Shown here: piece by piece, positions 1 to 36,924 of the stretch
How the letters are laid out: each line of letters begins with the position of its first letter
Numbering within the stretch: the stretch's first letter is position 1
Source: a virus
DNA: 36,924 nucleotides
IMG/VR virus record: IMGVR_UViG_3300042731_004526
Span: 1 to 36,924 of that record
Reading direction: 5' to 3' (one strand)
Notes under the pieces: generated by a model
Database searches by the model: none
Seen by the model: only the letters and a program-made list of their open reading frames with translations
What the model was told of the DNA's origin: nothing
Program-made: the position numbers and the translations under genes

Positions 1-163
1 CGAATTTGTCACCCAGGGCGTTAAGCCGCCGCAGGGCGTCGCTGATGTAGTGCGTTTCGGCCTGGCGCCTGGCTTCCAGGTCGCGCCGCTCCTGTTCGAG
101 CCGTATCTTTTCTTGCAGATCGTTTTGCAGAGCGTCGAGAAGCTCATCGCTGTTAAGGTCCAA
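1..163 (-). CDS. C-terminally cut coiled-coil protein (continues at the right edge)
   Basis: This minus-strand frame is open from a TTG at 163 to base 1. It encodes a charged, helical segment rich in Glu, Gln, Arg and Leu (DELLDALQNDLQEKIRLEQE at its start), typical of a coiled coil. The TTG at 163 has GGGG seven bases upstream; a second in-frame TTG at 190 follows the hairpin at 194-248, and a TAG closes the frame just above it. If base 1 is joined to base 36924, the frame continues without a stop: the last base here plus the first two minus-strand bases at the right edge form GTG, followed by EADILKQHTASL and a stop at 36725. I therefore read it as the first half of a ~120-residue protein. 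Function is unknown; a scaffold or adaptor role is only a guess from the coiled coil. Confidence 0.6.
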   Translation of the reverse strand, partial: MDLNSDELLDALQNDLQEKIRLEQERRDLEARRQAETHYISDALRRLNALGDKF

Positions 164-193
164 GTTATTGCCCCAAAATGGGCTATACAAGCA

Positions 194-248
194 AAATCCG
201 CTCCCCTATGCAAACGGCGACGCCCGGCGGCGTCAGGGGAGCGGATTT
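194..248 (-). terminator. Nested GC-rich hairpin, probable terminator of the early operon
   Basis: Bases 194-207 and 235-248 form a perfect 14-bp inverted repeat, and the loop holds a second perfect 6-bp stem (219-224 with 229-234). Read on the minus strand, the stem ends in TTTT followed by GCTTG, a short U-rich tail. It lies between the stop of the MazG-like gene (284) and the first codon of the next minus-strand gene, where an early-to-late transcription boundary would be expected. The double structure is unusual for a plain terminator, so it could also be an RNA processing or regulatory element. Confidence 0.55.
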
Positions 249-283
249 GATTGGTAGGATTGTAGCACAGTTGGATGGTAGTG

Positions 284-649
284 TCAATTGTTAATATCCG
301 CACGCTTTTGACTATCATCCGAATTATAGCCATTTGGATAACGCAGTATTAACTTTTCGATATTGCTTTGCATAATTTCAGACATATCAAAATCGAGTTT
401 TGTGCATAACGCAGCAATATACCAAAGACAATCGCCAAGCTCTTTTGCTAATTTTTCTTTATCAATGCCGTGCTGGTGAAAAATAGCTTTTTTGGCAAGT
501 TCAGCTACTTCGCCAGCTTCGCCAGCTAAACCGATGGCGTTCCAAATTATCATTATCTCATCATTTGAGATTGTAAAATCTGGGCCGTCGATTAACGTAC
601 GTGCTGCTAGTCTTTGATATTCAGTTGCATTTATTGTCTTTTTTCTCAT
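284..649 (-). CDS. MazG-like nucleotide pyrophosphohydrolase
   Basis: This 121-residue protein has the MazG/all-alpha NTP pyrophosphohydrolase signature. The segment GLAGEAGEVAELAKK (about residues 40-54) supplies the ExxE half of the metal site, and KELGDCLWYIAAL (about residues 68-80) supplies ExxD. The N-terminal NATEYQRLAARTL matches the first helix seen in phage MazG-like proteins. The family hydrolyses NTPs or dNTPs to monophosphates; in phages it is thought to tune nucleotide pools or alarmone levels during infection. It is a single-domain, short form, as is usual in phages. It sits four bases downstream of the membrane-protein gene that starts at 1330, so the two are probably co-transcribed. 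The hairpin at 194-248 follows it. Confidence 0.85.
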   Translation of the reverse strand: MRKKTINATEYQRLAARTLIDGPDFTISNDEIMIIWNAIGLAGEAGEVAELAKKAIFHQHGIDKEKLAKELGDCLWYIAALCTKLDFDMSEIMQSNIEKLILRYPNGYNSDDSQKRADINN

Positions 650-652
650 CGC

Positions 653-1330
653 TCACCCCCGCCCATTCCCCACGACCACCCCCGGCGTGGGCGTACTCGG
701 CCGCGCCCCGACTCGCCCGGCCTTTTGCCGCCATTGCAAAATAAACTCATCGGCCTGGCCAGCGTCTATCGCTTCGCCGGTCGCCTGCGTGAAATGCTCC
801 GCCATTTCCGGCGGTATCGGCTCACGGTGATGGGCCTGATACCATTGATCCAGGAACACATCGGCCAAAAGTGGCAACGGTATCGGCAATTCCCTACCTT
901 TCGTATAGTAATTATCTTTATCTTTCCCCTGCCAGCGACCCGCGGCCACTTCCGCCAGATACACCACCATAATCGGCAAAACGGCGCTCAGCAGAAACGG
1001 GCGGAAAAAAACCAACGGCTCCCAGCCCGGCAATTCCAGCCGGCTCGAAAAAGCCAGCCCGTGCAGTAAGTTGGCGTAGGTGCTGATAAAGGCAAAGAAC
1101 AGCACCCCGCCCCACAACCAGCGGGTGGGCCGTCCTTCCCGCCGGGCGCGCTGAATACCGACCGCAATCGCAAACAGGCCGACATCGACGGCGATGGCCT
1201 GCACGAAGCCCAGGGCCAGATTGCCGTTCTCCAATGTGCTAAACGACCACGCCACATGCGTCAGGCTGCCGAACAGGGCCAGCGCCAGGGCCAGCCACAA
1301 TAACGAATTTTCTTGTAATAGTTTCTTCAC
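653..1330 (-). CDS. Membrane protein with four predicted transmembrane helices
   Basis: The 225-residue product has hydrophobic segments at about residues 8-28, 42-60, 72-90 and 108-128, with Arg-rich loops (QRARREGRPTR), followed by a soluble tail ending in a Pro/Gly-rich stretch. The start is GTG at 1330, preceded by GAGGTGAAGGATC, a good ribosome site. The four-helix plan and position among early genes recall small DUF2637/SpdA-like membrane proteins of plasmids and phages, but I cannot identify conserved residues that settle this. The upstream gap (1331-1444) holds an AT-rich stretch with a TGCAC/GTGCA inverted repeat and no clear gene. Possible roles include superinfection exclusion or membrane anchoring of replication; neither is shown by the sequence. 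Confidence 0.65.
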   Translation of the reverse strand: MKKLLQENSLLWLALALALFGSLTHVAWSFSTLENGNLALGFVQAIAVDVGLFAIAVGIQRARREGRPTRWLWGGVLFFAFISTYANLLHGLAFSSRLELPGWEPLVFFRPFLLSAVLPIMVVYLAEVAAGRWQGKDKDNYYTKGRELPIPLPLLADVFLDQWYQAHHREPIPPEMAEHFTQATGEAIDAGQADEFILQWRQKAGRVGARPSTPTPGVVVGNGRG

Positions 1331-1444
1331 GATCCTTCACCTCGTTTTAGATTGATCTAACTCCAAACTTAATCACCGTTGCACAAATGTTCTATGCAAA
1401 TAATATTTTGCGAAGTGCAAGCGCACCCCCAGTTAAACCCCACT

Positions 1445-1756
1445 TTAACCGTCGCTAACATTCTCCACCCGCACCCGCACCTTGTAACCCACCAGCAAAT
1501 CCTCCACCTCCCGCTCGAGCAGCGCCGCCAGCCGCCGCCGGGTCGATTTCGCCCGCAGCACGTCCACCGGCCGGTAATCCTCAAAGTCGGGATAGACCGG
1601 CTGCACGGTCACAAACACCCGATAATTGGCGCCTTGCAATGGGCCGTAAACCCGCGCCTGCTTCGAGGGCCGGCGAGGGATCAGGTTATTGTTACGGTCG
1701 ATAGCGGCCAGCAGCCAGCACACGAAGCGGAGGTGGCGGAGGAGTTGGTCTAGCAT
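1445..1756 (-). CDS. Hypothetical protein, 103 aa
   Basis: The frame encodes 103 residues with a hydrophobic N-terminal stretch (LRFVCWLLAAI), then a basic and beta-rich part (RVFVTVQPVYPDF), then a Leu/Glu/Arg helix (RRLAALLEREVEDLLVGYKV). I recognise no family. It is preferred over overlapping frames because its composition is balanced and it follows the minus-strand gene order. The 145 bases upstream contain the tandem 10-bp repeats at 1857-1896 and an AT-rich stretch. Confidence 0.5.
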   Translation of the reverse strand: MLDQLLRHLRFVCWLLAAIDRNNNLIPRRPSKQARVYGPLQGANYRVFVTVQPVYPDFEDYRPVDVLRAKSTRRRLAALLEREVEDLLVGYKVRVRVENVSDG

Positions 1757-1856
1757 TTCAACTCAAAACTCAACATTCATAACTAATAACTCCCAACCCC
1801 CCCTATCCCCCACCGCCGCGCCCGCACTTGCCGCGCTTGGCGATGGCTCCATGCCA

Positions 1857-1896
1857 ACTCACTTTCACTTACTTTCGCTCAGTTGCGCTCACTTTC
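1857..1896. repeat. Four tandem 10-bp repeats in an intergenic gap
   Basis: On the plus strand the units are ACTCACTTTC, ACTTACTTTC, GCTCAGTTGC and GCTCACTTTC, head to tail with no spacer. They lie between the stop of the 1902-2585 gene and the start of the 1445-1756 gene. One helical turn per unit puts every copy on the same DNA face, as in iterons or cooperative operator arrays. No reading frame runs through this stretch in the favoured gene order. Confidence 0.6.
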
Positions 1897-1901
1897 ACGC
1901 A

Positions 1902-2585
1902 CTAGAGACTTTCCGGCGGCCATTCCGCCACCAATCGTTCCAAGATCCGCCAGGGCGTGCCGCGGATCCGCCGGGTCGCATTGGGCGCCGCTCGATTGCG
2001 CCGCAGCGCGCCAGCCACGTCCAGCAGATAATTCCGGGCATTGACCTGATCTCGCCCGATCTGGCCGTCCCAGGTCCGTTGACTGGTCGCTCCCTGCCGG
2101 GCCAGCTTGCCGGATTGTTTCGCTTTGTCCTGCAATTCCCACGCTTCATACAGCCACGTTCTAAAATCCTCAAAATAAACGATCACCTCCGCCCCATCCT
2201 CCAGCGGTACCCGCCAGCCGTGGCCGGGCGGGATGTCGTGCGGATGCCAGCCCCGTTGCTCATCGCCCACAGTCGGGTTGTCAAGCTCGCCCTCGACAAC
2301 AAAATGGATAACATTCTGCATCCAGCCGCCGCCACTGCGGGCCATAGGCCGGGCGTACATCCCCCGCCCGACCGCCCGCAGCGCCCGCTGCCGGGCAGTA
2401 TAGGCCAGCGGCCCGATCACCAGCACCGCCCCGGCCAGGGCCACGATACCGCCGCCGTAATCGTGACGACATAACGGTGTGGCGTCGGTGTAGAAGCAGC
2501 CGATCTGCCAGGTGAGGTATGCGCCAAGGGAAGCGAACATTACCGATATGATACTCCAGATAAAAACAGATTTGAGCGCCTTCAC
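1902..2585 (-). CDS. Membrane-anchored hypothetical protein, 227 aa
   Basis: Residues about 7-28 and 45-63 are hydrophobic and look like two transmembrane helices; the connecting loop contains two Cys (CFYTDATPLC). The remaining ~160 residues are soluble and basic, with a C-terminal part (VNARNYLLDVAGALRRNRAA, then RIRGTPWRILERLVAEW) that resembles a small helical or winged DNA-binding fold. I do not recognise a family. The start at 2585 follows an AGGAGT-like ribosome site. A membrane-tethered DNA-binding protein near the replication genes is a possible reading, but it rests only on composition. Confidence 0.6.
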   Translation of the reverse strand: MKALKSVFIWSIISVMFASLGAYLTWQIGCFYTDATPLCRHDYGGGIVALAGAVLVIGPLAYTARQRALRAVGRGMYARPMARSGGGWMQNVIHFVVEGELDNPTVGDEQRGWHPHDIPPGHGWRVPLEDGAEVIVYFEDFRTWLYEAWELQDKAKQSGKLARQGATSQRTWDGQIGRDQVNARNYLLDVAGALRRNRAAPNATRRIRGTPWRILERLVAEWPPESL

Positions 2586-2597
2586 CGCCCGAACTCC

Positions 2598-2792
2598 TTA
2601 TTCCTTCCAATCGTTTAACGGGCCAGTCGTCACCCAGATCGAGCTATCACCCGTTGTCGCCGGTACTACCGAACCATCATCCAATTCGAGGCGGTAATAA
2701 ATTCCCAATGCTCGCCGAATAACCTGAACCAACAGGATGCGCTTGCCGTCGTAGTATTCGCCCGCCTTAACTTTGTTTAATTTTTTCTCCAT
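2598..2792 (-). CDS. Small hypothetical protein, 64 aa
   Basis: This 64-residue frame encodes a compact, beta-rich protein with a Lys-rich N-terminus (MEKKLNKVKAGEYYDGKRI) and alternating hydrophobic residues (ILLVQVIRRALGIYYRLELD), suggesting a small SH3-like or KOW-like barrel. No family is recognised. A GAGGCG ribosome site lies just before the ATG. Tandem GC-rich hairpins (2821-2869) separate it from the gene upstream. Confidence 0.55.
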   Translation of the reverse strand: MEKKLNKVKAGEYYDGKRILLVQVIRRALGIYYRLELDDGSVVPATTGDSSIWVTTGPLNDWKE

Positions 2793-2820
2793 ATCGCCTC
2801 TATGTTATAATCCTACTCAA

Positions 2821-2869
2821 CCCGCCGCCCATCGGCGGGCCGCCGGCCCGGACCTTCACTCCGGGCCGG
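2821..2869 (-). other. Two adjacent GC-rich hairpins at the end of the 2856-3090 gene
   Basis: Bases 2843-2852 pair perfectly with 2860-2869 (10-bp arms, 7-base loop), and 2821-2826 pair with 2834-2839. On the minus strand the first hairpin contains the stop codon at 2856-2858, so it would form only after translation ends. No T-run follows, so it is not a standard intrinsic terminator. It could be a transcript-stability or processing structure. Confidence 0.45.
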
Positions 2870-3090
2870 TTACGTAACCATTGCTATCAACCCAAACCAG
2901 CCGGGTCTTGCCACCGTGACCGTGCACCGCCTCGACCGCGGCCAGGCTATCGTAAACGTTGACGCCATAGGGCGGGCGCAACCAGCATAAGACGCATTTG
3001 CCCCGCCGTAAACTGCACGCCCTCGGCCACCAGGCCGGTGCCGCTCACGCCGCTTTTATCCTCAAAACGAATCAGGCGAAATGTTTTCAT
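2856..3090 (-). CDS. Small phage protein interrupted by a one-base frameshift
   Basis: From ATG 3090 the frame reads MKTFRLIRFEDKSGVSGTG and continues to FTAGQ at 2998, then drifts into MRLMLVAPALW and a stop. Skipping the single base at 2997 restores a sensible continuation, CVLCWLRPPYGVNVYDSL... GGKTRLVWVDSNGYVTGPE, with a stop at 2856. The two halves together (77 residues) match the layout of an uncharacterised small protein I associate with many phages: an RxEDxSGVSGTG start, then an RWL/CWL motif, then AVHGHGG and a VxWVD end. The break is therefore a real mutation, a sequencing error or a recoding site. Its first 29 bases overlap the preceding zinc-ribbon gene. Confidence 0.6.
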
Positions 3091-3355
3091 TGCTTGCACG
3101 CGGTCCTTTCTCCAACAGCTTGCACAGCCAGCAATCGCCGTCGGGGTCGTAATGACCGCCGCACTCAGGACAACGGCGACGGTATAACTTGGTGATCTCC
3201 CGGTCGCCCTCGCGGATCAGATAACAGGTCGTGCCGCAGCGGTCGCAATCGAACACGTCCACGATATAGAGGCAACCGGATTGGAAATGGATGCCCTTGT
3301 AGACGTAGAGGCCGCCGCAGGCGCAGGCGTCGCCGGCTAGGAGGCGGTTAGGCAT
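3062..3355 (-). CDS. Small zinc-ribbon protein, 97 aa
   Basis: The 97-residue protein has four Cys pairs: CACGG near the start, CDRCG near residue 37, CPECGG near residue 62 and CWLC near residue 75. These can form two zinc ribbons. The spacing suggests a rubredoxin-like or DNA/RNA-binding ribbon fold rather than an enzyme. Its ATG at 3355 overlaps the end of the gene that stops at 3348, a translational-coupling arrangement. The exact role is unknown. Confidence 0.65.
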   Translation of the reverse strand: MPNRLLAGDACACGGLYVYKGIHFQSGCLYIVDVFDCDRCGTTCYLIREGDREITKLYRRRCPECGGHYDPDGDCWLCKLLEKGPRASNENISPDSF

Positions 3356-3587
3356 CTTCTAATCCCGGCAGCATTATGCATCCGGCTCGCTTCATTTCCT
3401 CATCAGGCGGTAATGGTTGAAACTCATAGCCCTGTTCCTTGCCCCAAGCTAGCCATTCGCCGTAATTAAACAATTCAGCCTTAGCTTTATTTTTTGTATG
3501 ATGCTGACGATCCGGTCCTAGCCAATCATCAAAGTCTGAAAAGTAAAATCGCCCCTTTTGATGATCGGAATATTCTCCATCAAGCAT
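3348..3587 (-). CDS. Hypothetical protein, 79 aa
   Basis: The start chosen is ATG 3587, which overlaps the stop of the large helicase-methyltransferase gene (TGA at 3580-3582) and has an excellent AAGGAGG site. A longer frame extends upstream, but that part is only an alternative reading of the helicase C-terminus. The product is acidic and aromatic (FYFSDFDDWLGPD, YGEWLAWGKEQGYEFQPL). No family is recognised. Tight coupling suggests it works with or alongside the methyltransferase. Confidence 0.6.
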   Translation of the reverse strand: MLDGEYSDHQKGRFYFSDFDDWLGPDRQHHTKNKAKAELFNYGEWLAWGKEQGYEFQPLPPDEEMKRAGCIMLPGLEDA

Positions 3588-6105
3588 TGATAACCTCCTT
3601 TTTTGGCTCCGTTCCGTTGCCGTTTTCGGCCAGCTCCGCCTCCTCCTGTAGGGCCAGCCAATCAAACAGCGTCGGCGCCATTGCTTTTTGCTCCGCCTCC
3701 TGGCAATATTTGAGGCCAGCAACGAAATATTCATAATTTAATTCGATCCCATAAGCCCGCCGCCCTAATTCGATCGCCTTGGCCGGTACGGTGAACAAGC
3801 CGGCGAAGGGGTCTAGCACCAAATCATTCGGGTTTGAATAGAGCCGGATCGCTCGCTCTACGATGTCAAACGGTAGCGGGCAAATATGATTAGCTTGTTG
3901 CTTGCGCCGCTGTTCGCTATTGAGTACCCGCATGAAGGTAATGTCATCCCAGACCCATTCCGAAATACTGACCGGTGGCTCGTAAAAGAACGTAGCAGGC
4001 AAATTACCGGCTTCTTCTTTCACTTCGAGCCGTTCGACGTGTGCGTCGTGATCGTAAGCCTCCGCCGGCGTCAGCAGCGTATTGCCACCGGAGCGCCAGA
4101 AGCTGTGAGCGTCGATTTGCCAGCGGGCCCGGCTGTACTCCGCCTTGTCTTTGGTGACCGGTCTATCGGCCCGTTGATCCTGCATATCGGACGGCTGCTT
4201 GCGGAATAAGAGCAGATATTCGGGTAAGCCGCTGCCCATCTTGGAAGCATCTTTACTCATCTCCGTCCAACCCAGGCGATAGGTGCTGTTATTCTCCCGG
4301 ACGACATCGGTCACGATCGTTCGCCGACCTTCGTACATAAAGCCGTGCTTTTTGAAGGCGAATACGCACTCATCCGAGAATGGCGCAATCTCCATAAAGC
4401 CGTGTGACGTTTGATGCCCGTACAACACCCGGTCCTTAACGTGAACGGCTGCGCAGCGTCCCGGCTCTAGCACTCGCAACAGATTTGAAATAAGAAAGTC
4501 CATTTGCTGCCAAAACTCCGAGTTAGATGGATTGTGCCCAAAATCCTCATATTGGGTCGTGTACTCGTAATGATTGCCGAATGGGATCGAGGTGTGGATC
4601 AAGCCGACCGAGTTATCCGGCAGCCGCTCCAATTCCAAAACGCAATCATTATTGACCGCCGTGAATAGCTGCCCGCTCGCCTCCTCTCGCTCCAAGCCGA
4701 TATTGCGAGATAGCTCCTTGTCAAGCGTCGCTTGTACCAGGCCGTATTCCTTGACGATCTTTTGCATCTTTTCGACCAGCTTATCGTGCTGCGTCCATTT
4801 GCGCCGCAGCGTATTAACCACCTCATCCTCGCTCTCAGCGTAGATGATATGGACGTCGACCGGCTGATATTGTTGGAAACGATGCGTCCGGTGAATAGCC
4901 TGGATAAAGTCTTGAAACTTGTATCCGACGCCCAAAAAGATATTGGAGTGGCAATATCGCTGAAAGTTGCAGCCAGAGCCGGCGATGCGGGGCTTCGTGG
5001 CCAGGATCGGTATTTCGCCGTGGGAGAAGTCGAGAATACGCTGCTCCCGCAGGTCCAGAGCCTGCGAGCCGTACACGGAGGTGCTATCCGGCACCGCTCG
5101 CTCGATTGCCCGCCGCTCATCTTCCAGGTCGTGCCACAGCAGCCAATGGCGATCAGGATTACTGCCCATAATCTCTTGCATCTTTTCGATTCGGGCCTCA
5201 ATCGTCGCTCGCTTTTCGGCGCTGGCCTCGCGCACTCCGCCGGCCGCGTTCAAAAAGAGGCGATGCTGGCCGCGATTATCGGTTTGATCCCAGGCTCTGG
5301 TTTGATCCACTTCCAGCCGATGCCAGGTGACATTGAGCTTAGGCAGATCGTAACCTTCATCGCTGTAGCCCAGATCAGACGGCTTGTAAACAAAGAGCGC
5401 CCAACTTGCCACCCACAACCAGAACTTTTTTTCGTGCTGAGGGTGCAAGGTCAAATTCCCGGCCTTGTTTACGTCCCGTTGGAAAAAGCGGGTCAGCGCC
5501 TGGCCAGTGTCCATAATCCCCAACCAGTTGGCGTAATAGATTAGCTCACGGTAGCGATTGGGGGAGGGTGTGGCCGTACAAACCCATTTATACTCAATAT
5601 CGGCAAACAGGTTCAAAAAGACTTGATAAGTTTTGCTACCTAGCGAGCGCAGTACCGAGCCTTCGTCCAGACTGGCCCCGGCGATGTCGTGATTGGCCGG
5701 CGTGATGTCGCCGTCCCGCAGCCGTTCGTAATTGGTGATGAGATAAGGCGTTTGGGCCGCTTCTATTTCGGCGTCGGTTCGCACGTACTCGAATTGAACA
5801 CCCAGCCGTGGCCCGTCCTCCTCCGAGAATTGATGCTTAATTCCCAGAGGGCAAACTACCAGATATTTGCCACCGGTGCGCTGATGGACCAGCCGGGCCA
5901 GTTCGACCTGGATATGAGTTTTGCCCAGACCAAAAGACATAGCGATTAAGCCGTGCCCCAGCCGGGCAGCCCAGATAATAGCATCGGTCTGATGCGGAAA
6001 AGTCGAAGGGTGCAGCTCATGTGGCTGCACATCGAAGCCGGTGGTATGCACTACGTCGATTTTGGTTTTTAACCATTCTTGATAATCAGCGATTAAATCA
6101 CTCAT
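3580..6105 (-). CDS. Fusion of SF2 (SNF2-like) helicase and beta-class DNA methyltransferase
   Basis: The 841-residue protein joins two enzymes. Residues ~35-460 form a superfamily 2 helicase/translocase: SFGLGKT (57-63) is Walker A, LDEGS (146-150) is the motif II variant, TATPSPN (177-183) is motif III and QAIHRTHRF (402-410) is motif VI. Residues ~480-800 form a permuted (beta-class) N4-cytosine/N6-adenine methyltransferase: the catalytic motif IV is HTSIPFG (504-510) in place of the common TSPPY, and the SAM-binding motif I is DPFAG (765-769) followed by GIELNYEYF. The TSIPF variant is, from memory, typical of phage-borne helicase-methyltransferases. It probably methylates phage DNA against restriction, perhaps coupled to translocation. 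No nuclease domain is visible. Genes on both sides overlap it by a few bases. Confidence 0.85.
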   Translation of the reverse strand: MSDLIADYQEWLKTKIDVVHTTGFDVQPHELHPSTFPHQTDAIIWAARLGHGLIAMSFGLGKTHIQVELARLVHQRTGGKYLVVCPLGIKHQFSEEDGPRLGVQFEYVRTDAEIEAAQTPYLITNYERLRDGDITPANHDIAGASLDEGSVLRSLGSKTYQVFLNLFADIEYKWVCTATPSPNRYRELIYYANWLGIMDTGQALTRFFQRDVNKAGNLTLHPQHEKKFWLWVASWALFVYKPSDLGYSDEGYDLPKLNVTWHRLEVDQTRAWDQTDNRGQHRLFLNAAGGVREASAEKRATIEARIEKMQEIMGSNPDRHWLLWHDLEDERRAIERAVPDSTSVYGSQALDLREQRILDFSHGEIPILATKPRIAGSGCNFQRYCHSNIFLGVGYKFQDFIQAIHRTHRFQQYQPVDVHIIYAESEDEVVNTLRRKWTQHDKLVEKMQKIVKEYGLVQATLDKELSRNIGLEREEASGQLFTAVNNDCVLELERLPDNSVGLIHTSIPFGNHYEYTTQYEDFGHNPSNSEFWQQMDFLISNLLRVLEPGRCAAVHVKDRVLYGHQTSHGFMEIAPFSDECVFAFKKHGFMYEGRRTIVTDVVRENNSTYRLGWTEMSKDASKMGSGLPEYLLLFRKQPSDMQDQRADRPVTKDKAEYSRARWQIDAHSFWRSGGNTLLTPAEAYDHDAHVERLEVKEEAGNLPATFFYEPPVSISEWVWDDITFMRVLNSEQRRKQQANHICPLPFDIVERAIRLYSNPNDLVLDPFAGLFTVPAKAIELGRRAYGIELNYEYFVAGLKYCQEAEQKAMAPTLFDWLALQEEAELAENGNGTEPKKEVINA

Positions 6106-6508
6106 TGTAGAATTTCCTTTCTGAGTCTATCACGTACCCATTCCCCCCGCCCCGCAGCACCTGGGGCCGTTTGCCGTTCCGCCCGTTGCCGTTATAATCA
6201 TACGTCGTCGCCTCCCAGATCGAGCGCAGCTTAACCGAGGTCCACAACTCCATTATCGCCACCGCCGGCGTCATCGGCTCCAGCTCCAACGGTTCGATAT
6301 CATCATCGTCGTCAGGCTCGGGCAGCGGGTCGGCCAAAAAGAACTCGAACACCTCCGGCGCGCCTTCGCCCGGCGCGGCCCGCGTCCGAAATTCGCCGCA
6401 GTTGGGACACTCCCGCACCCGCCGCCGATAGGTCAGCTTGTCGTAAGATTGGCGAACGGTGGTCGGCTCGCCGCAATCGGGGCAGCAAAAAAAGAGGTAG
6501 GTGGTCAT
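6098..6508 (-). CDS. Zinc-ribbon protein resembling the NrdR ribbon
   Basis: Start at ATG 6508 is chosen because it overlaps the preceding stop (ATGA) and follows GGGGGG. Residues ~8-40 contain CPDCGEP, then YRRRVRECPNCGEFRTR, closely resembling the zinc ribbon of NrdR and related phage regulators (two CxxC pairs with the RRRxECxxCG signature). The rest lacks an ATP-cone domain; instead there is an acidic patch (EPDDDDDIEPLELEP) and a helical end. It may therefore bind nucleic acid or another protein rather than act as an NrdR repressor. The stop overlaps the start of the helicase-methyltransferase by eight bases. Confidence 0.6.
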   Translation of the reverse strand: MTTYLFFCCPDCGEPTTVRQSYDKLTYRRRVRECPNCGEFRTRAAPGEGAPEVFEFFLADPLPEPDDDDDIEPLELEPMTPAVAIMELWTSVKLRSIWEATTYDYNGNGRNGKRPQVLRGGGNGYVIDSERKFYNE

Positions 6509-6813
6509 CCCCCCCAGCCCTGGCCATCGTCCTGCCATTGTTCAATCGGATACGTCGCCGGATACGCCGCCGGATTGAGCCGCAGCCCGCCCTCGGCATC
6601 CCACCAGACCAGCAGCACGCCGCCGCTGGGGACGAATTGGCAAACCAGGGCATCTTCGAGCGCCTCCTGCACGTCAAGCGGCGTCAATTCCCAGCCCTGG
6701 CCAACCATCGTGCGGGCGTCCTGTATTTGGTTCAGTACCGTGGCCATCCGCTCGAAGATCTCGGCGCTGGCCGCCTGCACTTGTCGGGCGCTCATTACCG
6801 TTTGCTCACTCAT
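6505..6813 (-). CDS. Hypothetical protein, 102 aa
   Basis: The product begins with a helical region (ARQVQAASAEIFERMATVLN) followed by Trp-rich, beta-like sequence (VLLVWWDAEGGLRLNP, QWQDDGQGWGG). I recognise no family. It overlaps the next gene by four bases (ATGA), indicating coupled translation in the early operon. Confidence 0.55.
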   Translation of the reverse strand: MSEQTVMSARQVQAASAEIFERMATVLNQIQDARTMVGQGWELTPLDVQEALEDALVCQFVPSGGVLLVWWDAEGGLRLNPAAYPATYPIEQWQDDGQGWGG

Positions 6814-6840
6814 AACTCACCTATTCCTCACTTATGCGAC

Positions 6841-7029
6841 TTAACCAAAATAGGCGTGATACAAATAAAAATCGCCTTGATCGCCGATGTCAATTTCTTC
6901 TGTAATAGTTGGATCGGCAATGTCAATTGATTGCTCGATTACTAATTTTTTGTCATAGTCGTCAGGTACAATCATTAGAATTGCATCAAGACTATAATTA
7001 GTGTCACCCTCGATTTTTAATAATTTCAT
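6841..7029 (-). CDS. Small acidic hypothetical protein, 62 aa
   Basis: The 62-residue product is strongly acidic (ILMIVPDDYDKKLVIEQS, EEIDIGDQGDFYLYHAYF). Its composition is more AT-rich than its neighbours, like the MazG gene, which hints at separate acquisition. A small acidic early phage protein may be a DNA mimic or inhibitor, but nothing here shows that. Confidence 0.5.
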   Translation of the reverse strand: MKLLKIEGDTNYSLDAILMIVPDDYDKKLVIEQSIDIADPTITEEIDIGDQGDFYLYHAYFG

Positions 7030-7037
7030 TTCATCAC

Positions 7038-7244
7038 CTACTCCTCACGATAAACGACCTCTTTGCCGATGCGCCCGCCTTCGAGCGGGTACTCGCCCTC
7101 GAAGATAATCCTAAATTGAGTCCGCAGCTCCCGCATTACCCCGTTGACCATTTCCGGCTCGCCTTCGATAGCAAACTTTCGGACCTTGGGCAAGGCGGTA
7201 AAGGCGGTCAGGGGAATAGAGCCTCTCACAAAATCAGTTACCAT
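7038..7244 (-). CDS. Hypothetical protein, 68 aa
   Basis: ATG 7244 is chosen over an upstream start because it overlaps the stop of the previous gene and follows GGAGG; the longer reading uses sequence that belongs to that gene. The product (MVTDFVRGSIPLTAFTALPK...) contains alternating charged and hydrophobic stretches and ends in GRIGKEVVYREE. No family is recognised. Confidence 0.5.
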   Translation of the reverse strand: MVTDFVRGSIPLTAFTALPKVRKFAIEGEPEMVNGVMRELRTQFRIIFEGEYPLEGGRIGKEVVYREE

Positions 7245-7440
7245 CGCCCGCCTCCAATCCAAGATACTTTCGGCAGGCCGCCGGGTCGTCGGTCTTGTCC
7301 GGGTCCAGGGCATACTTCTGGAAACATTCACGTAACAAACTTAAGACGGCTTTATGCACAGTATTGTCCCTCTTAGCTTTTAGAATAGCGATATACCCAT
7401 TGACGGTTCTCATCAACTCATCATAGTTTTTACCCATCAT
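7234..7440 (-). CDS. Hypothetical helical protein, 68 aa
   Basis: The start is one of two consecutive ATGs at 7440/7437, immediately overlapping the stop of the gene ending at 7430. The product is helical and basic (YDELMRTVNGYIAILKAKRD, HKAVLSLLRECFQKYALD). No family is recognised. It is coupled to both neighbours by short overlaps. Confidence 0.5.
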   Translation of the reverse strand: MMGKNYDELMRTVNGYIAILKAKRDNTVHKAVLSLLRECFQKYALDPDKTDDPAACRKYLGLEAGDGN

Positions 7441-7693
7441 CGACCCCCAAATAAAACCAGCTTTGATACGCCACATTCGCCCGCGCCCGCAGCTCGATGC
7501 CCTCCACTTCCCGCACGCCGTTCAAGGCGTCGGGGTGACACCAGGCCACCGTTGCCCGCTGGCCCAGACGTTGCCGGAAGCGGGGCGCGGCCTGGCGAAT
7601 AGCCGCCGGCAGCTTGGCCGGGTCGCCCTGGCAGAGTAGCTCCCATTGGGGTGGCTCGGCCGGGGTCGGGTTGAAAAAAGATAGTTGTTCCAT
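7430..7693 (-). CDS. Hypothetical protein, 87 aa
   Basis: The product has a proline-rich N-terminus, a helix containing AAIRQAAPRFRQRLGQRATV and a beta-like end (VAYQSWFYLGVDDG). A VAWCHPDAL segment recalls small uncharacterised phage proteins, without a known function. Its leader is AGGAGCGTACACG before the ATG, a ribosome-site form repeated in front of other early genes. Confidence 0.55.
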   Translation of the reverse strand: MEQLSFFNPTPAEPPQWELLCQGDPAKLPAAIRQAAPRFRQRLGQRATVAWCHPDALNGVREVEGIELRARANVAYQSWFYLGVDDG

Positions 7694-7720
7694 CGTGTAC
7701 GCTCCTGTGATTTATGATAA

Positions 7721-8476
7721 TTACGTTTCCCAGTTTATCTGCTCCTCTACTTCCGGCGGCGCTTCACCCTCGACCACTTTCACCCAGATCAGGGCCGGCT
7801 TGTGTTTGATGTTGACGCCGGCGCCTTTCGCCTCACTCCAACCGATCAGGTTAGCCAGGATCGCGCCGTCGGGATCGTGGTCGGAGAGGATTTCCGAAGG
7901 TGTATATTTCCGGCAAAGCACCGGGGCTGAATTAAAAGTTGTCTTGACATTACGAATCCCCAAATCGCTCAAAACCTCTGTCACGTTTGCGTCACGCTGG
8001 CGTGACAGGTTTGTGACTGGTTTACTGCTACTGCTACTATTATTATTGATAGTAGTAGTAGTAAGTATCTGTACTTCTTGGTCACGCTGGCGTGACAGGT
8101 TCGTGACATCGGTCGTTTGCTCCTGAAGCCGCTGCATCCGCTTACGGTCGGCGCTGTCAATCGGCCCCTGGCGCTTGGCCCAGTTCGTGACAAAATATGT
8201 GCCATCCGGTTTTTGTCCAATTATGCCGGGATCGCCCGGCTTGCGCTTCGTTTCCATCAAGATTTGTAGCTCTTTTGTCAAGGTTTCCGGCGCTTGGCGG
8301 GTGAACCAACACATCGTTTTCAGGTCCGGCAGCTCGCCGCCGCCGTTGTTATCGGGGTCGAGGATGCTGGCCATATTGAAACATTCGATCATCCGTCGCC
8401 AGATATTGTCCGGTAAGGGCCCCACTTTTTCGTCTTTGATGAGGTCGTTACCGACCTTAAACCAGTATTTGCCCAT
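7721..8476 (-). CDS. Replication initiator / replisome organiser-like protein
   Basis: Residues ~1-115 (MGKYWFKVGNDLIKD..., RMIECFNMASILDPD, GGGELPDLKTMCWFTR, NWAKRQGPIDSADRKRMQ) follow the plan of the phage replisome-organiser N-terminal domain: a winged-helix-like unit found on phage initiators. The middle (about 122-165) is low-complexity and holds two copies of a VTNLSRQRD-type repeat around a Thr/Asn/Ser run. At the DNA level those protein repeats are iterons, so the origin lies inside the gene, as with lambda O. The C-terminal ~85 residues (SEILSDHDPDGAILANLIGW...) are a separate globular domain. No DnaC-like loader, primase or polymerase was found, so replication would depend heavily on the host. 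Confidence 0.7.
   Translation of the reverse strand: MGKYWFKVGNDLIKDEKVGPLPDNIWRRMIECFNMASILDPDNNGGGELPDLKTMCWFTRQAPETLTKELQILMETKRKPGDPGIIGQKPDGTYFVTNWAKRQGPIDSADRKRMQRLQEQTTDVTNLSRQRDQEVQILTTTTINNNSSSSSKPVTNLSRQRDANVTEVLSDLGIRNVKTTFNSAPVLCRKYTPSEILSDHDPDGAILANLIGWSEAKGAGVNIKHKPALIWVKVVEGEAPPEVEEQINWET
7980..8107. repeat. Iterons inside the initiator gene (probable replication origin)
   Basis: Two direct 18-bp copies of GCGTGACAGGTTYGTGAC lie at 8000-8017 and 8090-8107. Each is preceded by GTCACGCTG, creating a near-perfect palindrome (7991-8006 and 8081-8096). A further inverted, slightly diverged copy is at 7980-7997. Between them (8018-8080) is an AT-rich triplet run of TACT/TAG units, suitable as an unwinding element. 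The arrangement matches iteron origins embedded in initiator genes. Confidence 0.7.
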
Positions 8477-8491
8477 AGTTGCTCAAAAAGT

Positions 8492-8543
8492 GCGTGACAG
8501 AAACGTGACAGGCTATGTCACGCTGGCGTGACAGAAACGTGAC
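8492..8543. repeat. Iteron pair upstream of the initiator gene
   Basis: The 18-bp unit GCGTGACAGAAACGTGAC occurs twice exactly, at 8492-8509 and 8526-8543, with 34-bp periodicity. The second is preceded by GTCACGCTG, forming the same palindrome (8517-8532) as inside the gene. The pair lies just before the ATG at 8476 on the minus strand, so initiator binding here could also repress its own gene. An AT-rich stretch follows at 8551-8565 and 8593-8610. Confidence 0.7.
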
Positions 8544-8630
8544 ACAAAACGGAAAAAAATAAACGTAAACCAGGCCCAAAGCGGAAAGATCGGAATTTTT
8601 ATTATTAAAGAATCTGATGATTGCATAAGG

Positions 8631-9320
8631 TTATTCATTGGCTGGCTTATATGGGATAGGATGGCTATGCGAATTAAAACAGATTTTTATAAGCTGCTTT
8701 CCCAACCATTCGGTGTAGGCCGGGGGGATGGCTTGACTTAATTCGGCTCTGGTCATCCAGTCAATATTCATTGCAATTCTACCGCTTTCCGCCTCAAAGT
8801 GATTGCCAGCACAGGTAATAAATTCATATCCGTTTAATGTATGATAGACACCTTTCGATGGTGGCATTTTATAACTATGGTTGCAGGTTGCGGGCGGAAA
8901 ATAAATAGGTGGATTGCATTCAAATAATCTGTGTCGATAAACACGCAAGCCGGGAAACATCGAGCCACATAACATTAATGGATTGACAAGCGGCGACCCT
9001 GGCACATTCTCGATCACATAAGGTTTGCCACTCTGTTTTAATATATTCCGGGTTGGTTTAATTTGGTCTGGATATTCTTTAATTACATTTGGTAAATTAT
9101 TTAGTAGCGTGAATGGCTGACATAATGGCGAAGCGTGTATCACATCATATTCGTGGCCGTGTTCGGCTATAACTTCCAAACCATCCGCCTGGATAAACTC
9201 AAACGGGTATCTTGGCTGTGGCTCGATGTCAACCCCAACCACTTCAAACCCGGCCCGATAATAACCCATCCCGGCCCCGCCTGCACCGCAAAACGTATCT
9301 AGCAATCGTAAGCGCCTCAC
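8631..9320 (-). CDS. C5-cytosine DNA methyltransferase-like protein
   Basis: The 229-residue protein starts with the SAM-binding motif I LLDTFCGAGGAGMGYY (residues 6-21) followed by VVGVDIEPQ. The catalytic loop is HASPLCQPFT (63-71), with Cys67 in the SPxCQ form used by short phage enzymes in place of PPCQ. YVIENVPGSP (101-110) is motif VI, and AIPPAYTEWLGKQLI near the end is motif X. It lacks a large target-recognition region, so specificity may come from a short insert around residues 120-170. Its likely role is to modify phage DNA against host restriction, or regulatory methylation. It is more AT-rich than its neighbours, and its start overlaps the stop region of the next gene. Confidence 0.8.
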   Translation of the reverse strand: MRRLRLLDTFCGAGGAGMGYYRAGFEVVGVDIEPQPRYPFEFIQADGLEVIAEHGHEYDVIHASPLCQPFTLLNNLPNVIKEYPDQIKPTRNILKQSGKPYVIENVPGSPLVNPLMLCGSMFPGLRVYRHRLFECNPPIYFPPATCNHSYKMPPSKGVYHTLNGYEFITCAGNHFEAESGRIAMNIDWMTRAELSQAIPPAYTEWLGKQLIKICFNSHSHPIPYKPANE

Positions 9321-9586
9321 TCAAACAATCTCCCCTGCGCCACCCGTGCCCGCTTCCGCTCCCGCCGCGCCACATAGACCGGGCAGGTCGCAAAATGGAC
9401 CGTGCCATCGCTGTTGACCGGTCGGCGTTTGCCGCGGGTGGTCGGCACGAAGGCGATATTCTTGAAGCAATGCCGACATTCCGTGACCTTGTAAGCGGCC
9501 CCGTTGATGACGAAGCATTTACGCAGCCTGGCGCCCATCGGGATCAAGTGCGGACCATCGCTCAAAAGTTGTATGTTGGCTTGCAC
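9317..9586 (-). CDS. Small Cys/His protein of phage type
   Basis: The product contains CRHCFKNIAFVPTTRGKRRP and then HFATCP, a CxxC...HxxxC pattern likely to bind zinc, and ends with a basic RRERKRARVAQGRLFE tail. Such short proteins are common in phage early regions and remain uncharacterised. The GTG at 9586 has a GGTGA site and overlaps the upstream gene by 68 bases; an internal ATG at 9538 is an alternative start. Confidence 0.55.
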   Translation of the reverse strand: MQANIQLLSDGPHLIPMGARLRKCFVINGAAYKVTECRHCFKNIAFVPTTRGKRRPVNSDGTVHFATCPVYVARRERKRARVAQGRLFE

Positions 9587-9827
9587 GTTTCACCAAGGTA
9601 ATGTGCTGCACCGCCCGCCGGCCGGCGCGGGTGATGTAGACAAGATGCTCATATTGGATGATAAATTCCTGCCGTTTTAGTTCCTCCAGCAGATCCAGCA
9701 TCGCTATCGGCGGGATGTCCAGCTCGGCGGCTACTTCCCATTGGTCATTCAGGCCGTTACGGATCAGGCAGAGCGCCGTGGATAACATTCGCTGAAATTC
9801 GATAGTCTGCTCGTTTTGCTCGGTCAT
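9519..9827 (-). CDS. Winged-helix-like hypothetical protein, 102 aa
   Basis: The helix pattern NDQWEVAAELDIPPIAMLDL followed by a strand segment (FIIQYEHLVYITRAGRRAVQ) is typical of a winged helix-turn-helix with a recognition helix and beta wing. It would be a DNA-binding regulator or replication accessory factor. I cannot assign a family. An AGGAGTC site precedes its ATG. Confidence 0.55.
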   Translation of the reverse strand: MTEQNEQTIEFQRMLSTALCLIRNGLNDQWEVAAELDIPPIAMLDLLEELKRQEFIIQYEHLVYITRAGRRAVQHITLVKRASQHTTFERWSALDPDGRQAA

Positions 9828-9839
9828 CGTTGACTCCTA

Positions 9840-10328
9840 TTATCTGCCCTGGCGGGCGTCTTGGGCGTGGTCTTTGATTTGGTGAGTGTTGGCCAGCATG
9901 TCGCTGACGCTGGCCAGTTGCGCGGGTGACATACTATCTTTGAGAAGGTCATTTAGCTGGTCGATTTGCTCATCGGTCAGGGCGGCGATGTCCTCCAGGT
10001 GATGCTTTAATTTGTGACTGTTAGGATTGGGTAGCCCCTTGGTTTCGTTCCAGAGCGAGCGAAAAATGATCCCGATACTGGAAACAATAATAACCAGTGT
10101 GATCACGTACCAATCGCCCGGATAGGCGATCAGCAGATCGACGCCGACGCCGATCACAACCGTGATCCAGGTCCGCCGCTCCGCTAAAAATTCGCCCTGG
10201 CGGGTAAATTGGAGAAAACTCGCCCAAATAATCCCCCAAAAAAGTGCGGCCAATATTCGCAAAATTAAGAGCAAATCGACGAAAATTGTCATAAATGGCT
10301 CGGTCACTGGTATAATGTCCTCACTCAA
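9840..10328 (-). CDS. Membrane protein with cytoplasmic helical tail, 162 aa
   Basis: Residues ~13-40, 54-70 and 73-90 are hydrophobic and look like three transmembrane helices. The last ~65 residues (HHLEDIAALTDEQIDQLNDL..., MSPAQLASVSDMLAN) are soluble and amphipathic. It is the first gene after the structured leader region 10344-10485 and may thus be among the earliest expressed. Function is unknown. Confidence 0.6.
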   Translation of the reverse strand: MSEDIIPVTEPFMTIFVDLLLILRILAALFWGIIWASFLQFTRQGEFLAERRTWITVVIGVGVDLLIAYPGDWYVITLVIIVSSIGIIFRSLWNETKGLPNPNSHKLKHHLEDIAALTDEQIDQLNDLLKDSMSPAQLASVSDMLANTHQIKDHAQDARQGR

Positions 10329-10343
10329 CTACTTTTCATCCTT

Positions 10344-10485
10344 CGGACCTGGGGCGGTGGCCCTGCCACGGAAGCCACCGCCCATTCACCAAGGAGGCCC
10401 GCCGTCCGGTCGTCTACCGCTCCCCCAACGCCAGGTGCCAGGTCGCAGAGAGGCGGCACTGTCAACCGCCTCCGGGTCACGGGCC
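10344..10485 (-). ncRNA. Highly structured GC-rich segment, candidate leader RNA
   Basis: This 167-base gap (10329-10495) has no convincing gene but holds several nested complementary arms: 10352-10361 with 10374-10383 (10 bp perfect), 10450-10456 with 10466-10472 (7 bp), 10396-10401 with 10480-10485, and ACCTGG at 10347 with CCAGGT at 10431. Read on the minus strand it lies between the Cro-like gene and the first early gene. That is the position where lambdoid phages keep nut/put antitermination or terminator elements. No T-run follows. RNA identity is inference from structure and place. Confidence 0.4.
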
Positions 10486-10495
10486 GGATAGCAGG

Positions 10496-10801
10496 CTAAT
10501 CAACATTGCGGCGCTTTTCCAGAATGGTCAAGGCCCATTCGACCGCGCCGGCTTCGAGGTAATCATTGGCCAGAATTGCAAAGGCAAAATCAACTAAAGG
10601 GTCATTCAATTTGAAGCCGAAAACTTTCTCAATCTTAAGACGTGTGCTAGTATGCTGTTTACGGGCTTCCCGCTCGAAACTAGAAATCGTCCGACGCCCT
10701 AATTTAGCCAGGTGTGCTAAGTCCTCCTGACTCCAGCCCCTTACCAATCGAATAACTTTCACTTTCCTGCCATCTGAAATTGCCATTTCCGAAATCACCA
10801 T
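10496..10801 (-). CDS. Cro-like XRE-family DNA-binding protein
   Basis: The helix-turn-helix is clear: KVIRLVRGWSQEDLAHLAKL and GRRTISSFEREARKQ, typical of the XRE/Cro-CI fold. The likely start is ATG 10801 (MVISEMAISDG) or the internal ATG at 10786; a longer upstream reading would run through the promoter and is rejected. The C-terminal ~45 residues (NDPLVDFAFAILANDYLEAG...) are helical and may dimerise. It is transcribed leftward from the strong promoter at 10820-10849 towards the early genes, divergent from the repressor at 10904, a position equivalent to lambda cro. Confidence 0.7.
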   Translation of the reverse strand: MVISEMAISDGRKVKVIRLVRGWSQEDLAHLAKLGRRTISSFEREARKQHTSTRLKIEKVFGFKLNDPLVDFAFAILANDYLEAGAVEWALTILEKRRNVD

Positions 10802-10819
10802 AGTTTTGATTGCAAAAAT

Positions 10820-10849
10820 ATAATAGCACAAAATGGGTCGATTTGTCAA
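10820..10849 (-). promoter_or_regulatory. Strong leftward early promoter
   Basis: On the minus strand, TTGACA (10849-10844) and TATTAT (10825-10820) are separated by 18 bases, a good sigma-70 promoter. The transcript would start roughly 10 bases before ATG 10801, giving a very short leader. Confidence 0.75.
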
Positions 10850-10857
10850 TAGACAAA
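10842..10857. promoter_or_regulatory. Candidate operator palindrome overlapping the -35 box
   Basis: TTTGTC (10842-10847) and GACAAA (10852-10857) form a 6+6 palindrome around AATA and cover the leftward -35 element. A bound XRE dimer would block the early promoter. Only this one clear copy is seen in the divergent region. Confidence 0.5.
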
Positions 10858-10891
10858 CAAAAATTGATATCAGAATCACAATAGTTTAAGG

Positions 10892-10897
10892 TATAAT
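10892..10897 (+). promoter_or_regulatory. -10 box of a leaderless repressor promoter
   Basis: A perfect TATAAT is followed by six bases and then ATG 10904, so transcription would begin at or next to the start codon. No good -35 is found at 16-18 bases upstream, as expected for a weak or activated repressor-maintenance promoter. No Shine-Dalgarno sequence is present. Confidence 0.6.
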
Positions 10898-10903
10898 TTA
10901 GTT

Positions 10904-11272
10904 ATGCAAACAGATTTTGTGATTTGGTTGACCGAGGAAATGAATGAGCGCGGTTGGTCAAATAGTGAATTGGCTAGGCGTGCGGAGATTGTACCTTCGA
11001 CAATATCATCAGTAATTAGCGGTAGAAATCAACCGGGGCTTGAGCTTTGCATCGGCGTGGCGCGGGCTTTTAATTATCCGCCTGAGCGCGTATTGAGGCA
11101 GGCCGGTTTATTGCCCGACCAGGGTGGCAATCAAGTAATTTATAATAAATTGATCGAAGTGGCTAAGAATCTGGAACAGACTGAGCTTGAGAATTCCTAT
11201 CAGTATCTTTTGTGGCGTTATCAAGTTCAGCAGCAAAAAAAGCAAAAACCCCCGACCGCAGAAGATCAATAA
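10904..11272 (+). CDS. CI-like XRE-family repressor, short form
   Basis: The 122-residue protein has an XRE helix-turn-helix at residues ~18-55: GWSNSELARRAEIVPSTISS then VISGRNQPGLELCIGVARAF, followed by NYPPERVLRQAGLLP, a pattern common in phage and mobile-element repressors. The C-terminal half is helical and Gln/Lys-rich (NLEQTELENSYQYLLWRYQV) and lacks a LexA-like S24 peptidase domain, so induction cannot be RecA-cleavage as in lambda. It is divergent from the Cro-like gene and its message is probably leaderless. It most likely maintains lysogeny. Confidence 0.75.
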   Translation: MQTDFVIWLTEEMNERGWSNSELARRAEIVPSTISSVISGRNQPGLELCIGVARAFNYPPERVLRQAGLLPDQGGNQVIYNKLIEVAKNLEQTELENSYQYLLWRYQVQQQKKQKPPTAEDQ

Positions 11273-11372
11273 AACCGGGTGGCCAGAGTGGACGTAAGGC
11301 CCAGATAACCTCAACTAATTGGTCCTTATTAGCAGAATCATTCGCCGTTGAAAGTTGCTTCGTTGCCATCAT
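11163..11372 (-). CDS. Possible small protein antisense to the repressor end
   Basis: The 69-residue frame (MMATKQLSTANDSANKDQLV...) has AAGGGATTAGG before its double ATG and an extended -10 promoter about 37-45 bases upstream. It runs for 110 bases antisense to the repressor's 3' end. No family is recognised. If it is not translated, its transcript would still be antisense to repressor mRNA. Confidence is low because composition alone cannot separate it from a chance frame. Confidence 0.4.
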   Translation of the reverse strand: MMATKQLSTANDSANKDQLVEVIWALRPLWPPGFIDLLRSGVFAFFAAELDNATKDTDRNSQAQSVPDS

Positions 11373-11408
11373 AACCTAATCCCTTCTCTCCTAAAACAAA
11401 TAAGGCCC

Positions 11409-11417
11409 ATTATAGCA
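11409..11417 (-). promoter_or_regulatory. Extended -10 promoter pointing at the repressor 3' end
   Basis: On the minus strand TGCTATAAT (11417-11409) fits the TGnTATAAT extended -10 consensus. There is no good -35, which such promoters do not need. It would drive the 11163-11372 frame or an antisense RNA. Confidence 0.45.
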
Positions 11418-11478
11418 ATAGACCTCTTACATATCTCAGTAATTATATTAAAATATGGTTTGAAAATAGTTTGAATAA

Positions 11479-11508
11479 GCAAATAGTCCCACGATTGGGA
11501 CTATTTGC
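11479..11508. terminator. Perfect 13-bp inverted repeat between operons
   Basis: GCAAATAGTCCCA (11479-11491) and its complement (11496-11508) enclose a four-base loop. It follows the last gene of the 13502-11538 leftward operon (stop at 11538). Neither side has a long T-run, though the stem is A/T-rich at its base and on the minus strand is followed by TTATTCAAAC. It is best read as a terminator; an operator is an alternative. Confidence 0.55.
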
Positions 11509-11537
11509 CTATGGAAATATTCAGTTGTTGGCCTGAT

Positions 11538-11792
11538 CTAATAGCCGCTGCAATCCACGCAAACCGTTTCCCCCGCCTCGACATCGGCGCTGGTCAGCAG
11601 CGAGCCGCACTCGGCGCAGGTTGGCTCCGGTAGCCAGATTTGGGGCGGGTTGATGACCTGGAGCGCCGTTTGTAAGCCGTCGATGTAGCCGCGGCGATAG
11701 CCACGGTTGTAGATGATTTGCTCTTGATCGACTTCGTGGCCGATGGTGCTGTTTAACTCACCGGCCAGGGCCAGGGCGTTTTGAAGGTTCAT
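11538..11792 (-). CDS. Small zinc-ribbon protein, 84 aa
   Basis: The C-terminal end has CAECG and CVDC (about residues 59-81), a two-pair ribbon likely to bind one zinc ion. The N-terminal ~50 residues are helical (NLQNALALAGELNSTIGHEV, YRRGYIDGLQTALQVI). It is the last gene of the second early operon. An AGGAGCGTAACGA leader precedes the ATG, and the start overlaps the stop of the gene above. Function unknown. Confidence 0.6.
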   Translation of the reverse strand: MNLQNALALAGELNSTIGHEVDQEQIIYNRGYRRGYIDGLQTALQVINPPQIWLPEPTCAECGSLLTSADVEAGETVCVDCSGY

Positions 11793-12013
11793 TCGTTACG
11801 CTCCTCTGGTCGCCAATCACAGGCTTGGGGAATATAATAAGCAAATTTGTCATTTTGGGGGACACATCCATCGATTAAAGATATTAAGCTTTGTAATTGC
11901 CGATGTTTGGTCGTGTCGCCTAATGTCGTGGGCGCTTCTGCTAGAAAGGAATCGACCGTTAAGGTTCGCTCCCTTTTTTCCTGCTTGTGATAACATTTTA
12001 TGTATAACATCAT
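11789..12013 (-). CDS. Hypothetical protein, 74 aa
   Basis: The product begins MMLYIKCYHKQEKRERTLTV and contains a helical segment (RQLQSLISLIDGCV). The double ATG at 12013/12010 follows GGAGAGGATAG. Two Cys are far apart and no metal site is evident. No family is recognised. The hairpin at 12026-12051 sits just before its ribosome site. Confidence 0.5.
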   Translation of the reverse strand: MMLYIKCYHKQEKRERTLTVDSFLAEAPTTLGDTTKHRQLQSLISLIDGCVPQNDKFAYYIPQACDWRPEERNE

Positions 12014-12025
12014 TCTATCCTCTCC

Positions 12026-12051
12026 GCCGGGCGACGCTCGAGCCGCCCGGC
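12026..12051 (-). other. 8-bp GC hairpin before a ribosome site
   Basis: GCCGGGCG (12026-12033) pairs with CGCCCGGC (12044-12051). On the minus strand it comes after the stop at 12061 and a few bases before the GGAGAGG site of the next gene. No T-run follows, so it may protect or tune the downstream message. Confidence 0.4.
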
Positions 12052-12060
12052 TCGGCTAAT

Positions 12061-12474
12061 TTATTTGACCGTCGCTTTGCAGTAGATCGGCTTCGAGCCG
12101 TCATCGCCGCCGCCCGTTTCGGCGACTTTCTGCGTGCAGTACCAGCCACCGCCACGCTTGCTAGGCTTCATCGGCGTGCCGTGCGTTGGACACATCGGGG
12201 CGCTGCCGTTGCCACTATCGGCGTTGCGGGGTGGCGTGCCGGTGGCCGGCGTTGCGCCCAGGCCTTCGAGCTTGTTAAGCGCCCCGTCGAGTTTGCCCAG
12301 AACTTCCAGGCCGGTATTGCCCCGCAAGGTCAACTGAATACCATTATACCCGCGATAATTAAATCGTAAATTGACACTGGCCGGCGCTTCGGTGAAATGG
12401 ATCTCCGGCTGAGGTAATGCGGCTGCGGCGGTTACGGTGGTGCCGTTGCCATTCGTGCTATTCTTCGTTGCCAT
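12061..12474 (-). CDS. Hypothetical protein with C-terminal Cys motif, 137 aa
   Basis: The first ~25 residues are low-complexity (Asn/Gly/Thr/Ala). A beta-rich middle (SVNLRFNYRGYNGIQLTLRG) is followed by a linker and a C-terminal CPTHGTPMKP...WYCTQKV...YCK segment, which resembles the zinc-binding tail of several phage early proteins, including ones next to single-strand annealing or SSB genes. A nucleic-acid-related role is plausible but unproven. The leader is AAGGAGCGACAAA. Confidence 0.55.
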   Translation of the reverse strand: MATKNSTNGNGTTVTAAAALPQPEIHFTEAPASVNLRFNYRGYNGIQLTLRGNTGLEVLGKLDGALNKLEGLGATPATGTPPRNADSGNGSAPMCPTHGTPMKPSKRGGGWYCTQKVAETGGGDDGSKPIYCKATVK

Positions 12475-12616
12475 TTTGTCGCTCCTTTTTTAATTGCTCA
12501 GCTTCTTCAAATTGCTCCGTTTTGCACTCGGCACAAAGCCCGTGACTGGTTTCGTCCTTACCGGGCTTCGTGCCGAGATGTTTCCCGCACCAGGCGCAGA
12601 CGATCTCGGTGGCCAT
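12458..12616 (-). CDS. Small zinc-ribbon protein, 52 aa
   Basis: ATG 12616 shares a base with the preceding stop (TGATG), fixing the start; a longer reading would overlap the upstream gene. The product reads MATEIVCAWCGKHLGTKPG, then SHGLCAECK and an acidic helix ending in QNGNEE. The two CxxC pairs 15-25 residues apart form a typical zinc ribbon. Function unknown. Confidence 0.55.
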   Translation of the reverse strand: MATEIVCAWCGKHLGTKPGKDETSHGLCAECKTEQFEEAEQLKKERQNGNEE

Positions 12617-13215
12617 CAGGCCGCAGCCTCCAGGCCATAATCGTCCACTTCTTCCGGCCACGGCTTGGGCGAGCCAACTTCCAGGGCGATTTTGTAAATG
12701 GGGTTGTCACGATAAGAGAGGGCAGGCAATTCGCCCAGCCACGCTTCCAGATCGGCTTGACTCATTAGCTCGTATCGCTGCGCTTCGCCGGGTAAACTCG
12801 GCTGCCGGCTGGGGTTGGCAATGGTGATCTCATCAACCAGCGTCGGGGGCAAATGCCCGTTGCGCCAAATCCTGAGCGAATATTCGCCGTAACCCTGATC
12901 GACCAGATCAAAGCGCAGGTCATCGATCTTGGCGATTTCTTCTTTGCCCCAGCGTTGGGCCTTGAGAGTTGTGAAGATCGGGCCGGATTGGAAACGCTCG
13001 ACCAGTTCAGCATGGAGATCGGCGAAGGTGCTATTAGCGGCGAGGCGTTGCCGCTGCGCTTCGTGGGCGGCGATGTCGCGGGCTTGCATAGCCAGGTATT
13101 GATCTTGCTGCCTTTTGGCCCCGGCCCGGTTACGCCGGATTCGCTCAGGGTGCCGCTCGGCGACTTCGGCGACTTGCTGCTTGACTTGCTCGTAAACCTG
13201 TGGTAAATTTAACAT
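12616..13215 (-). CDS. Hypothetical helical protein, 199 aa
   Basis: The start at ATG 13215 is supported by AAGGAGCGTACA directly before it; the open frame further upstream to 13302 lacks such a site. The first half is a long, basic, Gln/Arg-rich helix (VYEQVKQQVAEVAERHPERI, RQQDQYLAMQARDIAAHEAQ). The second half is globular with ALSYRDNPIYKIALEVGSPK. I recognise no family. Position in the second early operon suggests a host takeover or DNA-metabolism role. Confidence 0.6.
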   Translation of the reverse strand: MLNLPQVYEQVKQQVAEVAERHPERIRRNRAGAKRQQDQYLAMQARDIAAHEAQRQRLAANSTFADLHAELVERFQSGPIFTTLKAQRWGKEEIAKIDDLRFDLVDQGYGEYSLRIWRNGHLPPTLVDEITIANPSRQPSLPGEAQRYELMSQADLEAWLGELPALSYRDNPIYKIALEVGSPKPWPEEVDDYGLEAAA

Positions 13216-13301
13216 TGTACGCTCCTTGTGAGTGCTACTGTGATTGAGCGCCTCGCTCTTGGTCGGGTTGGGGCGCTCTTTTGTTTTATTAGAAATAGAC
13301 A

Positions 13302-13502
13302 TTAATCACTAAAATAATGGCCTTGTAAGCTACCTTCTTCATTGACCCGAACCTCTTTAACGAAAGGAAGTAACTGCTTGGCGTGCCGAATTGCCTCATT
13401 CCAATCATTGTGTGACCATTTGACGGCTGGCCGTTCTTCCCAAGTTGCATCTGGATTATAATCCAGATGATCTTTTCCCTTAACCTTAAATTCAAATATC
13501 AT
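13302..13502 (-). CDS. Hypothetical protein, 66 aa, first gene of second early operon
   Basis: The product (MIFEFKVKGKDHLDYNPDAT...) mixes beta and helix and ends FVKEVRVNEEGSLQGHYFSD. AGGAGG lies six bases before the ATG, and a strong promoter is at 13544-13571. Being first under a tightly controlled promoter, it may be abundant early in infection. No family is recognised. Confidence 0.6.
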   Translation of the reverse strand: MIFEFKVKGKDHLDYNPDATWEERPAVKWSHNDWNEAIRHAKQLLPFVKEVRVNEEGSLQGHYFSD

Positions 13503-13526
13503 TTTTACCTCCTGTATAAATGAAAT

Positions 13527-13605
13527 TTACTATTGTTAGTAATATTATATCAAATTATGGGTAAATGTCAACCCTTTTAACCTTAAACTTTACTAACAAT
13601 AATAA
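13527..13605. promoter_or_regulatory. Pair of inverted 16-bp operators
   Basis: TTACTATTGTTAGTAA (13527-13542) and TTACTAACAATAATAA (13590-13605) are inverted copies of each other with one mismatch, and each is itself a near palindrome. One covers the start-site region of the leftward promoter and the other lies between the two divergent promoters. They are the obvious binding sites for the XRE protein encoded at 13671. Confidence 0.65.
13544..13571 (-). promoter_or_regulatory. Leftward promoter of the second early operon
   Basis: Minus-strand TTGACA (13571-13566) and TATAAT (13549-13544) are both consensus, with a 16-base spacer. It would drive 13302-13502 and the genes down to 11538. Confidence 0.75.
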
Positions 13606-13612
13606 AAATATA

Positions 13613-13641
13613 TTGACAGGCAAAAAAAAATGTAGTATCTT
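13613..13641 (+). promoter_or_regulatory. Rightward promoter of the third XRE gene
   Basis: TTGACA (13613-13618) and TATCTT (13636-13641) have a 17-base spacer containing an A9 run. A TGTAGT...ACTACA inverted repeat (13631-13655) overlaps the -10 and start region. The transcript carries AGGAG before ATG 13671. Confidence 0.65.
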
Positions 13642-13670
13642 AAATAGAGACTACATAGGAGCGTACAATT

Positions 13671-13901
13671 ATGATCCGCTGGCGTATTCGTGATTTAATG
13701 GAAGCCCGGCATACCGCAACGGGCGAGAAGATGACTTACGAGAAAATATCCCAGGCTACCGGCATTTCCCCCAACACGCTTTCGGCGCTGGCCACCGGCA
13801 AGGCCAAGCAAGTTGGCATTGAAACGACCATCGAGCGCCTGCTTGACTTCTTTGGCTGCGAGCCGAATGATTTAATTATCAAAATAAACAATCAATCTTG
13901 A
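13671..13901 (+). CDS. Short XRE-family regulator, 76 aa
   Basis: The whole protein is one helix-turn-helix domain of the XRE/YozG-like type: MTYEKISQATGISPNTLSAL then ATGKAKQV and TIERLLDFFGCEPNDLI. It has no extra dimerisation or sensor domain. AGGAGCGTACAATT precedes the ATG. It is divergent from the operon starting at 13502 and ends by overlapping, tail to tail, the last late gene. It probably represses its own and the opposing promoter through the palindromes at 13527-13605. Confidence 0.75.
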   Translation: MIRWRIRDLMEARHTATGEKMTYEKISQATGISPNTLSALATGKAKQVGIETTIERLLDFFGCEPNDLIIKINNQS

Positions 13902-14281
13902 GCATACAAATACCTGACCGCCATCGCCAGCGTCTTGAGTAGTAATGTCTCCTGTGCCGCCTTCCGGTTCTCAATCGCCGTCAATAAATCCCCCGCCGGC
14001 AATTCAATCAACAATTTTGCATTGGGGTTGTCAACCAAGAATTGCTTGGCCTCGTAACGTACCCACCGAAAATCCAATGGATCAAAGACATCTCCGCGCG
14101 CCTGCGCTGCCGCAAATAACTGCGTTTCCCTGGCCTCAAGTAACGGTAATAAATCCCCATTTTCCGGTAAACCACCAACCCGCCAAAAGTAGGCATCCTG
14201 GCCGTCATCTATCACAATCTCCACGGCGCGAGTGACAACTTTCTCAAATTCAGTCGTAGTCATTTTTATTATTGTTATCAC
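13892..14281 (-). CDS. Hypothetical protein after the tail fibre, 129 aa
   Basis: This is the last gene of the late operon, so it may assist the fibre (chaperone or attachment) by position. The sequence is helical and acidic (TEFEKVVTRAVEIVIDDGQD, LLPLLEARETQLFAAAQARG). The GTG at 14281 overlaps the preceding stop; ATG 14263 (MTTTEFEKV) is an alternative start. No family is recognised. Confidence 0.55.
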   Translation of the reverse strand: MITIIKMTTTEFEKVVTRAVEIVIDDGQDAYFWRVGGLPENGDLLPLLEARETQLFAAAQARGDVFDPLDFRWVRYEAKQFLVDNPNAKLLIELPAGDLLTAIENRKAAQETLLLKTLAMAVRYLYAQD

Positions 14282-16704
14282 CCTATGGTCACCCCTTCCC
14301 CGAATAGCCTCAATACAAAAGTTCCAGTATTACTTCCCGATGCCGTCCAGCTAGAACAAAATCTATCACTAATGATTGATACGGCTACAAAATTAGTTGA
14401 GCCAAACATATTCGCAACTGGCGCTCGAAAATTATTTCGCTTTGAGGCTGCATAAGCCTCGTATGGATGAATCAAAACCAATTCGCCGCCTGCACCAGTA
14501 TCCCGATAAGCCGCATACGCAGAAAAATATGCAGAATCCGCCGCCACACCAGAGACAAATTCAAAATCAGCATAGTATGCCCCGTGACTATTGTCGGTAT
14601 TTGTTTGACTACGAATAGTAATAGTATCGCCAACTTGCGAGCTGGCCGGGTAAGCGGTTACAAAATCAATGGTATTTGTACCTGTAGTGCAATTTGAAAT
14701 TAGCGCATCTGTTCCGCGAGTAGTATTATGTAATACCATTTTAGCAATCTGACTCGTGGAAGCTGGCACTAGATTCGCCTCGTCACCGCTCGAAGGAGCA
14801 TTATAAGTAATTGTATCGGCATCGACCAGACTGGCAATCGTCGCCACAAAATCAAGATCGCTTAAACTACCGCCTTTATAAATGTCATTAGAAGTGGTAT
14901 TAGTAATCAAATGATAGACCAGATTACCATCACTGGCATCTCGCATTTTGCCGTTGCTGTCAAAATACCAGCCTCTAATCGTGGCGCTGCTGGCCGCCGT
15001 CAGCGTTCCGGTAATTCGTGGCCCAAATAGCTCAAGCGTTGCATTGGCCCCCGTTGCGGTTACATCGCCGGTATAATCACCACCGTAAACCTGCGTTGTT
15101 GTGCCAGTGGCGCTATCGTCTACGTAAAGCGCATAATTAGTACCGCCACCGCTGGCCTCACCCAGGCAATCGATCAATTTGACATCAGAACGATAGATAC
15201 TAATAGCTGTCGCCGTGCCGCTGGTCGCCGTTGATTTGCCCTTGACGTTAATACAAGTTACATCGGCCCCGCCACTTGAGCCAATGCGCAGAGCAATGCG
15301 CCCGCCAGTGGCCGTATTTTCGACATTGAAATCCTGCAAGACATTGGTGCCATCATTCAGGATTAAAGTCTGTAAGCCGGTGCCGGTTAGTACCGAGACA
15401 TCAATACCTGAGCCTCGAATATCGGCCCCATCCGCCACGCTTTCGGCGGTGCTGGTTTGACTGCCTTCGCCAATAATGGCCTGGTCACCAGCGCCCAGGG
15501 CGGCATTGGCTAAAGTCCAGGAAGCATATTCGGTTGTGGATATATTAACTTTGCCAGCATCGGCCCAAATATTAGAGCCGCCACCACCTCCACCAATATC
15601 CTCCCAAACTGCCCCAGTGTAACGCCTCAAACCCGGATTACCAGAATCGGTATTTGTGCCGTCATCCAGATAGATATCGCCGGTGCTGGGCGTAGAGGGA
15701 GCTGAACTACGCTCCGTTAGATTCATTGGTGGGTAAACCGAGCTGTCAACGAACGTCAGTTGCCCCGTCGATTTCTGATAAACCCCTCGAATCGTGCCAC
15801 CTCCCACCACCGAATTAGGGGTGCCGGTGAAAACCGGTACTGAATTGAGAATAATCGTCCCAGAGGCATTATCAATTGGCGCATTACCCACATACTGACC
15901 GCCATAAATATTCACAGTTGAGGTAGTTGACACACCGATGTCACTGGTATTAGTTGTTGATATTCCAGTTATATCACAATTAATCAAATCTTCTCCAGAT
16001 AACAACTCCAGACTAGTAGCATGTCCACCGAAAACATTATGCGCTAGAATTTTGACTTGAATCAAAGTGGCCGATGTGCCTTTGGCAGCATACATCCGCC
16101 CGGTATAATCAGCCACATTTTTAATCGTTAAATTAAATACCGAGCAGGTGCTAAAGCTGCACGCATAGTCAATTTCATCAGTTGTAGTATCCAAAATTGT
16201 AATATCAATGCCGCTACCAATCAGGTGTACTCCTACCGGAAAATCCTGCTCATCGCAAGCAAATGTACCTTCTCCAAAAACCACCGCATCACCCGAAGCA
16301 GGCGAGGCAGCGATGACATCAGCTATGGTGTCGTATTCGGTTGAGGTATTTTCACTGATATCCCAATGCATTAGTTTGCCCGGTTGAGGCCAGACATTGC
16401 CACCGCTGCCAGGTGCCGCCCCGGTACCACCAAAACCGTAAACCTCGAATAACTTCCGGTCGGCAAAATATAGCACGTCCACATAATCATCGACCGCCAC
16501 GCCTGCGTATTGGCCTCGCCAGCGGCATCGCTGCTGATTATGCTGGCCGCAAACCGCCTCAATCCAGCCGTTATCGGTGGCGTACAAATCCTTATCGGTC
16601 ACGCTTTTGACCACGCAGCCGGGTATAAATTCCGGCGGGGTAAAGCGGGCCTTGATCGTTTCGGCCAGCTTTTTGGTATCTCTAAGTAGATCAGGTTTAG
16701 GCAT
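14278..16704 (-). CDS. Tail fibre / receptor-binding protein with repeated beta-helix domains
   Basis: The 808-residue protein starts with a small beta-barrel-like domain (residues ~25-95, GCVVKSVTDKDLYATDNGWI...) that probably attaches to the tail tip. Two similar right-handed beta-helix modules follow: one around residues 105-300 and one around 380-560. Both contain the pattern GD(A/Q)xxxGEG...GSGID. A Gly6 linker and the phage-fibre phrase GDIYLDDGTNTDSGNPGLRR separate them. The C-terminal ~200 residues are a distinct globular, Ala/Tyr-rich tip likely to bind the receptor. No catalytic lyase residues can be assigned. It ends the structural cluster downstream of the tail-tip genes. Confidence 0.75.
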   Translation of the reverse strand: MPKPDLLRDTKKLAETIKARFTPPEFIPGCVVKSVTDKDLYATDNGWIEAVCGQHNQQRCRWRGQYAGVAVDDYVDVLYFADRKLFEVYGFGGTGAAPGSGGNVWPQPGKLMHWDISENTSTEYDTIADVIAASPASGDAVVFGEGTFACDEQDFPVGVHLIGSGIDITILDTTTDEIDYACSFSTCSVFNLTIKNVADYTGRMYAAKGTSATLIQVKILAHNVFGGHATSLELLSGEDLINCDITGISTTNTSDIGVSTTSTVNIYGGQYVGNAPIDNASGTIILNSVPVFTGTPNSVVGGGTIRGVYQKSTGQLTFVDSSVYPPMNLTERSSAPSTPSTGDIYLDDGTNTDSGNPGLRRYTGAVWEDIGGGGGGSNIWADAGKVNISTTEYASWTLANAALGAGDQAIIGEGSQTSTAESVADGADIRGSGIDVSVLTGTGLQTLILNDGTNVLQDFNVENTATGGRIALRIGSSGGADVTCINVKGKSTATSGTATAISIYRSDVKLIDCLGEASGGGTNYALYVDDSATGTTTQVYGGDYTGDVTATGANATLELFGPRITGTLTAASSATIRGWYFDSNGKMRDASDGNLVYHLITNTTSNDIYKGGSLSDLDFVATIASLVDADTITYNAPSSGDEANLVPASTSQIAKMVLHNTTRGTDALISNCTTGTNTIDFVTAYPASSQVGDTITIRSQTNTDNSHGAYYADFEFVSGVAADSAYFSAYAAYRDTGAGGELVLIHPYEAYAASKRNNFRAPVANMFGSTNFVAVSIISDRFCSSWTASGSNTGTFVLRLFGEGVTIG

Positions 16705-17740
16705 TTTCGGCTTCCAATGTCAAAATCGTTTTGGCGGTAAAATCGGTCATCGCCTCGACTTTGATTTGATGCACCCAAAAATATTTCGTCGACCAGCTCA
16801 CCCCATCGGCGGCGCTGCTGTAGGTAATGGCTACCCGGTCCAGCAAATCCAGCATTAGACCGATCGCTCCGGGCAAAACGGCGGTGACGCGGTGGCCCCG
16901 GTTCTCGAATTTGTAAACCCTTTCGGCAATCGTCGCCATCAGCGTGTCGGCGGTGGCCAGGTAGCCCAGCCGGGTAATGATCGGGCCGGGGTCGGGATTG
17001 GTCGGATATTTGCCGGTAATCTGTAAGCCGCGGGGCGTGATCCCCTGGATTTTGACCTGGCCGATTTGCTCCGTGTTCAGCCGTTCGATGGTCAACGGCT
17101 CCAGTAGCAGGCCGCTGGTAATCGTCAACACCGGGTCGGGCAGCGTCGCGCCAAACATCGGATGAGGGATGTAATTAAGCTGATTGGCCTTATCGACATA
17201 GAGCAAATAAAAATCGATCTCGGCAATCTCTTGCAGCCGCCGCCAGAAATTGCCCTGCTTAACCTCGTACTCATCCACGGCGCTACTGTTGGCGCTGTCG
17301 ATATTGAGGGTGATGATCCCTTCGGGCCAGACATCCTCTACCAGATTGCAATGCCCGTATTCGCCCGTTTTGCCCAAGCAATGCTCTACAATATCGGCCA
17401 GGGTCATACTGGTGATCTGGTGGGCGTTAGCGGGCGAGGCTTCGCTCTTGAAAAATATACCTTGAATCTCGCCCCGCTTCAAAAATTCCTGAGCGGTAAA
17501 GGCATTGAACGGCGCCTCGCTCGATTGAAATATCTTCTCCCAGGGGTCGGGTAGCAGGTGGCCGTAAAACGCCGCCCGCGGCTGATTCTCCCAACCGCTG
17601 GAGGTGTACAAGTCGAACCAGACCTCGATTTGCTGGTAGAAGTCCAGCCGGTCGGCGTCGCCAAAGACCGCGCCGCTGGCCTGCCAGCCGCCATCCTCGA
17701 CACTGGCTTCGATCCGCCCGAGCAGGTCAATCGAGGCCAT
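16697..17740 (-). CDS. Tail hub / baseplate-like protein
   Basis: ATG 17740 shares a base with the preceding stop (TGATG), fixing the start. The 347-residue protein has an N-terminal beta-barrel-like part (VWFDLYTSSGWENQPRAAFY), a segment SMTLADIVEHCLGKTG and a region (FWRRLQEIAEIDFYLLYVDK) reminiscent of gpD/gp27-type tail hub proteins, where a small helical unit precedes the second barrel. A C-terminal beta domain closes it (AAVLPGAIGLMLDLLDRVAI recalls hub barrel strands). It would form the tail tip ring to which the fibre attaches. Family assignment is by position and overall plan. Confidence 0.6.
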   Translation of the reverse strand: MASIDLLGRIEASVEDGGWQASGAVFGDADRLDFYQQIEVWFDLYTSSGWENQPRAAFYGHLLPDPWEKIFQSSEAPFNAFTAQEFLKRGEIQGIFFKSEASPANAHQITSMTLADIVEHCLGKTGEYGHCNLVEDVWPEGIITLNIDSANSSAVDEYEVKQGNFWRRLQEIAEIDFYLLYVDKANQLNYIPHPMFGATLPDPVLTITSGLLLEPLTIERLNTEQIGQVKIQGITPRGLQITGKYPTNPDPGPIITRLGYLATADTLMATIAERVYKFENRGHRVTAVLPGAIGLMLDLLDRVAITYSSAADGVSWSTKYFWVHQIKVEAMTDFTAKTILTLEAENA

Positions 17741-19404
17741 CAGCGCGATACCTCCACCCAATTGATCGTACCCAGCGCCGTGCCGCCGGCGTCCGTCATC
17801 GTAACGCCCCAATTGGGCGACCAATACGCCGAGCCGCCCGCGGTCCCGGCAAATAAAATCTCATTGTCTCTCACAGGATGCCGTCCCGCCGCCCGCACGC
17901 CCTGCGTGGCATCGCCCAGCTTGACCCAATTGGCCGTGCCTTCGGGTGTGGTGTAAACGTCGTCATCGGAGAAGGCCACCACTAGATCATCATTCTTCAG
18001 CGGGTCGATCATCGCCGCCGTCATAAATTTGGCCGTTCCCCAGGTGGCCGTGCCGGGGCCGATGTCCTGCCAGCCCAGCGTGCCGTTGAGGTCGTTATAA
18101 TGGATCTGTGAATTGTTCCAACTCGACATCCCGCCGCCGTAGCCGTACACCACGTTATCCGCCCCGATTTTGACCAGCGGATAAAGCCCGGCGGTCAGGT
18201 CGTCCGGGTCGGTATAGTTGGCCGTGCCAAAGTTCCAAGAGTTTTGCAGGGTTAAAGTCGATTGGTCAAAATATTTCAGTTTAATCGTATTGCCCTCAAT
18301 CGCCGTCAGATAGATATTTTCCTGATCGGCGCTGATGCCCAGATAGCGTATTTCATCATTAGTTGCGATTGTAAACGCCTGAATCCCAAACGTCGAGCCG
18401 CCGTCATCATAGCAGGCCACGCCTTGCCCATTGTGAACCTGGCAAACGCCAACGATACCAGATGGCGCGCCGGAACTTAATTCCTCCGCATCGCTGGCCA
18501 GGCTCAGGGTCGTACCCGAGATTGTGCCTGACTCCAAGTATAGGGCGCTATCATCTCCGACATAGGAAATTACGAAATAACCGCTGGCCATAATTACCGC
18601 ATCGTGAAACAGTAGAGCCGTGCCCGATTTTAACAGCGTTTCTGAACCGACGCTGGAAATGGTATTACCGGAAAAGGTCACGATCCGATAATAGATATCA
18701 CCGTCGGAATCGGAGTATACCAGCGAAAAATGGGTACTATCGAGGGCCATTGCTACTATATCACTGGCCGACTCAAACGAAGATGTTACCGAGGGCGTGC
18801 CCACCGAAACGGTACCCAATGTTTGCGAGGCCAATACCAGATACAACTCTGAAGCGCCATTATCATAACCAATGCATACCGCCCGGTCAGTATCAACTTT
18901 GTAAGCTCCCTCTGGATCACCGGTGAAGGTCGCTCCAATTGCTACCTCGCCCGCTCCATCCGCCCCCGCAGCGGTAAAAGCGCGGGCGTAATTCGTGCCA
19001 CCGGTGCCATAGAAGCCGATACCATAATCAGCCTGCACTTCGATATTAACCGCATTATCAAATTGCCCGGCAGTTACAATTGCCGTGTAATCTACTGTAG
19101 GGAAATTAAGTGAAACGTAATCAAGTTCCTGAATGGAACTATTCGTACTAGCATTCTCTAAGATGTTAGTCACATCCGCTGCAAAATGCGCCCCGTAACA
19201 TCGCTTGAAGCCCGCCGACCAGCCTTCGGTGGTGGTTGAACCCAGAGTCAATGTACCGCCGGTCGTCAGGGTGCCCAAAAACATCACAAAGTTGCCGCTT
19301 TGACCCGACATCACGTGGAAGATGTCGCCCGTCAATTTTTTAATCTGTCCGGCCTGATTGATCGAGCCGGGTGCCGAATCAGTATTACCTAATGTAATCG
19401 CCAT
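17740..19404 (-). CDS. Beta-propeller-like minor tail protein, 554 aa
   Basis: The sequence consists of repeated ~45-residue beta units rich in Asp, Gly, Ser and Thr, many with SxDGDIYYRI or GDDSALYLESG patterns, as in BNR/propeller proteins. The C-terminus contains GTANWVKLGD and NPNWGVTMTDAGG-like elements similar to those in the adjacent 19405-20265 protein. The N-terminus (MAITLGNTDSAPGSINQAGQ) is a probable tail-docking end. It is likely an exposed tail-tip protein, possibly carbohydrate-binding. Confidence 0.6.
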   Translation of the reverse strand: MAITLGNTDSAPGSINQAGQIKKLTGDIFHVMSGQSGNFVMFLGTLTTGGTLTLGSTTTEGWSAGFKRCYGAHFAADVTNILENASTNSSIQELDYVSLNFPTVDYTAIVTAGQFDNAVNIEVQADYGIGFYGTGGTNYARAFTAAGADGAGEVAIGATFTGDPEGAYKVDTDRAVCIGYDNGASELYLVLASQTLGTVSVGTPSVTSSFESASDIVAMALDSTHFSLVYSDSDGDIYYRIVTFSGNTISSVGSETLLKSGTALLFHDAVIMASGYFVISYVGDDSALYLESGTISGTTLSLASDAEELSSGAPSGIVGVCQVHNGQGVACYDDGGSTFGIQAFTIATNDEIRYLGISADQENIYLTAIEGNTIKLKYFDQSTLTLQNSWNFGTANYTDPDDLTAGLYPLVKIGADNVVYGYGGGMSSWNNSQIHYNDLNGTLGWQDIGPGTATWGTAKFMTAAMIDPLKNDDLVVAFSDDDVYTTPEGTANWVKLGDATQGVRAAGRHPVRDNEILFAGTAGGSAYWSPNWGVTMTDAGGTALGTINWVEVSR

Positions 19405-20265
19405 TTATAAACTTTCCCACGTCACCGTGCCGCTGGTATCCGTTCGCATTTCCGCCGCATTATCGGTATACAGTACCCAGCTTCGCCATTCCGCCGTACC
19501 ATTTTGCCAGGTGCCGATAGCAAACAATCGATCCCCCACAAAATGAAGTTTGCGCCAATCAATTGAGCCGACATCGGGCGCGGGATCATCCGCCCAGCTA
19601 TTGGTGATCGTTCCCGGCGTCTTGTCGGCCCAACTCGCCCCGCCATCATTCGATACGTGAATGGTGTATTGATTGGCCCGCCAAACCGTTTTGCTGGCCT
19701 CCGGTAGCGCCTGCGTCGCCGGGTCGATCTTGACATCATAGGTGGTCAAATCGCTGCCTGACAAACCATCGTTTTTATCCGTCCAGGTAATCGTGCCTTC
19801 GGTGTTGGTATAGAATACGCCGCTGGTCGTGGCTGCGTAGCCGGCGAACGTTTCATCCATTACCACCAATTCTTTCCGGGCCGGTGTCGATTGTAGCCCG
19901 GTGCCATCGGTCACGATCAATTGGATGGTATAAGTCCCGGCCGTGGAATAATTGAGCGTGCCGGCGGAGACGGTGCCGCTGGCGGGGGAGTGGCTCTCGA
20001 AGGTCCAGGCGTAAGAGGCAATCGAGCCGTCCGGGTCATAGGAGGCGGTGCCGGTATAATCGACATCACCATTGACCAAAGCCGGATTGGGATCAAGCTC
20101 GATGATGGCCACCGGCTCTTTGCCGGCGCTGAGGCCCAGGGCGTTGGGGTCATCGCAGCAAAAAAAGCGGGGCGTGAAAACCGGCCCCAATTCGCTATCA
20201 AATTTCCAGGCCGTGGCGTCGGCCAATTTGGTGACAAGATCATCACTGAACGGCGTTGTAGCCAT
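19405..20265 (-). CDS. PKD-domain minor tail protein, 286 aa
   Basis: Residues ~50-135 form a PKD/Ig-like domain: GTASYDPDGSIASYAWTFES and then STAGTYTIQLIVTDGTG are diagnostic. The C-terminal ~150 residues (VFYTNTEGTITWTDKNDGLS, HVSNDGGASWADKTPG) are BNR/sialidase-like repeats without an apparent active site. Phages use PKD and Ig-like domains to bind cell-surface sugars weakly. It overlaps the next gene's region by a shared base and belongs to the tail-tip set. Confidence 0.7.
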   Translation of the reverse strand: MATTPFSDDLVTKLADATAWKFDSELGPVFTPRFFCCDDPNALGLSAGKEPVAIIELDPNPALVNGDVDYTGTASYDPDGSIASYAWTFESHSPASGTVSAGTLNYSTAGTYTIQLIVTDGTGLQSTPARKELVVMDETFAGYAATTSGVFYTNTEGTITWTDKNDGLSGSDLTTYDVKIDPATQALPEASKTVWRANQYTIHVSNDGGASWADKTPGTITNSWADDPAPDVGSIDWRKLHFVGDRLFAIGTWQNGTAEWRSWVLYTDNAAEMRTDTSGTVTWESL

Positions 20266-20618
20266 TAGATCACCACCAATACCCGCATTTCCACGCCCCG
20301 CACCAGGCCGCCCGGCGGCGCGTCAATCGCCCGGATTCGCTTCGATACCACGCCGCTGTTATAAGTCGTGCCGCTGGCCTCTTTCATCGTTTCAAAGCGG
20401 GCGGGCAAAACGATGCTGGTCAAAGTTTGATTTTCGTAGGTTGACCAATTCCAATTGACCGTGCCGCCGTTATCGACCGGGGCGCGCAGCGTCACTGCTT
20501 CATAAGCGCCAATCGCCTCGGAGCCGTCCAACTTGCCGCCGATGATATTGGACTCCCAATCGACGCTGGCCGGCTGGGGGTTCAGGGTGGTGCCGTTGAT
20601 CTGTACTGTTACCGCCAT
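20265..20618 (-). CDS. Tail-tip protein, 117 aa
   Basis: ATG 20618 (MAVTVQINGTTLNPQPASVD) is chosen; the longer reading to 20672 runs through the opposite-strand gene. The protein is beta-rich and lies directly after the tape measure gene in transcript order, the place of distal-tail proteins. It is shorter than usual Dit proteins. Identity rests on position. Confidence 0.55.
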   Translation of the reverse strand: MAVTVQINGTTLNPQPASVDWESNIIGGKLDGSEAIGAYEAVTLRAPVDNGGTVNWNWSTYENQTLTSIVLPARFETMKEASGTTYNSGVVSKRIRAIDAPPGGLVRGVEMRVLVVI

Positions 20619-20621
20619 AAG

Positions 20622-20630
20622 TGATATAAT
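20622..20630 (+). promoter_or_regulatory. Extended -10 promoter for the small membrane-protein gene
   Basis: TGATATAAT fits TGnTATAAT. Six bases separate the TATAAT from ATG 20637, so the mRNA would be leaderless. No strong -35 is present at the usual distance. Confidence 0.6.
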
Positions 20631-20636
20631 TCCTGT

Positions 20637-20807
20637 ATGACTAAAGAATTGAAACGCCTGCAGCCTAAGCAAAATGAGCTAAATTTCCGCCAGGGCTTCA
20701 ACTTTGGAATGGGTTTGTTCACCGCTCTAATCCTGTTCCTGTTTCTCATCATTCCAATGCTGCTTTGCGGCGTGGCGGTGATGCTGGCCGCCATCGGCCA
20801 AACCTAA
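20637..20807 (+). CDS. Small plus-strand membrane protein (moron), 56 aa
   Basis: This frame reads MTKELKRLQPKQNELNFRQG followed by a long hydrophobic stretch (FTALILFLFLIIPMLLCGVA and beyond), giving one or two transmembrane helices behind a basic, cytoplasmic N-terminus. It is on the opposite strand to the tail operon, has its own extended -10 promoter and no Shine-Dalgarno. It fits exactly between the tail-tip gene (starts 20618) and the tape measure gene (stops 20804), with overlapping stops. This is the pattern of a moron expressed in lysogens. Small membrane morons often mediate superinfection exclusion; that role here is inference. Confidence 0.65.
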   Translation: MTKELKRLQPKQNELNFRQGFNFGMGLFTALILFLFLIIPMLLCGVAVMLAAIGQT

Positions 20808-22618
20808 GCCCGGCTCAATTCCGCCCGCAGCATCTGCACGACCATCTGGATCGCCTGCTCGCCGCCGTCGCCCTGCGTGCTGACGCTGGCGGAAAAGCCG
20901 CCAAAATTGAAATTGTTGGTCGTACCGCCGCCGCTGGGCACGCTGACCGCCTGGCCTAGCTCGGGCATATCATCAATCGCCCCGGCAATCCCCCGCAGCC
21001 CCAGCTCGAAGGGCGTCGGGCTGCCCGGTACTAGCCAATCCGGTAAGCCGATGTCCTGCTCCAGTGTCTCCACAAACGACGGCCAGGCGTCACGGATGAC
21101 GACGATGGCGTCATACATCTTGTCGAAGCCGTCCACAACGCGAGAAAAGGGGTTGAGAATGGTCCAAAAAACATCTTGTAAAATCTTCACGGCTTCGCTG
21201 AGTATATCAACCTCAATGCCCACTCCGGCCAATTGTCCATCAAAATAATCGAAAATACCGAAAGCGCCATTAATAATTCCCGATACCAATTGAATAGATG
21301 TCCCGGTCGCTTGCAAAGACGGTCCCAGCGAATTGAGCGTTGAGTCAATCGAAGACATCACCGTATCGACCGATGACATATCTTCGTTTAGGATGCCCAT
21401 ACTTTCGGCCAGATCAGCCACCGGGCCGATCAGATTATCTCGAATGGACATTCCCAGCTCCGCCGTGGGTGCGTTGGCCTCTTTGGAACGGTCCAGAAAT
21501 TCGGTAATATTTTCTGCCGCCGTTCTGACTGTTGGATTAAGGCCGTCGCCCAATTCGATTTTTAGCGTTTCGGCAACACCGTCCAAAATTTCCAACGTCC
21601 CGGCCAGGTTATCCATTCGCTGCGCTGCGGCTTCCGCCGCGTCGGTTTGGGCCATTGCCGCTTGCAATTCGCCAAATCCCTCCGCCCCCAGATCCATCAA
21701 CCCCACCGCCGCCCGCATTGCGTCGGTGCCAAAGATGGTGGCCAGGGCTTGGTTGCGCTGTTCCTCGGAAAGATCGCTTAAGGCATTATCTAATACTTGG
21801 CTAATCTCTACCATTGGCCTGAGATTGCCCGCCGCATCAAAAAATTGATTTGCCCCATCTTCGGTAATAATACCCAAGCGGGTCATTGTTTTGGCTGCTT
21901 TTTCGCTTGACGGTACCAACCGCTGTAGCATCGTTTTGAACGAAGTCCCGGCGTCACTACCGCTGGCAAATAGCGGCGCAATCCCGGCAATGACGGTGTT
22001 AAAATCGTCAAATTCAACGCCCACCGAGGCGGCCACGCCGCCGGCCTGAGCCAGCGCCAGGCGGTAATCATCAACCGAAAATTTGGAATTAGTGACGACC
22101 GAAGTGATCCCGTTGACGGCTTTGTCCATCTCTTTGGCTTCGATGTTGAACAGCATCATGCTATCGGTAGCGATATCCGCCGCCAGCGAAAAATCACCGC
22201 CGGTACTATTGGCGAGTAAAACGGTTGACCGGGCCGCGCCGTCCATCACATCTTGCAAATCGAGGCCATTGCGGGCCAGCATTTCGATGGCGTCCGCTGC
22301 CTCGAAGGAGGATACCTTGAGATTGGGATCGATGCCCAGCTCTTTGACCAGTTCCTTGATGTCGGCAATCTCATCCGCCGTCGCGCCGGATACCGCCCCA
22401 ACCGATGATAATTGCGCCTCCAGATCGGCGGATTTTCGCACGCTATCGACCACGGCGTCGCTCATCGTCCGCAAGCCGTTTTCGATGGCATTGATGCCCC
22501 TTTGAACGCCGACATTAGCCAGGCGATTAAGCATCGTTTCGCTGGTTTTAATGCCGCGCTCAAACCCCCGCTTGTCGAGGTCTAGCACGGCTTGCAAGCT
22601 GGCAACAGTTACGGCCAT
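20804..22618 (-). CDS. Tail tape measure protein
   Basis: The 604-residue protein begins MAVTVASLQAVLDLDKRGFE, followed by coiled-coil sequence and a TP901-type tape measure core: ADLEAQLSSVGAVSG, VKELGIDPNLKVSSFEAADA, TSFKTMLQRLVPSSEKAAKT and ALATIFGTDAMRAAVGLMDL are hallmarks. A hydrophobic stretch near residues 440-475 may insert into the host membrane. From the usual ratio of tail length to residues, the tail would be short to medium. It starts inside the end of the frameshifted tail chaperone gene. Confidence 0.85.
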   Translation of the reverse strand: MAVTVASLQAVLDLDKRGFERGIKTSETMLNRLANVGVQRGINAIENGLRTMSDAVVDSVRKSADLEAQLSSVGAVSGATADEIADIKELVKELGIDPNLKVSSFEAADAIEMLARNGLDLQDVMDGAARSTVLLANSTGGDFSLAADIATDSMMLFNIEAKEMDKAVNGITSVVTNSKFSVDDYRLALAQAGGVAASVGVEFDDFNTVIAGIAPLFASGSDAGTSFKTMLQRLVPSSEKAAKTMTRLGIITEDGANQFFDAAGNLRPMVEISQVLDNALSDLSEEQRNQALATIFGTDAMRAAVGLMDLGAEGFGELQAAMAQTDAAEAAAQRMDNLAGTLEILDGVAETLKIELGDGLNPTVRTAAENITEFLDRSKEANAPTAELGMSIRDNLIGPVADLAESMGILNEDMSSVDTVMSSIDSTLNSLGPSLQATGTSIQLVSGIINGAFGIFDYFDGQLAGVGIEVDILSEAVKILQDVFWTILNPFSRVVDGFDKMYDAIVVIRDAWPSFVETLEQDIGLPDWLVPGSPTPFELGLRGIAGAIDDMPELGQAVSVPSGGGTTNNFNFGGFSASVSTQGDGGEQAIQMVVQMLRAELSRA

Positions 22619-23084
22619 TTCTTCACTTTCTTTGGTTTCATTAAGGCATTTTCGGCTTCGTGAATTTGCAAGATACTATCCTGATCGATAACGCCCAGCC
22701 GGTCGATATAATCAAAAGTCCAGCCGGTAAGCAAGGCAATTTTAGCCCGGCGGTAAAGATCGGCGGTCCAGCCCGGCAAAAGCTCATTGTACTTTGCCGC
22801 CAGGTAGACCGCCTCTCCTATTTTTTTTGACCCACCAGGCCCAGCGCCTCGGTCAGCGCCGCATCCACTTCGCCGGAGTCATTCAGGCCCAGGTTAAAAT
22901 AAGCCTCGGCGCTGATCTCCTCACCATAAGGCCAGGTCACGATTACCCGCTCCGCCAACTCTGCGGTTAGCTGGTCGCGACGATAGAGATCGCCCGCCGC
23001 CCCTTGCAGGTTGGCTACAAAATCAAGATATTCCTTGCGGGTGATCCGGTTTAAGTCAATTTTGAATCCGTCAAGTTCAAACAT
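22609..23084 (-). CDS. Tail assembly chaperone, -1 frameshift fusion product
   Basis: A -1 shift at the A8 run (22828-22821) moves translation from ...GLVGQKK into IGEAVYLAAKYNELLPGWTA and on to LMKPKKVKKWP, stopping at 22609. The joined protein would be ~158 residues. The extended frame stays open for 70 codons and ends only after the tape measure start, exactly the layout of lambda gpG/gpGT and other siphovirus tail chaperones, where the long form recruits the tape measure protein. The zero-frame stop (TAG) directly follows the slippery run. The sequence supports the shift strongly, although its efficiency cannot be read. Confidence 0.75.
22818..23084 (-). CDS. Tail assembly chaperone, short (unshifted) product
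   Basis: The 88-residue zero-frame protein MFELDGFKIDLNRITRKEYL...DAALTEALGLVGQKK is a helical, acidic chaperone-like protein. It lies between the tail tube gene (23086) and the tape measure gene, the conserved position of the gpG-type chaperone. It is the majority product if frameshifting is partial. Confidence 0.75.
   Translation of the reverse strand: MFELDGFKIDLNRITRKEYLDFVANLQGAAGDLYRRDQLTAELAERVIVTWPYGEEISAEAYFNLGLNDSGEVDAALTEALGLVGQKK
22821..22828 (-). promoter_or_regulatory. A8 slippery site for -1 frameshifting
   Basis: In zero frame the codons are CAA AAA AAA TAG, so the X_XXY_YYZ heptamer is A_AAA_AAA with a stop codon immediately after. Both tRNAs can re-pair fully one base back. 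A GGAGAGG sequence follows. Confidence 0.7.
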
Positions 23085-23085
23085 C

Positions 23086-23490
23086 TTAATATGTCGTATG
23101 CGTTACTTCCCCGCTAAACTCCCAGTTGATTACCCATTCTGCGACATTGGCATAAGCTATTGGGTCATCTTTGCTGGTCAAAATGGCGTTGACATAGGAG
23201 CGCCGATTGTTGCTGGCGGTCCCCTCCGGCCCCCACTCAAGCGTGCCTTCGGTCCCTACGGCTAGGGTAGTGATCCATAAGGCCGTGCCAGCCGTGCCGC
23301 TGATCGAGCGCATTGTTAGCGAGGCGGAGCCGTCTTTCAAGGTAGTTTTGCGCGTCACCGCCGCATCGCTGCCGGCGCTGGCGTCATCGGTTCCCATCTC
23401 CTCGGTCGGATCAAAAGAGCGATAGTCGCTTTCGATGGCGGTGCCGGTCCAAGCTAGATACAAATTTTTTCCGGTGTAAGCTGTCATCAT
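23086..23490 (-). CDS. Major tail (tube) protein
   Basis: This 134-residue beta-rich protein (GKNLYLAWTGTAIESDYRSF, TRKTTLKDGSASLTMRSISG, ALWITTLAVGTEGTLEWGPE, VAEWVINWEFSGEV) matches the fold pattern and size of siphovirus tail tube proteins. It sits between the tail terminator and the tail chaperone. AGGAG lies before the ATG pair at 23490/23487. No Ig-like extension is present. Confidence 0.75.
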   Translation of the reverse strand: MMTAYTGKNLYLAWTGTAIESDYRSFDPTEEMGTDDASAGSDAAVTRKTTLKDGSASLTMRSISGTAGTALWITTLAVGTEGTLEWGPEGTASNNRRSYVNAILTSKDDPIAYANVAEWVINWEFSGEVTHTTY

Positions 23491-23496
23491 TGTCTC

Positions 23497-23901
23497 CTAA
23501 CTGTCGATAATAATGCGATACAACCCGCCGACGTGATAATGGGTCACACCGCTGGTATCCTGCTCCACATAATTAATATCACCCTCTCTGGCCAGCCAGA
23601 TATTAGACCAGCCGGAAACGGTCAACGATTGGTTATGCAAGGCGGTATCGATGTAGCCGTCGAGCGCCGCCGCCGTGCCTTGCGTTGTGGCGATGGCCTG
23701 CACCTGATAAACGAGATTACGCATCCGGGTCGGTGACTCGTTTTGATCGCCGCCGCCCTGCCAGCCAAAGACTACATAAGGATCGCTGACGCCCTGCGGT
23801 GCTTGCTTATTGTAGATAATCGTGCCGCCCAGCGCCGTGGTCAGGTCGGACGATGCTTTGATTTTATTGTATAAGCCGGTTTCCAGGGCGGATATGCTCA
23901 T
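23497..23901 (-). CDS. Tail terminator/completion protein (DUF3168-like)
   Basis: ATG 23901 overlaps the preceding stop (ATGA), so the true start is MSISALETGLYNKIKASSDL. The pattern of an N-terminal helix, then GGTIIYNKQAPQGVSDPYVV, then VYQVQAIATTQGTAAALDGY, is that of DUF3168/gp17-like tail completion proteins, which cap the tube and join it to the head. Size (134 aa) and gene order agree. Confidence 0.75.
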   Translation of the reverse strand: MSISALETGLYNKIKASSDLTTALGGTIIYNKQAPQGVSDPYVVFGWQGGGDQNESPTRMRNLVYQVQAIATTQGTAAALDGYIDTALHNQSLTVSGWSNIWLAREGDINYVEQDTSGVTHYHVGGLYRIIIDS

Positions 23902-24239
23902 TGCTCGCTCACCGTGATACTGTTGCGGAAGGCGCCGGTGTTGACTGGCACACCGGAGGCCCAAATCGCTTGAATATCGAAGGCCATTTTAGCCATCACA
24001 TCATCCACATTGATGGCCCGCTCTATCGCCTGGCCGATGGCCTCATCTAATCCTTTTGTGACCTGTTCAAAAGCCGGTACTAAATTTGGGCGGGCCGCCA
24101 TTCGTGACGTACCTAATTCGACAAAGATGCCATACTCAACCCCATCGTGGATAATTCGGCTTTTGACCGTTTGATCGGCCACCGCCGCTTTGATCGCCTG
24201 TAATTTGGCATCATCTAAACTAATCTTGGTTGCCATCAA
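23898..24239 (-). CDS. HK97 gp10-like head-tail protein
   Basis: The motif YGIFVELGTSRMAARPNLVP (residues ~36-55) is diagnostic for the HK97 gp10 family. The C-terminus GVPVNTGAFRNSITV is also typical. The protein, 113 residues, acts at the head-tail interface or in tail assembly. It overlaps both neighbours by four bases. Confidence 0.8.
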   Translation of the reverse strand: MMATKISLDDAKLQAIKAAVADQTVKSRIIHDGVEYGIFVELGTSRMAARPNLVPAFEQVTKGLDEAIGQAIERAINVDDVMAKMAFDIQAIWASGVPVNTGAFRNSITVSEQ

Positions 24240-24604
24240 TCCACCCGCTTCAACTCCGCCAGCCGAATCGTGCGGTAGCTCTGCGTATCGATCACGACTG
24301 TGACTTCATAGGTTTTGCTATCGTGGATAACCCGATCTTCCACGCTGATAGCCTGATCGTAGGGAATATTCAACATCCAGCGACTTTCACCCTCCAAAAC
24401 CATATTGCTGATTTGCTCGCCCTGCCCGGCGTAAACCGGATCAAGCCGGCAAGCCACCGAGGTATAGGTGTTGGCCCAGCTCTCCGTGACTCCGCCCAGG
24501 GCGTCCACGCTCTCGGTGCGGGTCTGGATCGTGCAGGTGTCCGGGAAAAAGTCATCGGCCAGCGCCCGCATGTCGGTCAATTCGGCGTCGCTAATAACGG
24601 TCAT
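24236..24604 (-). CDS. Head closure / head-tail joining protein
   Basis: DTCTIQTRTESVDALGGVTE (residues ~22-41) and CRLDPVYAGQGEQ are features of the phage head-tail joining (SPP1 gp16/HK97 gp7-like) family, a small beta-barrel that plugs the connector. Length (122 aa) and position between connector and gp10-like protein agree. It overlaps the next gene by four bases. Confidence 0.75.
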   Translation of the reverse strand: MTVISDAELTDMRALADDFFPDTCTIQTRTESVDALGGVTESWANTYTSVACRLDPVYAGQGEQISNMVLEGESRWMLNIPYDQAISVEDRVIHDSKTYEVTVVIDTQSYRTIRLAELKRVD

Positions 24605-25209
24605 AGATCAACCCTCACAAACTGGCTCATCCTCAATTCCCCTTGGGCATTGGTGGCGATATTCGCCCCGGCCTTGGCTCTCATCGCCTTCTCCATCGCC
24701 ATCGCGTGATCCCAGGCCTGGCTGCGGCTAAATTTCTGATTGTCCGCCGCAAAATCGTACCAGTCGCTGAAATGGGCCATTCGCTCCAGCCACACATCAG
24801 CGGCCGCGGCGTGTACGTCGTAAGTGTAGCCGGTCAGATAATAGGCTGTGCCGCCCTGATCGCTGGTAAAGGTCAAACGCCCCTGCCGATAATCCGTCGT
24901 GTAGTTGGCCGTGCCGATTTGCGCCCCCGGGCCGTCCCGCACGATCCAGCGAGCCGTGCCGCTGGTGGCCTCCTCGAAGTCCCGGTAAAGCGCCTCGGCC
25001 ACGACATAGGTGACAGTACCGCCGCCGATGCTTTGTGGTTGCCAAGTTAGCGGCGTATCAATCACGAATTGGGCGTTGCTGTCGAGAATATCCTCCAGGT
25101 GGTCATCGGTCCAGTAGGTATTATCTCCCACGGTATATTCCGCCGTGCCCGCGCTGGTTAACGCCCGGACTCGATTAACTAAATTTTGCATCCCGTCTCG
25201 AATGGCCAT
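24601..25209 (-). CDS. Head-tail connector adaptor, 202 aa
   Basis: The helical N-terminus (MAIRDGMQNLVNRVRALTSA..., WTDDHLEDILDSNAQ) and helical C-terminus (AAADVWLERMAHFSDWYDFA, SRSQAWDHAMAMEKAMR) flanking a beta insert are the plan of gp6/gp15-type adaptors that extend the portal ring. It is larger than typical (about 100 aa) because of the ~90-residue beta insert. Position directly before the head closure gene supports the call. The glycan-modification cassette lies immediately upstream. Confidence 0.65.
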   Translation of the reverse strand: MAIRDGMQNLVNRVRALTSAGTAEYTVGDNTYWTDDHLEDILDSNAQFVIDTPLTWQPQSIGGGTVTYVVAEALYRDFEEATSGTARWIVRDGPGAQIGTANYTTDYRQGRLTFTSDQGGTAYYLTGYTYDVHAAAADVWLERMAHFSDWYDFAADNQKFSRSQAWDHAMAMEKAMRAKAGANIATNAQGELRMSQFVRVDL

Positions 25210-25211
25210 TG

Positions 25212-25820
25212 TTAGCCTCCGATAATCACTCCCACTTTTCCTTCTTGATAATGCACCGGCTGCAACTCTGCCAGCGCCCGCTCCCAGGCCAATGCAGTCG
25301 GCTCATAATCCAGATCATCGACCACGATATAGCCGCCCGGCTTGAGCAGTTCATAACTCAAGATAATATCCCGATAGCCGCCTTCGGTCGTGTGATCGCC
25401 GTCCACCAGGATCAAATCAAAGCTACCTATTAAATCGGGTAACACCTGTTTGCTGTCACCCGTAATCAAATTCACATTGCCTTTATGCCCCATTAGGGCG
25501 ATTTGTTGCTCGACAAATTCCGGGCCCGGATTGTCCGCCCCGCCGTAGCCAGGTACCCATAGATCAATGCCGGTCAGATTGCAGGTCCTGCACCGTTGGG
25601 CCACCACCGCCATCGAAAAACCGCGGCGAACACCAATCTCAAGATATTCTTTCGGCTTGGCCGTTTGCGCCAGAAAGGACAAGACCAGCCAGATATTAGC
25701 CTCTTTTTTGTCCAGCATCTCCAAAATCAATTTTTTGTGCGGATCATCGGCCAGCTTATTAAAAATCGCTCTGACCGCTTTTTCATTGGTTTTGGTCCAG
25801 CATCGTTTGAAAATATCCAT
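25212..25820 (-). CDS. Class I SAM-dependent methyltransferase (family 24-like)
   Basis: ATG 25820 shares a base with the preceding stop (TAATG). The 202-residue protein shows EYLEIGVRRGFSMAVVAQRC (SAM-binding loop, motif I), GIDLW at the second strand, SFDLILVDGDHTTEGGYRDI (catalytic/metal-site region, DGDH) and LLKPGGYIVVDDLDY (motif after strand 5). This matches the CmcI/TylF-type and Methyltransf_24 group, which methylate small molecules and sugars, not DNA. With two glycosyltransferases and an acetyltransferase beside it, sugar O-methylation is the best inference. Confidence 0.8.
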   Translation of the reverse strand: MDIFKRCWTKTNEKAVRAIFNKLADDPHKKLILEMLDKKEANIWLVLSFLAQTAKPKEYLEIGVRRGFSMAVVAQRCRTCNLTGIDLWVPGYGGADNPGPEFVEQQIALMGHKGNVNLITGDSKQVLPDLIGSFDLILVDGDHTTEGGYRDIILSYELLKPGGYIVVDDLDYEPTALAWERALAELQPVHYQEGKVGVIIGG

Positions 25821-26473
25821 TAATCCACTCCGTAAATATTCGCCAGCGTCGTCACTTTCGCTTTCATCGGCTGCGCCGGCACCCCGATCCACGTTTCGCC
25901 CGCCGGCACGTCTTTCGTCACCACCGCCCCGGCTCCGACCGTCGCCCCTTCGCCAATGTTGTGCCCTTCGATGATCGTGGCCCCGGCTCCAATCAAAACG
26001 CCATCGCCAATCGTCACCGAGCCGCTAATCCCGGCGTTGTGGTTGATGACGCAATAATCGCCAATGCTGACATCGTGCCCAATCGTCACACCCATATTGA
26101 CGTGCGTATAAAGGCCGATTTGAACATCGGGCATAATCACCCCACCGGGCATTATGGTCGTGCCGCCTCGCAGTTTGGGCTTGCCTAAAAGCTGGCAGCC
26201 AGGATGGATCAAACTAGGGAATTTGTGCGGCGAGGTCCGGTAAAATTCGCGGATCTTGCGCCGGGTGGCCGGCGTACCGTTGGCGATGACGCAATCCTGC
26301 GGGCGCTGGCTCACAAACCAGTCATCATTGCCAATCACGGGCAGGCCCATAAAATGCTCATTAAAATCGATCCATTCCGCCACGAAGCCCAGTACGCTAA
26401 AGCCCATCGTGCGAACCATCCCGTAAATCTCTTTGGCCATCCCGCCGGTGCCGATGATAATTAGATCGCTCAT
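25820..26473 (-). CDS. Hexapeptide-repeat acetyltransferase (NeuD/PglD-like)
   Basis: ATG 26473 (MSDLIIIGTGGMAKEIYGMV) is chosen because the sequence begins with the N-terminal Rossmann-like strand and GxGG loop typical of NeuD/PglD; upstream frame is a shadow. Residues ~95-205 form a left-handed beta-helix of hexapeptide repeats (IGHDVSIGDYCVINHNAGIS, VTIGDGVLIGAGATI, IGEGATVGAGAVVTKDVPAG), ending in the usual WIGVPAQPMK. His88/His115-type residues in VNMGVTIGHD and INHNAG fit the catalytic His of the family. These enzymes acetylate amino-sugars or sialic acids with acetyl-CoA. It is one of four surface-glycan genes here. Confidence 0.85.
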   Translation of the reverse strand: MSDLIIIGTGGMAKEIYGMVRTMGFSVLGFVAEWIDFNEHFMGLPVIGNDDWFVSQRPQDCVIANGTPATRRKIREFYRTSPHKFPSLIHPGCQLLGKPKLRGGTTIMPGGVIMPDVQIGLYTHVNMGVTIGHDVSIGDYCVINHNAGISGSVTIGDGVLIGAGATIIEGHNIGEGATVGAGAVVTKDVPAGETWIGVPAQPMKAKVTTLANIYGVD

Positions 26474-26510
26474 TATGATTGCTTTCTGCTGCTTTCGTTT
26501 GCTTTCATTC

Positions 26511-27233
26511 TTATTCAATACCCGCAATGCTGGGGTGCAATACGTGCAAGGTCGGGTCGGCAAAAATCTTATAACCCTGCTCACGGGCCTGTTTGCACAT
26601 TCCCAGCACCGCCTCCCGCTCGCACAACCGCAGCCCGCCCTCGGTGATGCACTCCATCTTGAACAGTACCACGCTGCCCACGCTTTCAACCTCGAACGGC
26701 GCGTCGCCAAATCGGGTGAAATACCAGGCCGGCGGCGCCGGCTCGAAAAGTTTGCCCTGATGCCGGAAGGCCCACACGTCATAAAAGCGGAGATATCCGT
26801 TGACATTGATCCAGATAAGCGGGGCGAAGATGTCAGCGGCGGCGGGCTTGCGGGTGATAAGTTCGGTCAAGAGGTCGGGTTGAAATAGCAGATCGGCCTC
26901 CAGCATCAGGGCGTAATCACCCCAGCCATCCCGGGCAATTTGCTCCCAGTTGCGATTGCCCGTTAAGGCCATTGCCCGCATCCGCTCGGGGCGGGTGGTG
27001 TGCCATTGGCGCTCAAGCCCGGTGTCATATTTGGTGACCGTGATCCGCTCATCTTCAATCGCCCAGGCTTGCAACTCGGCCAGCGTGTCATCGGTCGAAT
27101 CGCCTTCGCTCAGGTAGAGCCGTAATAACTTGGCCGGATAATCAAGCTGCTCGATCCGGCTCCGGTATAACTCTATCGGCGGGCCGGCCATATCTCTGAA
27201 TTGGGACCACACCGAGATTTTGGGCAAAGTCAT
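26511..27233 (-). CDS. GT-A family glycosyltransferase
   Basis: ATG 27233 gives MTLPKISVWSQFRDMAGPPI, a proper first strand; a much longer upstream reading is a shadow of the next gene. YRSRIEQLDYPAKLLRLYLS, then EGDSTDDT, matches the family 2-like GT-A start, and GDYALMLEADLLFQPDLLTE carries the metal-binding acidic motif (EAD in place of DxD). A C-terminal FRHQGKLFEPAPPAWYFTRF and a terminal HVLHP follow. It overlaps the end of the GT4 gene by 92 bases. It would transfer a sugar to an acceptor, plausibly a capsid protein. Confidence 0.75.
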   Translation of the reverse strand: MTLPKISVWSQFRDMAGPPIELYRSRIEQLDYPAKLLRLYLSEGDSTDDTLAELQAWAIEDERITVTKYDTGLERQWHTTRPERMRAMALTGNRNWEQIARDGWGDYALMLEADLLFQPDLLTELITRKPAAADIFAPLIWINVNGYLRFYDVWAFRHQGKLFEPAPPAWYFTRFGDAPFEVESVGSVVLFKMECITEGGLRLCEREAVLGMCKQAREQGYKIFADPTLHVLHPSIAGIE

Positions 27234-28410
27234 AAACTTTTTTCCCGCCGTTGACCAGGTTTTCAATGTCAGCCAGGGCCGGCTTCCAGTAGTGATTGAA
27301 CACGGTATCGATGTCGAAGCGGAGCGCCCCGTTGTGGGCCTTGCGCTGCAATTTGACATTATCCCGCTCCCGGTAAGCCTCCTCCAGCACATCGGCAACG
27401 CTATCGACGTAGACCCGCTTTCTCCAGCTTTCCGCCCCGGCGTACCAATCGAGCTGGCCATCCAATTTCCAGCCGCCGAACAAAAGCTCATTGGTCGTGG
27501 CGAAGTCGGTGGCCGCAATCGGGCAGCCGCACATTTGCGCCTCGACCAAGGGCAGGCCGAAGCCTTCCGATTTGCACGGGTTGAGTAGCAAATCGCTGGC
27601 CCGGTAGACATTGGCCATATACTTCTCATCCAACATCCCGTTGATGTAGCCATATTGATCCGGTTGGATGATACTCTTTTCGATGCCCAGCCGCTTGGCG
27701 ATGTTGGCCGGCTTGATCGGGCCGCCCCAATCGGTATGAATGTACAGGATCGCCTCCGGCCGTTTTTCAAGGAACTTGGCGAAGCCCAGCATCGCCTCGC
27801 TAAAGCCTTTGCGGTCGGAGCCGTCTTTATTGGCCGCGACCATCGTCACCAGGAAATCATAATCCCGCCCCACCTTGAACTGCTCGCGGGCCGCCATCTT
27901 GTCGCCTGGGCAAAAAGTGTTTTTTGGCACGCCGCAGGGGATATAGTGCGCCTTAACACCCGCCCGCTCCAGTACCTCTACGCCCCACTTGGAATAGACC
28001 ATCGGATAGATGGCCGGTTCCAGGGCTTGAATGATGCCATCGGGCGCGGGGTCGATGTCCACGGGCAGCCAGGGCGCAAAATTGGTTTTTCCGGTGATAT
28101 GAGGGGGAAATACAAAGACATCACAAACCGTGATGCACACCTCGGCCCGGCTATGCCGGTAATGCTCAAGTAGCATCGCCTCGCCGTAAGTGTTGCCGCC
28201 TACGGCGTGGTGTGGGAGAATGGTCACGGTCTGCGGTTTGTCGCCGTTGCGCCCGGCAATCGTCCAGGGCATCGGTTGCCCGGAGAGGCCATACCAAACG
28301 CCCACCGTAACGTGATGACCGGCCCGCACGATGGAAGGTACTGTACGGGCGGTCAACACGCTATACGATGAGGGGGACCAGGGTACTGTCGAGTGCCAGT
28401 ATATCCGCAT
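27142..28410 (-). CDS. GT-B (GT4-like) glycosyltransferase
   Basis: The 422-residue protein begins MRIYWHSTVPWSPSSYSVLT, a typical first GT-B strand and nucleotide-sugar loop. The C-terminal domain has FLVTMVAANKDGSDRKGFSE, ASDLLLNPCKSEGFGLPLVE and then AQMCGCPIAATDFATTNEL, the family's ExFGxxxxE motif (EGFGLPLVEA) and adjacent Gly-rich loop. These enzymes use NDP-sugars. The gene is the first of the cassette, four bases after the decoration-like protein's stop. Direct coupling with capsid genes suggests virion glycosylation. Confidence 0.85.
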   Translation of the reverse strand: MRIYWHSTVPWSPSSYSVLTARTVPSIVRAGHHVTVGVWYGLSGQPMPWTIAGRNGDKPQTVTILPHHAVGGNTYGEAMLLEHYRHSRAEVCITVCDVFVFPPHITGKTNFAPWLPVDIDPAPDGIIQALEPAIYPMVYSKWGVEVLERAGVKAHYIPCGVPKNTFCPGDKMAAREQFKVGRDYDFLVTMVAANKDGSDRKGFSEAMLGFAKFLEKRPEAILYIHTDWGGPIKPANIAKRLGIEKSIIQPDQYGYINGMLDEKYMANVYRASDLLLNPCKSEGFGLPLVEAQMCGCPIAATDFATTNELLFGGWKLDGQLDWYAGAESWRKRVYVDSVADVLEEAYRERDNVKLQRKAHNGALRFDIDTVFNHYWKPALADIENLVNGGKKVYDFAQNLGVVPIQRYGRPADRVIPEPDRAA

Positions 28411-28413
28411 CGT

Positions 28414-28818
28414 TTAGCCGGCGGTGGTGATACCGTCTACGTATTCAACCACAATCACCGCATCGGCGGTTAGATCGTTACCTGCCGCCGCCTCTACCTT
28501 TTTGAGTACAAGCCATTCAGCCGAATCAATAAAGGCATTGGCCGCGGTGGTGGTCACGGTTAGACTTTGTGGAGTATCGATTGCCCAGACGGTCGCGGTG
28601 CCGCTGGCCATACTCGCCACGGTCCCACCGGCCACGGTCCCGGTACTGCCGTAGTTCTGCAACACCAGGTCCAGGGTTCCAACCGCGCCGGTTACGGCGT
28701 GGGCTGCGATCACGGTAAAGCCGCCATATACACTAGACGCTTTTGCCGCAAAGCAGAGGTCGCCATCGCCGGGCATCGTATCAGGATAAATTTGCAAAAA
28801 CTTGCTTTCTTGTGCCAT
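28414..28818 (-). CDS. Head decoration / capsid accessory protein
   Basis: This 134-residue beta-rich protein (IYPDTMPGDGDLCFAAKASS, VIAAHAVTGAVGTLDLVLQN, ADAVIVVEYVDGITTAG) is Gly/Thr/Ala/Val-rich and lies directly after the major capsid gene, the usual place for a decoration or cement protein. An AAGGAG site precedes the start. It is also a candidate target of the downstream sugar-transfer enzymes because of its many surface Ser/Thr residues. Identity is by position. Confidence 0.55.
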   Translation of the reverse strand: MAQESKFLQIYPDTMPGDGDLCFAAKASSVYGGFTVIAAHAVTGAVGTLDLVLQNYGSTGTVAGGTVASMASGTATVWAIDTPQSLTVTTTAANAFIDSAEWLVLKKVEAAAGNDLTADAVIVVEYVDGITTAG

Positions 28819-28831
28819 TGTTCAAATCTCC

Positions 28832-29689
28832 TTAACTTGTCGGCGTGGCCGCGTCGAAGGTCAAACAAATGCCTGTTGCTGGCCGCCAAACCCCGTGAGC
28901 ATAAACCGAAGTCATATTCAACTCCCAGCCGCGCCGGGAAGCGTCCCGCTCCGGCTCAAGTCGTGGTGCCCGCCGCATATCCATCGCCATTGCCATTGGG
29001 CTAAACATTCCACCATTAGCGTCATCGGAAGCATCGACAGTGATATCAGCAGTAGTAAAAATATCTACTCCCGCCACGGTCGCAACATAATATTGTCTGG
29101 TTACTTCTTCGGTAAATTGGGGGGCTGCCGCTGGTGATGTACTAGCAGCAATGCTAGATGCTTTTGCCAATTGATACCATTGATATTCGTGGAGCACGCA
29201 GCGGTAAGGCATTGGCGCTTTAGCATTTTTCAATTGCGCACGGGCCGCAAAGAAATGGCCCCAGGTTATCGTGGTACCGGCCGCGCCCACGGTGCCGGCG
29301 GTCAGACTTGAAAAATTGCCCAGTGTATCAGTGTGCATTTTTTCAGACATTGACATCCCCAACTCTCGGGAAGCATCACTTTGCAAAGCAAATGGATCAG
29401 ACTCAATTCGTAAATCAGGCAAAAAGAATTGGCCGCCAGCTTCCGCCGGGGTCAACGTAGCCAGAACAGATGGGGTAAAGGCTTGACTTTGCAAGTCATC
29501 CAGCTCTCCGATAGTGGCCATTGTCGCGCTGGTATATTCGCTGCTAGAGCGGTCTGCGCTGCCGGTTTTATCGTCAAATACAGTGATGAGATTGGGCATC
29601 AGCGTATTTTCGCGCAGGATGAACATTGCATCTTCATAAATCGTTTGGATATAAGTACTGATATCAGTACTTGGATTAGTTGCTGCCAT
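28832..29689 (-). CDS. Major capsid protein
   Basis: The 285-residue protein (DISTYIQTIYEDAMFILREN, LMPNLITVFDDKTGSADRSS... LPDLRIESDPFALQSDASRE, HEYQWYQLAKASSIAA, GVDIFTTADITVDASDD... AMAMDMRRAPRLEPERDASR) has the elements of an HK97/P22-type coat fold: N-terminal arm, a P-domain with long helix, and the A-domain strand set. It follows the scaffold gene, with a short gap. The Asp/Ser/Thr-rich surface would suit glycan attachment. Fold family is inferred from order and composition. Confidence 0.8.
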   Translation of the reverse strand: MAATNPSTDISTYIQTIYEDAMFILRENTLMPNLITVFDDKTGSADRSSSEYTSATMATIGELDDLQSQAFTPSVLATLTPAEAGGQFFLPDLRIESDPFALQSDASRELGMSMSEKMHTDTLGNFSSLTAGTVGAAGTTITWGHFFAARAQLKNAKAPMPYRCVLHEYQWYQLAKASSIAASTSPAAAPQFTEEVTRQYYVATVAGVDIFTTADITVDASDDANGGMFSPMAMAMDMRRAPRLEPERDASRRGWELNMTSVYAHGVWRPATGICLTFDAATPTS

Positions 29690-29694
29690 CAGAA

Positions 29695-30363
29695 TTACTC
29701 CTCATCAGGCGTTCCTTTTGACCAAAAAACCCCACCACCTAATCTTTCGGCAGTTTGGATATCGAAAACTTTACCGCCGCCGCCGTAAATCCGCGCCCGG
29801 CGCTGTTCGTCCGTTTCACGAATCGGTTGGCCGCCGCTGGGGTCAAATGGCTCCAAAGAGCGCCCCTGTTTTATCAAATATTTACGTTGGTCCGCAAGCT
29901 GTTTAACCAGTTTATCGGCATTGGTGATTTCGCCGCTGTCGTCAAAATCCAGTTGGTCGGGGCTGATTAAGGCCACTGCATCAGCGGGGTCGTTAAAATT
30001 CAACTTAGCCGCCTCTGCAATCAGGGCCGAGTGAATACTGCGCCGCTGGGCGCGCTCCTCGGCCTGCTGCCGGGCCTGGCGCTCCTGGTCTAATTCCTTT
30101 TGGAGTTTTTCTTGTTCGGTCAGTTGCGCCTCTTTGATCTTGTCCAGCTCCGCCGCCGCTTTTTTCAGGTCGTTATAGTCGGCATACTTTTCCTTTTCGC
30201 GGGCTAGACGTTCCTTGACAATCCGGTCTAGATCAGCTTGCGTAAATTCCGCCGCGGGCGGCGTGGGTGAAGCATCCGGCTCGGGAGCCGTGGGGGGTAC
30301 TGCATCCGGCGAGGGTTTCGGGTCGCCGTTGCCCGTGGGTTCTATATCTTTTTTGTCTGTCAT
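29695..30363 (-). CDS. Scaffolding protein
   Basis: Residues 1-40 are Pro/Asp-rich and disordered, residues ~40-120 are a continuous charged coiled coil (FTQADLDRIVKERLAREKEK, KLQKELDQERQARQQAEERA), then ALIAEAAKLNFNDPADAVAL, a phrase frequent in GP20/DUF4355-type phage scaffolds. Its gene directly precedes the capsid gene. It would assemble the procapsid and then leave or be cut. A terminator-like hairpin lies just upstream. Confidence 0.85.
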   Translation of the reverse strand: MTDKKDIEPTGNGDPKPSPDAVPPTAPEPDASPTPPAAEFTQADLDRIVKERLAREKEKYADYNDLKKAAAELDKIKEAQLTEQEKLQKELDQERQARQQAEERAQRRSIHSALIAEAAKLNFNDPADAVALISPDQLDFDDSGEITNADKLVKQLADQRKYLIKQGRSLEPFDPSGGQPIRETDEQRRARIYGGGGKVFDIQTAERLGGGVFWSKGTPDEE

Positions 30364-30394
30364 TTTCCTACCTTACCGTGATAGTGACGTGTAT

Positions 30395-30457
30395 AAATAA
30401 AAAACGCCCAACGCGTCCGGCGTGGGCATTGAGCCGTCTGGCCGTTGCGCTGGGCGT
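30395..30457 (-). terminator. Intrinsic terminator before the scaffold gene
   Basis: On the minus strand ACGCCCAGCGC (30457-30447) pairs, with one mismatch, with GCGTTGGGCGT (30414-30404), followed by TTTTTTATTTA, a good U-tract. It interrupts the late operon between the MuF gene and the scaffold gene, so capsid genes need read-through, antitermination or an unseen promoter. The remaining gap (30458-30578) shows no convincing gene. Confidence 0.65.
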
Positions 30458-30578
30458 AAAGCCTGCGGATTTTGCAGGGTATAGGCCCGTTATGGGGTTG
30501 TGTCGCCAGTCAATAAATTTGTGACTGTACTCACCATTTTAGCACAAATTGGTAGAATTAACAACTATGCCTTATGGC

Positions 30579-30698
30579 CTATTCCTTAAGTCCTTTCAGC
30601 ACGATCAATAAAACGTCGTTATTGTATTTTCGATAAATCAGGGTCGCTATCGTGATGAGTAGCCGCCTGATCTGAATGGCGAAGTCGGTGTCGCTCAT
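30579..30698 (-). CDS. Possible 39-aa basic helical peptide
   Basis: The frame reads MSDTDFAIQIRRLLITIATL then IYRKYNNDVLLIVLKGLKE, an amphipathic/hydrophobic helix. An AGGGA precedes the ATG closely, and TATAAA lies 14 bases upstream, divergent from the promoter of the 30742 gene. The rest of the 30458-30700 gap has no other candidate. It may be a small membrane-active peptide or a chance frame. Confidence 0.3.
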   Translation of the reverse strand: MSDTDFAIQIRRLLITIATLIYRKYNNDVLLIVLKGLKE

Positions 30699-30705
30699 TT
30701 CCCTA

Positions 30706-30734
30706 TTGCATTTTTATACTAACTATGATAAAAT
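30706..30734 (+). promoter_or_regulatory. Promoter of the plus-strand gene at 30742
   Basis: TTGCAT (30706-30711) and TAAAAT (30729-30734) are 17 bases apart; the ATG is seven bases after the -10, so the transcript is probably leaderless. It faces right, against the late operon. Confidence 0.6.
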
Positions 30735-30741
30735 GTATTTT

Positions 30742-31005
30742 ATGGCTGATATAAATGATCCTCTTGTCAGATTAGGCCGGCGTAATCGGCATCTTAATCA
30801 AATCATCGCCAACGGCGGTTACTATGTCACCGATTGTCGCCCCCAGGCTATCAAAGCGGGTTGCCAGCGGCTTGATTGTCCAATGCGCTCGCTGGCTATT
30901 CCGCCCGAAGCTCAAGAGACAGATTACTTTCTTGAATGCGAGCCGGTGGGCGACCTGGCCGATTTGCTGATAAGACTTCAAAGAACGATTGCCCCGCCTG
31001 GCTAA
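30742..31005 (+). CDS. Plus-strand hypothetical protein (moron-like), 87 aa
   Basis: The start is set at ATG 30742 (MADINDPLVRLGRRNRHLNQ) from the promoter spacing; upstream in-frame ATGs would lie inside the promoter. The protein carries four Cys (CRPQ, AGCQRLDCPMRS, and LEC), a helical region and an acidic end (PVGDLADLLIRLQRT). A zinc site is possible but the spacing is irregular. It is on the opposite strand to the head genes, ends overlapping the MuF gene's end by four bases, and has its own promoter. This fits a lysogen-expressed moron. Function unknown. Confidence 0.6.
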   Translation: MADINDPLVRLGRRNRHLNQIIANGGYYVTDCRPQAIKAGCQRLDCPMRSLAIPPEAQETDYFLECEPVGDLADLLIRLQRTIAPPG

Positions 31006-32900
31006 AATTCAAACTCCGGCTCCGGCTGCGGCTGCCGTCCACCCGGATATTGCACAAATTCGGGTACATACTTCTCTCTGTTATCCGGCGGTATTTCGAT
31101 CTGTGCCTCTTTGCCGGCTTTAACCATCGATACTTCATACCATTCCCAGAGCTTCAAACCTTCCGCCGCCCGTGGATTATAGGCCACTTCCATCGCATCG
31201 GCCCGCTGGCGGGGCGTCGCATTTTTAACTACTTGCCGTCGCTCTTTGACCGATACTCCGGCGATGGGCGTTTGCTGGGGTTGCCCGTGGCCGATCTCGG
31301 CCAATAATCGCCGCTGTTTGCTGTAATCCAGTTTGTTGACCGTTTCCGCACTATAGCCCATCCTCACTAATTGTTTAGACATATACTCTTGAGCCGATTC
31401 TTTGGTTTCCCGGTTGATCCGGGTTGTCGCTTGCCGGGCTGCTTTAGCCGTGCCCCCGGTCCAACTTCGCTCAATGTCCTTACCGCCAACCTGGATGATT
31501 TCTCTTTCGCCAATTTGCAAGCGCCGCCGGCCAACCGCCCCGGCGCCCAGCGTTTCCCGGCCCGCCTGAGTCGATCCTTTCAAGGCTTGTCCGGCATCCG
31601 CCTTTAACTCATCGGCCAACCGCTCCCAATCTCTTTGCTGCATTGTCAGCGGCGTATAGCCCCGCTGTTTTGAAACGGTCGAGATTTCCTGTTCAAGTGA
31701 GAATTTATCGAGCGTGGCTTGTAACTCGCCCTCGTAAAATTCGCCATTCTCCCGAATTGTCTTAAGTTCTTGCTCTGTTTCCCAATAGCCGGCGGTGAAA
31801 TTCTCACGCTTGATCGGTGGCGGTGGCTTGCTGGTCAGTTCTTTTAAGGTCGTTTCCCTGAGCAATTCGCCATAAACCCGGTCATTATATTTCCGGCTCA
31901 GGTCGTTAAAGCTGAATTTGCCCGCCTGCCAGGCGTCAAATTTACCCGCCCCCATCATCTCCCGCTGCAATGTTTCAGGTTGCCGATTGAACCACTCCTC
32001 ACCGCTCTCAAACGGCGGCACCGGATCCGGTCGGTCAATGCCCAAGTCCCGATAGCTGATCGTTTTGGGTACCGGCACGCAGCGCCCATTGTGGTGATCG
32101 TTCAACTCCTCATCGACCGGATGCTCGCTGCCGTGCTGGGCGACGCACGACATACAGGTCCGGTTATCCAGCGTCGCTACCCAAACCCATTTCGGCACGA
32201 TCTTGCGATTAGCCTGGAAGGTCATCTGGTTGGCGGTCTGGTAGGCTTTGATTTGCGCCGTTCTGACCGTCGTCATTGCGCTGGTCAAGCCGTTGCCCAG
32301 CCCGCCTAACACGTTGCGCTCCAGCGTCCGGGCGATGGTGGCCGGGTTTTGGCCCCTGGCAATACCGTCCAGTAGGTGTGTCCTGACCTGATTTACCACG
32401 TAGCGCGCGTAAGTTTCGCCTAGTCGCCGCCCGTAAACTTCGCCCAGGCGACGATTTAACGGGCTATCAGGTTCCAACATACCTGTCATCGTCTCAATCG
32501 CCTCTGCGGGCAACGTGGTAAACGAGGCGATCAATTCTCGCCGCAGGGCCGATGGCAATTGGGGCAAACTGGCCTCGATCAGCCGCAGGCTATCCGATGC
32601 GCCCTGCTCGATGGCCCGGCTCACAATCACGTCAACCTCGTTTTGCACCGTGCCGCCAAAACGGATGACCTGATCCTCGATTTGTCGCAATAGCTGCTCG
32701 GTGCGGGCCAGTTGTAAAAGTTTCGTCTGGCTGGGCCGCTCCATCGCCGCAATATCTTCCGCCAGCGCCGCCAGGTCATCCTGCAAGCCGCGATAGATCC
32801 GGGCATAGGTCCGGGCCATCCGGTCGGCAGCCTCGGCTTCCTGCGCTTCGAGTTGCCCCCGGAAACGGCGAGCGGCGTCAATCGCGGACGGTCGGGGCAT
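31002..32900 (-). CDS. MuF-type minor head protein with long C-terminal extension
   Basis: Residues ~1-165 are helical. Residues ~170-285 form the Phage Mu F-like domain: VRTAQIKAYQTANQMTFQAN, WVWVATLDNRTCMSCVAQHG and ELNDHHNGRCVPVPKT show the expected Cys/His pattern near a portal-associated ejection protein. The last ~340 residues are an extension (Gln/Glu/Arg-rich: SKQRGYTPLTMQQRDWERLA, EYMSKQLVRMGYSAETVNKL). MuF proteins with long tails sometimes carry toxin or enzyme domains; I cannot identify one. The gene follows the holin-like gene, overlapping it by 23 bases, and the portal. Confidence 0.8.
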   Translation of the reverse strand: MPRPSAIDAARRFRGQLEAQEAEAADRMARTYARIYRGLQDDLAALAEDIAAMERPSQTKLLQLARTEQLLRQIEDQVIRFGGTVQNEVDVIVSRAIEQGASDSLRLIEASLPQLPSALRRELIASFTTLPAEAIETMTGMLEPDSPLNRRLGEVYGRRLGETYARYVVNQVRTHLLDGIARGQNPATIARTLERNVLGGLGNGLTSAMTTVRTAQIKAYQTANQMTFQANRKIVPKWVWVATLDNRTCMSCVAQHGSEHPVDEELNDHHNGRCVPVPKTISYRDLGIDRPDPVPPFESGEEWFNRQPETLQREMMGAGKFDAWQAGKFSFNDLSRKYNDRVYGELLRETTLKELTSKPPPPIKRENFTAGYWETEQELKTIRENGEFYEGELQATLDKFSLEQEISTVSKQRGYTPLTMQQRDWERLADELKADAGQALKGSTQAGRETLGAGAVGRRRLQIGEREIIQVGGKDIERSWTGGTAKAARQATTRINRETKESAQEYMSKQLVRMGYSAETVNKLDYSKQRRLLAEIGHGQPQQTPIAGVSVKERRQVVKNATPRQRADAMEVAYNPRAAEGLKLWEWYEVSMVKAGKEAQIEIPPDNREKYVPEFVQYPGGRQPQPEPEFEF

Positions 32901-33060
32901 TGGGCACCAGATAAGCCATTAGCGCTACGATAACGGTCGTCACCGCCGCCGCTACATCCGCGCCGGGCCGGATCTCGTACAGGCTCAAGACGTAAAAGAT
33001 GATTGTGGTCAGCGCCCCGGCCAGGGCGCTATAAGTTGCTTTGTTGTATTGTGTGTTCAT
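32878..33060 (-). CDS. Small two-helix membrane protein, possible holin
   Basis: The 60-residue protein has two transmembrane stretches (YSALAGALTTIIFYVLSLYE and AAAVTTVIVALMAYLVPNA), with a short polar hairpin turn and a charged C-terminus. Many phage holins and holin-like small proteins have this plan and a VPNAP-like end. Its place between portal and MuF genes is unusual for lysis genes, and no endolysin is nearby, so the holin call is tentative. Confidence 0.5.
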   Translation of the reverse strand: MNTQYNKATYSALAGALTTIIFYVLSLYEIRPGADVAAAVTTVIVALMAYLVPNAPTVRD

Positions 33061-33063
33061 TGG

Positions 33064-34458
33064 TTAAACTCCTCTATTAAACGCCCGATTACCCGCTATC
33101 AGGTCCAAAATACTCGCGCCCACGTCACCCGCCTGGCGCTCCTCAAATAAACGGTCCTCCTCGCCTTCGTGATCATAGCCCCGTAGATTGCGGTAAGTCT
33201 GCCGTGAAATAATCCCATTTTGCAATTCGTTCAGCAGCGTGGCGGCGTAGGCGTCGTCATCGGGCAACACATCAGGCCAGAGGGTCACAATCGTCTCCGG
33301 TACCGCTTTGCCGGCCAGTTCCAAGCCGTGTTGACCAATCTCCTCGAAGGCTTCCGAGTATAGCAGCCGCTTCTTTTGCGTCTTTTTGATGGCGTTGGCG
33401 AATAGCACTCGCAGGCCAAAGTTCGTAAGCTGTCCCACAAGGTCTTTGACCGTGGTGTTATCCACCATCCCGCCCGATTGCCACAGGCCGCCGGTGATGA
33501 TCTCGGTCAACCAGCGCACCAGGTTATTATCGCTCTGCATTTCCAGATTATAGATTTTGGCCGCTTCGTTGGCCACGGTGAAAAAGCCGCCCACCGCCGT
33601 TTGTACCAGCTCTTGAGCGGTAAACCCGGTGCCTACGGTTTTCGGGTCGGCGTGATGCTTCACGATGCGCTGGGCGTTGGAGAGGATAAAATTCAGGGCG
33701 TCATTCAAGGCTATGGCCTCGCTGATGTCATTGCGCCCGTAGTAGCCGTTGTTATTGGGTAAATTCTGCCAATCGACCAGCGGTGGCCAGTCGTATTCCC
33801 AGGGCTGCGCATCCCGCAGCGTCCAGCGAGGCTGCGTGCCGGGTACATCGTGATAATCGGTGGTGTCATAAACCAATTCAAACCAGCCGTCCAGGGTGTG
33901 ATCGATCTCGCCCTCGACCAGTTGCCCCCGCACGTAATCGATCCGCTTGCCGATCATCCCGGCCAGGTGTTGCAGCCGGTACCATAGCACGTCGGAGGTG
34001 TCGAACGGGTTCCAAAAAGCGGCGAAATGGATTTGCTTAATCCGGGTCAATTTGGGATATTCGCCACGCTCCGCGCCGGGTAGCAGCCGCACGGCGCTAT
34101 GGCCTTCAATCGCCCCGCCCAGAATGAGCGACTCTTTGAGAATATCGCCCCGGTTATCATTCCATAGGGCGTTGACTTCTGCGTCAGCCTGCTCGCTCTC
34201 GCCGGCGTCGAAGGTGATGCCGTCGCCGATCATCAGGCCGGTGATCCGCTCCGCCAATTGGCCCACTTGATTGACGGTCACGTTATCATCGTAGCCATCT
34301 TTTTGTTGTTTGAGCGGCTTTTTGTGACGACCTTCGTAATAGGCCCAATTACGCTCGATCTGCTTGAGCCGCTCATTGTGTTCGTCGGTAAAGGCTTGCT
34401 CGATCTGCTTGCCTTCGTTGCTGTTCAGGTCCATCGGGTACTGCATCGCTGCTGGCAT
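33064..34458 (-). CDS. Portal protein
   Basis: The 464-residue protein starts with a helical N-terminus (DEHNERLKQIERNWAYYEGR) and has the family elements VTVNQVGQLAERITGLMIGD, VRLLPGAERGEYPKLTRIKQ, WNPFDTSDVLWYRL and a C-terminal NELQNGIISRQTYRNL typical of SPP1 gp6-type portals. Aromatic-rich LYSEAFEEIGQ lies in the wing or stem. It would form the dodecameric DNA channel. The AGGTGA site precedes ATG 34458, 18 bases after the terminase stop. Confidence 0.85.
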   Translation of the reverse strand: MPAAMQYPMDLNSNEGKQIEQAFTDEHNERLKQIERNWAYYEGRHKKPLKQQKDGYDDNVTVNQVGQLAERITGLMIGDGITFDAGESEQADAEVNALWNDNRGDILKESLILGGAIEGHSAVRLLPGAERGEYPKLTRIKQIHFAAFWNPFDTSDVLWYRLQHLAGMIGKRIDYVRGQLVEGEIDHTLDGWFELVYDTTDYHDVPGTQPRWTLRDAQPWEYDWPPLVDWQNLPNNNGYYGRNDISEAIALNDALNFILSNAQRIVKHHADPKTVGTGFTAQELVQTAVGGFFTVANEAAKIYNLEMQSDNNLVRWLTEIITGGLWQSGGMVDNTTVKDLVGQLTNFGLRVLFANAIKKTQKKRLLYSEAFEEIGQHGLELAGKAVPETIVTLWPDVLPDDDAYAATLLNELQNGIISRQTYRNLRGYDHEGEEDRLFEERQAGDVGASILDLIAGNRAFNRGV

Positions 34459-34476
34459 AGTTTCACCTATAGCTCA

Positions 34477-35697
34477 TTATGAATAAAAGGGGTTGGCATC
34501 TTGATATTGTAAATCATAGCGGGTTGTCATTGCTTCCAGGCCGATAGCCGTGGCGATCACCGTATCGTCGTGCTGGCCTTCGGGCGCAGCGTAGCGCAAG
34601 GAGCCGCCCGGTAGCCGGGTCGCTTCAAAGGCTTGTAGCTCAGCAATCAAAACCGGATCATTGGGAATTTTGATAGCTTCCTGTTCGAAGGCCAGGGAGA
34701 GAGCGTTAATAATTTGTCCCTTGCTGATGTTGGTCGTGGTAAAGCCTTTAACGGGTAAACCGTCCTGTTTTAGCTGATCGATGATCGGTTCTCCCATCGA
34801 ATTACTTTCAGCCAGGATCAGGCGGGGCTTGAATTTCTCGTAGAGCGTCTTGAGCCGCCCGCTTTGCACGGTGTAATCGATCTGGTTAAAGCGGTCCAGC
34901 TTGACCAGCTCCCGCTCGCCCTGATCCCAGACCGTGATAACGGTAAAATCGTTCAACTTGCCCCAATCGACCCCAAACATATAGGTGTGACCGGCTTCGG
35001 CGTGATCCAGCCGGCGGGCGGTGGCGCAAGCATTAATATTACGAAACAGGTTAGCATCCTCGACAAATTGAGCCAGATACTCTTGCCGAAATACCCGCTC
35101 AGGTAGCTCGTACCGGGCCGCGTCGATTTCGTGGGGGGAAATAAAGGGGTTGGCCGCCGTGGGCAATTGCCAGCAGGTCCAATCCTCTCGGGTCGGGTCG
35201 TTGCCGTAATCAAATAGCGTCTTGAAATAGTTCAAGCCTTTGGGCGTGGACAGAAAAAACGCATCGCCGCTGTAGTCGGTCAGCGTTGGCCTGATGGCCT
35301 CCTGCCAAGCCTCTTGTAGCTTGGCAATCATCGCCGCCTCATCGATCACCGCCCTAGCGTACTTCCGGCCGCGGGCCGCGTCCGGGTGATCGAGCGACCA
35401 CATATCCAGCACCCCGCCGGTGATAAGCTCAATCCGCTTTTCCTGTTCACTTTTTTGTTTCGTCACCGGCTGCAATACGTTTTTCATATCCCGCCACACG
35501 TCCGCCAGCATCTTATAAGTGGGGCTAAACCAGCCGACCGGCTTACCGTCCAACATCGGGCGAATAATGCGATCAATGCCCAGCGTGGTTTTGCCGAAGC
35601 GCCGCCCGCAGGCCATCACGTTAAAACGGGTCTTGTAATTAATCACTTCCACTTGCCCCGGATGAGGCTTCGGCAAGCTCAGTGTCAAGGTCGTCAT
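34477..35697 (-). CDS. terL: Terminase large subunit
   Basis: Residues 31-38 GRRFGKTT form Walker A, and VIDEAAMI (117-124) is Walker B with the catalytic Glu120. LSTPKG is the coupling motif. The nuclease half begins FGVDWGKLNDFTVITVWD (first Asp), continues with AESNSMGEPIIDQL (second acidic site) and ends with GQHDDTVIATAIGLEAM (third acidic pair). All expected metal ligands are present, so it is a full motor-nuclease of 406 residues. It overlaps the end of the small subunit gene by 59 bases in another frame. Together with the circular junction it fits headful packaging. Confidence 0.9.
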   Translation of the reverse strand: MTTLTLSLPKPHPGQVEVINYKTRFNVMACGRRFGKTTLGIDRIIRPMLDGKPVGWFSPTYKMLADVWRDMKNVLQPVTKQKSEQEKRIELITGGVLDMWSLDHPDAARGRKYARAVIDEAAMIAKLQEAWQEAIRPTLTDYSGDAFFLSTPKGLNYFKTLFDYGNDPTREDWTCWQLPTAANPFISPHEIDAARYELPERVFRQEYLAQFVEDANLFRNINACATARRLDHAEAGHTYMFGVDWGKLNDFTVITVWDQGERELVKLDRFNQIDYTVQSGRLKTLYEKFKPRLILAESNSMGEPIIDQLKQDGLPVKGFTTTNISKGQIINALSLAFEQEAIKIPNDPVLIAELQAFEATRLPGGSLRYAAPEGQHDDTVIATAIGLEAMTTRYDLQYQDANPFYS

Positions 35698-36178
35698 ATA
35701 TCACTCGAATAATGCTATCAACCGCACTTTCCGGTCGATAATCCTTCATCATCTCCAGCGCCAACTTGCGGTCGGCGTGCGCCTTCGGATCCGGCGTCCG
35801 GGCCACTTCGACCAGGGCGTCAAATATCTCCCGCCGGTAGCGCAACAGCGGCGCCGCCTGTAGCCAGGCGATGGCCTGCTCGATGTTCGTTTGCTCGCCA
35901 AAGTCTTTGGCCTTCCAATTGCGGATGGCCCGGGTCGTACAGCCCAAGACCGTTTCGGCCAGCTCGATCTCGGTCACAGGTTGGCGACTTTCCGCCGGCT
36001 GGCTCGCCCAAGCCAGATAGACCCAAATCCGCCAGTTGGCGAAATGGGGAAATTGCTGCCGAATAGCCAAATAATCCTCCCACCAGGGGAAGCGGTCGCC
36101 CTGGTCGTGCAGGCGCTGGTGGGCCGTGCGGCTCTCCGGCTGGCCCGGCGTGGCGGCGGAGGCGGGAAAGTCGATCAC
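35639..36178 (-). CDS. Terminase small subunit
   Basis: The 179-residue protein has a central helix-turn-helix (TEIELAETVLGCTTRAIRNW KAKDF) for DNA recognition, a helical oligomerisation part (QAIAWLQAAPLLRYRREIFD, ARTPDPKAHADRKLALEMMK) and a short acidic, Ser/Gly-rich tail. Location directly before the large subunit is the standard order. It starts at ATG 36178, overlapping the preceding gene by four bases. It would bind the pac/cos site to start packaging. Confidence 0.75.
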   Translation of the reverse strand: MIDFPASAATPGQPESRTAHQRLHDQGDRFPWWEDYLAIRQQFPHFANWRIWVYLAWASQPAESRQPVTEIELAETVLGCTTRAIRNWKAKDFGEQTNIEQAIAWLQAAPLLRYRREIFDALVEVARTPDPKAHADRKLALEMMKDYRPESAVDSIIRVIYDDLDTELAEASSGASGSD

Positions 36179-36732
36179 GCTTGCCTCTTGTCATACATCG
36201 TTCTAACCTCATCGATCTCTTGTCTAAGCTGATGCCAGCCCCAGACCCGCGTAGTCACGTTGGCTAAAGTATGATAAATCGGTTTGAGCCGTTTTTCAAT
36301 GGTGGCCTTGCTGATTAAATCCCACTCGGTTAGAATGTCGTCAAAATCCGCTACCGATTTCCGCAGATCGTGAATATTGCCATTAAGACTGTCCAATTGC
36401 ACCGCTTTGCGTCGCAAAATCGTGACTAGAATAATGATACCCAACAACATCGCCACATTCAAAATTAATCTGCCCGGCTCATCCGGCCATAACAAAATAA
36501 TTTCAGCTGCCACCGCCAATCCGGCTGAGGCTATCCCCCACCTAAACCCGCCACAAAAAGTAGATAATACCACTAAGAAAAATGCCGGTGATATACTAAA
36601 ACCAAAAACATCACCGATATAATGCAGAAATGCAAAGGCCAGCACCAGATAAATCAACATAAAAATTGTGCCTAAATACGGGTAGCAATGCAATTTCCAA
36701 GTCATTTGTCTTAATTGTCTCATGTCAACCAT
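36175..36732 (-). CDS. Membrane protein with coiled-coil tail, 185 aa
   Basis: Four hydrophobic segments at about residues 20-40, 47-62, 66-83 and 88-107 form a four-helix membrane unit, similar in layout to DUF4118-type domains of KdpD-like kinases. A soluble helical tail (AVQLDSLNGNIHDLRKSVAD, QLRQEIDEVRTMYDK) follows, with no kinase domain. The first ATG at 36732 overlaps the stop of the gene that enters from the right edge; ATG 36723 is an alternative. A role at the host membrane is all that can be said. Confidence 0.6.
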   Translation of the reverse strand: MVDMRQLRQMTWKLHCYPYLGTIFMLIYLVLAFAFLHYIGDVFGFSISPAFFLVVLSTFCGGFRWGIASAGLAVAAEIILLWPDEPGRLILNVAMLLGIIILVTILRRKAVQLDSLNGNIHDLRKSVADFDDILTEWDLISKATIEKRLKPIYHTLANVTTRVWGWHQLRQEIDEVRTMYDKRQA

Positions 36733-36924
36733 CCTTGAAAAATTCTATCTCAGATTTGACGTTTCGCAACTCCTGTTCAATATCGTATATCTGATTGGTG
36801 ATATTGACCGGCGGTTGCAAGCCCGCCGCCGCCCGTTGCTCCTGTAAGATGTCCAGCGATTTTTGCAGCCGCCCCGCCCGCCGCCGCAGGCTGGCCGTGT
36901 GCTGTTTCAGTATGTCGGCTTCCA
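36725..36924 (-). CDS. N-terminally cut coiled-coil protein (continues at base 1)
   Basis: Reading from 36922 down, the frame is EADILKQHTASLRRRAGRLQ then KSLDILQEQRAAAGLQPPVN and ITNQIYDIEQELRN to a stop at 36725. The pattern QxAxxGxQPPxxxxxxIxxIExEI is one I associate with adaptor-type coiled coils in Chloroflexota and cyanobacterial proteins. The base at the edge completes GTG when joined to base 1, and no stop intervenes. It is the second half of the 163-to-1 frame, ~120 residues in total. Function unknown. Confidence 0.65.
   Translation of the reverse strand, partial: EADILKQHTASLRRRAGRLQKSLDILQEQRAAAGLQPPVNITNQIYDIEQELRNVKSEIEFFKDG

Follow-up and report, generated by a model that had tools for sequence, protein, structure and literature searches.

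Within the tail region of this virus, on the strand opposite the flanking tail genes, lies an open reading frame (ORF) of 56 codons that is very probably a gene and a moron, a call well supported by its coding statistics, by a promoter element of its own and by homologous frames in related phages. Superinfection exclusion at the membrane appears to be the likeliest single function of its product, with another membrane function next, and we hold with roughly even confidence the full reading in which this is a reverse moron of a temperate siphovirus, switched on in the prophage from its own extended -10 element and encoding an inner-membrane protein that excludes superinfecting phages. All coordinates refer to the window, the whole 36,924 nt stretch of viral DNA that was analysed (IMG/VR record IMGVR_UViG_3300042731_004526), unless a relative is named, and the features discussed are collected in Table 1.

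Table 1. Positions of the putative moron, its neighbours and the repressor region in the window.
Feature	Position	Strand	Basis
Extended -10 element TGATATAAT, 6 nt before the moron ATG	20622..20630	+	Exact match; antisense TATAAT at ORF-bearing tail gaps
Putative moron, gene for a 56-aa small membrane protein	20637..20807	+	ORF, coding score, L013 homologue, one long predicted helix
Small conserved tail-region gene P0003, divergent neighbour	20265..20618	-	L007 homologue 70% identical; nine-member family
Tail tape-measure protein gene (TMP), convergent neighbour	20804..22618	-	Pfam PhageMin_Tail, PHROG tape measure
PKD-domain tail-region protein P0005, query for relatives	19405..20265	-	Pfam PKD; eight relative contigs
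Repressor-like HTH gene, TATAAT + 6 nt + ATG start	10904..11272	+	
-10 element AGGTATAAT of the repressor gene	10889..10897	+	
Cro-like HTH gene divergent from the repressor, start codon uncertain	10496..10819	-	Pfam HTH_3

A reverse-strand gene and its promoter element

The 56-codon ORF fills the gap between TMP and P0003, which both lie on the minus strand, and runs in the opposite orientation, beginning 18 nt from the start codon of P0003 (117-aa product) in a head-to-head arrangement and ending tail to tail with TMP, where the two stop codons overlap. In relatives L010, L011, L012, L014, L015 and L016, TMP adjoins P0003 at a distance of 0-52 nt, and in the window, L007 and L013 a small ORF parts the two; that is, an extra gene stands here between genes that are neighbours in relatives.

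Exact TGNTATAAT sites number five on both strands of the window, and one of them is TGATATAAT, which ends 6 nt before the ATG of the ORF; for this reason the start is probably leaderless, with the predicted transcription start at or beside the A of the ATG. No -35 sequence resembling TTGACA was found upstream of the element. An extended -10 and a leaderless start had both been proposed in the first-pass annotation, and they are supported by this exact spacing and by the identical start of the repressor gene. As regards the usual attributes of a moron, a promoter of its own is present by sequence, as an extended -10 that is absent where the ORF is absent, and a terminator of its own is not, since no intrinsic terminator was found behind the gene in the window and none that was convincing in the relatives.

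The predicted membrane protein

Translation of 20637-20807 on the plus strand gives MTKELKRLQPKQNELNFRQGFNFGMGLFTALILFLFLIIPMLLCGVAVMLAAIGQT, followed by a stop. The first 19 residues carry K3, K6, R7, K11 and R18 against E4 and E14, and the helix after this basic head reaches a peak 18-residue Kyte-Doolittle mean of 3.03. AlphaFold, supplied with a four-sequence alignment, predicted a single helix spanning residues 9-55 with a mean pLDDT of 77.6, and hardly any residues lie outside the membrane other than the head. From charge only, we infer a topology with the basic head in the cytoplasm and the helix in the membrane. Both the ORF and its hydropathy thus agree with the earlier description of an opposite-strand membrane protein, a basic head followed by a hydrophobic helix, encoded between two tail genes.

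Used as a direct query, the protein returned no relatives among viral contigs or phage records, and the Pfam and PHROG libraries gave insignificant scores only, with no family that fits; across Pfam, PHROG and phage records there was likewise no sequence match to any known exclusion protein or family. An Ltp-type lipoprotein was considered and rejected, as a lipobox requires A, G or S before the Cys and the window protein reads PMLLC, with L at -1. By inspection, the proteins of L007 (LLAC), L013 (MLGC) and L015 (FLAC) would fit a lipobox, but the residues after the Cys remain hydrophobic.

Antisense membrane ORFs in related phages

Using P0003 and P0005 as queries we identified eight relative contigs, and rescans with wider alignments gave the identical eight. 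In three of these eight, gap translations and a systematic scan revealed that a tail gap contains a TATAAT followed by a small membrane ORF in antisense orientation; the ORF is located between TMP and P0003 in L007 and L013 and between P0003 and P0005 in L015, while the other five have no antisense membrane ORF within these tail gaps. The ATG follows TATAAT by exactly 6 nt in L013 and L015, as in the window, and in L007 a Shine-Dalgarno sequence, AGGAGGG, stands between TATAAT and the start. An antisense TATAAT occurs within 60 nt of the P0003 or P0005 start at all four starts that have a membrane ORF, compared with none of the 14 that do not, and this descriptive contrast argues for a promoter and against a side effect of ribosome-site composition. 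In the P0003-P0005 homologue gap of L011 (5460-5572), the place corresponding to that of the L015 gene, there are short tandem repeats, e.g. GATCAGTAATCAGT.

In a single comparison, the window and L013 proteins were 40% identical (E 1e-6), and their score was reached by none of 5000 shuffles that kept the hydrophobic pattern, while that of the L007-L015 pair was reached by one of 5000. Scores across the pairs were weak, being reached by 84-304 of 5000 shuffles. Common ancestry of the two pairs with each other is therefore likely but not proven. All four proteins have a Cys within the helix in common, and the two members of the L007-L015 pair sit in separate tail gaps, which would be expected of a mobile gene.

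When the window-L013 pair was used as a query, only the contig of L013 itself was returned. A scan of a genome collection gave unrelated PKD domains only, and a tail-gene query against 400 genomes of one phylum (Chloroflexota) gave no match. Relatives L002-L006, identified through TMP, differ in tail layout and have no informative gap, and the sequence of L001 stops at the TMP stop. The much lower conservation of TMP compared with the neighbouring genes led us to consider replacement of the moron together with TMP, which we rejected: most relatives have a conserved TMP C-terminus, and the moron is present or absent irrespective of TMP identity.

Coding evidence against chance

Codon usage in the plus frame at 20637-20807 scored 0.31, where the phage's own genes score 0.05-0.47, and the competing minus-strand ORF at 20609-20794 scored -0.07. 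Across 35 aligned codons of the window and L013 genes there were 18, 12 and 22 differences at codon positions 1, 2 and 3, respectively. In 5000 dinucleotide shuffles of each gap, TATAAT with a start and a transmembrane ORF arose in 0% (window), 0.04% (L007), 0.1% (L013) and 0% (L015), and a transmembrane ORF of whatever kind in 0.84% of window gap shuffles; the gaps had been picked after the window was seen, which makes these figures and the TATAAT counts descriptive, each being strong alone.

Two explanations would take the coding function away from this frame. The ORF could have arisen by chance, or a minus-strand tail gene could occupy the gap instead, given that a 61-aa minus-strand ORF fills it too and that ORFs of at least 50 aa are common, with 216 in the window. 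We give this very little credence, as the poor coding score of the minus-strand ORF, together with stops that break the minus-sense frames across the gap in L007 and L015, speaks against a minus-strand gene there, and the plus-strand ORF with its promoter recurs in relatives and is missing from shuffles. Alternatively, the transcript and not the peptide could be functional, as an antisense RNA that damps tail-gene expression in the prophage, the ORF being incidental; the promoter does aim into TMP at its 3' end, and the search for a terminator gave none. This too is improbable, if not to quite the same degree, as the coding frame is conserved (in its codon-position pattern, in homologous proteins and in a membrane helix that is always there) and the L015 gene sits in another gap, not near TMP.

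The repressor region and probable expression in the prophage

The repressor-like gene and the moron share a strand and an identical start layout, with lytic and structural genes on the opposite strand. Four TATAAT-N5-7-ATG sites occur in the window, and only those of the repressor and the moron open plus-strand genes. In relative G010 the repressor starts 7 nt after TACAAT, and the lambda cI repressor mRNA is leaderless. Because strand and start type are common to the moron and the repressor, we infer that the moron would be expressed in the prophage. Together with the coding statistics and the homologous frames that have their own TATAAT in relatives, this upholds the view of the first-pass annotation that the gene is a short reverse-strand moron; conservation of the frame in relatives had been named there as a check, and the frame proved to be conserved.

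An integrase is present in four of the five longer close relatives, and no integrase match was found in the window. In G010, P0007, a membrane protein with a Cys that is encoded between the repressor and integrase genes, was examined as a possible relative of the moron and rejected, its helix scoring no better than shuffles (694-1741 of 5000). The same contig also encodes, between repressor and integrase (L131, 3454-4335, minus strand), a protein of 293 aa in which an N-terminal membrane helix is combined with a Pro/Thr-rich stalk; this is the usual location for lysogenic conversion genes, and the protein has no Pfam match.

Discussion

We propose that placement against the tail operon would leave the moron active in the prophage and silent during lytic growth. 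In a lysogen its promoter would fire to give a leaderless mRNA, and the 56-aa protein would insert into the membrane by its helix, leaving the basic head in the cytoplasm. There it would hinder the DNA of related superinfecting phages from entering, probably through interference with the step at which the incoming tape-measure protein engages the membrane. On induction, transcription of the tail operon would cross the moron in the opposite sense and shut it off, and the phage would therefore not hinder itself. It is conceivable, though we think it doubtful, that membrane exclusion proteins with a leaderless start and reverse orientation form a mobile family in tail gaps near TMP, with the orientation itself as the switch. 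If so, the repressor-side strand would express them in lysogens and the late antisense tail transcript would silence them in lytic growth; a separate immunity factor would therefore be unneeded.

Exclusion has to be weighed against other functions that a lysogen-expressed membrane protein could have. The gene may be a real moron that acts instead in host envelope physiology, on a partner membrane protein or in a stress response, and this is a tentative but serious possibility, as the gene, promoter and strand evidence fits it equally and the sequence indicates no particular target; the point against it is one of precedent only, the best studied small membrane morons beside TMP being exclusion proteins. 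Type I toxins are small and have a single hydrophobic helix, and the 56-aa protein is similar in both respects. A role as such a toxin in prophage maintenance, repressed by antisense RNA from the tail operon or from another source, would gain from the fact that the opposing operon would yield antisense RNA across the entire gene. It is nevertheless quite unlikely: the tail operon should be silent in the lysogen, when the antitoxin is needed, the strong consensus promoter and leaderless start are unlike the usual translation-restricted toxin mRNA, and the gap showed no dedicated antisense promoter.

Of known systems, the exclusion reading recalls HK97 gp15, which in the HK97 layout is a 62-aa moron directly beside the TMP gene. 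This is a predicted inner-membrane protein, and hybrids with the HK022 tail tube and TMP genes escape it, just as exclusion by TP-J34 Ltp is overcome by TMP changes (P22 SieA paper, PMC10883804). Like gp15, which is prophage-expressed, the window gene encodes a tiny single-helix membrane protein and lies between tail genes beside TMP. It differs in that gp15 is on the tail-operon strand and the upstream side of TMP, has a Shine-Dalgarno sequence and a putative terminator, and consists of an N-terminal helix and then a polar tail, and no sequence similarity between the two proteins was seen, nor was there any to another known exclusion protein. HK97 gp23, annotated as a 'reverse moron product', is likewise an antisense gene inserted in the tail operon; however, its 86-aa product lacks a membrane helix, and the gene comes with a putative terminator, overlaps in part with another moron and occupies a different gap.

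TP-J34 Ltp and Tuc2009 Sie2009 are also small membrane-associated prophage proteins, both of which block DNA injection (PMC10883804), although Ltp differs in being a lipoprotein whose outer domain is folded. JBD26 Tab is a small prophage-expressed moron directed at TMP (PMC10884400), but is encoded in the late operon between the terminase genes, prevents tails from being assembled and needs a separate anti-Tab. Fc02 olg1 is a prophage-expressed gene opposite lytic genes and has exclusion activity (PMC9936078); in contrast to the window gene, it belongs to the immunity region, where the repressor promoter drives it, overlaps an opposing gene completely and encodes a soluble protein. Reverse orientation and small membrane exclusion proteins are thus already known, and the moron differs from the known kinds in its leaderless, repressor-like start, its lack of a terminator and its new protein family.

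Gene callers readily overlook wrong-strand genes of 30-60 codons, which are revealed here by the TATAAT and start-codon signature and by comparison with relatives. The leaderless, repressor-like start may offer a simple sequence rule for lysogen-expressed genes and, if exclusion is the true function, the tail-gene gaps of temperate phages would be a place to seek unannotated defence proteins.

Other genes of the window and its relatives

Four phages have, upstream of TMP (window 22619-22830; L007 3999-4240; L013 3692-3901; L016 3744-3977), a first frame that terminates at an A-rich run (AAAAAAAA(T)AG) and a second that remains open as far as the start of TMP, the pattern that a frameshifted tail assembly chaperone would be expected to show. 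Between the head and tail genes (window 25212-28410, minus strand) there is a sugar-modification cassette consisting of a group 1 glycosyltransferase, a hexapeptide (PglD-like) transferase and a methyltransferase, with two glycosyltransferases and a hexapeptide transferase at the corresponding place in a relative contig (L132, 5077-7438, minus strand); the cassette may modify the virion or the host surface. The minus strand at 3580-6105 encodes an 841-aa protein in which a SNF2-type helicase domain is fused to an N6/N4 DNA methylase domain.
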